Shown here: positions 1 to 64,000 of the stretch, in pieces
Layout: each line of letters opens with the position of its first letter
Position numbering within the stretch: position 1 is the first letter of the stretch
Origin: Candidatus Nitrosopumilus sp.
Lineage (GTDB): Archaea; Thermoproteota; Nitrososphaeria; Nitrososphaerales; Nitrosopumilaceae
DNA: 64,000 nucleotides
Direction: 5' to 3'
NCBI RefSeq assembly: GCF_028278985.1
Contig: NZ_JANQTA010000031.1
Span: 1-64,000, forward strand
Made by a program: the position numbers and the translations under genes
The notes under the pieces: model-generated
What the model saw: the letters and a program-made list of their open reading frames with translations, nothing else
Databases searched by the model: none
Told to the model about the DNA's origin: nothing

Positions 1-1
1 C

Positions 2-523
2 TGGAATGAGCAGAAAGCAAAAGTTACTGGTTACACACAACCATCAAACCAATACTTTGCAACAAGAGCAAGACTTGCATATCATCCACCAGACAAAACG
101 TTTGGAGGTTTCAGTGGTAGTAACATGACAGTAGAAGGTGTTGATGCAAATGCACAAACACAGCAAGCACCTCCTCCAGAACCACCAAAACCAAAGGGTA
201 CACTTCCAAAAGGTATGGAACAAGCACAAACACAGCAAGCTCCACCACCTGAACAAGCACCTCCTCCACAACAAACTAGCTATAGTTCTAGTGAAGGAAA
301 ATCAAGAAAACAACAACTCGAAGAATATGAAAAAGATTACTTGGAAAGAATCGAGCAACAACAAATCGAGCAAGAAAAAGAATTCGATAGATTACTCGAA
401 GAAGAAGCAAAGAAGAGAGCTTCAGCTACAAGAGGTAGTTTACCAAAAGGGTTCGAACCACAACCAGAACCTGAACCGGAAGCTCCAAAACAATCTAGAG
501 GAACTCTTCCAAAAGGATTCTAA
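2..523 (+). CDS. P/Q-rich coiled-coil protein with LPKG motifs, 5' end cut off
   Basis: The reading frame is open from base 2, so the true start lies outside the window and only the last 173 residues are visible. I do not recognise the family. An ordered-looking N-terminal part gives way to a Pro/Gln-rich linker, a charged coiled-coil-like helix rich in Glu/Gln/Lys (about bases 300-420), and a Pro/Glu-rich tail. A short motif recurs three times: GTLPKGM, GSLPKGF and GTLPKGF, the last forming the exact C-terminus. Repeated short motifs on a flexible tail suggest a docking or assembly tail, but that is inference. A T-rich stretch follows before the convergent peroxiredoxin gene. An in-frame ATG at 125 is probably internal. 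Confidence 0.7.
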   Translation, partial: WNEQKAKVTGYTQPSNQYFATRARLAYHPPDKTFGGFSGSNMTVEGVDANAQTQQAPPPEPPKPKGTLPKGMEQAQTQQAPPPEQAPPPQQTSYSSSEGKSRKQQLEEYEKDYLERIEQQQIEQEKEFDRLLEEEAKKRASATRGSLPKGFEPQPEPEPEAPKQSRGTLPKGF

Positions 524-554
524 TCTTTCTACAATCCTTTCTTTTACTTTATTT

Positions 555-1019
555 TTAATTTAGATTCTTAAAATCATCTAGAACTTGTTGGGCATGTCCT
601 GCTGGTTTAACCTTGGGGTATACTTTGAAAATTTTTCCTTTCTCATCTACCAAAAACGTACTTCTCATAACACCCATGTATTCTCTACCCATGAATTTTT
701 TCAAACCCCACACTCCAAATGATTTTGAAATCTCCTTGTCTACATCTGATAACAGTGGAAATTTGATTCCCATTTTGTCGCAGAATTTTTTGTGTGAATC
801 TACATCATCTGGGCTGACTCCCACAATCTCAATTCCTTCTTTTTGGAATTTTTTGTAATCTTTAGCAAATTCATCAGCTTCAGTTGTACATCCTGGAGTG
901 AAGTCTTTTGGGTAAAAATAGATGGCATGTTTTTTGCCCTTAAAATCAGACGATTTTACCTGGTTTCCCTTTGAATCCATTACTTTGAATTTTGGAACAG
1001 AATCACCTTCTTCTAGCAT
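555..1019 (-). CDS. bcp: Bcp/PrxQ-type thioredoxin-dependent peroxiredoxin
   Basis: A 154-residue AhpC/TSA-fold protein of the PrxQ (bacterioferritin comigratory protein) type, reducing peroxides in the cytoplasm at the expense of a thioredoxin-like donor. The active-site motif DFTPGCT is clear, with the peroxidatic Cys at residue 44. The second Cys five residues later (C-x4-C), found in many PrxQ proteins, is Asp here. The only other Cys is residue 81 in the helix before the FPLLSD motif, so it may be the resolving residue; otherwise this is a 1-Cys enzyme. Length is typical. The gene is monocistronic and convergent with the truncated gene upstream in coordinates. Confidence 0.95.
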   Translation of the reverse strand: MLEEGDSVPKFKVMDSKGNQVKSSDFKGKKHAIYFYPKDFTPGCTTEADEFAKDYKKFQKEGIEIVGVSPDDVDSHKKFCDKMGIKFPLLSDVDKEISKSFGVWGLKKFMGREYMGVMRSTFLVDEKGKIFKVYPKVKPAGHAQQVLDDFKNLN

Positions 1020-1088
1020 GTTTTATGATCTGATATTCTGTAATTAATTACTTTTTGACCCAACTTGATCAAAAAGCTAGTCCGAATC

Positions 1089-1098
1089 TTTTATATGG
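1089..1098 (+). promoter_or_regulatory. TATA box of the aquaporin gene
   Basis: TTTTATATGG is centred about 26 nt before the ATG at 1120. This is the archaeal TATA-to-start spacing expected of a leaderless transcript, so I chose ATG 1120 over the TTG at 1102. Confidence 0.6.
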
Positions 1099-1119
1099 AA
1101 ATTGGCGGGGTTTTTGCGT

Positions 1120-1833
1120 ATGGTTAGTCCTAGAAACTGGTTTGCAGAAGCAATTGCCACATTTGCATTGGTCTTCTTTGGTCCATTGTCTGTGATTCTT
1201 GCAGCAGCAGTTTTTGGTGAAGGATTAACTATTGAAGGAATCATCATGATCTCTTTGGGTCACGGTGCAGCAATTGCATTTATGGTATATGCATTTGGAC
1301 ATATTTCTGGTGCTCACATTAATCCTGCAGTAACTATTCCAATGATGATCACAAAGAAGATTGGAATTGCAGATGGCATTGGATATATCATATTTCAAAT
1401 AATTGGTGCAATCATTGCAACTGGTACTCTAATTGCTTTATTCCCTGAAATTGGCAAACCTGTTTTCTGGGGTGCACATGGTGGACCAAGTGATTTGCTT
1501 GGTGGAAGTTTGATGTCTGGATTAGTACTTGAAATTATTCTTACATTCTTCTTGGTTACTGTAATCTTTATGACTGCAGTTCACAAGAAAGCACCAAAAA
1601 GTGTTTACGGTGCTGTAATTGGTGGAATGGTCTTCTTACTCCACTTAGTAGGTGTTCCTCTAACTGGTGCATCAATGAATCCTGCAAGATCTTTGTCTCC
1701 AACATTGCTTTCTGGAGATGCTGGATTGTGGGAAGTTCAATGGCTATATTGGGTAGGTCCAATCGTTGGCGGTATTATTGCTGGATTGATTATGAACTAC
1801 ATCTATGTCAATAAAGCAGAAAAAGAAGCATAA
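1120..1833 (+). CDS. MIP-family aquaporin / glycerol facilitator-like channel
   Basis: A membrane channel of about 237 residues with the six-helix, two-half-helix MIP layout. Both signature loops are intact: HINPAVT in the first half and SMNPARS in the second. These NPA boxes form the pore constriction for water or small neutral solutes. The protein has short termini. Substrate cannot be fixed from sequence; water, glycerol, ammonia or another small uncharged solute are all known for the family, and ammonia or urea would make sense in an ammonia oxidiser (inference). The start at 1120 is set by the TATA spacing; an upstream TTG at 1102 would add six residues. Confidence 0.93.
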   Translation: MVSPRNWFAEAIATFALVFFGPLSVILAAAVFGEGLTIEGIIMISLGHGAAIAFMVYAFGHISGAHINPAVTIPMMITKKIGIADGIGYIIFQIIGAIIATGTLIALFPEIGKPVFWGAHGGPSDLLGGSLMSGLVLEIILTFFLVTVIFMTAVHKKAPKSVYGAVIGGMVFLLHLVGVPLTGASMNPARSLSPTLLSGDAGLWEVQWLYWVGPIVGGIIAGLIMNYIYVNKAEKEA

Positions 1834-1872
1834 TCCTAACATTTTTAAAAATTTGATAATTCTTTTTTCGTA

Positions 1873-2298
1873 ATGAGTGTTGATGATATTTCTGCAATGC
1901 TTGATGCAGAATTTGCAAAACTTCAAAATTTAGTAACAAAGGCTACTGATTCGGATATGGGAGTTCCTGAAATTGTCGAGACATATTATCAGGTCATGAA
2001 TGTGTCCTCGATGTGTGAGATGCTCTCTCATCAACTTTCCGGAGATGAACACAAGCCTCTGATGGCAAAAATCTCTGAGACTAGAGATTTCATATCATCA
2101 AACTTTGATGCTAAAATCCACCCAAAAATTCTAGATTCCCTAACTACATCAATCCAAGAAACAACAAAAATTCTACAATCAAGTTCTAATGAAAAATCTC
2201 AAGAAGACATTGAAAAAGAGTCTACAATGTTTGAGGATCTTCGCAAAAAGATGAGTACCAAAGAATTTGTTGAACAATATCAGAAAGGATTGTCATGA
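1873..2298 (+). CDS. conserved helical hypothetical protein, translationally coupled to a methyltransferase
   Basis: A 141-residue, mostly helical, soluble and acidic protein with no motif I recognise. Its last four bases overlap the start of the next gene (ATGA), so the two are probably co-translated and may act together. A TTTTAAAAAT box lies about 27 nt before the ATG, fitting a leaderless two-gene transcript. It could be a regulatory or adaptor subunit of the methyltransferase-like partner, but that rests on gene order only. Confidence 0.75.
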   Translation: MSVDDISAMLDAEFAKLQNLVTKATDSDMGVPEIVETYYQVMNVSSMCEMLSHQLSGDEHKPLMAKISETRDFISSNFDAKIHPKILDSLTTSIQETTKILQSSSNEKSQEDIEKESTMFEDLRKKMSTKEFVEQYQKGLS

Positions 2299-3110
2299 TT
2301 GAAGATCTTGCAAAAAATCTTGTTGAACTAAAAAAAGAGTTTGCAAAAATCTATGAAGGTAAAAGTCAGGTCCAAGAAGTAATTCCAAAATCTACCACTG
2401 ATACATTTTCTATTCCTCAACAGAACTTGGAATTACTACATCAGTTTGCAACAAAGAATCCTATCTATTACCATTCATTTGAATTAAAAGTCAATGACGT
2501 TGATTGCATTGTTTATGAGGGTGACATTAACAAATATTGGTTGAATAGCATTCAGCATGGTTCCAGCAATGCTCCATTTTCTCCAACATGGATAATGTCT
2601 GCATACATTGGTGCATTATATGCCAAAGAACTTGGGTTTTCTGAAATTATTGATATTGGTTCAGGTGATGGAAGAATAGCTTTTTGTGGTAAAGTTTTGG
2701 ATATGGAATCATACAGTATAGAACTAGATGACATACTAGTTGATCTTCAAAAGTTACTAGTCACTTCGCTTGATTTTCATCCCCACTGTTCAGATGCTAC
2801 GACATTTGATTATTCTACATTAAATTTAACTCGCCCAATATTCTTCATTGGTGGTCTTGCTCAAATGGGTGGAACTGGTTTGGCATCTGGTGTGTTGGAG
2901 AAAATTAATTCAGAATTAAAACAAAAGTCAGGTTGGGCTTTTGCAGGAACCTTGTCTCCAAAATATGCCGCAGATCCTAAAGGTGAGGCTGGATGGGGCA
3001 CACTAATTGAAAATAATGATTTGAAAAAAATCCAAAAAATTACTCTTCCAACTGTCTGGACATTTCATGAACCTGATGACACTCCATACATTTTTGCAGA
3101 ATCTGGGTAA
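2295..3110 (+). CDS. class I SAM-dependent methyltransferase-like protein
   Basis: A 271-residue protein with a Rossmann-type SAM-binding motif I, DIGSGDGRIA, near residue 120, followed by an acidic motif II at the end of strand 2 (SIELDD). The N-terminal ~100 residues have no recognised domain. The substrate is unknown. It overlaps the previous gene by four bases, so the two form an operon. The motif after strand 4, where catalytic residues usually sit, reads as a hydrophobic GGLAQMG stretch rather than NPPY/DPPY, so this is unlikely to be an N6-adenine or glutamine methylase. Confidence 0.75.
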   Translation: MIEDLAKNLVELKKEFAKIYEGKSQVQEVIPKSTTDTFSIPQQNLELLHQFATKNPIYYHSFELKVNDVDCIVYEGDINKYWLNSIQHGSSNAPFSPTWIMSAYIGALYAKELGFSEIIDIGSGDGRIAFCGKVLDMESYSIELDDILVDLQKLLVTSLDFHPHCSDATTFDYSTLNLTRPIFFIGGLAQMGGTGLASGVLEKINSELKQKSGWAFAGTLSPKYAADPKGEAGWGTLIENNDLKKIQKITLPTVWTFHEPDDTPYIFAESG

Positions 3111-3148
3111 TAGCAATCCAAATTAAGCCTAAACTTACCAAACTTTTC

Positions 3149-3223
3149 GGACTCGTTGCATAGCTTGGATAGTGCGAACGCTTGCGGAGCGTTAGGTCGC
3201 CGGTTCGAATCCGGTCGGGTCCG
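3149..3223 (+). tRNA. tRNA-Arg (anticodon GCG)
   Basis: A complete cloverleaf can be drawn. The acceptor pairs GGACTCG (3149-3155) with CGGGTCC (3216-3222), discriminator G3223. The D stem pairs GCAT with GTGC and the anticodon stem AACGC with GCGTT. The loop TTGCGGA places GCG at positions 34-36, reading CGC. The variable loop has 5 nt, and the T arm has loop TTCGAAT with a five-pair stem including one G-T. There is no intron and no encoded CCA. An A/T-rich box at about 3121-3130 could be its promoter. Confidence 0.95.
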
Positions 3224-3291
3224 TTCTTCCTAAATTACAACATCAATTCAATAATTACAAATAATGATGGAGATGAAAAAATGTATTAGAA

Positions 3292-3402
3292 ATGGCAAAA
3301 TGTGTTTGTGGACATAAAGAGGCAGAACATTCTGATTCAGAGTCTGGTACTGGTTGCAGCAAATGTTTCTGTCCGAGGTATAAGAAAAGCCCCTTTTTCT
3401 AA
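3292..3402 (+). CDS. 36-residue Cys/His-rich microprotein
   Basis: A short ATG-started frame encodes CVCGHKEAEH near the N-terminus and C-SKCFC near the C-terminus: five Cys and two His in 36 residues, ending in a basic tail. The C-x-C-G-H ... H ... C-x2-C-x-C spacing is what a single small zinc-binding knuckle would need. An A/T-rich box at 3256-3266 sits about 30 nt upstream. It lies between tRNA-Arg and the secreted nuclease gene. Function unknown. Confidence 0.6.
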   Translation: MAKCVCGHKEAEHSDSESGTGCSKCFCPRYKKSPFF

Positions 3403-3469
3403 AGTCCAATACTTTACAATAATCAAACTACATAATTCAGTTGAAATACTAGTTTTTTTGAGAAACAAT

Positions 3470-4603
3470 ATGATAAAAAGCATGCTTGTGATTGTAGTTA
3501 TTTTATTTTCTTCCAACATCATAATTTTAGATTCATTTCAAACCCATGTGTCTAGTCCGATAATAACTTCAGACAAAACTAATTACAAACAAGGAGAAAA
3601 TATCATTATTTCAGGATGGGTAGAATACAATGATGAACCAACATCAGATGTATTGTTACAAATAACTGCAACAAATCCTAATGAGACAAAAATTTTTGAT
3701 GAATACACAACTAGTGAAATTGATGGAGTATTTGCTATATCCATTCCAATACCAACTGATGCAGAAATTGGAGACTACTCCATACAAGTAATTAGTCAAT
3801 GCCGAGAAATTCATCGAGAAGTATGTACACACCAATACGAATCATTATCTGTTATTGTTGATGATGAATCAAATCAGAATGAAATCCCAAGTTGGATACG
3901 TAACAATGCTGCTTGGTGGGCTGACGGCTCTATAGATGATCAAACCTTTGTTTCTGGTATAGAATTTCTAATCAAAGAAGGAACCATTTCAATCCCTGCA
4001 ACTCAACCAAGAGAAGAAAAGAGTGATGGAATTCCTGATTGGATTAGAACAAATGCTGCTTGGTGGGCAGATGGCATGATTTCTGATTTTGATTTTGTAA
4101 AAGGAATTGAATATTTGGTTGGCAGTGGAACAATTAGAGTCCAAACATCCTCTCAGATTGATCCTCCTTCTTTGGAACTTGATGCAGGGCCAAGTGACGA
4201 TGATGTTGAATCTGAAAATGCTCTATGCTTGGGAACTACACGATGCATTTCTGGTACTGTTACAAAAATTGTTGATGGTGATACATTACATGTGGATGAT
4301 GAAATTATTAGATTTGCATTAGTTGATGCTCCTAAAATAAAATATGATGGAGGTCAATCTTTAGGCTTTATTGAACAAATCTGTCCAGTTGGTTCAACAG
4401 CTGTAGTTGATCAGGATGATATGCAACTTGAAGACAAGTATGGCCGACTTTTAGGAGTAGTCTACTGTAACGATATGAATCTGAACAAAGAGTTACTTGA
4501 TTTAGGATTAGGTGATCTGTATTCTGCATTTTGTGATCAAAGTGAATTTTCTACTCAACCCTGGGCACTAAAACATGGTTGTGAATCTGATTCAGAACGG
4601 TAA
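3470..4603 (+). CDS. secreted protein with Ig-like domain, two W-W-x-x-G modules and a C-terminal thermonuclease-like domain
   Basis: The ATG at 3470 begins a clear signal peptide (basic MIKS, long hydrophobic core), so I prefer it to in-frame starts further upstream. Mature order: a ~90-residue Ig-like domain opening with a D-K-x-x-Y-x-x-G-E-x-I-x-x-x-G motif; two copies of a ~38-residue module containing IPxWIRxNAAWWADG and ending G-T-I; then a staphylococcal-nuclease-like domain with IVDGDTLHV, IRFALVDAP and DKYGRLLG. Two of the nuclease's key positions survive (the Arg before VDAP and the Arg of KYGR). The residue aligned with the catalytic Glu after VDxP is Lys (VDAPK), so activity is doubtful. 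Likely exported to the cell surface. Confidence 0.85.
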   Translation: MIKSMLVIVVILFSSNIIILDSFQTHVSSPIITSDKTNYKQGENIIISGWVEYNDEPTSDVLLQITATNPNETKIFDEYTTSEIDGVFAISIPIPTDAEIGDYSIQVISQCREIHREVCTHQYESLSVIVDDESNQNEIPSWIRNNAAWWADGSIDDQTFVSGIEFLIKEGTISIPATQPREEKSDGIPDWIRTNAAWWADGMISDFDFVKGIEYLVGSGTIRVQTSSQIDPPSLELDAGPSDDDVESENALCLGTTRCISGTVTKIVDGDTLHVDDEIIRFALVDAPKIKYDGGQSLGFIEQICPVGSTAVVDQDDMQLEDKYGRLLGVVYCNDMNLNKELLDLGLGDLYSAFCDQSEFSTQPWALKHGCESDSER

Positions 4604-4636
4604 TCCTTTAATTTACTCTACAAGTGAGAATTTCAA

Positions 4637-5074
4637 ATGTCTCTAAAGAAAATTGTTGTTGCAATTATCACTCCAACTCACACCAAGAAATCCTTTGATC
4701 TTGGTTTAGAGATGGCAAAAAAATTTGATGCCGAATTAACTGTCATCGAATGTATGTACAAAACTCCTCCAAAATTCTACTTCTTTGAGACAAAATCTGA
4801 CAAAAAAACAACACAAACACAAGTTGACAAACTAAAGGAAGAATTAGAAAACTGGAAAGAAATTGCAAAGAAAGAAGGTGTACCAATCAAGACAAAATTT
4901 GCCCTAGTTGAAAATATCTCTCATTGGGTTATTGATTATGTAAAGGACCATAAAACTGACTTGCTAATTGTAGATTATCCAAAACTATCCATGGAGGAAA
5001 TCACTCTATTTGATGATATCATAAATCACATTCATCACAAATCTCATTGTCACTTGCTTACAATGAAATCCTGA
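4637..5074 (+). CDS. universal stress protein (UspA family)
   Basis: A 145-residue single USP fold starting KKIVVAIITPTHTKKSFDLGLEMA and ending in HCHLLTMK, matching the family's first and last strands. The ATP-binding G-x2-G-x9-GS loop is absent: the corresponding region reads ITLFDDIINHIHHKSHCH, which places it with non-ATP-binding Usp proteins. Role in stress or signalling is inferred from the family only. It lies 30 bases upstream of the deiminase gene and could be co-transcribed with it. Confidence 0.85.
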   Translation: MSLKKIVVAIITPTHTKKSFDLGLEMAKKFDAELTVIECMYKTPPKFYFFETKSDKKTTQTQVDKLKEELENWKEIAKKEGVPIKTKFALVENISHWVIDYVKDHKTDLLIVDYPKLSMEEITLFDDIINHIHHKSHCHLLTMKS

Positions 5075-5104
5075 GAAATCTCTTTCACAATCCATGGATA
5101 AAAC

Positions 5105-6181
5105 ATGTCAAAGAAAAAAATAGGATTAATTTCACTGAGCATTGTAATTTTTATCATTGTAGTAATTTCCGTTCCGTCTAGAAGTAACATGGTTGACATG
5201 CGTGAAATTGAAGAATATGCAGAAACTTTGAAGGAACCAGTCAAAGATAAAGAAAAATCTCTAGTTGTAATGGTAGCACCATCAATTAATGAAGAATACT
5301 ATGAGGAAGTATTTTCTGAAATCATTGAATATGATATTGATGCTGTTAACACTATCTATGGAAAAGACAATGTTGTGTTACTTGTAGATGAAGATACAAA
5401 GCATTTGTTTGAGGGGCAAATTCCTGATGAAGTAATTCATGTATCTGATGTTGCAGACATTTGGATTCGTGATTTTGGAACTGTAGATACAATAACTGAA
5501 GTCAAATTTGATTACAAACCTCAGTATCTTGAAAATGAAGATTCTGTATGGATTGATGATAGTTTTAGAGATTGGTTTGATGCAAAAAATCTTTCTAGTC
5601 AAAAATCTGATTTGATTTTAGATGGTGGCAATCTTGTTTTTAATGGCGATGACAAAGCAGTTACAACTGTTAGAGTTTTTGCAGACAATCCACAATATTC
5701 TGAATCAGAAATTGATTCAATGTTAAAGGAATTGTTGAAAGTAACTGAAATTGCATATCTTCCTGAAGAAGAGGGTGACATTACAGGACATTCAGATGGA
5801 ATGGTAATGTGGGCAGAATCCGACAAATTACTAGTCAATGAATATCAGGAACCATTTAGAAGCGAAGTTCTATCAGAACTAGAAGAATCATTTTCTGACA
5901 TTAAGATAGTAGAAATTCCTTATGATCTTCAGCCTGAATTGTGGCGAGATTGGCCTTCAGCATGTGGCTATTATCTCAACTCCCTTGTAACTGAGAATCA
6001 CATCTATGTTCCAGTATATGGTTTGGAAAAAGATCAAATGGTTTTGGAATTGATTCAATCTCACACCACCAAAAAAGTAGTTAGTATTGATGCATCAAAT
6101 GTTTGTTTTATGGGTGGTAGTGTTAGATGTTTGACATGGACTACCGATGGAATTAATGCAGAAAAAATTCTCGAGTCTTAA
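5105..6181 (+). CDS. membrane-anchored agmatine deiminase / peptidyl-arginine deiminase-like enzyme
   Basis: A 358-residue protein with an N-terminal hydrophobic segment (residues 5-23, signal anchor) followed by a PAD_porph-type guanidino-hydrolase domain. Expected catalytic features are present: D123 in WIRDFG, an LDGGN strand, H229-x-D231 in GDITGHSDG, and Cys342 in MGGSVRCLTW. Family members hydrolyse agmatine to N-carbamoylputrescine plus ammonia, or peptidyl-arginine to citrulline plus ammonia. An extracytoplasmic enzyme releasing ammonia would be interesting in an ammonia oxidiser (inference). The substrate cannot be read from sequence. Confidence 0.88.
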   Translation: MSKKKIGLISLSIVIFIIVVISVPSRSNMVDMREIEEYAETLKEPVKDKEKSLVVMVAPSINEEYYEEVFSEIIEYDIDAVNTIYGKDNVVLLVDEDTKHLFEGQIPDEVIHVSDVADIWIRDFGTVDTITEVKFDYKPQYLENEDSVWIDDSFRDWFDAKNLSSQKSDLILDGGNLVFNGDDKAVTTVRVFADNPQYSESEIDSMLKELLKVTEIAYLPEEEGDITGHSDGMVMWAESDKLLVNEYQEPFRSEVLSELEESFSDIKIVEIPYDLQPELWRDWPSACGYYLNSLVTENHIYVPVYGLEKDQMVLELIQSHTTKKVVSIDASNVCFMGGSVRCLTWTTDGINAEKILES

Positions 6182-6248
6182 TTTTATCTAATGCTAATTC
6201 TGTTTTGTACAAAATTGCTCTTAAATAATCTAGATGTGAATTTATGAT

Positions 6249-6641
6249 ATGAGTGAAAATAATCTAGACTTGAATGAATACTCTGAAAAATGCTCCAAGA
6301 TTTTAGAAGATCCGGAAATTCTTTTTGCAGGCTTGTTGGATGGAGAAGGTTCTCTTTTGACTGGTGGTTACAAACCTGAAACTTGCTCTAGACTTAGTGA
6401 TGAGCAACATCAGACAATATGCTCTGAATTAGCATCTCGTGTAACAAAAAGAAAAAAATTCAATTCTGAATTAGGTCACGTAAAATACTCTGCATCAAGA
6501 AGGGAACGAGTTGTAATAATGAGTTTTCCAATCTTTGACAAGGCAGTAATGATTCTTGCAGAGCCTCACATCAATATTGATATATTTGCATTTAGGATTT
6601 TATCAAAATTAGGTAGACAATGGGGAGAAAATGAAGAATAA
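6249..6641 (+). CDS. roadblock/LC7-like small sensor (DUF6659-type)
   Basis: A 130-residue soluble protein. An N-terminal helix is followed by ILFAGLLDGEGSLLTGG, a strand-turn-strand typical of roadblock/longin folds, and by VVIMSFPIFDKAVMILAEP, the matching central strands. Three other proteins in this window (at 22808, 23270 and 37510) share the same plan, with an RFAxxxxxxGxL strand and an ITIPxxxxxLxLIS strand. In Archaea and Bacteria such folds often bind small GTPases or each other. No partner GTPase lies nearby. Function is inferred from fold resemblance only. Confidence 0.75.
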   Translation: MSENNLDLNEYSEKCSKILEDPEILFAGLLDGEGSLLTGGYKPETCSRLSDEQHQTICSELASRVTKRKKFNSELGHVKYSASRRERVVIMSFPIFDKAVMILAEPHINIDIFAFRILSKLGRQWGENEE

Positions 6642-6650
6642 TCAAATGAT

Positions 6651-7406
6651 TTATTCACTTGATACTTCGTCTTTCTTTTTGTTGAATTTGTTATATCCTT
6701 CTTGATTGTAACCTTCTTTGTCATAACCTAGGTGATCATATCCTTGTTTATCATATCCGTTACTATCAAATCCATTTTCATCATATCCATCTAAATCATA
6801 TCCGTTACTATCAAATCCATTTTCATTGTATCCCTTACTATCAAATCCATTTTCATCGAATCCTTCTGTGTTGAATCCATTTTTGTCATATCCTTGTTTA
6901 TCATACCCGTTACTATCATACCCATTTTTATCAAATCCATTTTTGTTAAACCCATCTTTATTGTACCCATTTTTATCAAATCCATTTTTGTTAAAACCAT
7001 CTTTATTGTACCCTTTTTTGTTAAATCCCTCTTTATCAAAAGGTGATTTTGTTTCGATGTGAATTCCGTCTATCGAAAAACCGCGATTGTCATAACCTTC
7101 TTCGTCATATCCTTTTTTGTCATACCCATTTTTGTTGAATCCCTCTCTATTGTAACCTCTGGAATCAAATCCATCCTCATCATATCCCTCTTTGAATCCA
7201 TTTTTGTCATATCCTTTTTTATCGAATCCGTGTTTGTTAAACCCCTTTTTGTTAAACCCTTTTTTGTCATACCCATTTTTGTTAAAACCATCTGTATCAA
7301 ATCCATCTTTATTGTACCCTTTTTTGTCAAATCCATCTTTGTCATAGCCATCTAGATCATATCCGTATTTGTCAAACGTTCGACTAAATCTATCAAATAA
7401 TCCCAT
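6651..7406 (-). CDS. pentapeptide-repeat (G-[YF]-[DN]-x-x) low-complexity protein
   Basis: After a short N-terminus (MGLFDRFSRTFDK), nearly the whole 251-residue protein is about 43 copies of a five-residue unit, Gly-Tyr/Phe-Asp/Asn-x-x, rich in Asp, Asn and Lys. The array is broken once by a four-residue unit and once by a 13-residue non-repeat segment (GIHIETKSPFDKE). The DNA repeats every 15 bases. This differs from the A(D/N)LxX pentapeptide-repeat family. Regular aromatic and acidic positions could build a beta-type fibre or bind divalent cations, but I know no confirmed function. No signal peptide is visible. Confidence 0.85.
   Translation of the reverse strand: MGLFDRFSRTFDKYGYDLDGYDKDGFDKKGYNKDGFDTDGFNKNGYDKKGFNKKGFNKHGFDKKGYDKNGFKEGYDEDGFDSRGYNREGFNKNGYDKKGYDEEGYDNRGFSIDGIHIETKSPFDKEGFNKKGYNKDGFNKNGFDKNGYNKDGFNKNGFDKNGYDSNGYDKQGYDKNGFNTEGFDENGFDSKGYNENGFDSNGYDLDGYDENGFDSNGYDKQGYDHLGYDKEGYNQEGYNKFNKKKDEVSSE
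6660..7380 (-). repeat. 15-bp tandem coding repeat array
   Basis: Roughly 43 tandem 15-base units make up the repeat region of the G-[YF]-[DN]-x-x protein. Several neighbouring units are nearly identical, for example between 6880 and 7020, indicating recent duplication. Because the period is a multiple of three and the codons are similar, other frames also stay open, giving long spurious ORFs. Confidence 0.8.
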
Positions 7407-7525
7407 AACAGAATTTTATGAATTTTATTCAGATAAGAATTTTCACATCTATGTTCCAGTATTAGGGAGAAGTGAACTAAATGATTGATGAAAAATAATA
7501 TTTAGGGTAAAAATTCAGTTAAATC

Positions 7526-7882
7526 ATGACTGGTATGTTAGAAACTTGGGTTGAAAAAATTCGTACTAACGATCCAAACCAAGTAGCAGAATTATACCAT
7601 CCAGAAGATGGTCTATTACTAGGAACCTTCTCTGATATTGAACGTCCAGGGCATGATCTTATCTTGAAATACTTTGAGAATCTACTAAAATCTCAAGTTG
7701 ATGTTGAAATTGTCACTCAACATAAACATGAAACTGATTCTCTTGTTGCAAACTCTGGTTTGTACAATTTCATAGTAGATGGTAAAACCGTGAAAGCAAG
7801 ATACACATTTGTTTTCATAAAAACTGGGGATGCCTGGAAAATATTGTCACATCATTCTTCAGTACTACCTGAAGGTAACTAG
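7526..7882 (+). CDS. SnoaL/NTF2-like protein (CaMKII-association-domain type)
   Basis: A 118-residue NTF2-fold protein: long N-terminal helix, ALYHPEDG-like motif (AELYHPEDG), then strands ending with TFVFIKTGDAWKILSHHSS, typical of the SnoaL/DUF4440/CaMKII-association group. These are mostly small ligand-binding or oligomerisation domains; no catalytic assignment is possible. An AATAATATTTAG box 27 nt before the ATG supports the start at 7526; an in-frame ATG at 7535 is the alternative. Confidence 0.85.
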   Translation: MTGMLETWVEKIRTNDPNQVAELYHPEDGLLLGTFSDIERPGHDLILKYFENLLKSQVDVEIVTQHKHETDSLVANSGLYNFIVDGKTVKARYTFVFIKTGDAWKILSHHSSVLPEGN

Positions 7883-7980
7883 AATTTTTTAACAAATTTT
7901 GGCTTTGAGACTCCTGTTTCCTATTTTCTCTCTTGAGTTTGTACCAATCAATTAATAATATTATTTGACGATATAATATT

Positions 7981-8751
7981 GTGAAATTAGCCATCATAAT
8001 GATGATTTCTCTTACATTACTCTCAACATCAGTTGTTGGAGATTCTTTTGCAAATCCTAGAGAATTAAAAAATATTGAAACGATAGAACAGACCAACGAG
8101 TATGCAAATTACATTCACTTTCAACCTGAATGGAATAGCTATCCTAGAAACTTGATAGTTGATGTAACAACTTCCTGGGATAGAGAATTTGTTTCAGGTG
8201 AAAATGAAGAATCAGATATTTCAAAACATGGTGCAAAAAACAGGCAAAATGGTTTACAGTATGTTAATTCAAAACCTGTAGTTGCAGTTCAGTTTGATTA
8301 TATGGATTGTCAATCACAATGGTTCCATTATGCAAAAACTGGATTGGATTTGCTTGGAAACAACTTTGCATTATTTAATTCAGAAAAAATAATCAAAAAT
8401 TCGGCATATTCTGATGCTGAGCAAGCACAAAAACTTGAAAACGGATTTGCACAGTTTGTCCCAATATGTACTTCAAAGGCTTCAACAAACTATGAGTATG
8501 AAGTATCCATAAATGATGATTCTGTAGGATTTGACGTCTATTTTGTCTCATCTTTTGCTCAGCAATGGAATTACTTTTTGTTCTCAGAGCATTTTGAGTA
8601 CTATGATTCTGAAGGATGCTTTGGTCACAACTTTCAAAAATTTGCAGGAACTTGTGAAAATGTAGCAGATACTGCAGGATTACTAATTGTGATTCCTGAT
8701 GAACTATCAAGACCAATGACTAAGATCACAGTTGATTTGTTTGAAAAATAG
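7981..8751 (+). CDS. secreted hypothetical protein
   Basis: A GTG-started 256-residue protein with a signal peptide (KLAIIMMISLTLLSTSVVGDSFA). A TATA-like TTAATAATATTATT lies about 27 nt before the GTG. Four Cys in the mature part (DCQ, ICT, GCF, TCE) could form two disulphides. I recognise no domain. Likely an extracellular or surface protein. It stands alone, upstream of the zinc-ribbon cluster. Confidence 0.75.
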   Translation: MKLAIIMMISLTLLSTSVVGDSFANPRELKNIETIEQTNEYANYIHFQPEWNSYPRNLIVDVTTSWDREFVSGENEESDISKHGAKNRQNGLQYVNSKPVVAVQFDYMDCQSQWFHYAKTGLDLLGNNFALFNSEKIIKNSAYSDAEQAQKLENGFAQFVPICTSKASTNYEYEVSINDDSVGFDVYFVSSFAQQWNYFLFSEHFEYYDSEGCFGHNFQKFAGTCENVADTAGLLIVIPDELSRPMTKITVDLFEK

Positions 8752-8806
8752 ATTCTGATCTGTTCCAAAACAATAGTCTTTTTTGTATGTGATTCTTTTT
8801 GTTATT

Positions 8807-9010
8807 GTGCACTGTAACGGCTCTTGCAAACAGTACTATGTAAAAAATAATGAAGGCAGTAGATATGCAAATGGTCAAAAGCGATGTCCTGAATGTGAAA
8901 TATTTGTAAAATGGGATGGATTGTGGTGCCCATGTTGTGGAAGGTTACTTCGAACAAAACCTAGGGCAAGAAAACTAAAGCAAAAATTGGTTTTAATGAA
9001 ATCACTCTGA
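8807..9010 (+). CDS. small zinc-ribbon protein (C-x3-C / C-x2-C / CPCC family), member 1
   Basis: About 67 residues starting at GTG 8807, chosen because its paralogues all start 2-6 residues before the first Cys pair; TTG 8783 or GTG 8789 would extend it. Pattern: C-N-G-S-C, then RYANGQKRCPEC, then CPCCGRLLRTKPR and a basic tail. It belongs with 9334, 9893 and 11178 to one local family. The fold is probably a zinc ribbon with an extra Cys pair; nucleic-acid or protein binding is a guess. Its 3' end overlaps the convergent gene by nine bases. Confidence 0.7.
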   Translation: MHCNGSCKQYYVKNNEGSRYANGQKRCPECEIFVKWDGLWCPCCGRLLRTKPRARKLKQKLVLMKSL

Positions 9011-9238
9011 GATTACATCAGATAGTTTCTTCATTTTACTGGTATCGTTATTTTTAGCCAAATCCAATGCTACTTCAACATCTTCCATGTTGTTATTTAC
9101 ATCATCGTGAACTTCTTTGTCTTTCATACAAATCTCGATTGCTGGTAGTGCCTGAAAGTTCTGAAATTGCTCTTCAGTAACTAGGCATGTATAGTAATTG
9201 TCATCATCTTTGAATTTGTAATTGATTCTAAATGGCAT
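9002..9238 (-). CDS. small acidic hypothetical protein
   Basis: A 78-residue protein from ATG at 9238; a much longer upstream frame exists, but a TATA-like ATTCATATATTCATA sits at the leaderless distance from 9238. It begins MPFRINYKFKDDDNYYTCLV and is otherwise helical and acidic. No recognised domain. It is convergent with the zinc-ribbon gene and its end overlaps that gene's end. Confidence 0.65.
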   Translation of the reverse strand: MPFRINYKFKDDDNYYTCLVTEEQFQNFQALPAIEICMKDKEVHDDVNNNMEDVEVALDLAKNNDTSKMKKLSDVISE

Positions 9239-9333
9239 GATGTTCTTACTACCTATGAATATATGAATTTTTAATAGAATATGATCTGATAATAAGAAAA
9301 ATATTGAAATATCTTTATTTTTTAGTTTTTCAA

Positions 9334-9540
9334 ATGGGTATTTCAGAATGCAAGCAAAAGTGTTCGGATTTTGAGCCATCCTCAAAACAGTTCACATATG
9401 AAAATGGTGGGTGCTATTGCAGAAATTGTGATTATTATTTTAAAGAAAAATTTCTGAGATGTCCATGTTGCAATACTAGAGTTCGTTATTCTACTCGCTC
9501 AAACAAACATAGAGTGGAATCCTCAGTAGTGAGATTATAA
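9334..9540 (+). CDS. small zinc-ribbon protein, member 2
   Basis: A 68-residue protein from ATG 9334, with an A/T box 27 nt upstream. The Cys pattern matches its neighbours: C-K-Q-K-C, CYCRNC and CPCCNTRVR, with a basic C-terminus. It is the most diverged member: the RY..GxKRC motif is replaced by TYENGGCYCRNC. Seven to eight Cys suggest one or two zinc sites. Function unknown. Confidence 0.7.
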   Translation: MGISECKQKCSDFEPSSKQFTYENGGCYCRNCDYYFKEKFLRCPCCNTRVRYSTRSNKHRVESSVVRL

Positions 9541-9565
9541 TATTTAATTTCCAAATCTCTCAAAA

Positions 9566-9576
9566 TTTTGTGCCTA
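9566..9576 (+). repeat. TTTTGTGCCTA motif, copy 1
   Basis: An 11-base motif 26 nt after the zinc-ribbon gene. It recurs exactly at 30842 and 37911 and nearly at 34844, 38949 and 39970. Its role is unknown (see findings). Confidence 0.4.
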
Positions 9577-9654
9577 AATTATAATTCTACACTCATAGAA
9601 TATCTTTTGGAGATAAGAGACATCTTAATTATCTCTAATTAGCTTGAACTAATT

Positions 9655-9720
9655 ATCGTTGGTTGCTATTATGCTATCATAATTCTGGAAGATTCTACTG
9701 GCATTTCAGCAACCAATGAT
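9655..9720 (+). ncRNA. candidate structured RNA: long hairpin followed by T8
   Basis: The arms 9655-9667 (ATCGTTGGTTGCT) and 9708-9720 (AGCAACCAATGAT) form 13 consecutive pairs with a single G-U. The 40-nt loop holds a second perfect hairpin, ATTATG-CTAT-CATAAT (9668-9683). Eight T's follow directly, like a terminator. Another hairpin (GAGATAA...TTATCTC, 9610-9635) lies upstream. The 250-base gap 9541-9791 has no coding sequence that I can see. It could be a small RNA, a 3' UTR structure or a miniature inverted-repeat element. Confidence 0.45.
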
Positions 9721-9791
9721 TTTTTTTAACAATTATTCTATGTTTGTAAAATAAAGATCCTGTTTTAATTTTTCAAATTTTTATTTGTGGT

Positions 9792-9893
9792 GTGACTTTG
9801 TTTGTAAAATTTTCCTCATGCCGTGATTGTGGGTCCTTTTTTACAAATCATTATCCTGGTTACATACAATGTCCTAAATGTAGAAAAAAGTGA
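9792..9893 (+). CDS. 33-residue C-x2-C...C-x2-C zinc-finger microprotein
   Basis: A GTG-started 33-codon frame containing SSCRDCGSFF and IQCPKCRKK: two CxxC knuckles 13 residues apart, a minimal zinc ribbon. Its stop codon overlaps the ATG of the next zinc-ribbon gene (TGATG), which suggests translational coupling and supports both being real. Confidence 0.5.
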   Translation: MTLFVKFSSCRDCGSFFTNHYPGYIQCPKCRKK

Positions 9894-10066
9894 TGCTGTT
9901 GACTTGTAGAGGAATCTGTGAGAGATACAAATCTGAAAAAAAACGATATGATCCTGGTACAAAACGATGCACAGCATGCAATATCTACATACTATATGAG
10001 GGAATCATATGTCCTTGCTGTGGAACTCAGTTACGAGCAAAGCGAAAAAGTAAATTTTCAAAATAA
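9893..10066 (+). CDS. small zinc-ribbon protein, member 3 (57 residues)
   Basis: ATG at 9893 opens a 57-residue protein with CRGIC, RYDPGTKRCTAC, ICPCCGTQLRAK and a basic tail, closely matching 8807 and 11178. A longer overlapping frame at 9918-10187 is a shadow. The start overlaps the stop of the 33-residue zinc-finger ORF. Seven bases after its stop begins a long inverted-repeat element. Confidence 0.7.
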   Translation: MLLTCRGICERYKSEKKRYDPGTKRCTACNIYILYEGIICPCCGTQLRAKRKSKFSK

Positions 10067-10072
10067 TTTTTT

Positions 10073-10173
10073 GATCATTGGAAAATTGGAAGGTGACAAA
10101 ACGCCAATAGCAATACTATACCTGGTCGGTAATGAATGGAGAACTATTGTAATTTCCAATTTTTCCAATGATC
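10073..10173 (+). repeat. inverted-repeat element A (candidate structured RNA or miniature element)
   Basis: Outer arms GATCATTGGAAAATTGGAA (10073-10091) and its complement with one extra T (10154-10173) pair over 19 bases. An inner stem pairs CAATAG (10105-10110) with CTATTG (10144-10149). Element B at 10877 shares the sequence around both inner-stem strands at the same spacing but has different outer arms that still pair. The rest of the 315-base gap 10067-10381 holds nothing else that I recognise. Confidence 0.5.
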
Positions 10174-10381
10174 TTTGGCCAAGCTGACTTGTAATGATGT
10201 CAGATCACAGCACGGCCAACTCATTCTTAGTTTTCAAATTAATTATATCTGACTGTGGTTTCTTTTTGTTGTTCTAAACTTGTGTACTTTTCTAATCTAA
10301 TACTTTGTCTTGTTTCATAATAATAAAATAAGAAAATGTACTGAGCATCATCTTTAATTAATTTTTTAATAAATAACTAGT

Positions 10382-10684
10382 ATGAGTCAATCTGATGTTA
10401 AACCATGGGTGATTGTAAGTAGCATTAAGCAAGATACCAATCCTCAGGACTTACAACGGATATCTCCACAAGTTTCTACATTAGTGGATGAGTGGCATGC
10501 AAATGGAAAAATCATGCTTTCTGGACCTTTTGACAATGCATTGTCTTCTATGGCTGTTTTTGAGGCTACAGAGGAGGAAGCTAGGGCATTTTACAAAAAA
10601 TATGAAGATATTTGCTCTGGAATTTTGACCTATGAATTGTATCAATGGGATGTAATGCCAATTCTATCAGTCTTATCCAAGTGA
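10382..10684 (+). CDS. YciI-like domain protein
   Basis: A 100-residue dimeric alpha/beta (ferredoxin-like) protein of the YciI/YCII-related family: strand WVIVSSIK, helix ending HVxEW-like VDEWHANG, then LSGPF, and AVFEATEEEARAFYKK before the last strand. YciI-type proteins are small and of mostly unknown function; some act in degradative pathways. A TTTTTTAATAAAT box at about -27 supports ATG 10382. Confidence 0.8.
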   Translation: MSQSDVKPWVIVSSIKQDTNPQDLQRISPQVSTLVDEWHANGKIMLSGPFDNALSSMAVFEATEEEARAFYKKYEDICSGILTYELYQWDVMPILSVLSK

Positions 10685-10705
10685 CTGATTATTCCTATTA
10701 TTTTT

Positions 10706-10861
10706 GTGATCACATTGAAAAGTGAATTGTGTAGAATTTGTGGCTGTGAGATTAAAGAATATTCAAAGTGCGAACAATGCAAATTAGTTGTTTCTACAAT
10801 CTGTAAATGTTGTAACTCTATTGAAGAAATCCAAACTCATATTCATTCTTCAACTGCATGA
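10706..10861 (+). CDS. 51-residue Cys-rich (three CxxC) microprotein
   Basis: A GTG-started frame with LCRICGCEI, KCEQCK and TICKCCNS: eight to nine Cys in 51 residues, arranged as three C-x2-C knuckles. The start is uncertain (GTG 10706 or TTG 10715). Its stop overlaps an ATG opening a 24-codon frame (10858-10932) that I do not call. Inverted-repeat element B begins 16 bases after the stop, as element A follows member 3. Function unknown; zinc binding is inferred. Confidence 0.5.
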   Translation: MITLKSELCRICGCEIKEYSKCEQCKLVVSTICKCCNSIEEIQTHIHSSTA

Positions 10862-10876
10862 GAAAACTTGAACAAA

Positions 10877-10975
10877 TTAGAGAATTGAAAACCATGTTGA
10901 CTCATGCCAATAGAAATACCCCTCCGTGTTAATTAGGATGAACAACTATTTTCATTTGGTTTCCAATTTCTCTAG
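10877..10975 (+). repeat. inverted-repeat element B (homologue of element A)
   Basis: The arms 10877-10893 (TTAGAGAATTGAAAACC) and 10958-10975 (GGTTTCCAATTTCTCTAG) pair with one mismatch, one bulge and one G-U. The loop contains GCCAATAGAAATAC (10906-10919), 13 of 14 identical to element A, and AACTATT (10944-10950), also shared, giving the same inner stem at nearly the same spacing. The remaining non-coding DNA to 11177 shows only a short palindrome (CATTGT-ATG-ACAATG, 11009-11023). Confidence 0.5.
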
Positions 10976-11177
10976 TCTTACAGTACATTTCTAGGGCTAA
11001 TGTCGATGCATTGTATGACAATGTAGATACTTTCTAAAAATTATTATAGATTTATCAAATTGCAAGTCTTTATTCTATAGTTGTGTTTGATGTCATTTGG
11101 TAATCTTATTCTAATTTGCTAAACTAGGATTTTGAAATTATTGATATTATTATTATCTACTTTAACAAATTTTGTTC

Positions 11178-11387
11178 ATGTTCTGTAAACTTGTATGTTT
11201 AAACTATAAATCTAAACGCCCTTCAGATGGAAAACGATACATCGCTGGACAAAAAAGATGTCAATACTGTGAAGTTTTTATCAATTGGGATGGTTCTCGT
11301 TGTCCATGCTGTAAATACAAACTGAGAACTTCACCTAGAGGAAGTAAATGGAAGCGAATTCACGTTGTTGAAAAATCAATTAATTGA
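11178..11387 (+). CDS. small zinc-ribbon protein, member 4
   Basis: A 69-residue protein from ATG 11178 (a TTG lies two codons upstream), with a TATTATTATC box at -27. It has CKLVC, KRYIAGQKRCQYC, NWDGSRCPCC and LRTSPRGSK, very close to member 1 (8807). The conserved W-D-G before CPCC and the LRTxPR tail mark the family. It lies seven bases upstream of another Cys-rich gene, probably in one transcript. Confidence 0.7.
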   Translation: MFCKLVCLNYKSKRPSDGKRYIAGQKRCQYCEVFINWDGSRCPCCKYKLRTSPRGSKWKRIHVVEKSIN

Positions 11388-11393
11388 TGAGAT

Positions 11394-11594
11394 ATGATTT
11401 CAAAAAATCTTAAAGAACAAATCATGTGTGAAATGTGCAAAATCAATCCTCTAACAGAAAAAGTCTATTGCAATTATTGTGACAAGTCTCATTATCTGTG
11501 TTCAAATTGTATAGAAGAAAATAAAGATAAATTACAAATGCGTCCTGTAACTGTTTCAACCATTTTTCAGAAAAACCTGCACAAATGGAAGTAG
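11394..11594 (+). CDS. small treble-clef/B-box-like zinc-finger protein
   Basis: A 66-residue protein with CEMC, VYCNYCDKSHYLCSNC and a helical tail. Six Cys plus a His in C-x2-C ... C-x2-C-x3-H-x3-C-x2-C order resemble a cross-brace (B-box or ZZ-like) finger rather than the CPCC family next door. It follows member 4 by seven bases. The start is ATG 11394; an in-frame ATG at 11424 is possible. Confidence 0.65.
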   Translation: MISKNLKEQIMCEMCKINPLTEKVYCNYCDKSHYLCSNCIEENKDKLQMRPVTVSTIFQKNLHKWK

Positions 11595-11643
11595 AGTTAT
11601 TTTCTATTCTTGTTCTATATAATGAGAAAAAGACTCAGGATTA

Positions 11644-11662
11644 AGTATACTAGGCCGGCCTA
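11644..11662 (+). promoter_or_regulatory. TATA box and overlapping TAGGCCGGCCTA operator of the blue copper gene
   Basis: AGTATAC (11644-11650) lies at -27 from ATG 11671. Right after it is a perfect 12-bp palindrome, TAGGCCGGCCTA (11651-11662), strikingly G+C-rich for this genome. Bound protein there would block initiation. It fits the pattern TAG-N6-CTA, like the boxes before ferritin at 21518. Confidence 0.55.
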
Positions 11663-11670
11663 ACTTTTCA

Positions 11671-13290
11671 ATGATGACTCGAAATCTAACCGTATTCATT
11701 ACAGCAGTCTTAATGGTTGGAGTTGTAGGATTATCTGGAAATATGATTCCAGAAGCCGAAGCACTAAAAGCTAAAAATCAAGGCGGCCCTGCAACCGATA
11801 TCTGTGGACTATCGCTATGTTCTGAATATCCGGGCGGAAAAGAAGCATATCAGGCAAACTGGTTTAAGTCATACTTGAGTGCCCCAAGTGTCCAAGTAGA
11901 TTCTACTCCGATGCATTCAGATGATCATGATGATCACAGCAAAGGAAAAATTGTACCAAATGCACGTACTGCAGACTCTGAATATCCAGCACAACTAGAT
12001 GTTTTTATCCACAAATTCGAATTGGATAAAATCTCAGCTGAAGAAGCTCTAGATGGAATCAAAGATGTACATACTGCATATGTTAATGCAAGAATCTCTA
12101 ATGACATTATCAATGGTGTAGCAGATAAATTAAATCTCTACAACAGAGGAACTCTCAACGCTGAAGAAGCAATTGAATCAATTCACTTGACAGCTGAACC
12201 ACAAAACGTCAATCCTGAGTATCAGGGTGCATTAGACGAAGTGATTCACATGTTCGAGAAAGATGCAATGTCAGCTGAAGACGCTATTGATGGAATCATC
12301 GAAGTTCACAACGGCTTTGTTGGATTGTACATCACATCTGACTTGATTGAAGCAGTTGATGTAATCATCGGTCACATCGATTCTGGTAAACTATCAGGAG
12401 GCGATGCAGTTGAAGCAGTACACTTGACAGCTGAACCACAAAACGTCAATCCTGAGTATCAGGGTGCATTAGACGAAGTGATTCACATGTTCGAGAAAGA
12501 TGCAATCTCAGCTGATGAAGCAATCGATGGTATTGTAGAAGTACATGACGGCTTTGTTGGATTGTACATCACATCTGACTTGATTGAAGCAGTTGATGAG
12601 AAAATTGCATTGATGGATTCTGGTAAGCTATCAGGAGACACCTTTATTGAAGCAGTCCACTTGTCAGCTGAACCACAAAATGTGGATCCAGAGTTTATTG
12701 GAGCAATAGATGAACATCTACACAAGTATGAATTAGACAAAATGCCAGCTGAAGATGCCATAGCAGGTGTCATTGAAGTACATGAAGGCTTTACTTCACT
12801 CTACATCACATCAGATCTAATTGATGATATTGGTACCCAAATCAGTATCTACAATTCAGGAAATGATTCTGTAGACCATGTATTACATGAAATGCATGAA
12901 ATAATTGAAGAAGCTGAAATGGCTGCAATGCAATCTGGCGATGATGATGGTATTCCAGTGTTAGACTTGCCAGCAAATCATGTTGGTATGCCAGCAGGTT
13001 CTGGTGTTCCAGGATGTGAGGCAGATAATTGGTGTTACTTACCAAATGATCTACATGTTCATGTTGGTGACACAGTAACATTTGTTAACACTGATACACT
13101 ACCACACACAGTAACTTCAGTTAATCCAACAGGTGCAGAAAAACCTTCATCTGATGATGAAAATGGTTTATTTGATAGTGGTTTCATGTCTGGTGGCGAT
13201 GAATGGTCTTATACATTCGACACCGCAGGTGAGTACTACTATTACTGTCAATTGCATCCATGGATGGAAGGCTCAGTTAATGTCGAATAG
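11671..13290 (+). CDS. secreted blue copper (plastocyanin-like) protein with four tandem helical repeats
   Basis: 539 residues. Signal peptide (TVFITAVLMVGVVGLSG), a Cys-containing linker and a His/Asp-rich segment (HSDDHDDHS) come first. Four ~79-residue helical repeats follow, each with a core like DEVIHMFEKDA and VHxGFxxLYITSDLI. The C-terminal cupredoxin domain keeps a complete type-1 copper site: His479 (LPHTVTS), Cys526, His529 and Met532 in CQLHPWM. In thaumarchaea such proteins are thought to carry electrons outside the membrane in place of cytochrome c. The repeats may mediate surface or partner binding (inference). Tandem ATGATG start; leaderless TATA and an operator-like palindrome upstream. 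Confidence 0.92.
   Translation: MMTRNLTVFITAVLMVGVVGLSGNMIPEAEALKAKNQGGPATDICGLSLCSEYPGGKEAYQANWFKSYLSAPSVQVDSTPMHSDDHDDHSKGKIVPNARTADSEYPAQLDVFIHKFELDKISAEEALDGIKDVHTAYVNARISNDIINGVADKLNLYNRGTLNAEEAIESIHLTAEPQNVNPEYQGALDEVIHMFEKDAMSAEDAIDGIIEVHNGFVGLYITSDLIEAVDVIIGHIDSGKLSGGDAVEAVHLTAEPQNVNPEYQGALDEVIHMFEKDAISADEAIDGIVEVHDGFVGLYITSDLIEAVDEKIALMDSGKLSGDTFIEAVHLSAEPQNVDPEFIGAIDEHLHKYELDKMPAEDAIAGVIEVHEGFTSLYITSDLIDDIGTQISIYNSGNDSVDHVLHEMHEIIEEAEMAAMQSGDDDGIPVLDLPANHVGMPAGSGVPGCEADNWCYLPNDLHVHVGDTVTFVNTDTLPHTVTSVNPTGAEKPSSDDENGLFDSGFMSGGDEWSYTFDTAGEYYYYCQLHPWMEGSVNVE
12184..12660 (+). repeat. 237-bp near-identical tandem repeat in the blue copper gene
   Basis: The second and third protein repeats start 237 bases apart (12184 and 12421). 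They are almost base-for-base identical over the first ~100 bases and again near 12310-12350 and 12550-12590, while the first and fourth repeats are diverged. This points to recent unequal exchange or gene conversion inside the array. Confidence 0.8.
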
Positions 13291-13318
13291 GAAATAATTC
13301 CTTTTTTTCTTTTTATTT
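13291..13318. terminator. T-rich terminator region between convergent genes
   Basis: CTTTTTTTC and further T runs lie directly after the blue copper stop codon, before the convergent gene. Oligo-T is the archaeal termination signal. Confidence 0.45.
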
Positions 13319-13630
13319 TTACAAACCACAACAAGAACGAATTGAATGAACTGGTTTTGCTTGTCCTGGCATTTTTTCACCGTTAATTGATTTGATGAAA
13401 ATTGTTTCAGATTTTGAAATTACTCCAAAGTTTTTTCCTTGTCCAATGGAATCCAAATATCCTCTAATTGATGTTGTTACTTCTACTTGATCAATTGTTT
13501 CATCATTTTCTATTGGTGATAAAACAAATTCATGTCGCTTCATTGTTGGAATTGCACCAATATCATCTGAAACATAAATTAGCAATTCCTGCTGTATTGG
13601 TAGAACTTCAGAACAATTTACAGTAATCAT
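13319..13630 (-). CDS. conserved hypothetical protein
   Basis: A 103-residue soluble beta-rich protein that I do not recognise. It ends SIRSCCGL, with an exposed Cys pair at the C-terminus, and has one further Cys near the N-terminus (VNCSE). No signal peptide. It is convergent with the blue copper gene. The C-terminal CC could bind a metal or thiol, but this is only a suggestion. Confidence 0.65.
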   Translation of the reverse strand: MITVNCSEVLPIQQELLIYVSDDIGAIPTMKRHEFVLSPIENDETIDQVEVTTSIRGYLDSIGQGKNFGVISKSETIFIKSINGEKMPGQAKPVHSIRSCCGL

Positions 13631-13682
13631 ACTAATCCTAGAAAATTCCTGTATTTAGGTTCATTTTATGTTCTACAAGTTT

Positions 13683-13699
13683 GTTTGTTGTCAACAAAC
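13683..13699. promoter_or_regulatory. 17-bp palindrome GTTTGTTG-T-CAACAAAC
   Basis: Perfect 8-bp arms around one base, lying just upstream of a TTTTTAATC TATA-like box and 34 bases before the ATG of the Cys-rich microprotein at 13733, and 50 bases upstream of the divergent gene's start at 13630. Operator-like by position. Confidence 0.35.
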
Positions 13700-13732
13700 T
13701 GGATGTTTTTAATCTCTAAACAAAGGAAATTC

Positions 13733-13858
13733 ATGCAAGAAAACAATGAAGCAATGTCTTGTTCTGTTGGAACAGGCTGCAGAGTGTCTTTATGCCTACA
13801 CGAATATGCTAAAAATGGAACAATTTCGTGCATAAAATGTGGTGAAATTAGGTACTAA
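13733..13858 (+). CDS. 41-residue Cys-rich microprotein
   Basis: ATG at 13733 opens a 41-codon frame: MSCSVGTGCRVSLCLHE, then ISCIKCGEIRY. Five to six Cys plus a His near the middle and a terminal C-x2-C-G knuckle suggest a zinc site. A TATA-like box sits about 27 nt upstream, and a palindrome lies beyond it. Function unknown. Confidence 0.5.
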   Translation: MQENNEAMSCSVGTGCRVSLCLHEYAKNGTISCIKCGEIRY

Positions 13859-13948
13859 ATTCATAGGATATACTATGTTCATACCTTACTATAGCTTGTT
13901 TGTATCGAAAGAACACTCTGTTAGATAATTTGATTTTTGATTTTAAAT

Positions 13949-15019
13949 ATGGCAGACTCTTCAAACCCGTTTGATAATCTTACATCATACGAACTGTATC
14001 GTAGTCTTTATGAGAATTCCCCAGACTTGTATAGGACAATTAATCTTGATGGAATCATAATTAATTGTAACAAATCTTATGCAGACACTCTAGGATACAA
14101 ACGCTCAGAAATTATTGGAAAACATATCTTTGAGCATACTGATGAAGAAAGTTTTTCAGACATTAGAACTTCATTTGAAAGATGGAAGACAGGTTTACCT
14201 GTTCAAAATTTTGAAATTTGGTTAAAGAAAAAAAATGGTGATAAATTTTTAGCATTACTTAGTGCAAACAATCTATATGACAAAAATGGTGACTTGATTG
14301 GAAGCAATACTGCAATTCGTGATATTACAGAAATCTCTTTGATGAAAAAAGATCTTAGTGTTCTAAAACAAGATAGACTAGATGTTATGGGGGAATTATC
14401 AATTAGAATTGCACATGATATAAAAAATCCATTAGGCGTGATTAAAAATTACATTGAATTAATCAAATTTGAAAAGGATCCTGTATTAGACAAATACGCA
14501 AAGATGTTCAAGGCAATTCATCGTGCAACTGTAAGAATTGATCATCAAATAAACGAAGTTTTAGAATTTGTTACCCCTCATCCGTTAAAAATTCAGGAAA
14601 ATTCCCTAAAACAAATCATTGAAACTACTCTTGATGAATTAATCGTTCAAAAAGACGTTGAAATTATTTTGCCTGAAAATGATGTCGTCATAAATTGTGA
14701 TAAACAAAAAATTGGAATTGCATTTGGAAATCTATTATTGAATGCGATGCAGGCGATGGGAAAAACTGGCAAATTAAGCGTCGATTTCACTGAATCTGAC
14801 TTTGAAGTAGAGATTACAATCACTGATACGGGACCTGGAATCCCTCATACACTTACTACAAAGATATTTGATCCCTTATTCACTACTAGACAAATTGGTA
14901 CTGGTCTTGGATTACCAATTACTAAAACTATCATAGAACAGCATTTGGGCAAAATTGACTTTGAATCAAAGGTAGGAGAGGGCACAGTCTTTAGATTTAC
15001 ACTGCCAAAATCACCGTAA
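13949..15019 (+). CDS. soluble PAS-domain sensor histidine kinase
   Basis: About 356 residues without membrane segments. A PAS domain (roughly residues 13-130; NLDGIIINCNKSYADTLGY start) precedes a HisKA helix with phospho-acceptor His156 in IAHDIKNPLG. The ATPase domain has N-box NLLLNAMQAM, DTGPGIP and GTGLGLPITK. It should autophosphorylate in response to a cytoplasmic cue sensed by PAS. No response regulator is adjacent; the nearest receiver protein in the window is at 50649. ATG 13949 is preferred over TTG 13937 by TATA spacing. Confidence 0.92.
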   Translation: MADSSNPFDNLTSYELYRSLYENSPDLYRTINLDGIIINCNKSYADTLGYKRSEIIGKHIFEHTDEESFSDIRTSFERWKTGLPVQNFEIWLKKKNGDKFLALLSANNLYDKNGDLIGSNTAIRDITEISLMKKDLSVLKQDRLDVMGELSIRIAHDIKNPLGVIKNYIELIKFEKDPVLDKYAKMFKAIHRATVRIDHQINEVLEFVTPHPLKIQENSLKQIIETTLDELIVQKDVEIILPENDVVINCDKQKIGIAFGNLLLNAMQAMGKTGKLSVDFTESDFEVEITITDTGPGIPHTLTTKIFDPLFTTRQIGTGLGLPITKTIIEQHLGKIDFESKVGEGTVFRFTLPKSP

Positions 15020-15050
15020 GATCTAATAGTCAAAAATAATCAGACTAGTT

Positions 15051-15389
15051 ATGTCGAAATCTGTTTTGTATAGTGATAAACATATTCAAATTTTCGATGA
15101 CAAACTTCGATTCCGTTCTTGGTGTTTACCCTGGGGTAAAAAAGATGTAAAACTGGTTCACATCAAGAAGATTTCTGAAAAAAACATGGGATTGTTTTCA
15201 GGGCGCCTTAGAATTTCTGGTTCAAACAATTTTAGGGATTGGTTTCACTTTGATGCAACACGACCTGCAAAGAAAAAAGCCATAGTTTTAGAAACTGATT
15301 TTAAAATTTACAAAAGATTATGGATCACTCCTGAAAAACATGCAACTGCATTTCGAATTCTAAAAAAAATTCTTGATAACCGTGAATAG
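15051..15389 (+). CDS. PH-like-fold hypothetical protein
   Basis: A 112-residue soluble protein rich in beta strands, with basic Trp/Arg motifs (FRSWCLPWGKKDVKLV, NFRDWFHFD) and a C-terminal helix, resembling bacterial PH-domain proteins. I cannot confirm the family. It overlaps the next small membrane-protein gene, so they form an operon, possibly with the histidine kinase 31 bases upstream. Confidence 0.65.
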   Translation: MSKSVLYSDKHIQIFDDKLRFRSWCLPWGKKDVKLVHIKKISEKNMGLFSGRLRISGSNNFRDWFHFDATRPAKKKAIVLETDFKIYKRLWITPEKHATAFRILKKILDNRE

Positions 15390-15639
15390 ACAAGGATATG
15401 GTGTCATACTTGCAATTGCATTAGGAATTGCTGGATTCTTTGGAGGAGGATACCTAGGTGATGCATTATGGTTTATGGCAAATGATTATCTTCCAAAGTG
15501 TGGTGATCTTGAAAAATCAAAGCAGAACAAATGTGTAAATGAGAATCGTGATTACTATGCAATAAATACAATTTTCTTATTTGGTGGTGTACTAGTTCCA
15601 TTAGTTACTACGATCTATTTTGTGCGTCATTATGCCTAA
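15382..15639 (+). CDS. small two-helix membrane protein
   Basis: About 85 residues, GTG at 15382 (or TTG 15373), overlapping the previous gene's end. It has two hydrophobic segments (GVILAIALGIAGFFGGGYLG and NTIFLFGGVLVPLVTTIYFV) around a loop with two Cys (KCGDL, NKCVN) that may form an extracytoplasmic disulphide. Family unknown. Confidence 0.65.
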   Translation: MNRQGYGVILAIALGIAGFFGGGYLGDALWFMANDYLPKCGDLEKSKQNKCVNENRDYYAINTIFLFGGVLVPLVTTIYFVRHYA

Positions 15640-15704
15640 TGAAATAAAGTCTGTCAAAAATAATACTTTCATAATATTTATTATAATCATACTCATTACC
15701 AAAT

Positions 15705-15866
15705 ATGGGTATGGCACTGGAAACACAGATTCTTGAAAACTTTGAGAGAAAAATCAAGGAATTGCTTGCCGCAGGAACTGATTTAGAAGAATTGGAGCGC
15801 CTTTATTCAGAATTGATGGTGATTTTGCAGCATGAAATGGATAAATTTCAAGAAAAGCAATCCTAG
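15705..15866 (+). CDS. 53-residue acidic helical microprotein
   Basis: ATG 15705 opens a 53-codon frame with strongly heptad-like composition (LETQILENFERKIKELL and ELERLYSELMVILQHEM). A TTTATTATAAT box is correctly spaced for a leaderless start. It would form a helical hairpin or coiled coil. No family recognised. It stands alone between the membrane protein and the CBS gene. Confidence 0.5.
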   Translation: MGMALETQILENFERKIKELLAAGTDLEELERLYSELMVILQHEMDKFQEKQS

Positions 15867-15917
15867 TTACCGCCTATAGTGTGAATTTCTTAAATATCAC
15901 AATTTTGTATATTGGTA

Positions 15918-16316
15918 ATGAGCCGAGAAGACTTTGACTATTCTAAAATCAAAGTAGAAGACATTATGACTAGAGCACTCATTTCTGTAAATCCTGCAAC
16001 AACCTCACTTCAGATTGCAAAGATGATGGAGCAAGGTGGTATTGGAGCAATTATTGTTAAAGAAAATGAAATCCCAATTGGAATTATTACTGATAGAGAT
16101 TTTGCAACAAAAATTGCAGCACAAAGCTTACCATTTGATACTCCAGTTGAAAAAATAATGTCATCACCATTAATTACAATTCCAAATGATGCACCAATTT
16201 CTTCAGCAGCAGAAATAATGAGTAGCAAAAAAATTAGAAAACTAGCAGTATCTGATAATGGAAAGATTGTTGGAATTATTACTTCAACTGATTTAGTAAA
16301 CCAACTTGCAAAATAA
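15918..16316 (+). CDS. two-CBS-domain protein
   Basis: A 132-residue tandem CBS (Bateman) module: first CBS with VEDIMTRALISVNPATTS and GIITDRDFATKIA, second with VEKIMSSPLITIPNDAP and GIITSTDLV. Such stand-alone pairs bind adenosine nucleotides or SAM and regulate partner proteins. No effector domain is fused. ATG 15918 is preferred to TTG 15912 because CTTAAATATCAC lies at -27. Confidence 0.92.
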   Translation: MSREDFDYSKIKVEDIMTRALISVNPATTSLQIAKMMEQGGIGAIIVKENEIPIGIITDRDFATKIAAQSLPFDTPVEKIMSSPLITIPNDAPISSAAEIMSSKKIRKLAVSDNGKIVGIITSTDLVNQLAK

Positions 16317-16742
16317 TTAGAACGTTTTTGTCTTTCTAAGAAATACTGTAACTGATGCCATATAACATGCAGTAGAGATTACTTCAGAAATCAATGATGC
16401 AAGATATGGTTCTATTCCAATTTCTAAAAAGTAATACAATGATGGCCATCTGATAGCAAGATAAATTATTTCTCCTACTCCAAATGATGAAATGATTGCA
16501 ATGATTTCTTTTTTAATTAAACCTGACTTCATATTCTTGTATCGTTCTCTGTTGTCAAAGTAAAACAACACTGAAAAAATTCCAAAATATACAACGTATC
16601 CAAAAATTATGGTAAATGTTGTGTTTAGATAATTTTCTTGATCAGCTAACAGTTGAGCAACAACTGCAGAAAGTGATGCAGATATTGCAAAACAGATCAA
16701 AAAGTTGCGGTTAATCTGCAGCAACTGCTGATTGAGTTTCAT
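16317..16742 (-). CDS. four-helix membrane protein of unknown function
   Basis: A 141-residue integral membrane protein with four predicted helices (residues about 15-35, 42-63, 80-98 and 112-134), a short basic loop after helix 2 (NRERYKNMK) and a basic C-terminus. No family assignment. It is convergent with the CBS gene (no gap) and divergent from the glycosylase gene across 42 bases. Confidence 0.7.
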   Translation of the reverse strand: MKLNQQLLQINRNFLICFAISASLSAVVAQLLADQENYLNTTFTIIFGYVVYFGIFSVLFYFDNRERYKNMKSGLIKKEIIAIISSFGVGEIIYLAIRWPSLYYFLEIGIEPYLASLISEVISTACYMASVTVFLRKTKTF

Positions 16743-16784
16743 GATGACCGTTTCTTTTAACTAATATTTTGTGTTAACTCTGAA

Positions 16785-17345
16785 ATGGTAATGAAAAAGA
16801 GATGTGAGTGGGCAGCTGAAGAACCAAATATGTCATACCATGATAAGGAATGGGGTCGTCCCCAGCATGACGATCAAAAATTGTTTGAATTTTTGGTCTT
16901 AGAAGGGGCTCAGGCAGGTCTTTCATGGACCACAATTCTGAACAGACGAGAAGGGTATAGGAAGGCATTTTCTGATTTTGATGCCAAAAAGGTGGCAAAA
17001 TACTCTGAAAAGCGCATAGAAAAACTACTCAAAGACGAATCCATAATCCGAAATAAACTCAAAATCAACTCAGCAGTGAACAACGCCAAGCAATTTCTCA
17101 AAGTTCAGAAAGAGTTTGGCTCTTTTGACAAGTATCTGTGGGGTTTTGTCAATGGCAAGCCCATCAAAAATAGTTTCAAGAAATACACTGATTTGCCCGC
17201 ATCTACTGAAATCTCTGAAAAATTAAGCCGAGACCTCAAAAAACGTGGATTCAATTTTGTTGGCCCTACAATTTGCTATGCTCTGATGCAGGCAATTGGA
17301 ATGGTAAATGATCATACTGTTGAATGCTTTCGTTTTCAAAAATAA
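16785..17345 (+). CDS. tag: DNA-3-methyladenine glycosylase I
   Basis: A 186-residue Tag-family protein, excising alkylated adenine (3-methyladenine) from DNA in base-excision repair. Motifs RCEWA, YHDKEWG, LEGAQAGLSW and IIRNKLKI are all intact. The structural zinc site of Tag is conserved, as Cys7, His19, His177 and Cys181. Length is standard. The start may be ATG 16785 or 16791; an A/T box (TTTTAACTAATATT) precedes it by about 27 nt. Confidence 0.96.
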   Translation: MVMKKRCEWAAEEPNMSYHDKEWGRPQHDDQKLFEFLVLEGAQAGLSWTTILNRREGYRKAFSDFDAKKVAKYSEKRIEKLLKDESIIRNKLKINSAVNNAKQFLKVQKEFGSFDKYLWGFVNGKPIKNSFKKYTDLPASTEISEKLSRDLKKRGFNFVGPTICYALMQAIGMVNDHTVECFRFQK

Positions 17346-17380
17346 TTTTTAAGGTTGGAATATCAACCCTGTATAAAATA

Positions 17381-18646
17381 ATGAATTCTAAACTTTCTCA
17401 ATTTTCAAAAACTGCAGGACCTGGAATACTTTTTGCATGTACTGCAATTGGTGTATCTCACTTGATTCAATCAACTCGTGCAGGTGCTGACTTTGGATTA
17501 ATGATTTTAGGATTTGTTGTGTTAGCTACTGTTCTAAAGTATCCCTTCTTTGAATATGGCTCTCGATATGCAAACTCTACTCAGACAAGTATTATAGATG
17601 GCTACAAAAAACTTGGAAGACCTGCATTATGGATGTATTTTATCATCACAATCTGTTCAATGTTTTTTGTAACAGGAGCTGTAGGATTTGTTACTGCAGG
17701 ATTTTTTGAGAATCTATTTGGAATTGATTTTCTTGAAGAGTTTACTGTAGTTATTTTATTTGCAATTTGTGTTGGCATTTTAGCAGTTGGAAAATACAAT
17801 GTCCTTGATAGTCTGATTAAGATAATTGCCATTGTTTTGCTAGTATCAACTGTTTCAGCATTTTTGCTTGCATTGTATAATGGTCCAATTGAAGAAGTTC
17901 CTGGATTTGCTCCAAAAGAATTGTGGAATCTTGCTGGAATCTTTTTCTTGCTTGCATTAATGGGTTGGATGCCTGCACCATTGGATCTTTCTAGCTGGAA
18001 TAGCTTGTGGACACTTGAGCGTTCAAAGCAGACAAGTTACAAACCAAAACTAAAGGAAACCTTACTTGAATTCCGGCTTGCATACCTGATTACTGGTGTT
18101 TTAGCCGTGATGTTTGTAGTTCTTGGAACTTTCATCTTTTATGGTTCAGGTGAAGAATTACCAAATAGCAATTCGAGTTTTGCACACAAGGTAGTTACTT
18201 TGTACACTCAGACAATAGGGGAATGGAGTTATGTTGTGATTGCAGCTTCGGCATTTTCTGTAATGTTTGGAACCATTATTGCATTGTTTGATGGCTATTC
18301 TCGGTCTTTGCAGAGAACAGTTGAGTTAATTTTCTCTAAAAAAGAAGAGAAAATACGCACAAAATTCCGTACATTTTACGTAGTTTTTCTGATAATTCTT
18401 TCAATTGGTTCTCTGATAGTTATTTTCCAGTTTGCAGGAAATCTAAAAGAACTAGTTGATTTTGCAACTGTTTTGTCATTTGTTATAGCCCCCATAATTG
18501 CAATCTTTAATTTCAGACTAGTTACAGGAAAATATCTTCCAACAGAGCACCATCCTTCTGTACTTCTAAAAATTCTTAGCTTTGCAGGAATTGTATTTTT
18601 GACAGGATTTGCAATTTTCTTTTTGGTCACAAAATTCTTTTCTTGA
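17381..18646 (+). CDS. Nramp-superfamily transporter lacking canonical metal-site motifs
   Basis: About 421 residues and eleven hydrophobic segments with the Nramp N-terminal signature GPGILFACTAIGVSHLIQS. Canonical Mn/Fe transporters carry DPGN in helix 1 and MPH in helix 6. Here helix 1 has no DPGN and helix 6 reads GWMPAPLDLS. Substrate is therefore uncertain; related sequences exist in other prokaryotes and may carry something other than Mn2+. ATG 17381 fits a T-rich TATA at about -30; an upstream in-frame start would overlap tag. Confidence 0.85.
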   Translation: MNSKLSQFSKTAGPGILFACTAIGVSHLIQSTRAGADFGLMILGFVVLATVLKYPFFEYGSRYANSTQTSIIDGYKKLGRPALWMYFIITICSMFFVTGAVGFVTAGFFENLFGIDFLEEFTVVILFAICVGILAVGKYNVLDSLIKIIAIVLLVSTVSAFLLALYNGPIEEVPGFAPKELWNLAGIFFLLALMGWMPAPLDLSSWNSLWTLERSKQTSYKPKLKETLLEFRLAYLITGVLAVMFVVLGTFIFYGSGEELPNSNSSFAHKVVTLYTQTIGEWSYVVIAASAFSVMFGTIIALFDGYSRSLQRTVELIFSKKEEKIRTKFRTFYVVFLIILSIGSLIVIFQFAGNLKELVDFATVLSFVIAPIIAIFNFRLVTGKYLPTEHHPSVLLKILSFAGIVFLTGFAIFFLVTKFFS

Positions 18647-18714
18647 CAACTAAAAGGTTAGAAAAATTAAATGAATCTAAAAATATGTTTATTTTCTTGT
18701 AATTCTTTCAGACA

Positions 18715-19029
18715 ATGGATAAAGTTCTAATTTTATTTTTAATAGGTATAGCAGTTGGAATTTTTGTTCCGTATATTGAACACCGTTTTCAATCTCTGCA
18801 ATTGTCTGATGAACCTTTAACTGCAATCCAACAAATTTTTGCAACAACTACTCATCTTTGGCACTTGTCTATATCGATACTAGTTCTCATTACTCTTCCT
18901 GCCGCAATTTTTAAGAGCATTAGAAGTCGATTGCATAAAAAAGAATTTTATCCCATTCCCTTTATGACGGGTCTCTCATTTGGTTTTACCTTGATGTCTG
19001 TTGTAGGGATAATTAGAAGTCATTTGTGA
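18715..19029 (+). CDS. small three-helix membrane protein
   Basis: A 104-residue integral membrane protein: helices at about 4-22, 46-67 and 82-101, with a basic loop (KSIRSRLHKKE). No recognised domain. It could share a transcript with the Nramp-like gene 68 bases upstream. Function unknown. Confidence 0.7.
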   Translation: MDKVLILFLIGIAVGIFVPYIEHRFQSLQLSDEPLTAIQQIFATTTHLWHLSISILVLITLPAAIFKSIRSRLHKKEFYPIPFMTGLSFGFTLMSVVGIIRSHL

Positions 19030-19078
19030 TTTGTTGTTGTTCCAAATTCCTTAAATTCAACAAGAATTTCATCTATGT

Positions 19079-20800
19079 GTGAAAATAGTTCTGTTTGCAT
19101 TAATTCCTGTAATTCTTTCAATGGGAATTCTACCTGCTTTCTCTTTACAACCTGAAGATATTGAAACTGAATGTAGAGATGGTCAGGTTCTAGTTTTTAG
19201 AACAAATAGTATGGATTACATCTGTACAAGTCAATCTGCTGCATCTCTTTGGTCTCGTCTTGGAATGGCAGAGATTGTATCTTTTTCTGATGTAAAAATA
19301 GAACCTGAAATTCCTGAAACTACCGAAGATGTAGTGCCTGAAATGCCATCTGAAAGAGATCCTTTGTTAGGTATTGAAACAATTGAAACCCACAAAGGTA
19401 CTATCACACTAGATCATGATTATCTGACTCCTGAGTCTGCAGAACTTCTTGATGATGAATTACTATATCTCAGAGCCGTTCAAGTTTATCATCTTGCATT
19501 ACCTGCAGTAAGTGGTGCTGGAATTTTTTATGAGCAACATAAAGTAGGTGCAGCTCCTGGTGATGTTGTTTATTGGTCTGACTTTATGAATTCAGAAATT
19601 GATTTGCTTACTGGAAACACATCTGTTTTGTATTTCATGAGTCTGCAAGATCTTTCTGATGGGCCCATTGTAGTCCACATGCCAGAAGGAAATCTTCAGG
19701 GACATGCTGATAACATTTACCAACAAGTAATTACTGATTGGGGAATTGTAGGTCCTAATGAAGGAAAAGAAGCTTATTTCTTATTCCTTCCTCCTGGGTT
19801 TGATGGTGAAATTCCATCTATCTTTAATGATGAAACTGAAAATCATTTTGTTTTCCAATCTGATACAATGCAAATTATTACAATGGCACGTGCATTTGTC
19901 AATGCTCCTGATAAAGCAGCTGCTGAAGATCTAATCACTAAAGTAAATATTTTCAAATTATCTGAACTTGATAATCCTCCCAAAGTCAAATTCATCGATG
20001 TAAGCGGTGAGTCTCTAAAACTTTCATATCCTACAACTGATGGATATTGGGAATTACTTCATGAAGTTTATTCTAAAGAAACAGTAGTTCGACCTGAAGA
20101 CAAAAACTTGGTTGGATTGATGCATACTATTGGAATTGTACCTGGAGAACCATTTACTCCTGATGAACACACTAGAGAAATTTTGGATAAAGCCGCAGTA
20201 ATTGCAAATCTTATGGCCCGCAATATTGCGTTTGATTCACCTGTCAAAGAACCCTATCTATTTTGGCCTGACAAAAATTATGAACTTGCCTTTATGACAA
20301 AAAATCCTCGATATGAAGATGAACGAGGAGTAACACAAATTGAACAAAGAATGTCTTTCATGTATCAAGCCATTACCACTGCTGAAGCAATGGTGTTGGA
20401 AATGATTGGAAAAGGCTCAAAATATGTTGGAACTTATCGTGATTCCAACGATGAGTTCCTTAAGGGCTCAAACTTGTATCACTTGAATATTCCTGCCAAT
20501 GTTCCAGCTGAAAACTTTTGGTCTATTGTAGTATATGATGCAGAAACCCGTTCAATGATTAATAATGGATTACAACCATTACCTGGAATTCGTTCATTAG
20601 AATCTGACAAACTGTTGGTAAATGAAGATGGTTCTTACGATGTCTACTTTGGCCCAGAAACTCCTGAAGGTTATGAAAGTAATTGGATCAAAACCAATGA
20701 AGGAGATGGTTTCTTTATCTATATGAGATTCTATTCTCCAACTGAATTTTATTTTGATAAATCTTGGCAATTACCCGAAGTTGTAAAGATTGAAAATTAG
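19079..20800 (+). CDS. secreted DUF1254/DUF1214 protein
   Basis: A 573-residue protein starting at GTG 19079 (TTAAATTC box at -27), with a signal peptide. An N-terminal segment with two Cys precedes a DUF1254-type domain (AVQVYHLALPAVSG, GDVVYWSDFMN, GPIVVHMPEG) and a C-terminal DUF1214 jelly-roll domain (FWSIVVYDAETRSM, NEDGSYDVYFGP). Family function is not established. The W-W-x-x-G secreted gene follows after 11 bases, forming an operon of exported proteins. Confidence 0.88.
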   Translation: MKIVLFALIPVILSMGILPAFSLQPEDIETECRDGQVLVFRTNSMDYICTSQSAASLWSRLGMAEIVSFSDVKIEPEIPETTEDVVPEMPSERDPLLGIETIETHKGTITLDHDYLTPESAELLDDELLYLRAVQVYHLALPAVSGAGIFYEQHKVGAAPGDVVYWSDFMNSEIDLLTGNTSVLYFMSLQDLSDGPIVVHMPEGNLQGHADNIYQQVITDWGIVGPNEGKEAYFLFLPPGFDGEIPSIFNDETENHFVFQSDTMQIITMARAFVNAPDKAAAEDLITKVNIFKLSELDNPPKVKFIDVSGESLKLSYPTTDGYWELLHEVYSKETVVRPEDKNLVGLMHTIGIVPGEPFTPDEHTREILDKAAVIANLMARNIAFDSPVKEPYLFWPDKNYELAFMTKNPRYEDERGVTQIEQRMSFMYQAITTAEAMVLEMIGKGSKYVGTYRDSNDEFLKGSNLYHLNIPANVPAENFWSIVVYDAETRSMINNGLQPLPGIRSLESDKLLVNEDGSYDVYFGPETPEGYESNWIKTNEGDGFFIYMRFYSPTEFYFDKSWQLPEVVKIEN

Positions 20801-20811
20801 GGTATTGTGAA

Positions 20812-21504
20812 ATGAAATCTTTTTCAATATTTTTGTCTGTTTTACTAATCGCTTCATTTGGTTTTTCATTTTCTGCGTTTGCAAATGATTCTGAAATTCC
20901 TGAATGGGTCAAAAATAACGCAAAGTGGTGGTCTGAAGGAACTATCGGTGAGTCTGATTACATTAGTTCTTTAGAATATCTTATTGTTAATGGAATAATT
21001 GATGTTCCTATTCCGATTACCGAAGTAACTGCTGCACAAACAAAATATTCTGATGAAGAACGTGCACAATCATTTAGAGTAACAATCTCAAATATCGTTG
21101 AACCCTTACCTGTCCATTATTTTGAAAAATTTGAATTATCCACCTCTCAACCAGGTGATGCTGATGATCCTAGAGGCAGAATGTATGATTTTCGAGATAC
21201 ATCCCCTAAATTCTTTCTAGAATCACTTCCAAGTGCTGATAAACGAGGATTTTATGCATTTGTTGCAGATTGGATGGATAGGGGAGATTCACTAAATGAA
21301 TTTGATATTGATGTTGATGTTCTTGATGGTCAAAGCAATGTAATTCAAACATGGGAATTCGAAAAATGTGAAATTACTAGTTATGGAACTTATCTGCAAG
21401 ATACTACATTCATCTATCAGTTTTCAGGAATTCAGGATTCAGAAATTCGAGACAGAACAAATTTTGAATGCGTAGGAGTTCATTTATCTTCTCCTGAATC
21501 TTAG
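20812..21504 (+). CDS. secreted protein with one W-W-x-x-G module
   Basis: 230 residues: signal peptide (SFSIFLSVLLIASFGFSFSAFA), then IPEWVKNNAKWWSEG...YLIVNGIIDVP, the same ~38-residue module that occurs twice in the protein at 3470. A ~150-residue domain with no recognised match follows, with two Cys that could pair. It sits 11 bases after the DUF1254 gene. The module probably serves anchoring or interaction at the cell surface (inference). Confidence 0.8.
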   Translation: MKSFSIFLSVLLIASFGFSFSAFANDSEIPEWVKNNAKWWSEGTIGESDYISSLEYLIVNGIIDVPIPITEVTAAQTKYSDEERAQSFRVTISNIVEPLPVHYFEKFELSTSQPGDADDPRGRMYDFRDTSPKFFLESLPSADKRGFYAFVADWMDRGDSLNEFDIDVDVLDGQSNVIQTWEFEKCEITSYGTYLQDTTFIYQFSGIQDSEIRDRTNFECVGVHLSSPES

Positions 21505-21517
21505 ATATTTTTTTGAA

Positions 21518-21545
21518 TTAGATTTGCCTAATTAGACGATCCTAA
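21518..21545. promoter_or_regulatory. two abutting TTAG-N6-CTAA boxes upstream of ferritin
   Basis: TTAGATTTGCCTAA (21518-21531) is immediately followed by TTAGACGATCCTAA (21532-21545). Each is an inverted repeat of TTAG/CTAA with a six-base spacer, as in DtxR/IdeR-type metal-regulator boxes. They end 43 bases before the ferritin ATG, just upstream of the TATA (TTTTTAATTG, 21558-21567), a place suited to activation or to repression by covering the factor-B element. Confidence 0.6.
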
Positions 21546-21587
21546 TTTTCGCAAGTCTTTTTAATTGAAATTGATATTCATATTACA

Positions 21588-22100
21588 ATGAGAATTTCAC
21601 CAAAAATGAAAAAAGCAATCAATGATCAAATTGCCATGGAGTATGGAGCATCAAGCACATACATGGCAATGGCTTCTTGGTGTGAGGTGACAGGTTACCA
21701 TGGTGGTGCAAGTTACTTTTATGCACAATCAACTGAAGAGCGTGATCATATGCTAAAGTTTGTAAAATATCTAAATGATATTGGAGCTACTGCAACAATT
21801 CCTACTGTAAAAGCTCCTGCAAGTTCTTACAAATCATTAGAGGGTTTAATCAAAACCGCATTAAAAAATGAACAAGCTGTTACTAAAGCAATTCATAAAA
21901 TTGTAGACCTTGCACACAAAGAAAAAGATCATTGTAGCTATGCATTCTTAGAGTGGTTCGTAAATGAACAAGTCCAAGAAGAAACAAAGTTTGAGGATCT
22001 ATTGCAAAAATTTGATCTTATTGGAAGAGACAAATTGGCAATAAATGAAATTGACAAAATTTTGGCCTCTCAAGCTGGTGCTACAGATTCTGCAGCATAG
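21588..22100 (+). CDS. ftn: ferritin (FtnA-type ferroxidase)
   Basis: A 170-residue four-helix-bundle ferritin storing iron as ferric oxyhydroxide. Ferroxidase ligands align with bacterial ferritin: Glu18, Glu51, His54 (EERDH), Glu95, Gln128 and Glu131 (EQVQEE). A haem-ligand Met is not evident, so it is non-haem ferritin. The C-terminus is a short Ala-rich tail. Two tandem metal-regulator-like boxes upstream suggest iron-dependent control. Confidence 0.95.
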   Translation: MRISPKMKKAINDQIAMEYGASSTYMAMASWCEVTGYHGGASYFYAQSTEERDHMLKFVKYLNDIGATATIPTVKAPASSYKSLEGLIKTALKNEQAVTKAIHKIVDLAHKEKDHCSYAFLEWFVNEQVQEETKFEDLLQKFDLIGRDKLAINEIDKILASQAGATDSAA

Positions 22101-22120
22101 ACTCTAGTCTGCTGATTTAC

Positions 22121-22140
22121 TTTTTTTTCACTTTATTTTT
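22121..22140. terminator. T8 terminator tract after ferritin
   Basis: TTTTTTTTCACTTTATTTTT begins 20 bases after the ferritin stop, ahead of a convergent gene. Confidence 0.45.
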
Positions 22141-22152
22141 GAAAATAAAGAA

Positions 22153-22704
22153 TTATTGAATTGTGAATTTTGTTCCTAGGGTTTTACCCATTACCTGAAG
22201 AGCGTATCTGCAGACATTGGAATTCAGTGTAAAAAATCCTCTAAATTTACCATCTTCAAATTCTTCAGCAATAAGACCAAATGGGCCATAAGGACCTCTG
22301 GTAATCACTGTCCAAACATTTGCAAGATTGGTATTTTTACAACTCAAAAATTTGGCATTTGGGATTAATTCCTTGTTTGGTATTGATTTATCATAATCTG
22401 CAACTATCCAAAGTTTTGGAATTTCTTTTGCCATAACTTGATATCTCTTCTTTACAAAAGAAAATCTTGCAATTTTCTCAAAGGTTGCAAGCAATGGTTC
22501 ATTGTGCTCTTGAGCATACTTCTCAATCATTTTACTAAGATTGTACAAAGGCTTTCTTTCTGCAACAAAATTGTGATAACCTGCATCTATGAATTGTTCT
22601 AATTTCCATTTGGGGAGATTGGAGTTATCTAAATTGTGCCATTCTTCAAGCTGTGGGAACTCTTCCCAGACTTGATTCACAAAATGTGTGTAGGGATTAT
22701 CCAT
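22153..22704 (-). CDS. stand-alone DICT-domain sensory protein
   Basis: A 183-residue soluble protein. The core YNLSKMIEKYAQEHNEPLLATFEKIARFS...KKRYQVMAKEIPKLWIVADY follows the DICT pattern (helix, aromatic strand, then a 'v-w-v-g' strand) seen fused to diguanylate cyclases and two-component proteins. Here no output domain is attached. A second homologue lies at 43253. The ligand is unknown; some DICT proteins are linked to light or redox sensing. It lies convergent to ferritin. Confidence 0.75.
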   Translation of the reverse strand: MDNPYTHFVNQVWEEFPQLEEWHNLDNSNLPKWKLEQFIDAGYHNFVAERKPLYNLSKMIEKYAQEHNEPLLATFEKIARFSFVKKRYQVMAKEIPKLWIVADYDKSIPNKELIPNAKFLSCKNTNLANVWTVITRGPYGPFGLIAEEFEDGKFRGFFTLNSNVCRYALQVMGKTLGTKFTIQ

Positions 22705-22807
22705 AAGTGATTTTTCATTTTACAAAATATAAGGAAAGTATTTTTTTGGTAACTAGTGCCAATACTACATCATCCCTTTTATTCAATTCTTTCATAATTT
22801 ATTCTGT

Positions 22808-23212
22808 ATGACAAGATATGAAAAATTGCTTGACATGTTAATGGACTTTAACAATACAATTCGATTTGCTGCAATAAGTGACACCTCTGGAAAAATTTTG
22901 TGGCATTCAAAAAGAAATGATGTAGAAATTAAAATTCCTCTTTCAGAAACTAAAAAAACACTAGTTCGTGAGGCTGATGAGTGGGTAGAACGATGCAAAC
23001 TAGAGGAAAAAAATAATCTTGGTAGGGCAATGTATCACATTACATCATTCAAAAAAATTAAACGAATTACAATTCCAATTGATGCATTTCATTTGTTACT
23101 GATCAGTGTTGACAATGAGCCGCTAAAAAAATCCAAGAAGAAAAGTTATGGAAGACTAGTTGAGATGGGAAAGATAATGTCTATTGTGGATTTTGTAAAT
23201 ACATTTGAATGA
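22808..23212 (+). CDS. roadblock/LC7-like small sensor (DUF6659-type), tandem copy 1
   Basis: A 134-residue protein: helix KLLDMLMDFN, strand IRFAAISDTSGKILWHS, helix with DEWVERCK, strand KKIKRITIPIDAFHLLLIS and a C-terminal helix IMSIVDFVN. It is a close paralogue of the next gene (about 57 bases downstream), a clear tandem duplication. The family also includes 37510 and 6249 in this window. Probably a small regulatory platform protein; partner unknown. Confidence 0.78.
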   Translation: MTRYEKLLDMLMDFNNTIRFAAISDTSGKILWHSKRNDVEIKIPLSETKKTLVREADEWVERCKLEEKNNLGRAMYHITSFKKIKRITIPIDAFHLLLISVDNEPLKKSKKKSYGRLVEMGKIMSIVDFVNTFE

Positions 23213-23269
23213 GTTGGCACTATATGAAAAATCTCAAATCCTTATTACTGAAAATGCCGGTGAGTCATT

Positions 23270-23668
23270 ATGGATAAGAATGAAAAACTTTTGAATATGA
23301 TTATGGACTTTAACAAGTCAGTTAGATTTGCTGCAATATGCAATGACCAAGGTGAAATTCTTTGGAACAGCCAAAGAGAAGGTGTAAAAAATATCGTTCC
23401 CTTGGATGAAACAAAAAAAGCTATCAAAAGAACTATTGATGCTTGGGAGGAAAACTCTAAAATTTCAAACCAAGTTGGCTCTGGATTATACTCGATTGCA
23501 TCCTATGAAAAAATTAAGCGTGTAAGTATTCCTTTGGGTCGTGGACACGTATTGTTTCTAAGTATTGATAATACCGCAAAGAAAAGTTCAAAGACAAAAA
23601 ATTATGGAAATATTGCCGATATGGGTCATATTTTGTCGATTGTTGATTTTATAAAATCTCAAAAATAG
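23270..23668 (+). CDS. roadblock/LC7-like small sensor (DUF6659-type), tandem copy 2
   Basis: A 132-residue paralogue of 22808, same layout: KLLNMIMDFNKSVRFAAICNDQGEILW, then KIKRVSIPLGRGHVLFLSID and GHILSIVDFIK. The conserved positions are the RFAA strand, a G-x-I-L-W turn and the final SIVDF helix. Being a tandem pair, the two may heterodimerise as roadblock proteins do (inference). It lies upstream of the epimerase-like gene. Confidence 0.78.
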   Translation: MDKNEKLLNMIMDFNKSVRFAAICNDQGEILWNSQREGVKNIVPLDETKKAIKRTIDAWEENSKISNQVGSGLYSIASYEKIKRVSIPLGRGHVLFLSIDNTAKKSSKTKNYGNIADMGHILSIVDFIKSQK

Positions 23669-23708
23669 TTTCAAGTAGATCTAGTTGATATTTTGAGGGT
23701 GATGATTT

Positions 23709-24623
23709 TTGGTTGATAACAAATCCGTTTTAGTCACAGGAGCCACGGGCTTTATTGGAACTAGACTAGTATCCACACTTACTGAGAAAGGATATTCTGT
23801 ATCTGCCTTGGTGAGAAATGGTAGGCATACAAAAGTAAAGACAAAGGAAATTGTTGGGGACCTTACCAGCGACACTCTGCATTTTGATGATTGTTTTGAT
23901 TGTGTGTTTCATTTGGCTTCATGCACTCCATTAGAAAAAAATGCCAAAGTACTGGAAAATGTGAACCTTACAGGCACAAAAAATCTCTTTAATGCAATTA
24001 ATGGCAAAACAAAGTCTTTGATTTATGTCTCTGGTTTAGGGGTATTTGGAGAACCAGGAGATAAAATCATTGACGAGTCTCACCCTCAAAATCCTAATAC
24101 CAAATTTGTTGACATTAGATTGAAAGCAGAAAATTTCTTAAGAGAAAAGTGCCAGCAAAATGGAATTAATTTTTCAGTTGTATATTTTGGAGACGTTTAT
24201 GGTTCAGAGGGCTGGTTTTCAGATATTCTTGCAAAAAGATTACAAAAAAAATCATTCAGAGTACCAGGTGGAGGAAAATATTTCAAGGGATTTGTTAATG
24301 TGGATGACGCTGTTGGTAGTATGATTGCAATTTATGAAAAAGAATCATTTGGAGAATCATTTATTGTTGCTGATTCTTCTCCTGTCTTTTTCAAAGATTT
24401 TGTAAATTATACTGCAGATCAATTGGGACAAAAACACCCTGGCAGCGTTCCTGTTTTTCTTGCAAAAGCAGCATTGGGTTCGGATTTAATTAAACTTCTA
24501 ACAACATCCATGAAGGTTTCAAACAAAAAAATTTCAGAAATTTATTCTTTCAAATTTCCTTCTTACAAAGAAGGAATTCCAAAAGTAATTTCAGAAATGA
24601 AAGAAAAAAATATCTTACTATGA
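23709..24623 (+). CDS. NAD(P)-dependent epimerase/dehydratase-like extended SDR
   Basis: A 304-residue Rossmann protein with dinucleotide motif GATGFIG at residues 11-17, VFHLAS after strand 4 and a YVSGLGVFG strand 5. The usual Y-x-x-x-K catalytic pair is altered: the Lys is present (RLKAEN) but the Tyr position is Asp or Val in FVDIRLK. It may be an atypical SDR or an NAD(P)-binding regulator. The only available start is TTG 23709; a stop codon lies two codons upstream. Substrate unknown. Confidence 0.82.
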   Translation: MVDNKSVLVTGATGFIGTRLVSTLTEKGYSVSALVRNGRHTKVKTKEIVGDLTSDTLHFDDCFDCVFHLASCTPLEKNAKVLENVNLTGTKNLFNAINGKTKSLIYVSGLGVFGEPGDKIIDESHPQNPNTKFVDIRLKAENFLREKCQQNGINFSVVYFGDVYGSEGWFSDILAKRLQKKSFRVPGGGKYFKGFVNVDDAVGSMIAIYEKESFGESFIVADSSPVFFKDFVNYTADQLGQKHPGSVPVFLAKAALGSDLIKLLTTSMKVSNKKISEIYSFKFPSYKEGIPKVISEMKEKNILL

Positions 24624-24685
24624 TTTTTTTTGATCTTTAAGATATTTTAAAAAATAATTAATATCCCATTATTTTTAATCACTTC

Positions 24686-25018
24686 ATGACTGTTACAGTA
24701 ACAAGAAAACCTGGAGGAATTACACAATTATTCAATACTGAAACAGGCCGTGTTACCTACAAATGCAAGGCAGATTCTGCATTTATGCTCATTGAGGCCT
24801 TTGGTGGAATTGTAAAATTCAATCAAAAAGGTGCAATTGCAACAGTTACAGGCCACATTACAGCACTAGAGTCTTGTGATGTTCTCAAAAAAGGTCATCC
24901 TGACTACAAAGAAGCACTAACTGCAATAGTCGCTGCTCACAAAGAATTTGCACAACAGGCTTCAGATTCCTGTCAAAACGAAATCAAAGAATTAGAAAAC
25001 AAACTATCTGGTCTCTAG
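24686..25018 (+). CDS. conserved hypothetical protein
   Basis: A 110-residue protein with a beta-rich N-terminus (TVTVTRKPGGITQLF, TYKCKADSAFMLIEAFGG) and a helical C-terminal half (YKEALTAIVAAHKEFAQQ). Three Cys. Not recognised. Its stop overlaps the end of a tiny convergent zinc-finger ORF by four bases. Confidence 0.7.
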   Translation: MTVTVTRKPGGITQLFNTETGRVTYKCKADSAFMLIEAFGGIVKFNQKGAIATVTGHITALESCDVLKKGHPDYKEALTAIVAAHKEFAQQASDSCQNEIKELENKLSGL

Positions 25019-25125
25019 GTTTCAAATTTTTCACATTTGCATCCTCTTACAATGCATTTCCCATTTCCATCAAGATGAACTGAACTGTCATGATAACATC
25101 CAGTTTTTCTATTACTGCATTTCAT
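25015..25125 (-). CDS. 36-residue Cys/His microprotein
   Basis: ATG (25125) overlaps the stop of the upstream zinc-finger ORF as ATGA. Sequence features: MKCSNRKTGCYHDS, then GKCIVRGCKCEKFE: six Cys and one or two His, C-x6-C and C-x4-C-x-C. Resembles the Cys/His microprotein at 3292 in composition. The four-base overlap with its neighbour supports expression as a pair. Confidence 0.5.
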   Translation of the reverse strand: MKCSNRKTGCYHDSSVHLDGNGKCIVRGCKCEKFET

Positions 25126-25256
25126 AAACTACTCATTTCCGAATCTTTTTTTCTAGGAGGATCGTGCACTTTTCCTATATGTAATGCCAACTCTATAACA
25201 TCTGAGCCAAAATCCAAACCACAATATGCACATTGAAATTTGTACTGGCTTGACAT
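25122..25256 (-). CDS. 44-residue single C2H2-type zinc finger
   Basis: Encodes FQCAYCGLDF...ALHIGKVHDPPRKK: C-x2-C followed about 13 residues later by H-x4-H, a classical C2H2 finger with a basic tail. Its TGA overlaps the next ATG. Small C2H2 fingers in archaea are plausible DNA- or RNA-binding regulators. Confidence 0.6.
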   Translation of the reverse strand: MSSQYKFQCAYCGLDFGSDVIELALHIGKVHDPPRKKDSEMSSL

Positions 25257-25301
25257 GCGTTTTTGTTTTTTTACAATATTAAATAAATTTAATCTAATTT
25301 T

Positions 25302-25475
25302 TTATCCATAAATTATGCAATGCTCACATTCACAATTATCTTGTTTTTTTGCTTTCTGCAAACAATTTTTGTGTTGTCCAGCTTGACATTGAACACAAAT
25401 TTCTTCTAAATTTTCAACATCGGTATATTTTTTTGATTGATCAAATCCAAATCCGCCATCCTGTGGTCCAACCAT
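25302..25475 (-). CDS. 57-residue Cys-rich microprotein
   Basis: ATG 25475 to TAA 25302. After a Gly-rich start (VGPQDGGFGF), CVQCQAGQHKNC and CECEHC supply six to seven Cys and two His for one or two metal sites. Upstream of the ATG, in frame, HKCCKY continues open but without a normal start codon, so the N-terminus is uncertain. It follows the 25507 gene on the same strand by about 30 bases. Confidence 0.5.
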   Translation of the reverse strand: MVGPQDGGFGFDQSKKYTDVENLEEICVQCQAGQHKNCLQKAKKQDNCECEHCIIYG

Positions 25476-25506
25476 GTATTTACAGCATTTATGGACTATT
25501 TTTACT

Positions 25507-25806
25507 TTAATTGATAGAATCTGTAATTGTCTTCATTAGTTCTGTCTTATGTGTCTCTATTATTCCTCTGATCTCAAAAGTATCAACATATCCACCAGCT
25601 GATGCTCTTGTTGCCTTTAGTAAATAATGCAATGCACCTTCTTCAATTTTTCCAACATAATACCCGTAAAGAAAATCAATTTCATTTTCACATTTCCAAA
25701 TTTGTTTGACGTTTGGAAAAGTTTGTTTTATTTCAGTTGGAATCTCTTGAATTCTTCGTGAAATGTATTGGTCTAGTGATTTTCTAATTGAAGAGTCTTG
25801 TAACAC
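25507..25806 (-). CDS. conserved hypothetical protein
   Basis: About 99 residues if started at GTG 25806; GTG 25872 would add 22 residues but overlap the upstream microprotein by 40 bases. Helical, with motif YISRRIQEIP and a Gly-rich segment (ASAGGYVDTFEIRG). Single Cys. No known domain. It is in a minus-strand run of tiny genes between 25973 and 25015. Confidence 0.6.
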   Translation of the reverse strand: MLQDSSIRKSLDQYISRRIQEIPTEIKQTFPNVKQIWKCENEIDFLYGYYVGKIEEGALHYLLKATRASAGGYVDTFEIRGIIETHKTELMKTITDSIN

Positions 25807-25832
25807 TGCAAAGTAAATCTGATAGCTTGTTT

Positions 25833-25973
25833 TTAGTCCTTGTCTTCCTTGTGGTCTTCTGGCTTGTCCCACATGTGCATAGTTCCTCGAATCATAAATG
25901 AACCAACAATTATTGCCACTAGTCCGCCTATGATGAATACAAAGAATTTGCCTACATCTTTGATACTTGCCAT
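25833..25973 (-). CDS. 46-residue single-helix membrane microprotein
   Basis: MASIKDVGKFF leads into FVFIIGGLVAIIVGSFMI, one membrane helix, then a strongly charged tail (MWDKPEDHKEDKD). The stop is 26 bases before the GTG of the next gene. Positive N-terminal and negative C-terminal charge suggest an ordered topology. It could be a small subunit of a membrane complex; function unknown. Confidence 0.6.
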   Translation of the reverse strand: MASIKDVGKFFVFIIGGLVAIIVGSFMIRGTMHMWDKPEDHKEDKD

Positions 25974-26056
25974 TACTTGTTATCTATGTCTAATCTAATT
26001 ATAATTGTCTGAATGATTCAATTAGATTCAATAGTAGGTTTGAAAAAATTTCTTTA

Positions 26057-26155
26057 ATGTCTAAAATCAAACAAATTGCCGCATGGGTGGCAATTATTGG
26101 TGGTGGGATAGGGTTTTTCTTCTTCTCTCAGTTTATGGCTGAAGTCATGCGTTAG
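26057..26155 (+). CDS. 32-residue membrane microprotein
   Basis: ATG 26057: MSKIKQIAAW, then VAIIGGGIGFFFFSQF and MAEVMR. One hydrophobic helix with a GGG-I-G motif and basic N-terminus. It has the make-up of tiny membrane-complex subunits. No homologue recognised. Confidence 0.45.
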   Translation: MSKIKQIAAWVAIIGGGIGFFFFSQFMAEVMR

Positions 26156-26197
26156 CATTGAAAATTAATACATCAAAGTTTTGATAATTTTGTAGTC

Positions 26198-26638
26198 ATG
26201 ATTACATCTGAAATCAAAGCATTTTTGGATTTACACAAGTTAGGATATGTTGCCACTGTTTCTGAAGATGGAATGCCCAATCTTTCTCCAAAGGGAACCA
26301 TAATTGGATGGGATGAAAATACACTTGCATTTGCAGATATTCGTTCTCCTGACACTATGAAGAATTTACAGTCAAATCCAAATGTGGAGATTAATTCAAT
26401 TGATCCTCTATCAAGAAAGGGATATCTTTTCTCAGGTAAAGCCAGAATTCTAAATGATGGAAGTCAATTTGATGAAATTATGTCATTTTATCGTGATAAA
26501 GGCATCAAAAGTCCCATAGGGTCTATTGTTCTAGTAGATGTCTCAAAGGTCTCTGAAGTGACTTCTCCACTATATGATATGGGACTCTCTGAGGATGATA
26601 TTAGGGCAAAATGGAAAAAGCATTTTGAGAATCTATGA
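26198..26638 (+). CDS. pyridoxamine 5'-phosphate oxidase-like (split-barrel flavin-binding) protein
   Basis: A 146-residue split beta-barrel protein: LGYVATVSEDGMPNLSPKGTIIGWDENTL is the typical strand 1-3 signature, followed by LAFADIRSPDTMKNLQSNP and GKARIL. Family members bind FMN, F420 or haem. F420 is plausible given cofG/cofH at 40-42 kb, but the cofactor is not certain. Its last six bases overlap the end of the convergent coiled-coil gene. Confidence 0.85.
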   Translation: MITSEIKAFLDLHKLGYVATVSEDGMPNLSPKGTIIGWDENTLAFADIRSPDTMKNLQSNPNVEINSIDPLSRKGYLFSGKARILNDGSQFDEIMSFYRDKGIKSPIGSIVLVDVSKVSEVTSPLYDMGLSEDDIRAKWKKHFENL

Positions 26639-27406
26639 TTCTGATTTTAACTTTTCAAGTTCTTTTCTAGTTTCAGCATGTGCTTCTCTTTCTTTTTCTA
26701 AAAGATTCTGAACTGTATCAAGTTCTTTTTGAGTTGTACTTAGTTTTGATTTTAAAGAACCTACAACTGCACTTGCAGCTTCAATGACTCCTGAAGATAC
26801 ATCTTTTCCAGTTTCGCCTTCTATGAATTTTCTTTCTTTAGGAGTTAAAACACTTGTATCTTGGAATTGATCTTTTTTCTCTAGTTCTTCTTTAGCATTA
26901 TACAATCTTGAATTTGCTTCTTCAAGTTCTTTTTCGACATCAATTTGCTGTTTTCTAATTAAATGAAGATCTGACTGTCCTTTGGTCATTTCTTCCTTTA
27001 CTTTTTCATGCTCTTTTGTCATTTCTTCAAGCTCTTTTTTGATTTTCTCTAGTTCAGCTTCAGTTTTTACAAACTCAGTTTGTTTTGCATCATCTTTGAT
27101 TCTATCTAGTCCTTTGATTTTCTCTAAAATTGATTTATGTTCTCTTTGTGCAACATCTAATTCTAATTTTTTCTGGTTTAGCTCTTTTTTTACCATCATT
27201 AAATTACTGATGGTAGCGTCATACTCATCTTTTACAATTTTCACTCGTTCTAAGAGTTGGTCTCTTTCTGCTTTTTGCTCTTTGACTTGAAATTCCAGTT
27301 TTTCTAATGCTGTTAGTAGTTCTCCTTTACGTGGTTCGTCTTCGTTTTCTTTTTTTAGACTCTCTTCAGCATATCCTTCTTCCTTCTTTTTTCCAAAAAA
27401 TCCCAT
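26633..27406 (-). CDS. long coiled-coil protein
   Basis: 257 residues: MGFFGKKKEEG start, then continuous Glu/Lys/Leu-rich coiled coil from about residue 28 to 185, a less charged link (TSVLTPKERKFIEGE), an Ala/Val-rich short helix (GVIEAASAVVGSLKSKL) and a second coiled coil to the end. No signal or membrane segment. Possibly structural or a membrane-protein tether. It is the last gene of the elp3-lysS run; the two-helix membrane gene ends seven bases upstream. Confidence 0.8.
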   Translation of the reverse strand: MGFFGKKKEEGYAEESLKKENEDEPRKGELLTALEKLEFQVKEQKAERDQLLERVKIVKDEYDATISNLMMVKKELNQKKLELDVAQREHKSILEKIKGLDRIKDDAKQTEFVKTEAELEKIKKELEEMTKEHEKVKEEMTKGQSDLHLIRKQQIDVEKELEEANSRLYNAKEELEKKDQFQDTSVLTPKERKFIEGETGKDVSSGVIEAASAVVGSLKSKLSTTQKELDTVQNLLEKEREAHAETRKELEKLKSES

Positions 27407-27413
27407 TTCTCTC

Positions 27414-27614
27414 TTACACCTTTCTTTGTCTTCCTTTGATAAATTTCAGATAAAACCCAATTGCTCCAATAATTATTCCCCCGATTAATGAAACTGTGCC
27501 TAATTCAGGCATACTTGGATAGATATTTGGGGCCAAAAATAACAATAGTGCACCAAAAATTATGAGTGCAAACCCTCCGCTGTTTTTTGATCTGTTGTGT
27601 TCGCTATGAGCCAT
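27414..27614 (-). CDS. small two-helix membrane protein
   Basis: 66 residues with a polar N-terminus (HSEHNRSKNSG), helix FALIIFGALLLFLAP, a short loop, helix VSLIGGIIIGAIGFYL and a basic tail. It lies two bases after lysS and seven before the coiled-coil gene. It may be the membrane partner of the coiled-coil protein (inference from position). Confidence 0.75.
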   Translation of the reverse strand: MAHSEHNRSKNSGGFALIIFGALLLFLAPNIYPSMPELGTVSLIGGIIIGAIGFYLKFIKGRQRKV

Positions 27615-27616
27615 AC

Positions 27617-29206
27617 CTATACGTATTCTGAAATTGTTTTTGCAACCTGCTTTCTTCCAATATCTGAAATGAATGGACCTATCTTTGGACCTCTGGATGT
27701 CCCTAAGATTATCTGATACAATATTTTGAAAAAGTCTTTTGGTTGCACATCATTTGATTTTGCAATCTGGTAAATTGTATTTTGAATATCTTCAGGCTCT
27801 TCATCTCCTCCCAATTTCTCAACAAGAATTCTTAATGCCTTTTTAGCAGTTTCATCTAAATCAATTTCAGTTTTTTCTTGTTCATCAAATTCATCTGAGT
27901 AATTTCCTGCAATCTCAATTAGCTCTTCAATTTCTGGTTCTGGATTTTTAATTACTCCATAGTCAAGGAGTTTTTTCATTACCCTGTCTTTTCTATCTTC
28001 TTTGAATATTTTTGATAGTTCTACTAGTAATCTGTAGTTGACATGTGTACTTGCTTGCTTTGGTGGATTCAACAAGTTGACATATTCATAGAGTCCTTTT
28101 GATTTTGTCAGCTTTGCAGGATTATCTACCTTGATTCTTCCAAAATAGATGTCTTCTAATTCATTATATTCGCCCATCAATGATGGTATGTCTTCTAAAC
28201 CTAATTCTCTAGCTCCTGTGATTCTCTTATACAACAATAGCAAAATTGATTTTGGACTTCCAAATTCCATCCATCTCTGTGCTGTTAGAACATTACCCAA
28301 AGATTTTGAAATCTTTTTTCCTCCTTTGTCTAGGAACATTTCATATTTTACATGATGAGGATGTGGGAACTGTAAAATTTCATCTGCAACCCAATCATTT
28401 ACTTTAACTGAATCCATGATGTCTTTTCCATATGCTTCAAATCTAATGTCAAATGCAGCCCATCGTGCAGCAAATTCTACTTTCCAGGCTAGTTTTCCCA
28501 AGTCTTTTGTGATATCTGCTTCTCCTTCATAGCAGCACCCTTTGACCTTTTTTCCACCAATTTCTACATCATGACATCTGTACTTTACCTTCTTTTCATC
28601 AGCAATGTACTCTATTGCCTCTGCTGTGTAGAGGCGATTACATTGTGCACATACTGGAAAATATGGCAAATATTTTTGATATTTTTCTTGTCCTACTAGT
28701 TCTGCAATTTTATCTCCAATCTTGGTACTGTTTTGCAAAATTGTATGGATTTGGTCTTTGAGTAATCCCTTTTCGTAAGTTTCTTTAGCACGTCTGAATT
28801 CATATTTTATTCCGACCTTTTCTAATCCCTCTAGGAGGATGCTACTCATGTGCATTCCATACGAATCATGTTCTCCATAAGGATCTGGAATGAGTGAAAC
28901 TGGTTTTGCAATATGTTCTTCTAATCCAAAATCTTTCATTCCTTCTGGAATCTTTCTTAGTCCATCAAGATCATCTGAATATGCAATTAATTCTGATTTG
29001 TATCCTAAATTCTCTAATGCAAGTTTAACACCATATGCTCTAACTGCATCCCCTAAACTTCCAATATGGGGAATTCCTGATGCCCCGAGACCACTTTCCA
29101 CTCTTAAAACATCTGTATTTCTGCCAAGTGATTTTTCTCGTTCTAATAATTCATGTGCTAATTTGTCAATCCAAGTTCCTTTACCTATGATTTCTTGTTC
29201 AGACAT
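27617..29206 (-). CDS. lysS: class I lysyl-tRNA synthetase
   Basis: 529 residues of the archaeal class I LysRS, charging tRNA-Lys. The HIGH-equivalent PHIGS (GIPHIGSLGD) and the KMSKS-equivalent KISKS (GGKKISKSLGN) are intact. A Cys-rich zinc insertion (CAQCNRLYTAE ... CHDVEIGG ... CCYEG) is present. It starts three bases after elp3's stop, so tRNA charging and tRNA modification genes share a transcript. Confidence 0.96.
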   Translation of the reverse strand: MSEQEIIGKGTWIDKLAHELLEREKSLGRNTDVLRVESGLGASGIPHIGSLGDAVRAYGVKLALENLGYKSELIAYSDDLDGLRKIPEGMKDFGLEEHIAKPVSLIPDPYGEHDSYGMHMSSILLEGLEKVGIKYEFRRAKETYEKGLLKDQIHTILQNSTKIGDKIAELVGQEKYQKYLPYFPVCAQCNRLYTAEAIEYIADEKKVKYRCHDVEIGGKKVKGCCYEGEADITKDLGKLAWKVEFAARWAAFDIRFEAYGKDIMDSVKVNDWVADEILQFPHPHHVKYEMFLDKGGKKISKSLGNVLTAQRWMEFGSPKSILLLLYKRITGARELGLEDIPSLMGEYNELEDIYFGRIKVDNPAKLTKSKGLYEYVNLLNPPKQASTHVNYRLLVELSKIFKEDRKDRVMKKLLDYGVIKNPEPEIEELIEIAGNYSDEFDEQEKTEIDLDETAKKALRILVEKLGGDEEPEDIQNTIYQIAKSNDVQPKDFFKILYQIILGTSRGPKIGPFISDIGRKQVAKTISEYV

Positions 29207-29209
29207 TAA

Positions 29210-30793
29210 CTAACTCAACTCTTTTGCCATGTATGGCCCATATAACGAATACCCTAGTTTTTGATAATACTCTCTTGTTCCAACTGCACTAATCACCAAA
29301 AGTTTCTTTGCATCAAACTCTTCTTTTGATATTTTCTCAGCTTCTTTCATCAACTTTTTACCAAATCCAGAATGTTGAATTTCATTTTCCTCCTTTTCTC
29401 CAATCTTCAAGGATTTACCATACACGTGTAGTTCTCTCACAATACATGTGTATTTGACTTCATCCCTATGTGCATCATCACTTGGTTTTCTTAATCTCAA
29501 AAATCCATAAATTGATTCATCTTCGTCTTCAAATGACAAGAATACTTCTTTTCCTCCTGATGAATCATAATCTACCCGTGTTAGTTTGATGTCTTTTTCT
29601 TCTGGATTGGATTTTGTCAATCCTGCCTCTCTACATCTAATGCATTTGCAAGACAAGCCATGTTTGGCAAGATTTTGGAGCACTATTTGTCTGAGATTTC
29701 CTGCTTTAGGCCCTGCAATGATTTCATTTGGAGAAATTTCTCTTTGTACACGCATGATTCTGACCCACTTTGGAATGTCCTTTTTTACTTCAGTTAAGAC
29801 ATTGATCATATCTTCATTGGAATATGGAGTGTATTTTCCAAGTTTGTATTCTTCATACATTGGAGTATTTTCAATAACTAGTGATGGGTATATCTTTAAC
29901 ATATCTGGACGAAGGTCTGAATCTGAAAATAATTTCTTAAAATCTGCAACATCTCCTTCTGGTGTCATTGTAGGAAGGCCTGGCATCATATGTGCAACTA
30001 GTTTGTAACCTGCATCCTTTGAAATCTGAAATGATTCAACTACATCTTGATAGTTGTGACCTCTGTTTACAATCTCATAAACTCTTTCTTGAAGAGATTG
30101 AACCCCGATTTCAATTCTAGTAATTCCATAATCTAACATCCAATCAACATGTTCTTTTTTGCAGTAATCTGGTTTAGTTTCAATTGTAAATCCTACATTT
30201 CTTATTGAAGCGCGTTCGTTGTTTTGTTTTGCTTCCTCTAGTGTTTTTGAATCTGTTCCGTTTAATGCATCATAACAGGATTTGATAAAATTTTCTTGAT
30301 AGTCTTTTGGCATAAACAAAAATGTTCCACCAACAATAACAATTTCCATTTTTGATGGGTCATGGCCAAATGCAATTAGTTTATCGATTTTTGTTGTAAT
30401 TTGTAATTTAGGATCATATTCATTTTCTATTGCATTTAGTGTGGATGGTTCATTTCCGGTGTAACTATTTGGAGAATTAAATTCAATACCTCCTGGACAA
30501 TATGAGCATCTTCCATGTGGACATGCATATGGTTTTGGCATTAATGCAACTACTGCAACACCTGATGCCGTTTTTGCAGGTTTTTTGAGTAACACTTTAC
30601 GTAATTGCTCAAATTCTGAATTTTTTGCAACTGATAAAATTTCATGATTTCTTGGAATTCTATCAAGAGAATATTTTGCACATATTTTTTTGATTTCTTC
30701 TTTTACTTGTTTTCTACTAGGTTTTGAAAATGTAAGCAAATTTTGAGTAATCTCATTACATGCTTTGTATAATTCAGAATCTAGCTTATTCAT
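29210..30793 (-). CDS. elp3: Elp3: radical-SAM/GNAT tRNA U34 carboxymethyl-modification enzyme
   Basis: 527 residues. An N-terminal radical-SAM domain carries the archaeal cluster motif C-x4-C-x2-C (ACPHGRCSYCPGG) and GGTF; a C-terminal GNAT acetyltransferase domain has the HSGFGKKLMKEAE acetyl-CoA loop. A Cys-rich zinc patch lies between them (CKCIRCREAG). Elp3 starts cm5U formation at the tRNA wobble base using acetyl-CoA and SAM. Archaea use Elp3 without Elp1/2. It begins the elp3-lysS operon. Confidence 0.96.
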   Translation of the reverse strand: MNKLDSELYKACNEITQNLLTFSKPSRKQVKEEIKKICAKYSLDRIPRNHEILSVAKNSEFEQLRKVLLKKPAKTASGVAVVALMPKPYACPHGRCSYCPGGIEFNSPNSYTGNEPSTLNAIENEYDPKLQITTKIDKLIAFGHDPSKMEIVIVGGTFLFMPKDYQENFIKSCYDALNGTDSKTLEEAKQNNERASIRNVGFTIETKPDYCKKEHVDWMLDYGITRIEIGVQSLQERVYEIVNRGHNYQDVVESFQISKDAGYKLVAHMMPGLPTMTPEGDVADFKKLFSDSDLRPDMLKIYPSLVIENTPMYEEYKLGKYTPYSNEDMINVLTEVKKDIPKWVRIMRVQREISPNEIIAGPKAGNLRQIVLQNLAKHGLSCKCIRCREAGLTKSNPEEKDIKLTRVDYDSSGGKEVFLSFEDEDESIYGFLRLRKPSDDAHRDEVKYTCIVRELHVYGKSLKIGEKEENEIQHSGFGKKLMKEAEKISKEEFDAKKLLVISAVGTREYYQKLGYSLYGPYMAKELS

Positions 30794-30841
30794 GACTGCT
30801 CAATTCGATTTAGACATAAATTCGTTAAATAATTTGGCTTA

Positions 30842-30852
30842 TTTTGTGCCTA
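30842..30852 (+). repeat. TTTTGTGCCTA motif, copy 2
   Basis: Exact copy of the 11-mer at 9566 and 37911. It spans the stop codon of the basic protein gene on the minus strand. Confidence 0.4.
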
Positions 30853-31059
30853 TCTTCGCCTGGTGGTTCGTTTTGTTTTTGATGCTCTTCTAGCTGGTTT
30901 TCTCTTTGCTACCTTCTTCTTTGCAGCAGTCTTTCTAGCTGGTTTTCTCTTTGTTGTGCCAGCTGCCATCTTCTTTATTTGACTAAGATCAGTTAGAATA
31001 TTTTTGATCTCTGCTAACATGTTTGCTCTAAATTGTTCGTTAGTTGTTTCTGATGACAT
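30850..31059 (-). CDS. small basic protein with histone H1-like tail
   Basis: 69 residues: an N-terminal amphipathic helix (FRANMLAEIKNILTDLSQIKKM), then an almost purely Lys/Arg/Ala/Pro tail with KRKPARK-type repeats ending TKRTTRRR. The composition resembles H1 tails and bacterial H1-like proteins, so nonspecific DNA or RNA compaction is likely. The helix could dimerise. Related KxPARK coding sequence is echoed at 34790-34868. Confidence 0.7.
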   Translation of the reverse strand: MSSETTNEQFRANMLAEIKNILTDLSQIKKMAAGTTKRKPARKTAAKKKVAKRKPARRASKTKRTTRRR

Positions 31060-31107
31060 GTAATATTTTGATGACCATCTCTGATCAATTTAAGACTTTA
31101 TGATGAA

Positions 31108-32358
31108 TTATTCTGGTTTTTGTTCTATTTCTTCACTTGGCGGATCATCGCCTTTTTTCTGTTCTTTTCTGTATTCCATCTTCAACCAAATTGGTGTGAT
31201 GATGGTGGTTACTGCTACCATGATTACAATTGTTGAATATACTTCTGAAGTTAGAACTCCTGCAGTGACTCCTACTCCTGCAACAATCAGCCCTACTTCT
31301 CCTCTTGAAATCATTCCGATTCCTACTCTTAGTCCTTGAGCTTTGCTTTTCAAAAAGAACATTGCAGGCAGTCCACATCCAAATAGTTTTGTTGCAACAG
31401 CTACTGCTATGACTGCTCCGCTTAACATCAGAATGTTAATGTCTACTGCTCTAAGATCTACTTGAGCTCCAATGATTGCAAAGAATAATGGTGCAAATAT
31501 CAGACCTATCTTTCCGATGAAATTCTCTACTTTTTCGAATACTTTGGTAGTGGATAACGCCATTCCTACTGCAAATGCCCCTACAATCGGTGACAATCCA
31601 ATTGAACCTGCAAGTGCCGCTGCACCAAAGAACGCCGCAGTTGCGATTCCTTCAACACTACCTTTGGCCTTCCATAATCTTGGTGTGATGACTCTGGGTA
31701 TTACAATTACAGCAACAATCAGCATTATTGCAAAGAATCCAAGTACCTGTAGAATTGTAATCATTACATCTGTAATCTCGATACTATCGATTCCTGCATC
31801 TGAGCCCGTAATTGAAATTACTACCGATAACACTGCAATTGCTAAAATATCATCAACAACCGCTGCACCAATAATTAATCTAGCTTCGGGAGTCTTGATT
31901 TTTCCAAACTCGTTTAACACCTGAATCGAAATCGCTATACTTGTCGCCGTCAGCGCCGTCGCAATTAACATTGATTCTAACGCTTCGAATCCAAATACGC
32001 CAAATACTGCAAACCCTGCAAAAAATGGAACAACAACTCCTAATGTTCCAACTGTAAATGATGCCTTTCCCCCTCTAAGGAATTCTTTTGGAGTCATTTC
32101 TAATCCTGCCATAAACAAAATCACGATTGCACCCATCTCACCTAGAATCTTAATCTCACTGTTGATTTGCAACAATTGTTTTCCATCAATTACAAAGAAT
32201 TGTCCAAGTGCAAATGGACCTACTATCATACCAGCTAACAATTCACCCAAAACTATTGGGAGCTTTAATCTGAGGAAAAGTTCTGCCATCAGTTTGGCAG
32301 CAAACAATAGAATTCCTACTCCGATAATTGTTTCAATCAGATGTGCCTCTGCTGCCAT
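31108..32358 (-). CDS. CPA2-family Na+(K+)/H+ antiporter
   Basis: 416 residues with about 12 hydrophobic helices and the NapA/KefB-like fold. Signature stretches are GELLAGMIVGPFALG, the acidic pair in VVDDILAIAV (transport site, DD) and GMISRGEVGLIVAGVG. No cytoplasmic nucleotide-binding (TrkA-N) domain; the C-terminus is a short acidic tail. It exchanges monovalent cations for protons across the membrane. A 29-codon membrane ORF lies upstream on the same strand. Confidence 0.93.
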   Translation of the reverse strand: MAAEAHLIETIIGVGILLFAAKLMAELFLRLKLPIVLGELLAGMIVGPFALGQFFVIDGKQLLQINSEIKILGEMGAIVILFMAGLEMTPKEFLRGGKASFTVGTLGVVVPFFAGFAVFGVFGFEALESMLIATALTATSIAISIQVLNEFGKIKTPEARLIIGAAVVDDILAIAVLSVVISITGSDAGIDSIEITDVMITILQVLGFFAIMLIVAVIVIPRVITPRLWKAKGSVEGIATAAFFGAAALAGSIGLSPIVGAFAVGMALSTTKVFEKVENFIGKIGLIFAPLFFAIIGAQVDLRAVDINILMLSGAVIAVAVATKLFGCGLPAMFFLKSKAQGLRVGIGMISRGEVGLIVAGVGVTAGVLTSEVYSTIVIMVAVTTIITPIWLKMEYRKEQKKGDDPPSEEIEQKPE

Positions 32359-32435
32359 TTTACCTATTATGGCTGTTAAAATGTGTCATATAAGGTGATA
32401 TCGTGTCGAAAATTATTTTGCATGCGTTAAATTTT

Positions 32436-32525
32436 TCAATTGAAGATCAAACTGCCTACAACTAGTCCAATTACCACAACTATGGTTGCCATTCCAAGTT
32501 TGAATGGTAAGCCGTTTTTGTTCAC
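32436..32525 (-). CDS. 29-residue membrane microprotein
   Basis: GTG 32525 opens VNKNGLPFKLGMATIVVVIGLVVG and ends SLIFN. One membrane helix with polar start. It lies 31 bases after purM and 77 before the antiporter gene on the same strand. Similar tiny single-helix genes occur at 25833, 26057, 35523 and 35615. Confidence 0.45.
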   Translation of the reverse strand: MNKNGLPFKLGMATIVVVIGLVVGSLIFN

Positions 32526-32556
32526 AGTGTAATTGTACCTTTTTTCCTTAATATTG

Positions 32557-33579
32557 TTAGGCTATTTTTGTAGAGTTTACAAAAACGCCTTTTTTGGATA
32601 TTATTTGTCCTATTTCTTGGCTGACGATCTTGTGTTTTTTGAAAATTGTTTTGATACGTGTGGCTTGATCTTTTGGTGCCACAACACAGAATCCTACACC
32701 CATGTTGAATGTCTTGTACATCTCTTCAGGCTTTACTCCTTGCTCTTCTACCAATCCCATTATTGGTGGAATCTTTGGAAGTGAATCTATTTCATATCCT
32801 ATCTTCTTTAGGCGTAAAAGTTTGGTAAATGCTCCGCCTGTGATATGTGCCAAACCGTTGACTTTGCATTTGTCGATTATTTCTAAAACTGGATTTGTAT
32901 AGATTTGAGTTGGTTTTAGTAATGCATCTCCAATTTTTCCAACTCCTTTTACTTTATCTTTAACAGAATATTTTCCTAGTATTGCTTTTCTTGCCAATGA
33001 ATATCCATTTGAGTGGATTCCTGTACTTTTTGCTCCAATAATCACATCTCCTGATTTGATTTTATTTCCTAACACCATCTTTTTCTTTTCAACTAATCCT
33101 ACCACCATCCCTGCCAAGTCAAATGCAAATCCTTTCCCTTCAATTACATCTGGCATGATTGCAGTCTCTCCACCTACAATTGGCATTGCAGATTTTTTTG
33201 CACCTGCAACTAATCCTTCTACAATCTTTTTGAAAATTTGTTGATCATTTTTGTTTGCAGCGATATAATCTACAAATGATATTGGTGTTGCACCGATACA
33301 AATTATGTCATTTACATTCATTGCAACACAATCAATTCCTATTGTGTTGTATTTTTTCATCATATTTGCAATTACAACTTTGGTTCCAACTCCATCTGTA
33401 TGTGTTGCCAAAAGTTTTCCTCCTGGAATCTCTACGATTCCTGCATAATGTCCAAAACCATGTGCAATCTTTGCTTTTTTCTGAAGTTTGTGAGTTGATG
33501 CGATTAATTTCCCAATTGCTAATTGACTCTGTTTGATTTTTGAAATATCTACCCCTGCTTTTTTGTATGTCAGAGCCAT
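32557..33579 (-). CDS. purM: phosphoribosylformylglycinamidine cyclo-ligase
   Basis: 340 residues. PurM catalyses ATP-dependent closure of FGAM to AIR in purine synthesis. Family motifs: YKKAGVDIS at the start, ATHTDGVGTKV, DCVAMNVNDI, GGETAIMPD and STGIHSNGYSLAR. Full length. No other pur genes are adjacent. Confidence 0.96.
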   Translation of the reverse strand: MALTYKKAGVDISKIKQSQLAIGKLIASTHKLQKKAKIAHGFGHYAGIVEIPGGKLLATHTDGVGTKVVIANMMKKYNTIGIDCVAMNVNDIICIGATPISFVDYIAANKNDQQIFKKIVEGLVAGAKKSAMPIVGGETAIMPDVIEGKGFAFDLAGMVVGLVEKKKMVLGNKIKSGDVIIGAKSTGIHSNGYSLARKAILGKYSVKDKVKGVGKIGDALLKPTQIYTNPVLEIIDKCKVNGLAHITGGAFTKLLRLKKIGYEIDSLPKIPPIMGLVEEQGVKPEEMYKTFNMGVGFCVVAPKDQATRIKTIFKKHKIVSQEIGQIISKKGVFVNSTKIA

Positions 33580-33628
33580 AGTTTGATGCGTATTTGCTTT
33601 GAATAAAAGAATTTGCTTACTTATTCGA

Positions 33629-34393
33629 TCACATGTACATGCCAGCTATCTCTTCTCTATGTTCTACATATTTCTGAGATAATTCACTAAATTCTGAATG
33701 AATTCTCTCTTTCTCTTCTTGGAGTTCTGTGGTGTCGATATTCATCTCATAAAATCGATTTAGGGCCTCAATCAGGGTTGCAGCTGCTCCTGAATCAGGG
33801 GCTACTTTGTTTGCTTTTGCTAATAGTGTCAAACCTTGAATCTCTCTTACTAGGCATTCGTTTAGTATGCCTCCTGGAATTCCTGTGATAAATCCCTGTG
33901 GAATCATGCTGATATCTTTGTCTGCCATTGTTCTTACCAAATCTTCTTCTGCAGCACAGTATGCTTTGTCGTCATGTTCGTTGCTTGCAACTCCATCTAA
34001 AATGACAATTTCTTTTGAGCCCTTTTCTGCTGCCCAATCTAAAATTGTAGATACTAGTGAATACAGCCCTTCCATCCTTAATGTGATTTCACAAATTATT
34101 GCACAAACACTTCCTTCTGGATTTGCATAGAATCTAAATGGATGACGTAGTCTTCCTCTCATAAAGACAGTTGATGGTGGGAGATATTTTGATCTCATTA
34201 CACCAATTTCTTCCATTTTTAATTTCTCTATGATGTGATTTATTGCAACAGGTCCAACTAGACCTGCCCCTACAAATCCTGCAAAAATTATTGGATTTTT
34301 TAGTTCTGTTTTTTTTATTTCAAATACTTCGGCATCTGGAAATTCTTGTTGCACGTTTATCGTCGATTTGTTCTGTCTAATTACTATACTCAC
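33629..34393 (-). CDS. PAC2-family proteasome-assembly-chaperone-like protein
   Basis: 254 residues with the PAC2 core: NPIIFAGFVGAGLVGPVAINHII, ILDGVASNE and GFITGIPGGILNE. The C-terminal ~40 residues are a helical tail ending MYM, reminiscent of the HbYX-like tails with which PbaA/PAC2-type archaeal chaperones contact proteasome alpha rings; here the end is Met-Tyr-Met (a Y at the penultimate position). The gene follows the winged-helix regulator on the same strand by 22 bases. Confidence 0.88.
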   Translation of the reverse strand: MSIVIRQNKSTINVQQEFPDAEVFEIKKTELKNPIIFAGFVGAGLVGPVAINHIIEKLKMEEIGVMRSKYLPPSTVFMRGRLRHPFRFYANPEGSVCAIICEITLRMEGLYSLVSTILDWAAEKGSKEIVILDGVASNEHDDKAYCAAEEDLVRTMADKDISMIPQGFITGIPGGILNECLVREIQGLTLLAKANKVAPDSGAAATLIEALNRFYEMNIDTTELQEEKERIHSEFSELSQKYVEHREEIAGMYM

Positions 34394-34415
34394 TAAGTAT
34401 TTTGTACTCTTTTTG

Positions 34416-34763
34416 TTAGCTGTTTTTCTGCATAAAGAGACTCAACATGGTTCGTCCCTTGTCTGTAATTGAATAGATCACATTAGATCCAACTGCTTCT
34501 TTTTCTATAAAGTTGTAGTCTACACACAAATGAAGATAGTTTAGAAATGATTTCTTCATTCTGATCTTTGATTTTGAATACAATTCTGAAAACGTCATTG
34601 GGTTTCCTTTGAGTTGATACAATAGTTTCAACAATGACAAAGTACTGTAGTCTTTTGTCCTTGCTTTTACTGCATCAAGGATTTGCTCGTCTCTTTTTAT
34701 TATGAAATCTTCGAATTGATCTGCCACCTCAAGTGGTACATATGTTAGTCTTGCTCGCATCAT
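34416..34763 (-). CDS. winged-helix transcriptional regulator
   Basis: 115 residues: helical N-terminus, then FSELYSKSKIRMKKSFLNYLHLC as helix-turn-helix and YNFIEKEAVGSNVIYSITDKGRTML as the wing, as in small archaeal wHTH regulators. A palindrome overlaps its start codon (34763-34779), suggesting autorepression. Tandem ATGATG start. It heads the unit with the PAC2 gene. Confidence 0.85.
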   Translation of the reverse strand: MMRARLTYVPLEVADQFEDFIIKRDEQILDAVKARTKDYSTLSLLKLLYQLKGNPMTFSELYSKSKIRMKKSFLNYLHLCVDYNFIEKEAVGSNVIYSITDKGRTMLSLFMQKNS

Positions 34764-34779
34764 ACCGTATGGTACGGTA
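34763..34779. promoter_or_regulatory. operator-like palindrome TACCGTA-TGG-TACGGTA
   Basis: Perfect 7-bp arms around three bases, G+C-richer than the surroundings. It begins at the first base of the winged-helix gene's start codon (34763, minus strand), where bound regulator would block initiation or translation. Confidence 0.5.
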
Positions 34780-34843
34780 CTTTACCTTATTAGTCTTTAA
34801 CTTGAGCTTTGTTGATCTTTCTAGCTGGTTTTTTTACACCTAT

Positions 34844-34854
34844 TTTTGTGCCTG
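34844..34854 (+). repeat. TTTTGTGCCTG motif, near copy
   Basis: One-base variant of the 11-mer found at 9566, 30842 and 37911, in the gap between the winged-helix gene and the PII-like gene. Confidence 0.3.
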
Positions 34855-34937
34855 AATTGATATTTCGTATGACCGATCAAATACTAATGCTGAGAATGAC
34901 CTTACCGCATAAATAAGACATTTTTTGGAAAAAATTT

Positions 34938-35519
34938 GTGAAGAAGATAGAGGCAGTTATCAAACGAAGGAATTTTCCCACTATCAAATCTAAACTGGGT
35001 ATAGTTGGAATTTACATAATTGATAAACGAAATCTTGATGATAGCAATATCTATGATGAATCAAAAGGATCAAGAGCAGGTTCAACTGGTCTAAAATCTA
35101 TTCCTCTTGCAAAAATTGAGATGGTAGTTTCTGACAAAGATGCAAGACAGGTTGTAGAAATGATTTCATCTCATTCAGGGTTGACTTCTGCACATGGTGG
35201 TAAAATCTTCGTCTCTGAAATGGAAGAAGTAGTTGATATGGGAACTCTTGACGGAAATCAAGACCTTGAAATTAATTCTGAAGAAAAACTTGAATCAAAA
35301 CAATTACCAAAAAGAAGTAGATTTGTTCCATTACAAAAATTCACATTGCACAAATTACAAGTAATTTATGAAGAAAACAAAGAGACATTGCGCAGTGATT
35401 ATAGAATAAAATCATTTAGTGACTTTGTAAATTATTGTATAATGAAATCAATTCCAACTTTAGAAAAACAATTAAAGAATCCTACAATTGTTTACGAAAA
35501 TAATTTTGGCGATTTTTAG
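34938..35519 (+). CDS. long PII-like protein with C-terminal extension
   Basis: 193 residues from GTG 34938 (TAAATAAGAC box at -27). Residues 1-105 follow the PII fold: MKKIEAVIKRRNF start, LAKIEMVVSDKDARQVVEMI, and GGKIFVSEMEEVVDMGT in place of GDGKIFV...IRTGE. The T-loop region (DESKGSRAGSTGLKS) lacks the usual Tyr and RG motif. A ~80-residue extension absent from classic PII proteins ends FSDFVNYCIMKSIPTLEKQL, which looks like a short helical, ribbon-helix-helix-like piece. It may couple nitrogen status to DNA or another partner (inference). It lies close to PII and Amt. Confidence 0.8.
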   Translation: MKKIEAVIKRRNFPTIKSKLGIVGIYIIDKRNLDDSNIYDESKGSRAGSTGLKSIPLAKIEMVVSDKDARQVVEMISSHSGLTSAHGGKIFVSEMEEVVDMGTLDGNQDLEINSEEKLESKQLPKRSRFVPLQKFTLHKLQVIYEENKETLRSDYRIKSFSDFVNYCIMKSIPTLEKQLKNPTIVYENNFGDF

Positions 35520-35522
35520 TTT

Positions 35523-35618
35523 CTAGAAAATATAATCTGAAAACAACCACATTGCAACTAGTGATAGACCTACTGCTGCCATAATTAATTTGGCAATTGA
35601 TATTTTGGATATTTTCAT
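35523..35618 (-). CDS. 31-residue membrane microprotein
   Basis: ATG overlaps the stop of the preceding 42-codon ORF as ATGA. MKISKISIAK leads into LIMAAVGLSLVAMWLF and ends SDYIF. One membrane helix, basic N-terminus. The overlap implies co-translation with its neighbour. Confidence 0.5.
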   Translation of the reverse strand: MKISKISIAKLIMAAVGLSLVAMWLFSDYIF

Positions 35619-35743
35619 AATAAGAATAAGAGAATAGGTGGTATAACAATTATTCCACAAATTGCAACAACTTTTGGGTAGTCTTTAGGTCTGATAGGCT
35701 GCATCTTTTCTCTGTGGAATAGTTTGCTTTTTCGTAAGTTCAT
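35615..35743 (-). CDS. 42-residue membrane microprotein
   Basis: ATG 35743, ten bases after the PII gene ends. A basic N-terminus (MNLRKSKLFHREKMQPIRPKDYPK) precedes the helix VVAICGIIVIPPILLFLL, which runs to the C-terminus. The TGA overlaps the next ATG. Position suggests a PII-(micro)-(micro) transcript divergent from amt. Confidence 0.55.
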   Translation of the reverse strand: MNLRKSKLFHREKMQPIRPKDYPKVVAICGIIVIPPILLFLL

Positions 35744-35753
35744 TATTCTTCCT

Positions 35754-36083
35754 CTAGATAGTTTCATCGCCTTCGTGGCCAGATGAAATGTCTACTGCAC
35801 GTAAAATCTGTGAAACAAAGATTTTTCCTACTCTTCCATGTTCTTTGATAATTGAAATTACTTCATCCTCTGTATCCTCAGAAACGATTGCTTCCATTTT
35901 GAACTTCTCACTGAATTGAGGCACAAAAATCTCACTACCTTTTGAGGCGTGAATTTCGGGACCTGGGTTCTTACCTCTTCCTCTAACTTTTGATACTGTA
36001 AGGCCTCCAATACCAATTTTCTTTAATGCCTCACTAATTGCCATGACATCGTTATTGCCAAGGATTACTTCGATCTTTAACAT
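35754..36083 (-). CDS. glnK: PII nitrogen-regulatory protein (GlnB/GlnK family)
   Basis: 109 residues. MLKIEVILGNNDVMAISEALKKIGIGGLTVSKVRGRG is the canonical PII start, and VGKIFVSQILRAVDISSG the C-terminal nucleotide-binding end. PII trimers bind ATP/ADP and 2-oxoglutarate and plug Amt channels. The T-loop has no uridylylation Tyr. Divergent from amt; both have TATA boxes about 27 nt from their starts and share a central palindrome at 36133. It is preceded by no ribosome-binding site. Confidence 0.92.
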   Translation of the reverse strand: MLKIEVILGNNDVMAISEALKKIGIGGLTVSKVRGRGKNPGPEIHASKGSEIFVPQFSEKFKMEAIVSEDTEDEVISIIKEHGRVGKIFVSQILRAVDISSGHEGDETI

Positions 36084-36132
36084 TTGATTTCATTGTGTCA
36101 TCTTTACAAATATAATTTCTGATTTTGATATT

Positions 36133-36149
36133 CAAATGATAATCATTTG
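36133..36149. promoter_or_regulatory. central palindrome CAAATGAT-A-ATCATTTG in the PII/amt divergent promoter
   Basis: Perfect 8-bp arms around one base. It lies exactly 50 bases from each divergent start codon (36083 and 36199), between the two TATA-like boxes (about 36105-36116 and 36170-36178). The core AATGATAATCATT is also the core of the bacterial Fur box, which may be coincidence. Confidence 0.6.
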
Positions 36150-36198
36150 CTAATCAAATTTAGTCATTGTTATTAATTTAAAACGAAAATTTTTTTCA

Positions 36199-37506
36199 AT
36201 GGTTCTTGATTCTGGAGATACAGCATGGATGTTAATTGCTGGAAGTCTTGTACTGCTAATGATCCCCGCATTAGGTCTCTTTGAATCAGGACTTTTACGA
36301 AAAAAGAATGCTGCATCAATTTTCATGCAGATCTTCTTTGGTTTGGCACTACTTAGTGTTATGTGGTTTGTATTTGGATTTAGTTTATCTTTTAGTCCTT
36401 CAGAGCATGGTTTGATTGGGGATATGCAATGGACATTCCTCAAGGGTGTTCCATCTGATGATTCTCTAGACTTTGCTCCAACAATTCCTGGAGTGTTGTT
36501 TGTAAAATTCCAATTGATGTTTGCATGTATTACTCCATTGCTTCTTACAGGAACCATTGCTGAAAGAATGAAGTTCAGCTCCTTTATCATATTCATATCT
36601 GCATGGTCTATCTTGATCTACTATCCACTTGTACACTGGGTATGGGGTGGCGGTTGGTTAGCCCAATTAGGTGTCGTTGACTTTGCTGGAGGTATAGTAA
36701 TTCACACTAGTGTTGGTATGGCTGCATTAGCTGCTGCATTGGTACTAGGTAGAAGAAGAAACTATGGTCCTGCCATAATGATTCCTCATAGTATACCACT
36801 TGCTGTACTTGGTTCTTCGCTACTTTGGTTAGGTTGGTTTGGTTTCAACGCTGGAAGTGCCTTGGCAGCATCAGGTGGTGTTGCAGGAAATACTGTAATT
36901 GTTACTCATATGGCTTCATCCGTATCTGCTCTAATTTGGGCAGGGCTTTCATGGATTAGAACTGGAAAACCATCTATTGTTGCAACAATTAATGGTGCAA
37001 TTGCCGGACTTGCTGGAATTACTCCTGCATCTGGATTTGTTAGTGCAGAACATGCCTTTGTCATTGGAATTGCAATCGGTGTAATCTCATACTCTGGTGT
37101 AGTATTATTCAAAGAAAAACTAAAGATTGATGACGCACTTGATGTCAGCTCTGTTCACGGTGTTGCAGGAATTGTAGGTTCTCTTGCAATTGGAATCTTT
37201 GCAAGTACTATGATTAATCCTGGTGGCGTTGATGGCTTACTGTTTGGCAATCCTGATCAGCTATGGATTCAAGCTGTTGGTGTTGGTGTAGCTGCGGCAA
37301 TTGGATTTGGAGGAACATGGATTCTGATGCAAGTGATTAAACATCTAATTGGAATTAGAGTCTCGCCAGAAGTTGAAGATGTTGGATTGGATATTAGTGA
37401 ACATGCCGAATCAGCGTACTCTGACGAAGAAGAGTTTATGCTTGACATGGATGAATACACAGAAAATCTTCAAGAAAAAGATGAAATCTTTAGAAAGAAG
37501 AAGTAG
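36199..37506 (+). CDS. amt: ammonium transporter (Amt/MEP/Rh family)
   Basis: 435 residues with about 11 membrane helices. GDTAWMLIAGSLVLLMIPALGLFESGLLR is the typical first helix. The pore twin-His pair is present (IVIHTSVGM and VHGVAGIVGS), with the external-site motif WVWGGGWLAQ and DFAGGIVIH. The cytoplasmic tail is unusually long, acidic and helical (EEFMLDMDEYTENLQEKDE). It supplies ammonium for assimilation or for ammonia oxidation. Divergent PII gene upstream; a roadblock-like gene starts within four bases downstream. Confidence 0.97.
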   Translation: MVLDSGDTAWMLIAGSLVLLMIPALGLFESGLLRKKNAASIFMQIFFGLALLSVMWFVFGFSLSFSPSEHGLIGDMQWTFLKGVPSDDSLDFAPTIPGVLFVKFQLMFACITPLLLTGTIAERMKFSSFIIFISAWSILIYYPLVHWVWGGGWLAQLGVVDFAGGIVIHTSVGMAALAAALVLGRRRNYGPAIMIPHSIPLAVLGSSLLWLGWFGFNAGSALAASGGVAGNTVIVTHMASSVSALIWAGLSWIRTGKPSIVATINGAIAGLAGITPASGFVSAEHAFVIGIAIGVISYSGVVLFKEKLKIDDALDVSSVHGVAGIVGSLAIGIFASTMINPGGVDGLLFGNPDQLWIQAVGVGVAAAIGFGGTWILMQVIKHLIGIRVSPEVEDVGLDISEHAESAYSDEEEFMLDMDEYTENLQEKDEIFRKKK

Positions 37507-37509
37507 TTG

Positions 37510-37887
37510 ATGAAACTCATGGCAACAAATTATGATGATTTATCCCAGCAAGTTTTAGATTTAGATTCTGATGTTCGTTTTGCAGGTGTTGCAAATAGTA
37601 AAGGTGAGCTAGTTGCAGGCGGACAACGAGACAACGTAGAAGAAATGCTGTCAGGAGATGATGTCAAAATGTCAATTCACTATGCATTACAAAAACGAGA
37701 ACTTTATACAAATTTAGCATACAAGATTGGTGCTGAAAAATCATCCATCACTGAGTATGGCAAAGTCACTTTGATTACTATTCCAATAAACTCTAATGAA
37801 TTATTCTTGATCAGCACCCAACCAAGAGCTGATTATTTGAAAATCATCGATTTTGTTCATTCTCATATTTCTGAAGAATCAAAATAA
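37510..37887 (+). CDS. roadblock/LC7-like small sensor (DUF6659-type) coupled to amt
   Basis: 125 residues from ATG 37510 (ATG 37519 also possible), directly after the amt stop codon at 37504-37506, so translation is probably coupled. It shows DSDVRFAGVANSKGELVAGG and KVTLITIPINSNELFLIS, the same plan as 22808, 23270 and 6249. Position implies it acts with Amt, perhaps binding the long Amt tail or PII (inference). Confidence 0.8.
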   Translation: MKLMATNYDDLSQQVLDLDSDVRFAGVANSKGELVAGGQRDNVEEMLSGDDVKMSIHYALQKRELYTNLAYKIGAEKSSITEYGKVTLITIPINSNELFLISTQPRADYLKIIDFVHSHISEESK

Positions 37888-37910
37888 GATATTTTGATAG
37901 AAATTGGTTG

Positions 37911-37921
37911 TTTTGTGCCTA
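37911..37921 (+). repeat. TTTTGTGCCTA motif, copy 3
   Basis: Exact copy of the 11-mer, 24 bases after the roadblock-like gene and followed by AAAATCAGGC, which can fold back on GCCT. Confidence 0.4.
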
Positions 37922-38010
37922 AAATCAGGCTCTAAATGAGCTTGAATTGTTACATTTGTGAAATTATAGTATATTATCTCCTTTAAACTAGCCATTTCTC
38001 AAATTTGTTT

Positions 38011-38949
38011 GTGGAAGTAATAGTAAGTGCAGCCCTAACGGTAGTTGGATTGGTTATGTTGTGTTTTGGAGGCAACTGGCTAGTTAGTGGTGGTGCATCA
38101 ATTGCAAGAAAATTCAGAATTAGTAATTTAGTAATCGGTATGACCATTGTTGCATATGGTACATCAACTCCTGAATTAGCAGCAAGTATAGCTGCAGCTG
38201 GAGAACATAGTGCAATCATTTTAGGAAACATCGTTGGAAGCAATATTGCAAATGTTGGAATGGTGATTGGAATTGCAGCAATTATAGTTCCACTTGCAGT
38301 CCAAAAATCTGTTTTAAGAAAAGAAATTCCAATTATGTTGGGTGTTTCATTATTACTTGTTGCAATTTCAGTTGATGGAGAATTAACTCAGTATGATGGA
38401 ATTCTACTACTTGTTGGACTCGGTGTTTTTGCAGTTTACACATTCAAAGATGCAATGAAGCACCGTGAAAAAAAATCCAAAGAAGAACCAGTACCTGAAA
38501 AGAGTAATTTTTATCTAAAATCAATTGGTCTAATTGGACTTGGAATAGGTTTTCTCTATGTGGGTGCATTTCTAACTGTAGACAATGCAGTTGTATTGGC
38601 ACAAGAATTTGGTTTATCTGAAAAAATTATTGGTCTTACTGTAATTGCAATCGGTACTTCCCTTCCTGAATTAATTACATCAATCATGGCAATCAGAAAA
38701 GGCCACACTGACATTGGAATTGGAAATATCATTGGTAGTAACATCTACAACATTTTGATGATCATGGGAGTTGGTGCAGCATTAGGCGGTGTAATGATTT
38801 CTGCAGATGTCTATGTTGATTATGTAATAATGATTCTGTTTAGTTTGTCTATATTGATAGCAATTAAAACTGGAGTGATAGGTCGTGCTATGGGTGTGTG
38901 TTTGGCAATAGGATATGTTGTATACTTGGCAGTCACATTTTTCCGATAA
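38011..38949 (+). CDS. CaCA-family sodium/calcium exchanger-like protein
   Basis: About 312 residues from GTG 38011 (TTTAAAC box at -27; TTG 38005 is possible). Ten to eleven hydrophobic helices with two alpha repeats: GMTIVAYGTSTPELAASI with GNIVGSNIANV, and GLTVIAIGTSLPELITSI with GNIIGSNIYNI. These form the ion-binding centre of YrbG/NCX-type exchangers. Exchanges Ca2+ (or another cation) against Na+ or H+. Confidence 0.94.
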   Translation: MEVIVSAALTVVGLVMLCFGGNWLVSGGASIARKFRISNLVIGMTIVAYGTSTPELAASIAAAGEHSAIILGNIVGSNIANVGMVIGIAAIIVPLAVQKSVLRKEIPIMLGVSLLLVAISVDGELTQYDGILLLVGLGVFAVYTFKDAMKHREKKSKEEPVPEKSNFYLKSIGLIGLGIGFLYVGAFLTVDNAVVLAQEFGLSEKIIGLTVIAIGTSLPELITSIMAIRKGHTDIGIGNIIGSNIYNILMIMGVGAALGGVMISADVYVDYVIMILFSLSILIAIKTGVIGRAMGVCLAIGYVVYLAVTFFR

Positions 38950-38961
38950 TTTGTGCCTATT

Positions 38962-40320
38962 TTAGATGGAATTTACAAAAATATTTTCGGCCTTTATTGA
39001 AGGAGTAATTGAGGGCAAAGATGCCCATTGAATTACATTCTGTTGATTATTACCTATTGATGAAATATTCTTTAGCATTGTTGGAAGATTGTGTATGATT
39101 CTAACTGATTTGCCGGGACCAATAATATTTCCATCTCTGATAATTCTAATCCCACTTCTTGCAGTACATGAAAAATCCCCTTTGATTGGATTTACTGCAT
39201 AAGTGTACCATAATCTGCTCACAAGAATTCCTTTTTTTGTATTTTTTATCATCTCTTCTTGTGATGTATCACCATTTTCTACTTTCAAATTATGTGGAGC
39301 TGATATGGGTATTGGTTCTGAACTTCTTCCCATTGGTGAACCCATTCTTAATCCGTTTCCTGTGGATGCGGAATTTTCTTTGTAACTATCATACAAATTT
39401 GCGTATGTATTTTTGAATATTCCTTTTTCAACAAGTTTTTGTTGTTTTGTTTCAGTACCTTCATCGTCAAATGATTTTGAACCAATTCCGTTTACACTGT
39501 GTGGATCATCAGTCAAACTAAAACCATCTACTGCAATTTCTTTTTGAAAATTATTTGTAAAACAACTTTTCTTTTCTAAAAACGTTTTAAAATTAAAGTT
39601 TGCAGCAATAACAAAAGCTAATAGTTCTCCAACAGAATATGGTTCAAAAATTATTGAATACTCTCCAGAATCAATTTTTTGAGGATTTATGGATTCAAGA
39701 CACATGATTTTTGCATCTTCTCCTATTTGTTCTGGTGAAAAACTATCTAATGTTCTCCCACTTGCATGACCTATTCCTGAAACTGGAATTGTACTTTTTT
39801 CTGATTCTGCATTAATTATCGCAGAAATGTATGTTGATTTTTCATCCAAAGACAATCCATTTGAATTTGACAATTCAAAATTTTCAGATACGATATTTAG
39901 AGAACCTGTGATTGATGTAATTTTCTGATCAAGTGTTGAATTTATCAATTTTTGAGCAATATCTGCTGCTTTTGTGCCTGAAATTTCATCTAATTTCTCA
40001 TCAAATATTCCTTGAATTTCTCTAAAATTAGATTTTGATGGTAATCCTTTCCAAAATTCTCTTTTTTTCAGTGTGCCCAGATTTTTAATTGAATTGCTAA
40101 TTGCATTTGGAATTTCATCCTGGTTTGTTGTTTCTATTGAAGCAATTTTTTTGTCATGAATTATCCTTATTCCATAATTTACATCAAAATTCTGTTTAAT
40201 TTCTGCAATCTCTGAATCTGTTATTCTGGCAGTTGTTATGTTCTTTTTTAGTTCTATAACTTCACATTCATCAATTCCTTGATTCTTAGAATGGTTTAGT
40301 GCCTTTTCTAAGGCAGACAT
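38962..40320 (-). CDS. TldE/PmbA-family protein
   Basis: 452 residues of the TldD/PmbA (modulator of gyrase) superfamily. C-terminal signatures are present: EPYSVGELLAFVIAANFN, FDDEGTETKQQKLVEKGIFKNTYANLYDS, NGLRMG and the closing GDFSCTARSGIRI. TldD/TldE form a heterodimeric metalloprotease. The HExxxH-type metal motif of TldD is not seen, so this is the non-catalytic TldE/PmbA partner. It abuts cofH without a gap. TldD is not in the window. Confidence 0.88.
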   Translation of the reverse strand: MSALEKALNHSKNQGIDECEVIELKKNITTARITDSEIAEIKQNFDVNYGIRIIHDKKIASIETTNQDEIPNAISNSIKNLGTLKKREFWKGLPSKSNFREIQGIFDEKLDEISGTKAADIAQKLINSTLDQKITSITGSLNIVSENFELSNSNGLSLDEKSTYISAIINAESEKSTIPVSGIGHASGRTLDSFSPEQIGEDAKIMCLESINPQKIDSGEYSIIFEPYSVGELLAFVIAANFNFKTFLEKKSCFTNNFQKEIAVDGFSLTDDPHSVNGIGSKSFDDEGTETKQQKLVEKGIFKNTYANLYDSYKENSASTGNGLRMGSPMGRSSEPIPISAPHNLKVENGDTSQEEMIKNTKKGILVSRLWYTYAVNPIKGDFSCTARSGIRIIRDGNIIGPGKSVRIIHNLPTMLKNISSIGNNQQNVIQWASLPSITPSIKAENIFVNSI

Positions 40321-41580
40321 TTACTTTCTCCTAGGATTCTTGTAATTGAATTTGTTAATCTTTATCAGCTCAACGTAGGAGCCAAATTGTGATGTGTCTG
40401 TTACTTTATCTAACTCTTCTTCGACTTCATTAGTTCCATTGAATTTTTTTATGATGTTGTATTGTGTGTCTCTTTCAGCTGGTATTCTTCCTATCTCTTT
40501 TACCATTCTCCTAATCTCTTTTGGTCTAAGTAATTGTCCGTGTTCTGAACCTGCAGATGTTGATATGCTTTCATTAATCAGAGTTCCACCAAAGTCATTT
40601 GCACCCCACATTAGCAGTAACTGTGACATTTTTTGACCTTCTTTAACCCATGACATCTGAATGTTGTTGATGTAATTGTTTAGCATAATTCTAGCAACTG
40701 CATGAGTTAACAATACATCATTACCACTTGCCCCTTCTCTGATTCCTTCATGTAATTGATGCTTGTACATTGGAGCTTCAGATGGAATAAAGTTCAATGG
40801 AACAAACTCTGTAAATCCTCTAGTTTCTTTTTGAATATCTCTTAGTTTGGCAATATGGTTTGCTCTATCTTCTATTGTTTCTAAATGTCCAAACATCATT
40901 GTAGATGTTGTATTAATTCCAATTTTGTGTGCTCCCTTGATTACACGTTCCCAATCTTCAACACTAATTCTTCCGGGTGAAATTTTGTCTCTTAATTTTT
41001 GGTCTAAAATTTCTGCAGATGTGCCTGGCAGTGTATTTACTCCAGCATCTTTCATTCTACTCAAAAATTCTTCAATAGATACTCCTGATCTTGTTGCACC
41101 ATATAGAATCTCTTCCGGAGAAAATCCGTGAATGTGAATATCTGGAATTTCTTTTTTGATGTCTTTGCATATGCTCTCGTATAATCCTCCCTCCATATCT
41201 GGAGGTAATCCTGCTTGAATGCATACTTCGGTTGCACCTAATTGATGAGCCTCTTTAGCACGTCTAACAATTTCCTCGTTAGGTAGAAAGTATCCTTCTT
41301 CTTCTCTAAAATCCCTACTAAATGCACAAAATCCACATTGTTTTATGCAGACATTTGTAAAATTGATATTTCTGTTGACCACATACGATACAATATCTCC
41401 TACTCTTCTTCTTCGAAGCTCATCAGCAACTAGTCCTACGAGATGAAAATCAATACCTATTGTATTGTAAAGTTCTACTCCTTCTTTTGCAGAAATCTCT
41501 TTTTCTGATAAGGCATTATTCAAAATCTCAACAACGACTGGATCTGCATTTTTGAAAAGTTTCTCTAAATTCATCTCCAA
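40321..41580 (-). CDS. cofH: FO synthase subunit 2 (CofH)
   Basis: 419 residues. Radical-SAM motif C-x3-C-x2-C is CIKQCGFC after NRNINFTNV. With CofG it makes 7,8-didemethyl-8-hydroxy-5-deazariboflavin, the F420 chromophore; CofH joins tyrosine to 5-amino-6-ribitylaminouracil. Further motifs: EVCIQAGLPPD, IHIHGFSPEE and NFIPSEAPMYKH. The start overlaps the end of cofG by ten bases (ATG 41580; ATG 41574 also possible). Confidence 0.96.
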   Translation of the reverse strand: MEMNLEKLFKNADPVVVEILNNALSEKEISAKEGVELYNTIGIDFHLVGLVADELRRRRVGDIVSYVVNRNINFTNVCIKQCGFCAFSRDFREEEGYFLPNEEIVRRAKEAHQLGATEVCIQAGLPPDMEGGLYESICKDIKKEIPDIHIHGFSPEEILYGATRSGVSIEEFLSRMKDAGVNTLPGTSAEILDQKLRDKISPGRISVEDWERVIKGAHKIGINTTSTMMFGHLETIEDRANHIAKLRDIQKETRGFTEFVPLNFIPSEAPMYKHQLHEGIREGASGNDVLLTHAVARIMLNNYINNIQMSWVKEGQKMSQLLLMWGANDFGGTLINESISTSAGSEHGQLLRPKEIRRMVKEIGRIPAERDTQYNIIKKFNGTNEVEEELDKVTDTSQFGSYVELIKINKFNYKNPRRK

Positions 41581-42740
41581 TACTCCTCTTTTACCAGTCC
41601 TGCCTCATTTTCAATCAACTTCATCTTATCTCTTAACTCTTTACTTAAAGACGAAAAGAATTCAGGATACACTGGGAATCTGCATCCCAATTCAAATCCT
41701 GCATCTTTTGAATAATTATCTACTCTACTAATTTCCGGCCATGAAAATTCTGGATTTACAAAGTCTGGTGTTAATGGAGAAATCCCTCCCCAATCATTAA
41801 TGCCTAATTGTAAAAAGTCTTGGTATGATGCTGGTGATAAATTTGGAGGAATTTGTATATTCATTTCTGGCATTATGACTCTTGATAATGCAACTATTGT
41901 CTTAAAGTAGGTTTGATCAGCTGAAGGGCTATCTCTCATTCTAGTATCTTGCTTTGGTTGAAAGTTTTGAATAATTACTTCTTGAATATTCCCAAATTGA
42001 TTGTGTAGATTTTTGATTGCTAAAAGTGAATCAATTATCTCCTCGATATTTTCTCCAATACCAACTAGAATCCCTGTTGTCATTGGAATTCCTAATTTTC
42101 CTGAATTCTCTAATACTTCCAGTCTTGTTTTTGGTCGTTTGCTTGCAGCCAAATGATGAGGCATTCCTTTCTCAGTTAATCTATCACTGATATTCTCAAG
42201 CATAATTCCCATGGATACGTTGGTTTTCTTTAATTCTTTTAATTCCTCAAATTCTAAATTTCCTGCATTAGTATGTGGGAATAATCCCATTTCTAAAGCC
42301 ATTTCAGATGCATGGACAAGATATTCTGCAGTTGATTTGAATCCATTTTCTTTTAACCAGTCTCTTGCTTCTTGATATCTTTGTTCTGGTCTTTCCCCTG
42401 TTACAAATAATGCTTCTACACATCGATATTTTTTTGCTAACTCCAAAACATCTTTGATTTGTTGTTTTGACATAAGAGATAATTTCTCTTCTCCGGGTTC
42501 AGCTTTGTATGTGCAATAAGAACATGTGTCTTTACACATATTGATAATGTTAAAAAATGCTTTTTTAGAAAAAGTAACAGAATTTTTTTTGAATTTTTTT
42601 CTTAAATTCTGTGCAGCTGAAAATAATTCTCTAGAATTTTTTGTAGAATCATTATAGATTTCTAAAATTTCCTGACGAGATATTACTTTGTTCTCTAAAA
42701 CATTGTTTAAGCTCTCTGAGTTTAATACAAGCTTGTTCAA
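41571..42740 (-). CDS. cofG: FO synthase subunit 1 (CofG)
   Basis: 389 residues. Radical-SAM motif CKDTCSYC (C-x3-C-x2-C), then EALFVTGERPEQRY, ENISDRL and NDWGGISPLTPDFVN, as in CofG/FbiC N-terminal halves. It closes the deazaflavin ring in F420 synthesis. First gene of the cofG-cofH-tldE operon. Archaea and actinobacteria differ in whether CofG/CofH are fused; here they are separate but overlapping. Confidence 0.96.
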   Translation of the reverse strand: MNKLVLNSESLNNVLENKVISRQEILEIYNDSTKNSRELFSAAQNLRKKFKKNSVTFSKKAFFNIINMCKDTCSYCTYKAEPGEEKLSLMSKQQIKDVLELAKKYRCVEALFVTGERPEQRYQEARDWLKENGFKSTAEYLVHASEMALEMGLFPHTNAGNLEFEELKELKKTNVSMGIMLENISDRLTEKGMPHHLAASKRPKTRLEVLENSGKLGIPMTTGILVGIGENIEEIIDSLLAIKNLHNQFGNIQEVIIQNFQPKQDTRMRDSPSADQTYFKTIVALSRVIMPEMNIQIPPNLSPASYQDFLQLGINDWGGISPLTPDFVNPEFSWPEISRVDNYSKDAGFELGCRFPVYPEFFSSLSKELRDKMKLIENEAGLVKEEYWR

Positions 42741-42877
42741 CAGAAAGATTCTTGTCTAGAAGTATTTATGCTTGTGCAAAATGTTTTTCAAAAATATTTT
42801 TAGATTTTTGATAATGCTAGTGCTAAGACGCTGTGAGAATTCCCTTCCTTAAATATGGTTTTTGCATATCGGTTATC

Positions 42878-43237
42878 ATGAGTACAACTTTAACTGTTGA
42901 AGAACATTTTCGGATTTTTCTCAACAATGTAATGAATTCACATCCTACCATTGATCCTGAGCTTCTAATTCGTGTATTGCTGTTTGAACTAAATCTAAAA
43001 AGATACATGGGTCCAGACATTCCCCATGTCAATCTTTATGTCAATTATAAAGATGGAATCGACTTACATCAAAAACAAGAAGAAGGTAGAGACAAGTATC
43101 CAATCGAAGTATCTGCTAGTAGATGGGAAGATGGAGTCATATTCTCTGGTTTGATGGGAGTTAGACACATTGAAAAGATAGCATCTGATCCTGACATCGT
43201 AAAGATTACTGGAAAAGCTACTCCAAGACACAATTAA
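42878..43237 (+). CDS. conserved hypothetical protein, operon partner of a DICT protein
   Basis: 119 residues from ATG 42878, chosen because CTTAAATATGG lies at -27; an upstream GTG 42833 would add 15 residues. Soluble alpha/beta: ELLIRVLLFELNLKRY, HVNLYVNYKDG and YPIEVSASRWEDGVIFSGLMG. No recognised family. It is 15 bases upstream of the DICT gene, so both probably serve one sensory task. Confidence 0.7.
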   Translation: MSTTLTVEEHFRIFLNNVMNSHPTIDPELLIRVLLFELNLKRYMGPDIPHVNLYVNYKDGIDLHQKQEEGRDKYPIEVSASRWEDGVIFSGLMGVRHIEKIASDPDIVKITGKATPRHN

Positions 43238-43252
43238 AGGAGAATTTATGAA

Positions 43253-43840
43253 ATGACAAAATTTCTAGATCCTATTTACGAGAAATTCCCAGGATTACAA
43301 AAAGAAGAATTAGTTGATATTTCTGATGGGAGTGTTTTCAATACACTTGATGACTATCTAAAAATTGAGCATCTAAGTTTTGACAAGGTCAAAAGACCTG
43401 ATCTATACAGACTAAGCATGCTTATTGAAAACCATGCAGCAAGAGCATATGAGCCCCTAGTTGCAACTTTTGAAACAGAACATCTCTACAAGTATGTTGA
43501 GGAAAGATATCTCAAACTAATTCGAGACATTCCAAAAACTTGGATCATTGGAGGTTTTGACAATCCATTTTTTGCACCAAGAACTCCTCCTGATAAAACT
43601 GAAATTTTGACATGTGCTGGAACAAATCTTCAGGATATGTGGATCGTTCTTTCAAAAAATCATAATGGAATGTTTGGATTGGTAGCTGAAGATTTGGGTG
43701 GTGTTGAAAAAGGTGATTGGTTTAGAGGTTTCTTTACATCAAAACAACAAGTTCTTCAACTTGTAGTTGATAAAATCAATGAAACAATGATGACTGATAT
43801 TGATTTTTTCAATGACAAATTAAAAGAAGAGAAAATTTAA
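43253..43840 (+). CDS. stand-alone DICT-domain sensory protein
   Basis: 195 residues, homologous to the protein at 22153. The DICT core is YRLSMLIENHAARAYEPLVATFE, then EERYLKLIRDIPKTWIIGGFD and the strand MWIVLSKNHNGMFGLVAED. A charged helical tail follows. The ligand is unknown. Cotranscribed with 42878; it ends 19 bases from the convergent protease gene. Confidence 0.78.
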   Translation: MTKFLDPIYEKFPGLQKEELVDISDGSVFNTLDDYLKIEHLSFDKVKRPDLYRLSMLIENHAARAYEPLVATFETEHLYKYVEERYLKLIRDIPKTWIIGGFDNPFFAPRTPPDKTEILTCAGTNLQDMWIVLSKNHNGMFGLVAEDLGGVEKGDWFRGFFTSKQQVLQLVVDKINETMMTDIDFFNDKLKEEKI

Positions 43841-43859
43841 TCTATTTTTTTTCTTAGTT
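43841..43859. terminator. T8-containing spacer between convergent genes
   Basis: CTATTTTTTTTCTTAG between the DICT and HtrA stop codons; oligo-T consistent with archaeal termination. Confidence 0.4.
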
Positions 43860-44996
43860 TCAATTAGGTCTTTCTTGTAGTACAATTGTAACATTAGTTG
43901 TTCTACCATCTCTTAAAATCTCTAAAACCATTTCATCCCCAACTGATTTTGCTCTTTGTAAATGAATCAAAATATCGTCAATCTTTCTCACTTCAAGCCC
44001 ATCAACTGCTAGAATTACATCTCCTCCTATTGGATATGTTGTTCCTTCAACATCAATTGTTTTTTCAGAACCAATTAATCCTGCTTTTGATGCTGGACTG
44101 TCTTCGACAACTGTAACAACCAAAAATCCTACAGCATCTTTCAATCCTAATGCTTTTGCCATGTCTGGATCAATGTCTCTACCTGATATTCCAATCCATG
44201 GATGCATGTATTCACCTTCTTCAATTAAAGTTGGAACAATTTTTGCAACTGTCTGTGATGGAACTGCAAATCCTACTCCAGTAAATTCCCCAGTAGCCGA
44301 TTGAATTGCAGTGTTGATTCCAATAATTTCTCCACGCATATTCAATAATGGTCCTCCTGAATTCCCTGGATTAATTGCAGCATCTGTTTGAATAATGTCT
44401 GGAATGGAATATCCTTCACCTGAAGGGAGCAGTCTTCCTAATTGACTAACAATTCCTGATGTCATTGAGCCTGATAAACCAAATGGATTTCCTATTGCAG
44501 CTATTTGTTCACCTACTTTGAGATTTGATGAATCTCCTAATGATAGCGGTTTGAGCAATGCCAAATCTGCATTAACTTTGATTACTGCAATATCTGTAAA
44601 TTTGTCAACACCAACAATGTCTGCATTATATGATCTCCCATCCAAAAATGTAATTACGATTTTCTTAGCATTACTAACAACATGCTCATTTGTAATGATG
44701 TGCCCTTTCTTATCAAATACAAATCCTGAACCAACTCCTCCTGTTCCTTCTGTTGACTCAGCTCTTTGAACATTTACTCTGACTACTCCTGGTTCTGATT
44801 TTTCAAAAATATCTATCAGTGAAAGTTTTGATTGGTAAAGTGGTGTTGTTTCTCCAACGGTACTTGCTGAATGTCCATTACTTACAACAATATCTGGTTT
44901 GACTGTTTCTGGTGGTGCCACAAACAATACTGCAAAAATCACTGCTACTATAGCTGCACCAATTGCACCGCCAACTACAATTCCTGATTTATCCAA
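43860..44996 (-). CDS. HtrA/DegP-type membrane-anchored serine protease with PDZ domain
   Basis: 378 residues. N-terminal signal anchor (residues 5-27), trypsin-like domain with catalytic triad His105 (TNEHVV), Asp135 (FTDIAVIK) and Ser213 (GNSGGPL), and one PDZ domain from about residue 260 (WIGISGRDI...). Acts outside the cytoplasmic membrane in degrading misfolded proteins. Full length; both protease motifs intact. Confidence 0.95.
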   Translation of the reverse strand: MDKSGIVVGGAIGAAIVAVIFAVLFVAPPETVKPDIVVSNGHSASTVGETTPLYQSKLSLIDIFEKSEPGVVRVNVQRAESTEGTGGVGSGFVFDKKGHIITNEHVVSNAKKIVITFLDGRSYNADIVGVDKFTDIAVIKVNADLALLKPLSLGDSSNLKVGEQIAAIGNPFGLSGSMTSGIVSQLGRLLPSGEGYSIPDIIQTDAAINPGNSGGPLLNMRGEIIGINTAIQSATGEFTGVGFAVPSQTVAKIVPTLIEEGEYMHPWIGISGRDIDPDMAKALGLKDAVGFLVVTVVEDSPASKAGLIGSEKTIDVEGTTYPIGGDVILAVDGLEVRKIDDILIHLQRAKSVGDEMVLEILRDGRTTNVTIVLQERPN

Positions 44997-45034
44997 GAGG
45001 ATCTCTCTTTTTCATTTTCTATGTAAAAGGCTTG

Positions 45035-46246
45035 CTATACCCTGATGGAACTTTGTGAATGGTCTTTCATAGAATAACTTCTTCCTCTCCAAGTTACAGA
45101 AGAATTACTTTTAGCTTGAAGTAAACCACTTAGAAATCCCAGAACTACTACTAAACCACCTAATGGTGCAAACAATGCATGTACAAATCTTAATCCTAAA
45201 CCCATTTTGGCATCAATTATTGCACCAATGTGAATTAGAATTGATGCAGCCACTGCTGTCATACACAGAATTTTCCATGACATGGTATCTACAGGAAATA
45301 CAGATGTTACTAGAACCGTTGGAAATGGTACAAACAGCAAAAATACCACTGCAACAAAAATACCAATAGCAATATTTCCACTTTGCAAATACAATGGAAC
45401 CATCAATCTTTTCAGAGCATTCCATAGAGTGGTTTTGTCTCTTGCCCAAATTGCTTCAACAAGATGTTCCCCTCTAACCATCTTCATTTTATGCCCTGAT
45501 TCTTTGACTTTTTTTCCTAAAGCTCCGTCTTCAATTATTTCGTGCTTGACACCTTCATGCATTCCAACATCTTCGTATGTTTTCTTTTTTAGAATGAAGA
45601 AACTTCCAAAGAAATAACCTGTTTTCTTTTTTGGATTGTTTACATTTAGTGGAGAAAATCGAGTGTGTAAAAATGTTGAAATCATAGGTAATGTGACTTT
45701 GGTCCAAAAATCAAATGTTAGCATTTTTGGAATTACTGATAATGCATCTAATTCAAATGAGTTTAGATGCTCAACTGCTAATGTAATTACATTTTTTGCA
45801 TGAGTTGTATCTGCATCTGTAAACAATAACAGTTCACCTGAAGCTTGTCGATACCCTTCCATACATGCCCAATTTTTCCCCATCCATCCTACTGGTTTTG
45901 TTTTTGCAGACACCGGAACAATCTTGGATGATTTTTCTGTATGCTCTAAAATGATCTCTTTGGTTCTATCTTCCGATGAATCATCAATTACAACGATTTC
46001 ATAATTATCATAATCTTGATCTTCTAAAGAATCAAGACACTTCCCCAAGAACTCTTCTTCGTTTCTTGCAGGTAGGATGATTGAAACTTTGGGATGTTTT
46101 GTTGATTTGTTCTCAAATTTATCTAAAAATGGTGTTAATCTGAATGTGTCAATCATAGATTTTATAAGAAAAATCCAGGCACCTGAAATTCCTATCATAA
46201 TTGCTGCTAATGAATAATTTATTACATCTGCAATGATTTCAGCCAA
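45035..46246 (-). CDS. family 2 glycosyltransferase with membrane helices
   Basis: 403 residues. N-terminal helix, then a GT2 domain (VSIILPARNEEEFLGKCLDSL; IDDSSEDRTKEI; DxD-like TDADTTH; EDGALGKKVKESG), then three to four C-terminal helices. Resembles GT2 enzymes that glycosylate carotenoid- or lipid-type acceptors (CrtQ/HpnB-like). It starts one base after the SRPBCC gene's stop, so the two are co-transcribed and the SRPBCC protein may carry its lipid substrate (inference). Confidence 0.88.
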   Translation of the reverse strand: MAEIIADVINYSLAAIMIGISGAWIFLIKSMIDTFRLTPFLDKFENKSTKHPKVSIILPARNEEEFLGKCLDSLEDQDYDNYEIVVIDDSSEDRTKEIILEHTEKSSKIVPVSAKTKPVGWMGKNWACMEGYRQASGELLLFTDADTTHAKNVITLAVEHLNSFELDALSVIPKMLTFDFWTKVTLPMISTFLHTRFSPLNVNNPKKKTGYFFGSFFILKKKTYEDVGMHEGVKHEIIEDGALGKKVKESGHKMKMVRGEHLVEAIWARDKTTLWNALKRLMVPLYLQSGNIAIGIFVAVVFLLFVPFPTVLVTSVFPVDTMSWKILCMTAVAASILIHIGAIIDAKMGLGLRFVHALFAPLGGLVVVLGFLSGLLQAKSNSSVTWRGRSYSMKDHSQSSIRV

Positions 46247-46247
46247 T

Positions 46248-46664
46248 TTATTTCTCGATTTCAGATTTTATGAGTTCCATTGCTTGCTCGGTACCACTTT
46301 TGATGTGCTTTTTTACCATGCCAGTAAACATACCCATCATTCCTGTCATCTTAATATCCCAGTATGTTTTCAAAACTGTAGTTTCATTATTTGGAATTAC
46401 TGAAACAATTTTCTCTCCATCGATAATTCCTTTTGTAAATCTGGCTTCAATTTTTTCTTTGGGAGTGATTGTTACTTCTTGAAGACACTTTTGGTCTCTA
46501 AATGCAATTATGATTTCCCTGTTGATCTTGTTTCCTTCTTTTGAAATGTTATGAACTTCTTTAGTTCCTTTCCAAAACTTTGGTTCATTATCAATGTCTG
46601 ATACTACATCCCAAACTTTGTCTACTGGTGCGTTAATTTCAACTTCAACCTCGATTGTAGCCAT
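46248..46664 (-). CDS. SRPBCC (START/polyketide-cyclase-like) ligand-binding protein
   Basis: 138 residues: IEVEVEINAPVDKVWDVVSDIDNEPKF start, WKGTKEV, and a long C-terminal helix with GTEQAMELIKSEIEK. This is the helix-grip fold with a hydrophobic cavity for lipids or aromatic ligands. It is the upstream gene of a two-gene unit with the glycosyltransferase. Confidence 0.88.
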   Translation of the reverse strand: MATIEVEVEINAPVDKVWDVVSDIDNEPKFWKGTKEVHNISKEGNKINREIIIAFRDQKCLQEVTITPKEKIEARFTKGIIDGEKIVSVIPNNETTVLKTYWDIKMTGMMGMFTGMVKKHIKSGTEQAMELIKSEIEK

Positions 46665-46665
46665 G

Positions 46666-46839
46666 CTATACTGCTATAGTGTCCGCATTAAATATATTAG
46701 ATTCCAATACTGTTTCTAATAGACTGTGATGGGCAACATGCCTAAAATCCAGAACAGTAACTCCAGTTCTAATGGCATTTGCCATTCTTCCGTCACAGTC
46801 AATTAAACTTTGAAAGAAAATGAAACCCTCAAAATACAT
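46666..46839 (-). CDS. possible 57-residue ORF
   Basis: A weak call. An ATG-started frame runs from 46839 into a protein-like stretch (DCDGRMANAIRTG, VTVLDFRHVAHHSLLETVLE) and stops just before the SRPBCC start codon. It overlaps the 5' end of the plus-strand gene at 46820 by 20 bases. It may be real, a gene remnant, or chance. Confidence 0.25.
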   Translation of the reverse strand: MYFEGFIFFQSLIDCDGRMANAIRTGVTVLDFRHVAHHSLLETVLESNIFNADTIAV

Positions 46840-47035
46840 GCCAAAAATAGGAACCTTTGATGGTGCAGGCTTTTGGAAAAATGCTTATGCACATCAACGT
46901 GGAAAGCTGTTACGTAAAGTCAACGTACCTGATGATCAAATAACTGCTCTTGTAAACAAAAAATACATTGAGCTTCCTGCTCCTCTAAAATATGAAATTG
47001 AAACTAGTGGCATTGACAAAAAAGATCTTTTATAA
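46820..47035 (+). CDS. small conserved hypothetical protein
   Basis: 71 residues from ATG 46820 (ATG 46838 alternative). GTFDGAGFWKNAYAHQRGKLLRKVNVPDD then a short helical end with LPAPLKYEIE. Rich in basic residues in the middle; no Cys. Not recognised. It ends 38 bases before the tRNA-binding-domain gene and may be co-transcribed. Confidence 0.65.
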   Translation: MKPSKYMPKIGTFDGAGFWKNAYAHQRGKLLRKVNVPDDQITALVNKKYIELPAPLKYEIETSGIDKKDLL

Positions 47036-47073
47036 TTCGAAATTCATTTTAAATAGTAACTCTAGGGTTTGAT

Positions 47074-47403
47074 ATGACTACAGTTTCTTATGATGATTTT
47101 GCAAAATTAGATCTTCGTGTAGCAAAAATTATAGCAACAGAACCAATTGAAGGTAAATCTAGAATCATTAAAGGAAGAATTGATCTAGGCGGAGATGATC
47201 AACGTGATGTCATTATTGGTGGTGCGCAATATTATCAGCCAGATGATATTGTTGGAAAAACTGTAATTGTTATTGCAAATTTGGAACCAAAAAAAATGGC
47301 AGGTGTTGAATCAAATGCAATGTTGTTGGCCGCAGATGTTGATGACAAACCATTTTGGTTAACAGTTACTGAAGACGTTCCTTTGGGCAGTCCTATTAAA
47401 TAG
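47074..47403 (+). CDS. tRNA-binding (EMAP-II/CsaA-type OB-fold) protein
   Basis: 109 residues with the OB-fold signature DFAKLDLRVAKIIATEPIEG, then VIVIANLEPKKMAGVESNAMLLAA. This is the domain found at the C-terminus of MetRS (beta subunit) or as free CsaA/Arc1p-like protein. A stand-alone copy may dock tRNA to MetRS in trans. The start fits CATTTTAAATAG at -27. Confidence 0.9.
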   Translation: MTTVSYDDFAKLDLRVAKIIATEPIEGKSRIIKGRIDLGGDDQRDVIIGGAQYYQPDDIVGKTVIVIANLEPKKMAGVESNAMLLAADVDDKPFWLTVTEDVPLGSPIK

Positions 47404-47488
47404 TCGTATATAAACAACTGAAAATTTTGTATGAAAATATTATTTAAATTAAATTTTGAAAATGAATGAAAATAAATTTGAACTATGA

Positions 47489-48049
47489 CTAATCATAAAT
47501 CATAAGTTCTTTTTCTTCAAGTAATGCATGCAAGTTATTAACTGATCTGTAAACATCTGGTTCTTTTTTAGCTCCAGTACAGACAAGTTTTCCAGATGAA
47601 AATAACAAAATGACTGTTTTTGGATCAAGCATTCTGTGAATTAATCCCGGAAATTGTTCAGGTTCATACATACTTCTTGGCAATGTTCTTGCTGCTTGTT
47701 CTAAGTGAATTTTTCCACCCAAGTTAATTGATGCAACAATATTTTGAATTTCAACAACTGCATCTTTCTTAACTTTAATTCCTCCTTTACGGAGTTTCTG
47801 AACAACTGTCTTTACAGCTTTTCTTGCCATCTCTTCTGATTTAGAACCAGTACATACCATTTTACCTGAAGTGAAAATTAGTGTTGCAGTCTTTGGACTC
47901 TTTAATCTGAATACAAGTCCTGGAAATTGATCTGGATGATATTCTACATCTGGAAATGTTTTTGTAATTTCATTCAAGTCCATCTTCTGATCTACAGAAG
48001 CTGATGCTACAACGTTTTCCACGCTTACGATAGGTTTTGTTTGTGGCAT
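47489..48049 (-). CDS. tbp: TATA-box-binding protein
   Basis: 186 residues made of two direct repeats forming the saddle: QFPGLVFRL...ATLIFTSGKMVCTGSKSEE and QFPGLIHRM...VILLFSSGKLVCTGAKKE. Binds the TATA box and recruits TFB to start transcription. TTTATTATAG lies about 30 bases upstream of its own start. TFB is encoded 15 kb away at 62945. Confidence 0.98.
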   Translation of the reverse strand: MPQTKPIVSVENVVASASVDQKMDLNEITKTFPDVEYHPDQFPGLVFRLKSPKTATLIFTSGKMVCTGSKSEEMARKAVKTVVQKLRKGGIKVKKDAVVEIQNIVASINLGGKIHLEQAARTLPRSMYEPEQFPGLIHRMLDPKTVILLFSSGKLVCTGAKKEPDVYRSVNNLHALLEEKELMIYD

Positions 48050-48192
48050 ATTCAGCTTTTTTGTATTTTAACTATAATAAAAGGACTCGCCATTTTTCTG
48101 TGCTCTAGAACAGGTTTTTGGCATTTTTTGGGGATTTTTAGGACCTAAATTCGTCGAATCATTTAATTTACATCCAACGATCGCTGAGTCTA

Positions 48193-49314
48193 GTGAATTT
48201 TACAAATTTTGACTTTGATCAATTGTTTGGAATGAGTGATGATACAAATCCAATCATGATGTTAATTTGGATTATTCCGATAATCATTTTTGTTTTTTAT
48301 GGACAACGCATTCAACTTTACATCACTTCAGGTGAAATCAAAAAGGGAATTAAAAAATTAGATTCATTTCGAGATGAATCGAGAACTGAATTACTTGATT
48401 ATGTCAAAAAAAATCTAAATCCAAAAAATAATCCTACTGAAAAAATTGACCGCTTTTTAGAATACTTTACTATAATGCCTGTCGACATGGATCCTAATGG
48501 AATTGTAGATAAAGTAAGACACACCGTACGGTCAAGAGAAGACTATACACGTGAACATGTTCGTTCTTTATCTCCGGAAATCAATGAAATTGAATTAAAC
48601 AAAGTCCAAACACTATTAGAAATTGCATCCTCACTACAAATGATTTACAAAATCATTAATCACATGTATTTAACTGCAAAAAAGCAAAACAACTATCCAT
48701 TAATTTTACCACTACAAATGCTTCTTCCTTTTATAATGGAGCAGGCAGAAGCAATGAAAGAAGCCATACCTGCTTTTAAAACAAGTCAACCTGTAGGTGA
48801 TGGAATTGGACCCATGGTAGTAGGAAAAATGATGTTAAATCATCCTAAAGAAACAATTTCATTTCAAACTTCACTTGCTCAAACAGAATTTGAGGAAAGA
48901 AAACTTTTCTTGTTAAAAGCTGAAGGCCCTGGTTCAACAGTTGGAAGACCTGCTGATGGATTAGAAAATCTAATTTCAAAAAATAATTTAGATGCAATAA
49001 TAATGATTGATGCTGCATTGAAAATGGAAGGAGAGGATTCTGCAACCATTGCTCAAGGTTTTGGTGCAGCCATTGGTGGTATTGGTACTGAGAAATTTCA
49101 AATTGAAGAAATTGCTACAAGTTCAAAAATTCCTGTATTTTCTATTGTTGTAAAACAATCTGTAAAAGAAGCTATTACTTTGATGACAAAAGAAATATCT
49201 GATCAAGCCGAGGTTGTTACCGAACAAGTTTATGATATGATAAGAGATAACACCAAACCTGGTCAATCTGTATTGGTAATAGGTGTGGGAAATACTGTGG
49301 GAGTTCCTCAATGA
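48193..49314 (+). CDS. DUF1512 archaeal membrane-linked protein
   Basis: 373 residues from GTG 48193. One N-terminal membrane helix (MMLIWIIPIIIFVFYG), a helical domain (YVKKNLNPKNN...), then an alpha/beta domain with VGDGIGPMVVGKMM, LKAEGPGSTVGRPADGLE and GFGAAIGGIG. This corresponds to the archaea-only DUF1512 family, of unknown function. Overlaps the next zinc-ribbon gene by four bases. The ATTTAATTTA box is at -27. Confidence 0.88.
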   Translation: MNFTNFDFDQLFGMSDDTNPIMMLIWIIPIIIFVFYGQRIQLYITSGEIKKGIKKLDSFRDESRTELLDYVKKNLNPKNNPTEKIDRFLEYFTIMPVDMDPNGIVDKVRHTVRSREDYTREHVRSLSPEINEIELNKVQTLLEIASSLQMIYKIINHMYLTAKKQNNYPLILPLQMLLPFIMEQAEAMKEAIPAFKTSQPVGDGIGPMVVGKMMLNHPKETISFQTSLAQTEFEERKLFLLKAEGPGSTVGRPADGLENLISKNNLDAIIMIDAALKMEGEDSATIAQGFGAAIGGIGTEKFQIEEIATSSKIPVFSIVVKQSVKEAITLMTKEISDQAEVVTEQVYDMIRDNTKPGQSVLVIGVGNTVGVPQ

Positions 49315-49493
49315 TCTTCTCAAAGGAAAAAATCACAATTGCATATACTATTGAAAAATGCCCAAAATGTGAAATGATAAAAAAACGTAAATTTTCTGAA
49401 GGTGATATCTTATTTTCAGAATCATCTAGTTGTTCGTCTTGTGATAGTACTATGTTGATAGAAAAAATCTATGGCGAAACACTAGAACAATAA
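49311..49493 (+). CDS. small zinc-ribbon protein coupled to DUF1512
   Basis: 60 residues, ATGA overlap with the DUF1512 gene. EKCPKCEMIKKR and SSCSSCDSTM give two C-x2-C knuckles 26 residues apart. Close convergent partner at 49495. Likely a zinc-ribbon accessory of the DUF1512 protein (inference from coupling). Confidence 0.72.
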   Translation: MIFSKEKITIAYTIEKCPKCEMIKKRKFSEGDILFSESSSCSSCDSTMLIEKIYGETLEQ

Positions 49494-49494
49494 A

Positions 49495-49608
49495 TTACTC
49501 TGTTTTGAATTTTACATTGCAAGAAGGACAAAACCAAGTAATTCCTTCCCCTCGTTCACTAAACATTAGTCCCTTGCATTTTGGACATGGTCTAACTTCT
49601 TCACTCAA
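49495..49608 (-). CDS. 37-residue zinc-ribbon microprotein downstream of map
   Basis: From TTG 49608: SEEVRPCPKCKGLM then ITWFCPSCNVKF; a textbook minimal zinc ribbon (CPKC...CPSC, 16 residues apart). It begins about 16 bases after the map stop on the same strand and ends one base from the convergent gene. It resembles RPA12/TFIIS-type minimal ribbons in length only. Confidence 0.55.
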   Translation of the reverse strand: MSEEVRPCPKCKGLMFSERGEGITWFCPSCNVKFKTE

Positions 49609-49623
49609 CTTTTCTCTCTGTGA

Positions 49624-50520
49624 TTATGGAGCAGCAGTTGTAACAGTAACTCCGTTTTCATTAGGAATAAATGTGTGCTCTGCTTGGGCCACTCTCTGCT
49701 CATTTACTTCAATCAAAACTGGATATGCTTGAACTGCTTTCTTTTTTACTAGGAAATCTAAAAGTTCTTTTGCTTTTTTAAATTCGTATTTCTTTGTAAT
49801 CCATCTTAATGCAAATGGAAGCATATTGAAATTCTCCCAAATGAAATCTAATAATTCATCTGCTTCTTCATTTTTTGTTTTCTTTCTAGAATTTAAGGCA
49901 AAAATATTCTTTATTTGTCCATTTCTTACAAATCCTCCCCCTTCAGAGGTGGTAACAAATGGTTCACATGCATAAGCAGAATTATCTGATAAGGAAAATC
50001 CTCCTACTGACCATATGTTGGGAATTGATTTGCCAGCATGAATTGTATATTGATCTAATGAATGTCCACTCAGATTTGCAATTGGCTTGAATCCCATCTG
50101 TTTAATTGTGGTTTCAATTTTTCTTCCAATATCACTTGCTTTAACTCCTGATTTTATCATAGACATTGCACCCCCTAGAGCTTCTTCTGCTGCTTGAACT
50201 AGTCCGTCAAATTGTGCATCATAACAAACAGTAACTGCCGTATCTGCAATGTATCCATTAATTTGTGCACCCAAATCAATTTTTATCAAATCATTATCTT
50301 TGATTGTTAAAGGATCATCAGGTTCTGCAGTATAATGTGCAGCAACTTCGTTGATACTTGTATTGACTGGAAATGCACATTTAGCTCCTCGCTTTTGAAT
50401 TTCTGATTCTATTTCTTCACAAATTTCATAAACTGTTTTTCCAATCCAATCTTTTGATCTGACCATTTCGCGAACTTCTCCTGCGATTTTTCCAGCCTTT
50501 TGATAATTTTCTATCTGCAC
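49624..50520 (-). CDS. map: type II methionine aminopeptidase
   Basis: 298 residues, archaeal type II MetAP removing N-terminal Met from new proteins. Dinuclear metal ligands are present: two Asp in KIDLGAQINGYIADTAVTV, His in NLSGHSLDQYTIHAG, Glu in ACEPFVTT and Glu in VAQAEHTF. The helical insertion of type II enzymes is present (residues about 195-245). Full length. Confidence 0.96.
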   Translation of the reverse strand: MQIENYQKAGKIAGEVREMVRSKDWIGKTVYEICEEIESEIQKRGAKCAFPVNTSINEVAAHYTAEPDDPLTIKDNDLIKIDLGAQINGYIADTAVTVCYDAQFDGLVQAAEEALGGAMSMIKSGVKASDIGRKIETTIKQMGFKPIANLSGHSLDQYTIHAGKSIPNIWSVGGFSLSDNSAYACEPFVTTSEGGGFVRNGQIKNIFALNSRKKTKNEEADELLDFIWENFNMLPFALRWITKKYEFKKAKELLDFLVKKKAVQAYPVLIEVNEQRVAQAEHTFIPNENGVTVTTAAP

Positions 50521-50581
50521 ATTTTTGAGTGATTTTTTACCTTTAAAATGATTATCTAATCTTTTTTCATAGAAATTTTTT

Positions 50582-50598
50582 CAGACATTCGATGTCTG
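50582..50598. promoter_or_regulatory. palindrome CAGACAT-TCG-ATGTCTG between map and response regulator
   Basis: Perfect 7-bp arms around three bases, 62 bases upstream of map and 51 upstream of the response regulator start. Position upstream of the likely TATA of the latter suits an operator. Confidence 0.35.
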
Positions 50599-50648
50599 TT
50601 CAATATGGACAAATGCTATGAATTAATGTAAATCATCAGTTATGAATT

Positions 50649-51638
50649 ATGAGCTTCTATAATACTCCAGCTTTGATTATTGAAGATAGTCCTGTTGTAG
50701 GGTTGATGCTTACCCAATATTTGAAAAAAATTGGTTTTACAGATGTTTTTAATGCTCAAACTGGAAAATCTGGAATTAGAACATTCATTGAATTAATTGA
50801 CTCCGAAAAAACTCCACTAGTCTTTCTTGATTTTGATTTACCTGATATGTCAGCATCTGAAATTACTCCTGAATTATTTTCAAAAACTCCTGAAGTGAAA
50901 ATTATTTTAGAAACTGCCCATGAAAAATCTGACGATTCTGTTCGAAATCTATTTGCATTAGGCGTTTCCCATTTTATCTCAAAACCTTTACGTTTTGATA
51001 ATCTCAAAGAAATTGTAAACACGATAAAAACTGAATTTGAATTAGATGAAAGTGTTGGAATGGAAACAGACTTTGATAAAATTAAGGACCATCTAGTTGT
51101 TGCACATAGGGCAAGTGTTACAAGAATTTCACAAACATGTGGGTTTTCTGCAGATCAGGTTCTGTCGTATTTACGAGGACTAGTATCACAAGGTGATGTA
51201 TTGGAAATGAATTCAATAAAAGAAATTTTGTGTAATAAATGTAATTCTGTAAATATCTCACAAGTTTTTTCTTGTCCTAAATGTAACTGCTCAAATTTTG
51301 AGCAAACAAAATTAATTGAACACTATGATTGTGGTGCAATAGAATTAGAAAGTGCATTTGTTGATGACAAATGTCCTCAATGTCATAAAGAGATTAAAGC
51401 GCTTGGTGTAGATTACCGAGTTATGCCGAATCTTTTTGTATGTAATGATTGTCAAGAAAAATTCCCAGAACCTACAATGGATCTGAATTGTATTAGATGT
51501 GGAAATAAATTTTCATTTACTGAAGCAAACTGGGTTCAAAGTCCAACTTTTATGTGGATGAAACAATCTATTGAAGAAAAACCTGTAGAAGATGTTTCTA
51601 ATGAAGAAATCTTAAAAGTTATTTCGGATTCTTCATGA
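50649..51638 (+). CDS. response regulator with winged-helix and TackOD1-type zinc output domain
   Basis: 329 residues. Receiver domain (1-120) with phospho-acceptor Asp61 (LDFDLPD), acidic pair E-D near the start (IIEDSP), Thr (LETAHE) and Lys in ISKPL. A short helical/winged segment follows (RISQTCGFSADQVLSYLRGLVSQGD). The C-terminal Cys-rich part has four C-x2-C pairs (CNKC, CPKC, CPQC, CNDC/CIRC) and YDCGAIE and YRVMPNLFVC, matching the Thaumarchaeal output domain TackOD1 as I remember it. Phosphorylated by an unlinked histidine kinase, perhaps 13949 (inference). Confidence 0.88.
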   Translation: MSFYNTPALIIEDSPVVGLMLTQYLKKIGFTDVFNAQTGKSGIRTFIELIDSEKTPLVFLDFDLPDMSASEITPELFSKTPEVKIILETAHEKSDDSVRNLFALGVSHFISKPLRFDNLKEIVNTIKTEFELDESVGMETDFDKIKDHLVVAHRASVTRISQTCGFSADQVLSYLRGLVSQGDVLEMNSIKEILCNKCNSVNISQVFSCPKCNCSNFEQTKLIEHYDCGAIELESAFVDDKCPQCHKEIKALGVDYRVMPNLFVCNDCQEKFPEPTMDLNCIRCGNKFSFTEANWVQSPTFMWMKQSIEEKPVEDVSNEEILKVISDSS

Positions 51639-51686
51639 CACTTGAAATTCACTGGTTTTTGTTATATTTCTTGAAAATCTGTGAAG

Positions 51687-51696
51687 CTTAAATTGG
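51687..51696 (+). promoter_or_regulatory. TATA-like box of tRNA-Pro
   Basis: GCTTAAATTG sits about 27 bases before the first base of the tRNA. Confidence 0.4.
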
Positions 51697-51715
51697 GCTA
51701 TTCTTTGGATTTACT

Positions 51716-51792
51716 GGGATCGTGGTCTAGCTTGGTATGATTCTGCGTTTGGGACGCAGAGGTCGCGCGTTCAAATCTCGCCGATCCCACCA
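51716..51792 (+). tRNA. tRNA-Pro (anticodon TGG), CCA encoded
   Basis: Acceptor GGGATCG pairs perfectly with CGATCCC (51782-51788), discriminator A, then an encoded CCA (51790-51792). Anticodon stem CTGCG/CGCAG encloses TTTGGGA, placing TGG at 34-36. T loop TTCAAAT has stem GCGCG/CTCGC with one C-T mismatch. The D stem has three pairs. No intron. The tRNA-Arg in this window has no encoded CCA. Confidence 0.93.
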
Positions 51793-51826
51793 TTATCTTA
51801 TTATCGAATAATCTTCTATTTTGTAA

Positions 51827-51896
51827 TGCCGAGCAATGAAGAAGAGTTAGAGTAATGACTTTGATATGAAGTAACTAATTGGCTCTGAGCCCGGCA
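51827..51896 (+). ncRNA. candidate kink-turn / C/D-box-like small RNA after tRNA-Pro
   Basis: Ends TGCCGAGC (51827-51834) and GCCCGGCA (51889-51896) pair except for one A-C. Just inside lie ATGAAGA (51836-51842, C-box-like, one base from RTGATGA) and CTGA (51885-51888, perfect D box), which could form the sheared G-A pairs and G-C of a kink-turn. Internal C'/D' boxes are not clear. No ORF fits the 51793-51928 gap. Confidence 0.35.
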
Positions 51897-51928
51897 CGTT
51901 TTTATCAATTCTGGATGGTCTTGATTTA

Positions 51929-52171
51929 ATGAAATTTGAAAAACGTGATGCAATCCTGATTGCAGGATTGCTCTTGTTTATGATTGGATTAATTCCATTC
52001 ATGTCTCCATTTTATGCAGTAATTGTTGTCTCCTTGATGTATTTTGGAATTAAATTCTATGTTGGTAAGCGTAAACAGTCTATTGAAAAAGATGTTGGGG
52101 AAGGACTTTGCATGGAATGTGGAAGTCCTGTTAAGAACAAAAAGTGCCCAAATTGTGATGCCAAGGAATAA
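51929..52171 (+). CDS. small membrane protein with C-terminal zinc ribbon
   Basis: 80 residues: basic start, two hydrophobic helices (AILIAGLLLFMIGLIPF and AVIVVSLMYFGIKFYV), a basic linker and a cytoplasmic C-x2-C...C-x2-C ribbon (LCMECGSPVKNKKCPNC). This zinc-ribbon-plus-membrane layout is common for archaeal proteins of unknown role. Confidence 0.75.
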   Translation: MKFEKRDAILIAGLLLFMIGLIPFMSPFYAVIVVSLMYFGIKFYVGKRKQSIEKDVGEGLCMECGSPVKNKKCPNCDAKE

Positions 52172-52308
52172 TTTCTACGCACGGCTTAAAACGTAAAAAG
52201 TTCAAAATTTAGCATGAACTTGAGATATAGGACTTTAACAATAAGCTCAACTTTTCCTCAATCCCATTCTAAAATGAGTCTTTTAGGCAAAAAAATCAGG
52301 AAATCGCA

Positions 52309-55300
52309 ATGAAAAACATGTATGCTTTGCTATCATTACTGTTAGTTGCAGGATTTACTATTCCAGCCTTTGCTCAATCTGCTGATAATGTAGTTATCAA
52401 TGAAGTAGATGTCAATCCACCCGGAAATGATGCTGCATCTGTTTCAGAATGGGTAGAATTGTACAATCCAACTGACAATCCAATTGATTTAGGAGGATGG
52501 CAAATTGCTTCAACAACTGTACTAAAGAAAACAATGACTATTCCTGATGGTACCTTTATTGAACCAGGACAATTTCTAACTTATTCTTATCAAAGTGTTT
52601 GGTTTACTGATTCAAATGAATCAGTTGAGTTACGTGATGAAAATGGAATTGTAATTGACAAGACTCCTTTAATTGCAGATATTCAAAATGATTTTTCATC
52701 TTGGCAAAGAATCTATGATGGATTTGATTTCGACAGTGCAGATGATTGGAAGTTTGTTACATCCACTGCAGGTTCTTCAAATGGAAAATTAATTGAAACA
52801 CAAGAATCAGAAGGCGTAACAATAACTTTGGATTCTGAAAAATCTTCCTACTTGTTTGGTGAAACTGCAGTTATTCATGGTACTGTATCTGAAGAAGTAT
52901 TTATTGAAAAACCATTTTTTAAACCAGAATCAATTACATTGACTATCTCTGGTCCAAATTATAATGACGTCTTAACATTATATCCTGATCTAAATCTAAA
53001 TTATGAAACAACATTAACTCTTCACCAAGTTCTTGGAATCAATGAAGGAAAATATGATGTGACAGCAATTTATGCTGACTCTACTGCAACTACTTCGTTT
53101 AATGTTGGATTTGAAATTATTGAAACTGAAGAGATAGAAGATTCTGAATTAGGAATTGTTTCAGATAAATCTCAGTATATTCCTGGCGAATTTGTCACTA
53201 TCACAGGTTTTGCAACTGATATTATTCCATTTGAGGGAATGTCTTTTACTGTAACTGATGGTGCTGGAGAGTTAGTTTCACAGGGAACATTATTCCCCGT
53301 AAATGGTGAATTCAAAACTAGTTTCTTTGTTACAACTGTTAATCCTAATTTGGGAGAATACAGCATAAATGCAGAATACTATGGCCAATCTCTCACAAAT
53401 ACATTTGAAGTAATTGAAGATGTGAAAGAAGACGTTCCAATTTCATTATGGACTGATAGTCCTGCATATGCATTAGGTGATACTGTTCAAATTACAGGCA
53501 GACTAAATGATGTTTGGATTAGTACATTAGATTTAGAAATTGTTCAAACTAAACAAACTTCTATTTCAACAACAAGTGATTCTAGCTTTAAAATTTTAGA
53601 TGGACTTCAAATTCAAGGTGATGGAACATTTAGTTATTCATTTGTAATTCCTGATAATTCAATTCGTTATGGTGACTACAAAATTACTGTATCCAAAGAC
53701 ATTGGTTCAGCTACAACAATTGTTTCAGCTGTTGAAGATCCTAGTACTTTTGTAGCATCTGATGATCCACTCACAGTTCAAACCGACAACCAACTTTATG
53801 ATATTGGAGATGAAATAATTGTAAGTGGATTTGTAAAGGATCCATTTAGTAACTCTAGTTATTCTACAGGAAGTTCTGTAAAAATTACAATCAAACATGA
53901 GGATGGAACTCCTTTAGAGATAATTGGTTTACCTGAAGGTGAGCAATCATTACATTCTGGTGGAATCGTTGTTGGTTATGATTTTACTGCCATTCCTGAA
54001 ACTTCAGGAAGTTATTCTGTTTCAATTGGTGTAACACAAAATATTTTTACTGAAGGAAATTATGTTGTAAAATCTCAGTACCAAGATCATATTGCAACTA
54101 GTTCCTTTACTGTTGCAAATTCTCTAAGTCTTGAAGATGGGGCTTTAATTTCCACTGACAAAGAAGTTTATGGATTGGGTGAAACAGTTACTATGACTGG
54201 AATAATTCCTCCTACAGGTGCTCATTCAGTTGACGTTTCTCTAATTCGTCCTGACGGTACTAGAACAAATTCTGGCGCATCTGTTGATAATCAACGATTT
54301 ACCTGGTCATGGACTACTCCGATATCAGAAAAATATCAAAATATTAAATCTGATGAAGGCAGAGAAGGAAATACCTCTAATCTAGGAATTTATCGAATTA
54401 TAGTTTCAACTGATTCTATGAGTGAAAATATTTTCTTTAAGGTTTCAGATGATCCTTCCAATGACTCTTTATCCCAAGAACCAATTGTTGTAGGAACTGA
54501 AAAATCTCTCTACAAAGTTGGTGAAAAACTTCGTGTCACTGGAAATGTGATGGTTGTCCAACAAGGAGATGAGGGAATTGTTGTTCCCCATAGAGTTACA
54601 ATCAAAGTCTTAGATGGAACATTCCCATTCAAGCAAATTCATGAAGCCCAAGTCTATCCAACTCAGGGAGGAGACTTTACTAGCCTGTTTGAATTACCTG
54701 CAACTGTTTTCCCTGAAGGTGAATACACTGTTAAAGCCAATTATCAATCAACTTCTGCTCAATCTAAATTTACAGTAGCAAATGATTTTCTCTTTGGTTC
54801 TGATGCTGAATTGGAATTATTACTATCTGTTGACAAATCTGAATATTATCCTGGAGATACTGTAATTGTTACAGGAAAGCCTTCAAAGTTGGTTTATCTG
54901 GAAAAATTTGATGTTAGTTTCATTCAACAATCAGAGAACTCTATTACATGTGGTTCATTTTATTGTGGAGAACATGTTGGACCAATTACATCTATTCTAC
55001 CTAGCCCATCAGGTTCATTTACACACGAATTAATGATTGATGATTCTCCTTCCTCAATTGGTTCTTATGAAATTACAGTTGACGCAGACTTTGATACTCA
55101 ATCAATTCAGTTTGATGTTATAGAGAAGCCTGCAACTCCAAAACTAGATACTGTAATTGAAAAACAAAATAGAATCTCTGAAAGTACTGTTCCAATATTT
55201 ACTGAAGAAAAAATCGTAGATTCCGGCACTATTGCACCTAGAGTTGTTTCTGGCTCCTTAATTACTCCTGATAGAAATGATTCTGATGATGTAAATCTCA

Positions 55301-55581
55301 AAGTTTCTACTGTTACAGGAGTTTGTATTATTGGTCCTGATGCAGAGTGTCTTGTTCGTGAATCAACTAGAAAACCTGGACAAATCTATGATGTAGTAGA
55401 AGTTGATGGAATGAGTCTAAATGTAAGGTATAGTGGTCCTGATGTTCGCCTGGAAAAATTCAGTATTTTACCTGAATCTTCTATTGCCTTTTTACCTGAT
55501 GCAAATTGGAATGTTGAAGTAATCAAAGAAGATCAAGTTTCTAGATTTTACTACAAGGTTACTTACAAATCTCTAGAGTAA
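52309..55581 (+). CDS. large secreted lamin-tail-domain protein with seven Ig-like repeats
   Basis: 1090 residues. Signal peptide; lamin-tail domain at residues 27-150 (VVINEVDVNPPGND, EWVELYNPTDNPIDLGGW); then seven ~100-residue beta repeats starting near residues 175, 285, 382, 492, 616, 730 and 841. Each opens D-K-x-x-Y-x-x-G-[DE]-x-[IV]-x-[IV]-x-G, the same motif as in the Ig-like domain at 3470. The last ~150 residues differ and hold a Cys pair (VCIIGPDAECLV). Probably a surface adhesin or scaffold (inference). No membrane anchor or PEFG-type tail is seen. Confidence 0.88.
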   Translation: MKNMYALLSLLLVAGFTIPAFAQSADNVVINEVDVNPPGNDAASVSEWVELYNPTDNPIDLGGWQIASTTVLKKTMTIPDGTFIEPGQFLTYSYQSVWFTDSNESVELRDENGIVIDKTPLIADIQNDFSSWQRIYDGFDFDSADDWKFVTSTAGSSNGKLIETQESEGVTITLDSEKSSYLFGETAVIHGTVSEEVFIEKPFFKPESITLTISGPNYNDVLTLYPDLNLNYETTLTLHQVLGINEGKYDVTAIYADSTATTSFNVGFEIIETEEIEDSELGIVSDKSQYIPGEFVTITGFATDIIPFEGMSFTVTDGAGELVSQGTLFPVNGEFKTSFFVTTVNPNLGEYSINAEYYGQSLTNTFEVIEDVKEDVPISLWTDSPAYALGDTVQITGRLNDVWISTLDLEIVQTKQTSISTTSDSSFKILDGLQIQGDGTFSYSFVIPDNSIRYGDYKITVSKDIGSATTIVSAVEDPSTFVASDDPLTVQTDNQLYDIGDEIIVSGFVKDPFSNSSYSTGSSVKITIKHEDGTPLEIIGLPEGEQSLHSGGIVVGYDFTAIPETSGSYSVSIGVTQNIFTEGNYVVKSQYQDHIATSSFTVANSLSLEDGALISTDKEVYGLGETVTMTGIIPPTGAHSVDVSLIRPDGTRTNSGASVDNQRFTWSWTTPISEKYQNIKSDEGREGNTSNLGIYRIIVSTDSMSENIFFKVSDDPSNDSLSQEPIVVGTEKSLYKVGEKLRVTGNVMVVQQGDEGIVVPHRVTIKVLDGTFPFKQIHEAQVYPTQGGDFTSLFELPATVFPEGEYTVKANYQSTSAQSKFTVANDFLFGSDAELELLLSVDKSEYYPGDTVIVTGKPSKLVYLEKFDVSFIQQSENSITCGSFYCGEHVGPITSILPSPSGSFTHELMIDDSPSSIGSYEITVDADFDTQSIQFDVIEKPATPKLDTVIEKQNRISESTVPIFTEEKIVDSGTIAPRVVSGSLITPDRNDSDDVNLKVSTVTGVCIIGPDAECLVRESTRKPGQIYDVVEVDGMSLNVRYSGPDVRLEKFSILPESSIAFLPDANWNVEVIKEDQVSRFYYKVTYKSLE

Positions 55582-55612
55582 CCACAAAATACTATCATTT
55601 TGGTAGAAATCT

Positions 55613-56104
55613 ATGAGAATACAAGTTCTGATGTTTTATCAGGATGATCCAAAAAAATGCACAGCGGCTAAAATGGTAAAATTTGGACTTGCACAAAATA
55701 TTAAAAAAATTGGTAGTAAGGGGTTGGTATTAGATCCTTTTTCAGAAAAATATCTTTTACCTGCTGACAAAAATTTAGTTTCCTCAATTGTTGGAATTGA
55801 TTGTTCTTGGAATCTTGCAGAACAGGCATTTTCAAAAAAATTCAGTGGAATTAAACGTAAACTTCCGCCTCTTCTTGCTGGAAATCCAGTAAATTATGCC
55901 AAACTCAATAAACTAACTACTGTGGAAGCCATAACTGCCAGTCTGTTTATTCTTGGTTTTTCTCAACAAGGTTTGGAATTACTTGATAAATTCAAGTGGG
56001 GACATACTTTCTATGAATTAAATCAAAATCTTTTACATGATTATGCTAATGCCAAAAAACAAGATGATATTGAATCTATTTTACGTGATTATGATTTAGC
56101 GTGA
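55613..56104 (+). CDS. tsr3: Tsr3: rRNA aminocarboxypropyltransferase
   Basis: 163 residues of the DUF367/Tsr3 family, which transfers the aminocarboxypropyl group of SAM to a hypermodified pseudouridine of small-subunit rRNA. Motifs: DPKKCTAAKMVKFG, LDPFSEKYLLPAD, GIDCSWNLAE, KLPPLLAGNPVNYA and LTTVEAITASLFILG. Complete. Its last nine bases overlap the end of the convergent solute-binding protein gene. Confidence 0.95.
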   Translation: MRIQVLMFYQDDPKKCTAAKMVKFGLAQNIKKIGSKGLVLDPFSEKYLLPADKNLVSSIVGIDCSWNLAEQAFSKKFSGIKRKLPPLLAGNPVNYAKLNKLTTVEAITASLFILGFSQQGLELLDKFKWGHTFYELNQNLLHDYANAKKQDDIESILRDYDLA

Positions 56105-58555
56105 TTTCTTCTTTATGTAAATAATTATTCCAATGGTTATGATGATTGGGATGATTATTAGAATTTCATAGTTTTGTTTTTCAACAAATTCCTTATCCTC
56201 TGAAATTGAATTTCCAGGCAGTTTTATTTCTGATGATGATAAGATGAAACTTGTTTCATAAAAATCAGGTTTGAGTACAGAGTCTGAAATTGCAAAAATT
56301 TTGATATTATTTGCACCTATCTCTAAATTCTTTATTTCTTCAGAACTAACTTTGATAGTAGTTTCTTTTTCGATATTCTTAATGTGACTAGAAGTGACTA
56401 GCTCTCCATGACTATTTGTTAGAAAATACAAAATGGAATCTGCATTTGAAGTATTGACAATGATTTCTGATTCTGTATCTTGACTGATGATGCTTTTAGC
56501 TTCAACACTTTCTATTGTGGGGAAATTTGGACTTTCAAAATTTGACCATTTTCCAGTACTAAATGGATATGATTTATCTGAAAATGCTTGAACAAGTATG
56601 GTTCTTGATTCTGGAGCATATGATTTGAGATAAAATGGACCATTGCTAATTACTGCGTGATTGTTTCTTTCTATCCACCCACTTGATGTGTTATATCTAT
56701 CGTAGAAATATTTTGAATCTATGCCTTTGCCCTCAAATACTTTTGGGATATGATTGGTTTTTGCAAATTTATCTAAATTGTTTTTTATCTGATTTGCATC
56801 ATTTGGGATAATTAGGGAAAGCCAACTGATGTTTTTGCTTGTAGCCCCAGATCTTGAAAAAGAAACCTTTCCATCTAAGACTGCTTTTTCCATTGATGCT
56901 GTAATTTCCCACGGGACAGTACTCCACAACACTGCCCAGTTTGCTATCTCTCCTTTATCAAAATGCCAATAATCCACAAAAATTTCAATTGTATCACTAT
57001 CAACTTGTTTTATGCCTTTAATTGTCTGAATACTTTGTGCTGCTCTAGGTGTAAATTCTGTATCAAATGTTTTATCATTCTCGTCTGTTTGAGTTCCCCA
57101 TTCTACTGTAAAGTACAATGAATGTAGAATATCATTGATATCCATTGGAATACCGTTATGCCAATTTCCAAATTCAAAATCAAATGTTACTTTACTAGTA
57201 GCTTTATTTCCTTCTCCAATTTTTTCCCAACTTTGTGTAGTAGGATTCCACATTTCAAAATCTGATGGAATTTCTAATTTTTCATCTGGCCCTGCTGTTT
57301 CGACAATCCAATTAGTCCTAATTGGAATTGTTTCACCTGTAAATGGATGTTTGAATGTACCAGGATCAGAAATGATTCCCCATATGTGGCGACTGTAACT
57401 GTCTGTTAAACCCATTACTGGATTCCATGCCCCTTGATAGATTTGCTTGACACCAATAGATAATTCCTGATTATCTCCTTGTGCATTAATTGGTGTAAAT
57501 CTACTGGGAACTCCTGCTCCAAAGTCATTTACAATTCCTGAAATATTTTCATTTGCTACATATTGATCAATTTTACTGGCCAAAAATACTCTGATAGATT
57601 CATTGATCCCCTCAGAAACTGCTTCTTGAATCAATTGAGTTCTTTCTTCAGATGAACTAAAATCTCCTGTGTAGATTTTCTGTGTGAGTGAATCTAATTT
57701 TTCATTTTGATAATTCCAATAAGTAGGATCATTGAATCCGGGCATATTGGAAAACCATGGGGAATACATCTGTCCCAATCCTACTGAATCATATTTTACA
57801 AAGGCAGAACGACTCCAACCTTCTGTGTAAAGATTCCATTTCACTTCAGCTGGATTAGAACCATACACTAGAACAAATGCTTTATTCAAATCTCCAAATT
57901 CTTTTTTGACAACAAATCCTGATTTTTCTAATTCAACTGATAATAACTCTCCAATTGATTTTCTTACGGGATCATCACTTCTAATAAAAATTGTAATCTC
58001 TATTGGTTCTGAATTAATTTCCCATCTGTTATCATTTTTTGTAGCTCCTACACCATACAAGGATTTTTCAATCATTTCATTTGCAAGTGTTGGATTGTAT
58101 CTGAAATTGAATTTCTCTAATACTTCGATAATTGTCAAAAACTCTGGATCTGCAGGACTATAGTATGACGAAATTGGTGAGCCATAACCTCCCATCAATT
58201 CATTGACAATTAATTTTCTATCTACTAGATAGTTTAATGCAAATCTTACATCCTTTATTGAGAATGGATTGAATTTTTCTGATTCTGCAGGATTTGTCAA
58301 AATACTATATGATCCTCCTGTAGAATCAAACACATTAAGTCCTTCTCGTGCCTGCTGATTCTCTAATCTATCTGATGAAATTCTATAATAATACAAATCT
58401 AAATTTCCATTTCTAACTTCTTCAAGGGCCGTGTTTTCATCTAAATATTGAATGAACTTAACAGAGTCAAAAAAAGAACTTTTTTCTGAAAAAGAATCTT
58501 CAAAAATTATTCCGCTTGCTAAAAGAGCTAGTACTAACACTAGCATTTTTTTCAT
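56096..58555 (-). CDS. membrane-anchored ABC-type (family 5) extracellular solute-binding protein
   Basis: 819 residues. Signal peptide, two-lobed SBP_bac_5 (oligopeptide/nickel-type) fold (FNPFSIKDVRFALNYLVDRKLIV; FEFGNWHNGIPMDINDILHSLYF), a linker beta domain and a C-terminal membrane helix (YEILIIIPIIITIGIIIYIKKK), so it stays on the membrane. Longer than typical (500-600 residues). No permease or ATPase gene is adjacent; the partner transporter must be elsewhere. Confidence 0.88.
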   Translation of the reverse strand: MKKMLVLVLALLASGIIFEDSFSEKSSFFDSVKFIQYLDENTALEEVRNGNLDLYYYRISSDRLENQQAREGLNVFDSTGGSYSILTNPAESEKFNPFSIKDVRFALNYLVDRKLIVNELMGGYGSPISSYYSPADPEFLTIIEVLEKFNFRYNPTLANEMIEKSLYGVGATKNDNRWEINSEPIEITIFIRSDDPVRKSIGELLSVELEKSGFVVKKEFGDLNKAFVLVYGSNPAEVKWNLYTEGWSRSAFVKYDSVGLGQMYSPWFSNMPGFNDPTYWNYQNEKLDSLTQKIYTGDFSSSEERTQLIQEAVSEGINESIRVFLASKIDQYVANENISGIVNDFGAGVPSRFTPINAQGDNQELSIGVKQIYQGAWNPVMGLTDSYSRHIWGIISDPGTFKHPFTGETIPIRTNWIVETAGPDEKLEIPSDFEMWNPTTQSWEKIGEGNKATSKVTFDFEFGNWHNGIPMDINDILHSLYFTVEWGTQTDENDKTFDTEFTPRAAQSIQTIKGIKQVDSDTIEIFVDYWHFDKGEIANWAVLWSTVPWEITASMEKAVLDGKVSFSRSGATSKNISWLSLIIPNDANQIKNNLDKFAKTNHIPKVFEGKGIDSKYFYDRYNTSSGWIERNNHAVISNGPFYLKSYAPESRTILVQAFSDKSYPFSTGKWSNFESPNFPTIESVEAKSIISQDTESEIIVNTSNADSILYFLTNSHGELVTSSHIKNIEKETTIKVSSEEIKNLEIGANNIKIFAISDSVLKPDFYETSFILSSSEIKLPGNSISEDKEFVEKQNYEILIIIPIIITIGIIIYIKKKSR

Positions 58556-58638
58556 ATTCTCGACTTGTTTTGCTTATAATAAAATCTATTTCATAATACC
58601 CTTGAACTTTAACTCCTAAAACCTATATCTTCCTGTAG

Positions 58639-59289
58639 ATGATTGTTGCTCAGATGAAGTTTCATTCTAAAATGATTTTGGGATTAAAAGGAATTATTCA
58701 AGATGGTGTAACTGTTGAAGATTTCTCAGCTGTAACTTCCCTGCCTCAATCTGACTGTGAAACAATTTTAGACATGCTTGCAAAAAATAATTTTTGTACA
58801 TTTGAAAATTCGTTTTATTATTTTGAATCTGGCGCAAAATTAAAAATTGCATTAAGCATGCTAGAAAACGGATTTCCAATAGATGAGATCTCTGAATCTT
58901 TGGATTGGAGAGACTTTGAAGGCTTGACTGGTGAGATATTATCCTCCAAAAATTTTGCTGTAATTAAAAACATGATGCTTACAAAACCTCGAATGGAAAT
59001 TGATGTTGTTGGAATTAGATTAGGTGTTGCAATGTTAATTGATTGCAAACACTGGAAACGATATAGTTCCTCATCACTTTCTACAGCAGTATCAAAACAA
59101 ATTGAACGAACTAAGCAATATGTTGCAAAAACTGAGGGTTCTGTAGCTGTACCTGTTATTGTAACATTATATCAAGATAAAATTGACTTTATTGATGGTG
59201 TTCCTATAGTTCCGATTTTCCAATTTTCTTCATTTGTAGATGAGTTTTATGGAAATATTGATCAGATGCGGACTATAGAAAAAGACTAG
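58639..59289 (+). CDS. winged-helix plus PD-(D/E)XK nuclease-like protein
   Basis: 216 residues (ATG 58639 or 58654). N-terminal helical/winged part (VEDFSAVTSLPQSDCETILDMLAKNNF) precedes a nuclease-like core: a Glu in FEGLTGEIL, then MEIDVVGIRLGVAMLIDCKHW, giving E...D-x(10+)-D-C-K, the catalytic layout of Mrr/archaeal Holliday-junction-type nucleases. The catalytic triple is intact, with Asp at the first position of D-x-K. No methylase neighbour, so repair or unknown housekeeping is more likely than restriction. Tail overlaps DUF2070. Confidence 0.78.
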   Translation: MIVAQMKFHSKMILGLKGIIQDGVTVEDFSAVTSLPQSDCETILDMLAKNNFCTFENSFYYFESGAKLKIALSMLENGFPIDEISESLDWRDFEGLTGEILSSKNFAVIKNMMLTKPRMEIDVVGIRLGVAMLIDCKHWKRYSSSSLSTAVSKQIERTKQYVAKTEGSVAVPVIVTLYQDKIDFIDGVPIVPIFQFSSFVDEFYGNIDQMRTIEKD

Positions 59290-61021
59290 TTGCAAATAAT
59301 ACGCATCCGCCAATGGCAAAGCCCTTAGTTATTTTCAATGAATTATCTAATGCTTTTGAATAGTCTTCAAAAATTCCCTGGCCCATAACTTTTACACTTG
59401 TTTCATTTTCTAAAATTTCATATTTTGCAGAAGTTGCACTTGCTTCAGCATTTCTGGCAATCTCTAGAAACCACTTTGATAGTTTCTCAGCACCTGTGAT
59501 TAACCCTAGTTGATAGTAACCATTCTTGTTTCTTGCTTTGACTGGTTGATAATGAGTATCTGATGTACAAATTTCTAATAATTGGCAATCTCTTTTTGCA
59601 AAGTTTTCAACTATTTTTTCTCTAACTCCGTTTTCCATGTTATTGGCATCTGCCCAACCCAAAAAGTATTTTTTATTATTAATTTTCAAACAAACAATTC
59701 CTAACCCTCCCATTCCAAGATCTTCTGTCCACACATCCATATCGTCTGAGTTTGCATAACCGTATTCAATTGGATAACTTTCTTTTGAAATGAGAGTATC
59801 CAAACAAGATTTAGCTGCTTTTAGCATATCTTCTCCGTCTTCTTTAGAGATTTCTTCGCCCATTGCATTATGGCAATCTACAATCATTGTTTTTTTGTAG
59901 TTTCTATTTTTTGCATATTGTTCTATTTCATTTTTCATATAGCTTGGAATATCTTCCATTCCATGTGGTGACAATGATAAAAAGAGCAACGGATTGTTTC
60001 CAAACAATAATCCAATTACACGCGATTTGTTTATTTGAACAGTAACAGGCTCTGTACATTGTAATCCTTCTTCTTTTACCTTACTGTTTTCTAAATTTTC
60101 AAGATATGACTCAACCTCATTTCTAGATGGTAAATTAAGTGCATGATCAGATATACTATGCATAACCATCGCAGATGATTCTAAATTTTTGTAAATTAGG
60201 TATGGGATATTGCTTCCACCTACTGGGTGATATGGACCAGGATGGATTTCAGGCAACACCATTCTGAATTCTTTATCCCCTTTCGATGTAGATAGTCTAA
60301 TTTGTGATGTCGATACTTTGGTTTCACTAGAACGGTCTTCCATAATTTCTTCGGCATCTGAAAAGTCATTTCCCTGTGATGCAAGATATGCTTGAATTGT
60401 TTTATGTGTACTTTGCATTCCTGGTCTTCCCGCTCTATCTGTCATAAAAGACCATACACTTGCTAAAATTAAAAATGAAATTCCATATCCTAATGACAAT
60501 GAATCACTTAACATTGGAATCCACAAGTCTTGTGGAAGTAGTACTAGAAACATTGCCATTGGTTGAACAAAACAAATTGCCCATGCTTTCTTTAGACTTG
60601 CACCCAATGTTGTTGTGTATATTCCAATTCTGAAACTCGCAAAAAGGAACATTCCAAGAGTAATGAAAAACAATGATGTTTCTTTAACAAGTACAACGCT
60701 TGCAAGTAAACCAAATAGCATTGTTACTATCCATAACATGTTTGCAAACAATGATGAATGCAGAGATTTTGAATACTCTCTTTTCTTTGTAAATCTAGTG
60801 TCAAGTAATTGAGTCAAAACAAGAACTGCAATAATTGCTGGAAGTCTGTACCAAACTTGCTCAAAATCTAATTCCGGTAAATATGCAAAATATGTTGTAA
60901 GTGTAATTACAGCTCCAATTACTAAAGATGCAACTAGTGAGAAATAATGTGATGATGGATTGATTAGTGTAAGGGAGAACCTATTATGTATATTTGAAAC
61001 ATCATCTGGTTGATTTTCCAT
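59273..61021 (-). CDS. DUF2070 archaeal membrane protein
   Basis: 582 residues. N-terminal half: about eight membrane helices (first NPSSHYFSLVASLVIGAVITLTTYFAYLP); C-terminal half: soluble domain with MVLPEIHPGPYHPVGGSNIPYLI, VDCHNAMGEE and ICTSDTHYQPVKARNKNGYYQLG, with His/Asp/Cys residues that could bind a metal; a final hydrophobic helix. Archaea-only family; function unknown. It lies seven bases after Sec61beta, suggesting a link to protein export (inference). Confidence 0.9.
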   Translation of the reverse strand: MENQPDDVSNIHNRFSLTLINPSSHYFSLVASLVIGAVITLTTYFAYLPELDFEQVWYRLPAIIAVLVLTQLLDTRFTKKREYSKSLHSSLFANMLWIVTMLFGLLASVVLVKETSLFFITLGMFLFASFRIGIYTTTLGASLKKAWAICFVQPMAMFLVLLPQDLWIPMLSDSLSLGYGISFLILASVWSFMTDRAGRPGMQSTHKTIQAYLASQGNDFSDAEEIMEDRSSETKVSTSQIRLSTSKGDKEFRMVLPEIHPGPYHPVGGSNIPYLIYKNLESSAMVMHSISDHALNLPSRNEVESYLENLENSKVKEEGLQCTEPVTVQINKSRVIGLLFGNNPLLFLSLSPHGMEDIPSYMKNEIEQYAKNRNYKKTMIVDCHNAMGEEISKEDGEDMLKAAKSCLDTLISKESYPIEYGYANSDDMDVWTEDLGMGGLGIVCLKINNKKYFLGWADANNMENGVREKIVENFAKRDCQLLEICTSDTHYQPVKARNKNGYYQLGLITGAEKLSKWFLEIARNAEASATSAKYEILENETSVKVMGQGIFEDYSKALDNSLKITKGFAIGGCVLFATSLFL

Positions 61022-61028
61022 AGTCTCT

Positions 61029-61193
61029 TCACGGAGCTAGAAAGATATCGATAACCCATGAAATTGAAATTAGACTAATGGGTATTGATACTACAATACG
61101 TGGATCAACTCTAAACCCTTTTGTCTCATCTTCAAAGAATCTCATGAGACCCCCACTTGATGCTGGAAGTGGTGCTGATTTCTTATCTGCCAT
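61029..61193 (-). CDS. secG: Sec61beta / SecG preprotein translocase subunit
   Basis: 54 residues: MADKKSAPLPASSGGLMRFFEDETKG, the highly conserved cytosolic part of archaeal Sec61beta, then a single membrane helix (IVVSIPISLISISWVIDIF). The small third subunit of the SecYEG/Sec61 channel. Lies between the p27-like gene (34 bases upstream) and DUF2070 (7 bases downstream) on the minus strand. Confidence 0.93.
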   Translation of the reverse strand: MADKKSAPLPASSGGLMRFFEDETKGFRVDPRIVVSIPISLISISWVIDIFLAP

Positions 61194-61227
61194 TTAATTC
61201 GAAAACAAGGATTTTAACATAAAAACT

Positions 61228-61554
61228 TTATTGTTTATTTTTGACCTTCTCTAGAGTTTCTAGTACTGAATTGATCGATTTTAGAATTTCTTGTTGTTTT
61301 TCATGGTCTGATTCATTTTCTAGATCCTTAGACAACGATTCCATCTTTTTTTCAAGCGTAATCTCTAATTGTGACTTTGTGACTTTTTCTGTCTTTGGAA
61401 CTTCTTTCTTTTCTGGCTCTCTACCACAACTAATGCATAATGCATGTCCCTCTTTCATGACTCTAACTCCTTTGCAATAAGGACATGGTTCACTAAGTAA
61501 AGTGGCTCCTTTGAGTAACATTTCTGCTGCTTTCTTTGTCAGATCCTTAGACAT
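61228..61554 (-). CDS. autoantigen p27 (SSSCA1)-like zinc-ribbon protein
   Basis: 108 residues. KKAAEMLLKGATLLSEPCPYCKGVRVMKEGHALCISCGRE is the family's zinc-ribbon signature (CPYC...CISC). A coiled-coil tail follows. Function unknown in archaea. First gene of the p27-Sec61beta-DUF2070 run, divergent from aIF1. Confidence 0.88.
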   Translation of the reverse strand: MSKDLTKKAAEMLLKGATLLSEPCPYCKGVRVMKEGHALCISCGREPEKKEVPKTEKVTKSQLEITLEKKMESLSKDLENESDHEKQQEILKSINSVLETLEKVKNKQ

Positions 61555-61652
61555 GATTTTCTCTCTGTTTTCTATCTAAAAAATACAATTGTTTTGATGT
61601 TTAATATCAAACAAGGCTTAATAGTGTGAATAATTGAAATGAATTCGAACGT

Positions 61653-61961
61653 ATGGCGGTAATTTGTAATACTTGTGGTCTTCCCGATGACCTATGTGCT
61701 TGTGGTGAGCTCGCCAAAGATAGTACTAAAATCATTATCCGATTAGAAACTAGACGATTTAAGAAAAAAGGAACTATGATTGAAGGATTAGATCCTAAAC
61801 TAAACAATCTTGAAAATGTTGCAAAAGAACTAAAAAACAAATATGCTTGTGGCGGAACTGCCAAAGAAGGTTACATTTTCTTGCAAGGTGATCATCGTGA
61901 TACAATCAAAGATACTTTGATTGATTTAGGTTTCCCAGAAGAAAGCATAGAATTACACTAG
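61653..61961 (+). CDS. translation initiation factor aIF1 (SUI1)
   Basis: 102 residues: an N-terminal zinc knuckle (ICNTCGLPDDLCACGE), then SUI1 fold with IIIRLETRRFKKKGTMIEGL and GGTAKEGYIFLQGDHRD. aIF1 monitors start-codon choice on the 30S subunit. The next gene, the CPBP protease, starts eight bases after its stop. Confidence 0.96.
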   Translation: MAVICNTCGLPDDLCACGELAKDSTKIIIRLETRRFKKKGTMIEGLDPKLNNLENVAKELKNKYACGGTAKEGYIFLQGDHRDTIKDTLIDLGFPEESIELH

Positions 61962-61969
61962 TAATCAAA

Positions 61970-62956
61970 TTGGAATCATCTAACAAAATACTTCAAGCTC
62001 TTGGTATTCCTTATTCTGCAATATTGTCTGTACTTTTTGGATTACTCTTGGTATCATTACCAATAGGAGTTTTTGTAGTATTTGATAGTGAGATTGGCAA
62101 TGACATTAACTATGAATTTCCTATTTCTCACTTGGAACTTTTTGAAGGAACTGATTTTTACCAATCTTCAATTGATGTGAGTATTGGCGATGCATTTGTT
62201 GTTTTGTGGACATTTTATGTAATTATTTTTGTGATTGCTATTTTAGGACCAAAACATAATTTCTTAGAATCTCTTTCTCCCATAATTTCTCGTGGACAAA
62301 TTGATTCATCAAACTATATGCTTGGTATAACAAAATGGTTCTCAATACTTGTTTTTGCTTCTGCAATTGTGACATATTTGCAAGATTGGATTGGAATTCC
62401 AACGACCCCTCCAATGGCTGAAAATGAGTTGATACAATTTTTCTATGTCAGTTTGGCTCCTTTGATTGAAGAATTTGGGTTTAGGATCCTATTGATTGGA
62501 ATTCCTCTTTTTATGATGTATTCGAGACGTACTTCTTTGAAATTTTTTGTAAAAAGCTTGTGGCATCCTTCCAATCTTGATATTATTGACTCTAAAAAAG
62601 CAATTTTACTAATTGTATTTGTTGGTGTTTTGTTTGGATTTGCCCATATTGCATTTGGTGAATCTTGGAGTGAAGGAAAATTTGCCCAAGCATCAATTGG
62701 TGGAATTATTCTAGGGTGGGCCTATCTTAGATATGGTTTTGTAGCCTCTCTTTTGATTCATTGGGCAACAAATTACTTTATTTTTGCATATGCAAATTTT
62801 GTTTCTCAGGTAAATTCCATTTCAATTGAGAATGCATTTACTCATTCCTTGATGTCTTCATTGGAATTATTGTTGCTAGTATCTGGAGGAATATCTCTAA
62901 CCGTCTTATTGGTAAATCGATTTTATTCTAAAAGAGAGCCTGAATTAGAGGTTTAG
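61970..62956 (+). CDS. CPBP-family intramembrane (CAAX-type) metalloprotease
   Basis: 328 residues from TTG 61970, about eight helices. The active-site triad of CPBP/ABI proteases is present: EE-x3-R (IEEFGFR), F-x3-H (FGFAHIAFG) and H-x3-N (HWATNYF). Possible role in maturing membrane or prenylated proteins; the substrate is unknown. Operon with aIF1. The 3' end overlaps tfb's end by 12 bases. Confidence 0.92.
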   Translation: MESSNKILQALGIPYSAILSVLFGLLLVSLPIGVFVVFDSEIGNDINYEFPISHLELFEGTDFYQSSIDVSIGDAFVVLWTFYVIIFVIAILGPKHNFLESLSPIISRGQIDSSNYMLGITKWFSILVFASAIVTYLQDWIGIPTTPPMAENELIQFFYVSLAPLIEEFGFRILLIGIPLFMMYSRRTSLKFFVKSLWHPSNLDIIDSKKAILLIVFVGVLFGFAHIAFGESWSEGKFAQASIGGIILGWAYLRYGFVASLLIHWATNYFIFAYANFVSQVNSISIENAFTHSLMSSLELLLLVSGGISLTVLLVNRFYSKREPELEV

Positions 62957-63853
62957 TGCTACTTTCAAACCCTTGTATCTATTTCTGATTGTAACTTCAG
63001 TTACTCCGGCAGCTTCTGCAACATCTCTTTGTGTTTTGTTTTCTCCATTTGTAACACATGCAACATAAAGTGCTGCTGCTGCTAATCCCATAGGATCTTT
63101 TCCTGCAGAAATTTTGTTTTCTTCTGCTGTTTGTAAAATTTTAGTTGCTTTTCTTTTTGTTTTTTCTGACAAACCAGCTTTACTTGCAATTCTTGAAATA
63201 CATTTTATTGGATCAACAACTGGCATTTTCAAATTTAATTCCCTTAACAACAAACGATAACATCTTGCAATGTCTTTTCTTTTGATGTTACTTGCTTGTC
63301 CAATATCTTTTAGTGTTCTTGGAGTTTCAGTATCTCTACATGCTGCATAAAGTGCTGATGCAATCAAAGCAGAAATTGAACGCCCTCTAACTAATCCTTT
63401 TTCTAATGCTTTTCTGTAAATGTAAGCTGCTTTTTCAATAACTGCATCACCTACTGCAAGTTTATCTTTTAATCTGTCTAACTCACTAAATGCTTGTCTA
63501 AAGTTTCTATCAACTGGTTCGTGAACTTGACTTCTACTATCCCATGTTCTTAATCTTTCAATTGTACTTTTCATTGATGCAGTTAGTGGTTTTCCTGTTG
63601 CATCTCTGTTTTGAGGATTGATTACAGTGGCTAATCCCATATCGTGCATTGCAAGTGATGTTGGAACTCCTGCTCTGCTTTTGTTTTCACCTTCATTTGA
63701 AAATGAACGCCATTCTGGACCTGACTCTTCAACTTTATCTGTAATTACAAAACCACATTTTCCACAGAAGTTTTCTCCTGTGTTGGCATCTGTTACTAGA
63801 GTACCTTGTCCACATCTTGGACACCTGTCCTTTGGATTTCCGCCTTTAACCAT
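62945..63853 (-). CDS. tfb: transcription initiation factor TFB (TFIIB)
   Basis: 302 residues. N-terminal zinc ribbon (DRCPRCGQGTLVTD...CGKCG), B-reader/linker (SGPEWRSF; RAGVP; ATVINPQNRDATG), two cyclin folds and a C-terminal HTH (VTEVTIRNRYKGLK) that reads the factor-B element beside TATA. ATG 63853 is preferred; TTG 63868 would add five residues. Thaumarchaea usually have several TFBs; this appears full-length and canonical. Confidence 0.97.
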   Translation of the reverse strand: MVKGGNPKDRCPRCGQGTLVTDANTGENFCGKCGFVITDKVEESGPEWRSFSNEGENKSRAGVPTSLAMHDMGLATVINPQNRDATGKPLTASMKSTIERLRTWDSRSQVHEPVDRNFRQAFSELDRLKDKLAVGDAVIEKAAYIYRKALEKGLVRGRSISALIASALYAACRDTETPRTLKDIGQASNIKRKDIARCYRLLLRELNLKMPVVDPIKCISRIASKAGLSEKTKRKATKILQTAEENKISAGKDPMGLAAAALYVACVTNGENKTQRDVAEAAGVTEVTIRNRYKGLKVALNL

Positions 63854-64000
63854 TTTTATATCTCCCAAAACCTTTTATGATAATATTTAACATTTTCTAA
63901 ATAATCCCTTATAAGTCTGCTGGTGATCTGGTACGAAAAACGCTATTTTTGATCTCTATTTTAGGATTTTTTTACTCTGATTCTAAAATTTTCTTTATTT
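63854..64000. other. non-coding end of window
   Basis: Upstream of tfb: TCATAAAAGG, read on the minus strand, lies about 25 bases before the tfb ATG and is its likely TATA box. Beyond that I see T-rich sequence with no coding frame. Confidence 0.4.

Follow-up and report, generated by a model that had tools for sequence, protein, structure and literature searches.

Elements A (10073-10173) and B (10877-10975) of the window, that is, the whole stretch of 64,000 nucleotides analyzed here from a Candidatus Nitrosopumilus sp. genome, probably represent a new family of archaeal antisense sRNAs that act in trans and block the translation of ferredoxin. As read from the sequence, they are two paralogous minus-strand genes for one RNA of ~165 nt, longer than the elements originally noted. 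Regulatory sRNAs of Thaumarchaeota are almost unexplored, and according to a 2012 review none had yet been studied in this group (PMC3432209). The family described here is conserved, has a predicted target that is definite and testable, and occurs in a major ocean nitrifier. The literature searched contains no report of this sRNA. In the Rfam searches, the window gave no match at gathering score except for two tRNAs elsewhere, the region 9560-11120 gave none at E<=1, and four relatives gave none at E<=0.1. The family, absent from both Rfam and the literature searched, is thus regarded as new.

Structure, Strand and Anatomy of the sRNA Genes

A and B are present at these coordinates and are homologous, as the earlier sequence-only reading had claimed, and they have GCCAATAGnAATAC and AACTATT in common. 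Both fold far beyond their shuffles, A with z = -4.6 on the plus and -4.9 on the minus strand, and B with z = -3.1 and -3.6, respectively. Their outer arms had been described as unlike in sequence. These can actually be aligned (ATTGGAAAATTGG vs ATTAGAGAATTGA and TTTCCAATTTTTCCAAT vs TTTCCAATTTCTCTAGT) and are therefore diverged homologues, so that the term was too strong. Each element does lie directly 3′ of the stop of a small Cys-rich ORF (10066 and 10861), but this position is not the conserved feature; the comparison of loci places the constant neighbor of the sRNA on the opposite side from the Cys-rich gene.

In the alignment of the relatives, the consensus fold reaches -15.4 kcal/mol on the minus strand vs -8.8 kcal/mol on the plus strand. 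The minus strand folds better because many variant pairs are G-U there; on the plus strand they are C-A, and a plus-strand RNA was rejected for its weaker consensus fold and these C-A pairs. A structured minus-strand RNA is almost certainly conserved, and the transcript itself is inferred.

The features of the RNA gene are arranged on the minus strand as follows: a TAGAAYA box, 18 nt, CATCTATAATAAT, ~27 nt, a 5′ hairpin and a long hairpin, followed by a T-run in most relatives. The first two boxes form a conserved bipartite promoter (TAGAAYA-N18-CATCTATAATAAT) ~27 nt 5′ of the 5′ hairpin. In most members, TAGAAYA and CATCTATAAT are spaced by exactly 25 nt. No conserved palindrome was seen by eye in the promoter. 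The 5′ hairpin, also inspected by eye, shows compensation: the window has TTGGCC/GGCCAA, the copy on contig C8 has TTGACC/GGTCAA and the genome G122 has TTAGTC/GACTAA.

Copy A (10062..10221, minus strand) was delimited by its fold and by the match of the covariance model R1, built for the long hairpin (97.7 bits at 10063-10173, minus strand). It consists of the 5′ hairpin (~10175-10221), the long hairpin (~10066-10173) and a weak T-rich 3′ end; its 5′ end was set from the promoter spacing. Copy B (10861..11022, minus strand) was delimited by alignment and by an R1 match of 66.4 bits at 10870-10979 (minus strand). The copies of this genome are without the clean T-run of most relatives.

The promoter of A is located at 10236..10276 (TAGAACA-N18-CAGATATAATTAA) and that of B at 11037..11077 (TAGAATA-N18-AATCTATAATAAT), both on the minus strand. 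When the ~128,000 window positions on both strands were scored with a profile derived from 17 other family promoters, B came first and A second. The third-best match (12.1 bits) is found at 42645-42685 on the minus strand and may fall in coding sequence.

A pseudoknot CCGACCA/TGGTC spanning the inner stem seemed convincing in individual sequences only. In the permutation test, the pairing within sequences was no better than between sequences (p = 0.37) and the pseudoknot was rejected.

Copies, Relatives and Covariation

By BLAST, 12 clear relatives were identified in further family genomes, and R1 has matches in 25 of 250 family genomes, with G040 among them at no better than E = 0.005. With a refined model, 400 genomes of the order yielded no additional ones. 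The search of relatives by sequence and by covariance model, which the sequence-only reading had proposed, thus led to further copies with compensatory changes. Among 28 distinct RNAs, 92.5% of the cells are paired, and 11 of the 17 pairs show double-sided changes (37 double-sided cells). None of 500 shuffles was as good and slid controls reached 25-53%, which bears out the claim of a selected RNA structure.

The segment 9614..11594 recurs on contig C8 (15320-17290, minus strand) with 87% identity. It holds A, B, a third hairpin (R1el, see below), the neighbor gene and the small Cys-rich genes. Owing to this recurrence, the genome (1.69 Mb, 32 contigs) contains four sRNA copies; across genomes their number ranges from one to four. 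A relative assembled as a single contig (G175) also has two, so that the multiplicity is no artifact of assembly.

R1 missed the genome G088, where a hairpin 5′ of the neighbor-gene copy has a wholly different outer stem (CATTAACACA / TGTGTTAATG) that still pairs. Despite the replaced stem, both antisense blocks are retained (GGTTCATCC and GGAAGTTGCTATTGGCAT). In a search for the antisense pattern in 20 genomes without model match, the sRNA was found, besides Fd1 itself, in G088 only. Other candidates inspected (L207, L208 and L212) proved to be coding sequence.

The weak match in G040 (L132) has yet another outer stem (GAGACCATTAACCAA/TTGGTTAATGGTCTC) and carries GGATCTAATTGCTATTGGCAT on the minus strand; it is probably a further diverged member. 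In G123, a second, weak copy (L135) with AACGTCAATAGCGATACATCC on the plus strand has a diverged antisense block. In G139, a gene recognized by eye as a tyrosine-recombinase-like integrase (L017, 317-1351 of the reversed locus) is located directly upstream of the sRNA module. This module may be able to change sites. Viral carriage was also considered and set aside: no viral contig encoding the neighbor protein was found, and the 15-base pattern was too short to inform.

The Start of a Ferredoxin mRNA as Predicted Target

The best-conserved stretch outside the outer stem, 5′-GGAAGTATTnCTATTGGCAT-3′, complements nucleotides 1-20 of the Fd1 mRNA, the start codon among them. Fd1 is a [4Fe-4S] ferredoxin gene (start ATGCCAATAGCAATACTTCC, protein MPIAILPDIDEQRCIGCALC...; 4Fe-4S binding domains by Pfam, Fer4) located on a different contig from the sRNA. 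An exact search with GCCAATAGnAATAC in the genome returned, besides the four copies of the sRNA, the start codon of Fd1 and nothing else. Since this core recurs at the start codon, the minus-strand RNA would be antisense to these 20 nt of the mRNA. The antisense loop together with the inner stem is more conserved than the remaining loop.

In copy A, the antisense segment (10101..10122, minus strand; RNA GGTATAGTATTGCTATTGGCGT) is predicted to pair with ~20 nt at the beginning of the Fd1 mRNA. Copy B has a respective segment at 10904..10925 (minus strand, GGAGGGGTATTTCTATTGGCAT) and a second one at 10937..10946 (minus strand, GTTGTTCATC), complementary to GATGAACAAA of Fd1 codons 9-12. This second block is conserved across the family, and its TTCATC complements GATGAA at codons 9-10. 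In the genomes read, a TATA-like GGTTTAAATAG is situated ~34 nt 5′ of the Fd1 ATG, and the mRNA is hence apparently leaderless.

The ~52-nt sRNA loop was paired by RNAduplex with the first 45 nt of Fd1, against a background of 1038 windows. The copies of this genome reach -30 to -35 kcal/mol, equaled by 0-1 of the 1038 windows. Other group-1 genomes showed similarly strong pairing (mostly 0-3 of the 1038 windows), and the flavodoxin-linked genomes (group 2) weaker values of -18 to -28 kcal/mol. In nearly all sRNAs, none of 300 shuffled Fd1 targets was as good. Several substitutions in the antisense block are T to C on the plus strand and keep a G-U pair with the mRNA; the base n of the stretch often fails to complement Fd1.

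Genomes that lack the sRNA have an identical Fd1 start, so that no co-variation of target and sRNA is visible. In the isolated RNAs of this genome, the inner stem partly closes the antisense segment, whose bases have a mean unpaired probability of 0.36-0.47, and cofolding brings a modest net gain of -1.3 to -9.1 kcal/mol. On the whole, the complementarity makes it very likely that the ferredoxin start is the sRNA target. The sRNA cannot be a core ferredoxin control, since the family is patchy (~10% of genomes).

A Third Hairpin and the Second Ferredoxin

A third sRNA candidate, R1el (9652..9727, plus strand), lies 350 nt away and is unrelated to A and B. It is composed of a 13-bp stem, a T8 run and a loop with CTACTGGCAT, which exactly complements the beginning of the mRNA for the second ferredoxin, Fd2 (ATGCCAGTAG). 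The predicted pairing amounts to -33.1 kcal/mol. Fd2 is a paralogue of Fd1 with 85% identity. A promoter-like site upstream of R1el (9596..9636, plus strand; TAGAATA ... GACATCTTAATTAT) has a weak profile score, rank 8 in the window. The two known copies of R1el both belong to this genome, the second one on contig C8, and BLAST outside it gave short, chance-like matches only.

In silico, A prefers Fd1 and R1el prefers Fd2. For B, the preference is Fd2 by net cofold gain and Fd1 by duplex energy. That two unlike hairpins within one 2-kb segment should match both ferredoxin start codons is hard to explain by chance.

Neighboring Genes

The constant neighbor (10382..10684, plus strand) encodes a 100-aa protein, is divergent from A and is found in all 20 group-1 loci. 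Pfam and NCBIfam gave no confident name for the protein. Its predicted fold is beta-alpha-beta-beta-alpha-beta, like the dimeric barrels of muconolactone isomerase/YCII (AF2 pLDDT 80; weak Foldseek matches). The promoter of this gene (10324..10364, plus strand; TAAAATA-N18-CATCTTTAATTAA) has the same bipartite layout and ranks fourth in the window. Based on this common promoter type, the sRNA and its neighbor are probably co-regulated. The gene is absent in 12 of 15 family genomes without model match. A promoter-like site of the sRNA type is also found in another genus, just 5′ of a distant homologue of the neighbor gene (L191 of G001, ~1418-1458).

The sRNA adjoins the 100-aa gene in 20 loci and a small zinc-protein gene in seven, five of which have a flavodoxin gene within ~1 kb. 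In the window, a small zinc-protein gene (11394..11594, plus strand) is 33% related to the sRNA-adjacent gene of the flavodoxin-linked genomes. A gene for a ~113-aa winged-helix (TrmB-like) protein recurs near nine sRNA loci (L112, L113, L115, L117, L120, L129, L131, L134 and L214). Its product is a candidate regulator of the bipartite promoter.

Proposed Mechanism and Alternatives

Pairing of the sRNA at the 5′ end of the Fd1 mRNA, which is apparently leaderless, would cover the start codon. The ribosome would then be unable to load, and ferredoxin output would fall because the covered codon keeps the ribosome off. B and R1el probably extend the repression to Fd2. Translational repression of ferredoxin is likely, its direction being deduced from the position of the pairing. 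The same pairing could have the opposite effect, with the sRNA protecting or activating the ferredoxin mRNA, for instance by shielding its 5′ end from decay, as complementarity alone fits either outcome. This is considered unlikely: in an mRNA that is apparently leaderless, a duplex across the start codon would normally block initiation, and for sRNA162 of Methanosarcina mazei, masking of a ribosome-binding site has been reported (PMC3510493).

It is improbable that the structured RNA serves mainly as something else, such as a protein scaffold or a modification guide, with the ferredoxin match being incidental. The block CCGACCA is indeed conserved without matching Fd1, and the lack of an Rfam family would suit such a role. 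Against it stand the 19-20 nt match at the start codon, far beyond background and with a core unique in the genome, and the independent match of the unrelated hairpin nearby to the start of the second ferredoxin. Furthermore, neither box C (RTGATGA) nor a terminal ACA is present in A, B or R1el, which separates them from box C/D and H/ACA guides.

A role in cis, as leader or riboswitch of the 100-aa gene, is even less probable; this reading draws on the location of the element ~250-310 nt upstream of this gene in group-1 loci. Both the fold and the variation of the RNA are those of the minus strand, a different gene adjoins it in seven genomes, and the 100-aa gene is served by a separate TATA-type promoter ~30 nt 5′ of the ATG, for which reason the leader was rejected. 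Nor does the earlier proposal of a cis element 3′ of zinc-ribbon genes hold, as the sRNA gene is a separate one that is read from the opposite strand, has a promoter of its own and matches a ferredoxin mRNA in trans, in antisense orientation.

The decayed miniature inverted-repeat transposon (MITE) that had been offered as the alternative recalls the inverted arms, the more than one copy per genome and the integrase-like gene of G139, but it is very improbable given the few copies (1-4) with constant neighbor gene, promoter, loop sequence and compensatory changes, the better conservation of the antisense loop with the inner stem, and the origin of the copies in this genome from duplication of a whole 2-kb gene segment.

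For translational repression by the antisense sRNA, a physiological setting can be proposed with lower confidence. The sRNA may be made under iron shortage or redox change, when flavodoxin or other carriers would replace ferredoxin. Flavodoxin is an iron-free substitute for ferredoxin. An iron-sparing role is thus suggested, not demonstrated, by the flavodoxin genes near the sRNA, and an iron-linked role is possible at somewhat less than an even chance. If this applies, the sRNA would couple iron supply to electron flow, and the iron requirement of these organisms is of ecological interest (PMC6776035). More tentatively still, the whole system may form an accessory iron-sparing switch in marine ammonia-oxidizing archaea. 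The copies in this genome would be split between Fd1 (A) and Fd2 (B and R1el) and would silence the start codons, with a dedicated bipartite promoter shared with the partner protein and flavodoxin or other carriers as substitutes.

Relation to Known sRNAs

The family has the features of trans-encoded base-pairing sRNAs, as far as sequence evidence goes: a transcription unit of its own away from the target (a promoter, and a T-run in most relatives), a conserved secondary structure (11 of 17 pairs double-sided, 0 of 500 shuffles equal) and predicted complementarity at the target start codon. The predicted targets are two [4Fe-4S] ferredoxins, in other words mRNAs of iron proteins, as for iron-sparing sRNAs. 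Bacterial iron-sparing sRNAs of the RyhB type repress iron-protein mRNAs by pairing near the start and are Hfq-dependent and Fur-controlled. They resemble the present family in the pairing near the start of such mRNAs, which is a prediction here.

IsaR1 of cyanobacteria (Georg et al. 2017, cited in PMC6202907) is induced by iron starvation and is also aimed at iron-containing electron-transfer proteins. It differs in being bacterial, 68 nt long and having >15 targets, whereas the archaeal RNA of ~165 nt has one or two predicted targets and a hypothetical iron control. The M. mazei sRNA162 (PMC3510493) is an archaeal, trans-encoded RNA that uses an unpaired region to pair with an mRNA close to its translation start. 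In contrast to the present family, it belongs to another lineage, targets a transcription factor and masks the ribosome-binding site. A leaderless start codon is the predicted target here, and the family may thus exemplify sRNA action on a leaderless archaeal mRNA, where no ribosome-binding site exists to mask.

Other Genes of the Window

Two further genes of the window encode proteins rich in repeats. At 6651-7406 (minus strand), the protein consists nearly entirely of repeats like GYDKDGFDKKGYN. Directly after the sRNA segment, at 11671-13290 (plus strand), a 539-aa protein combines repeats with a C-terminal copper domain of the plastocyanin type.
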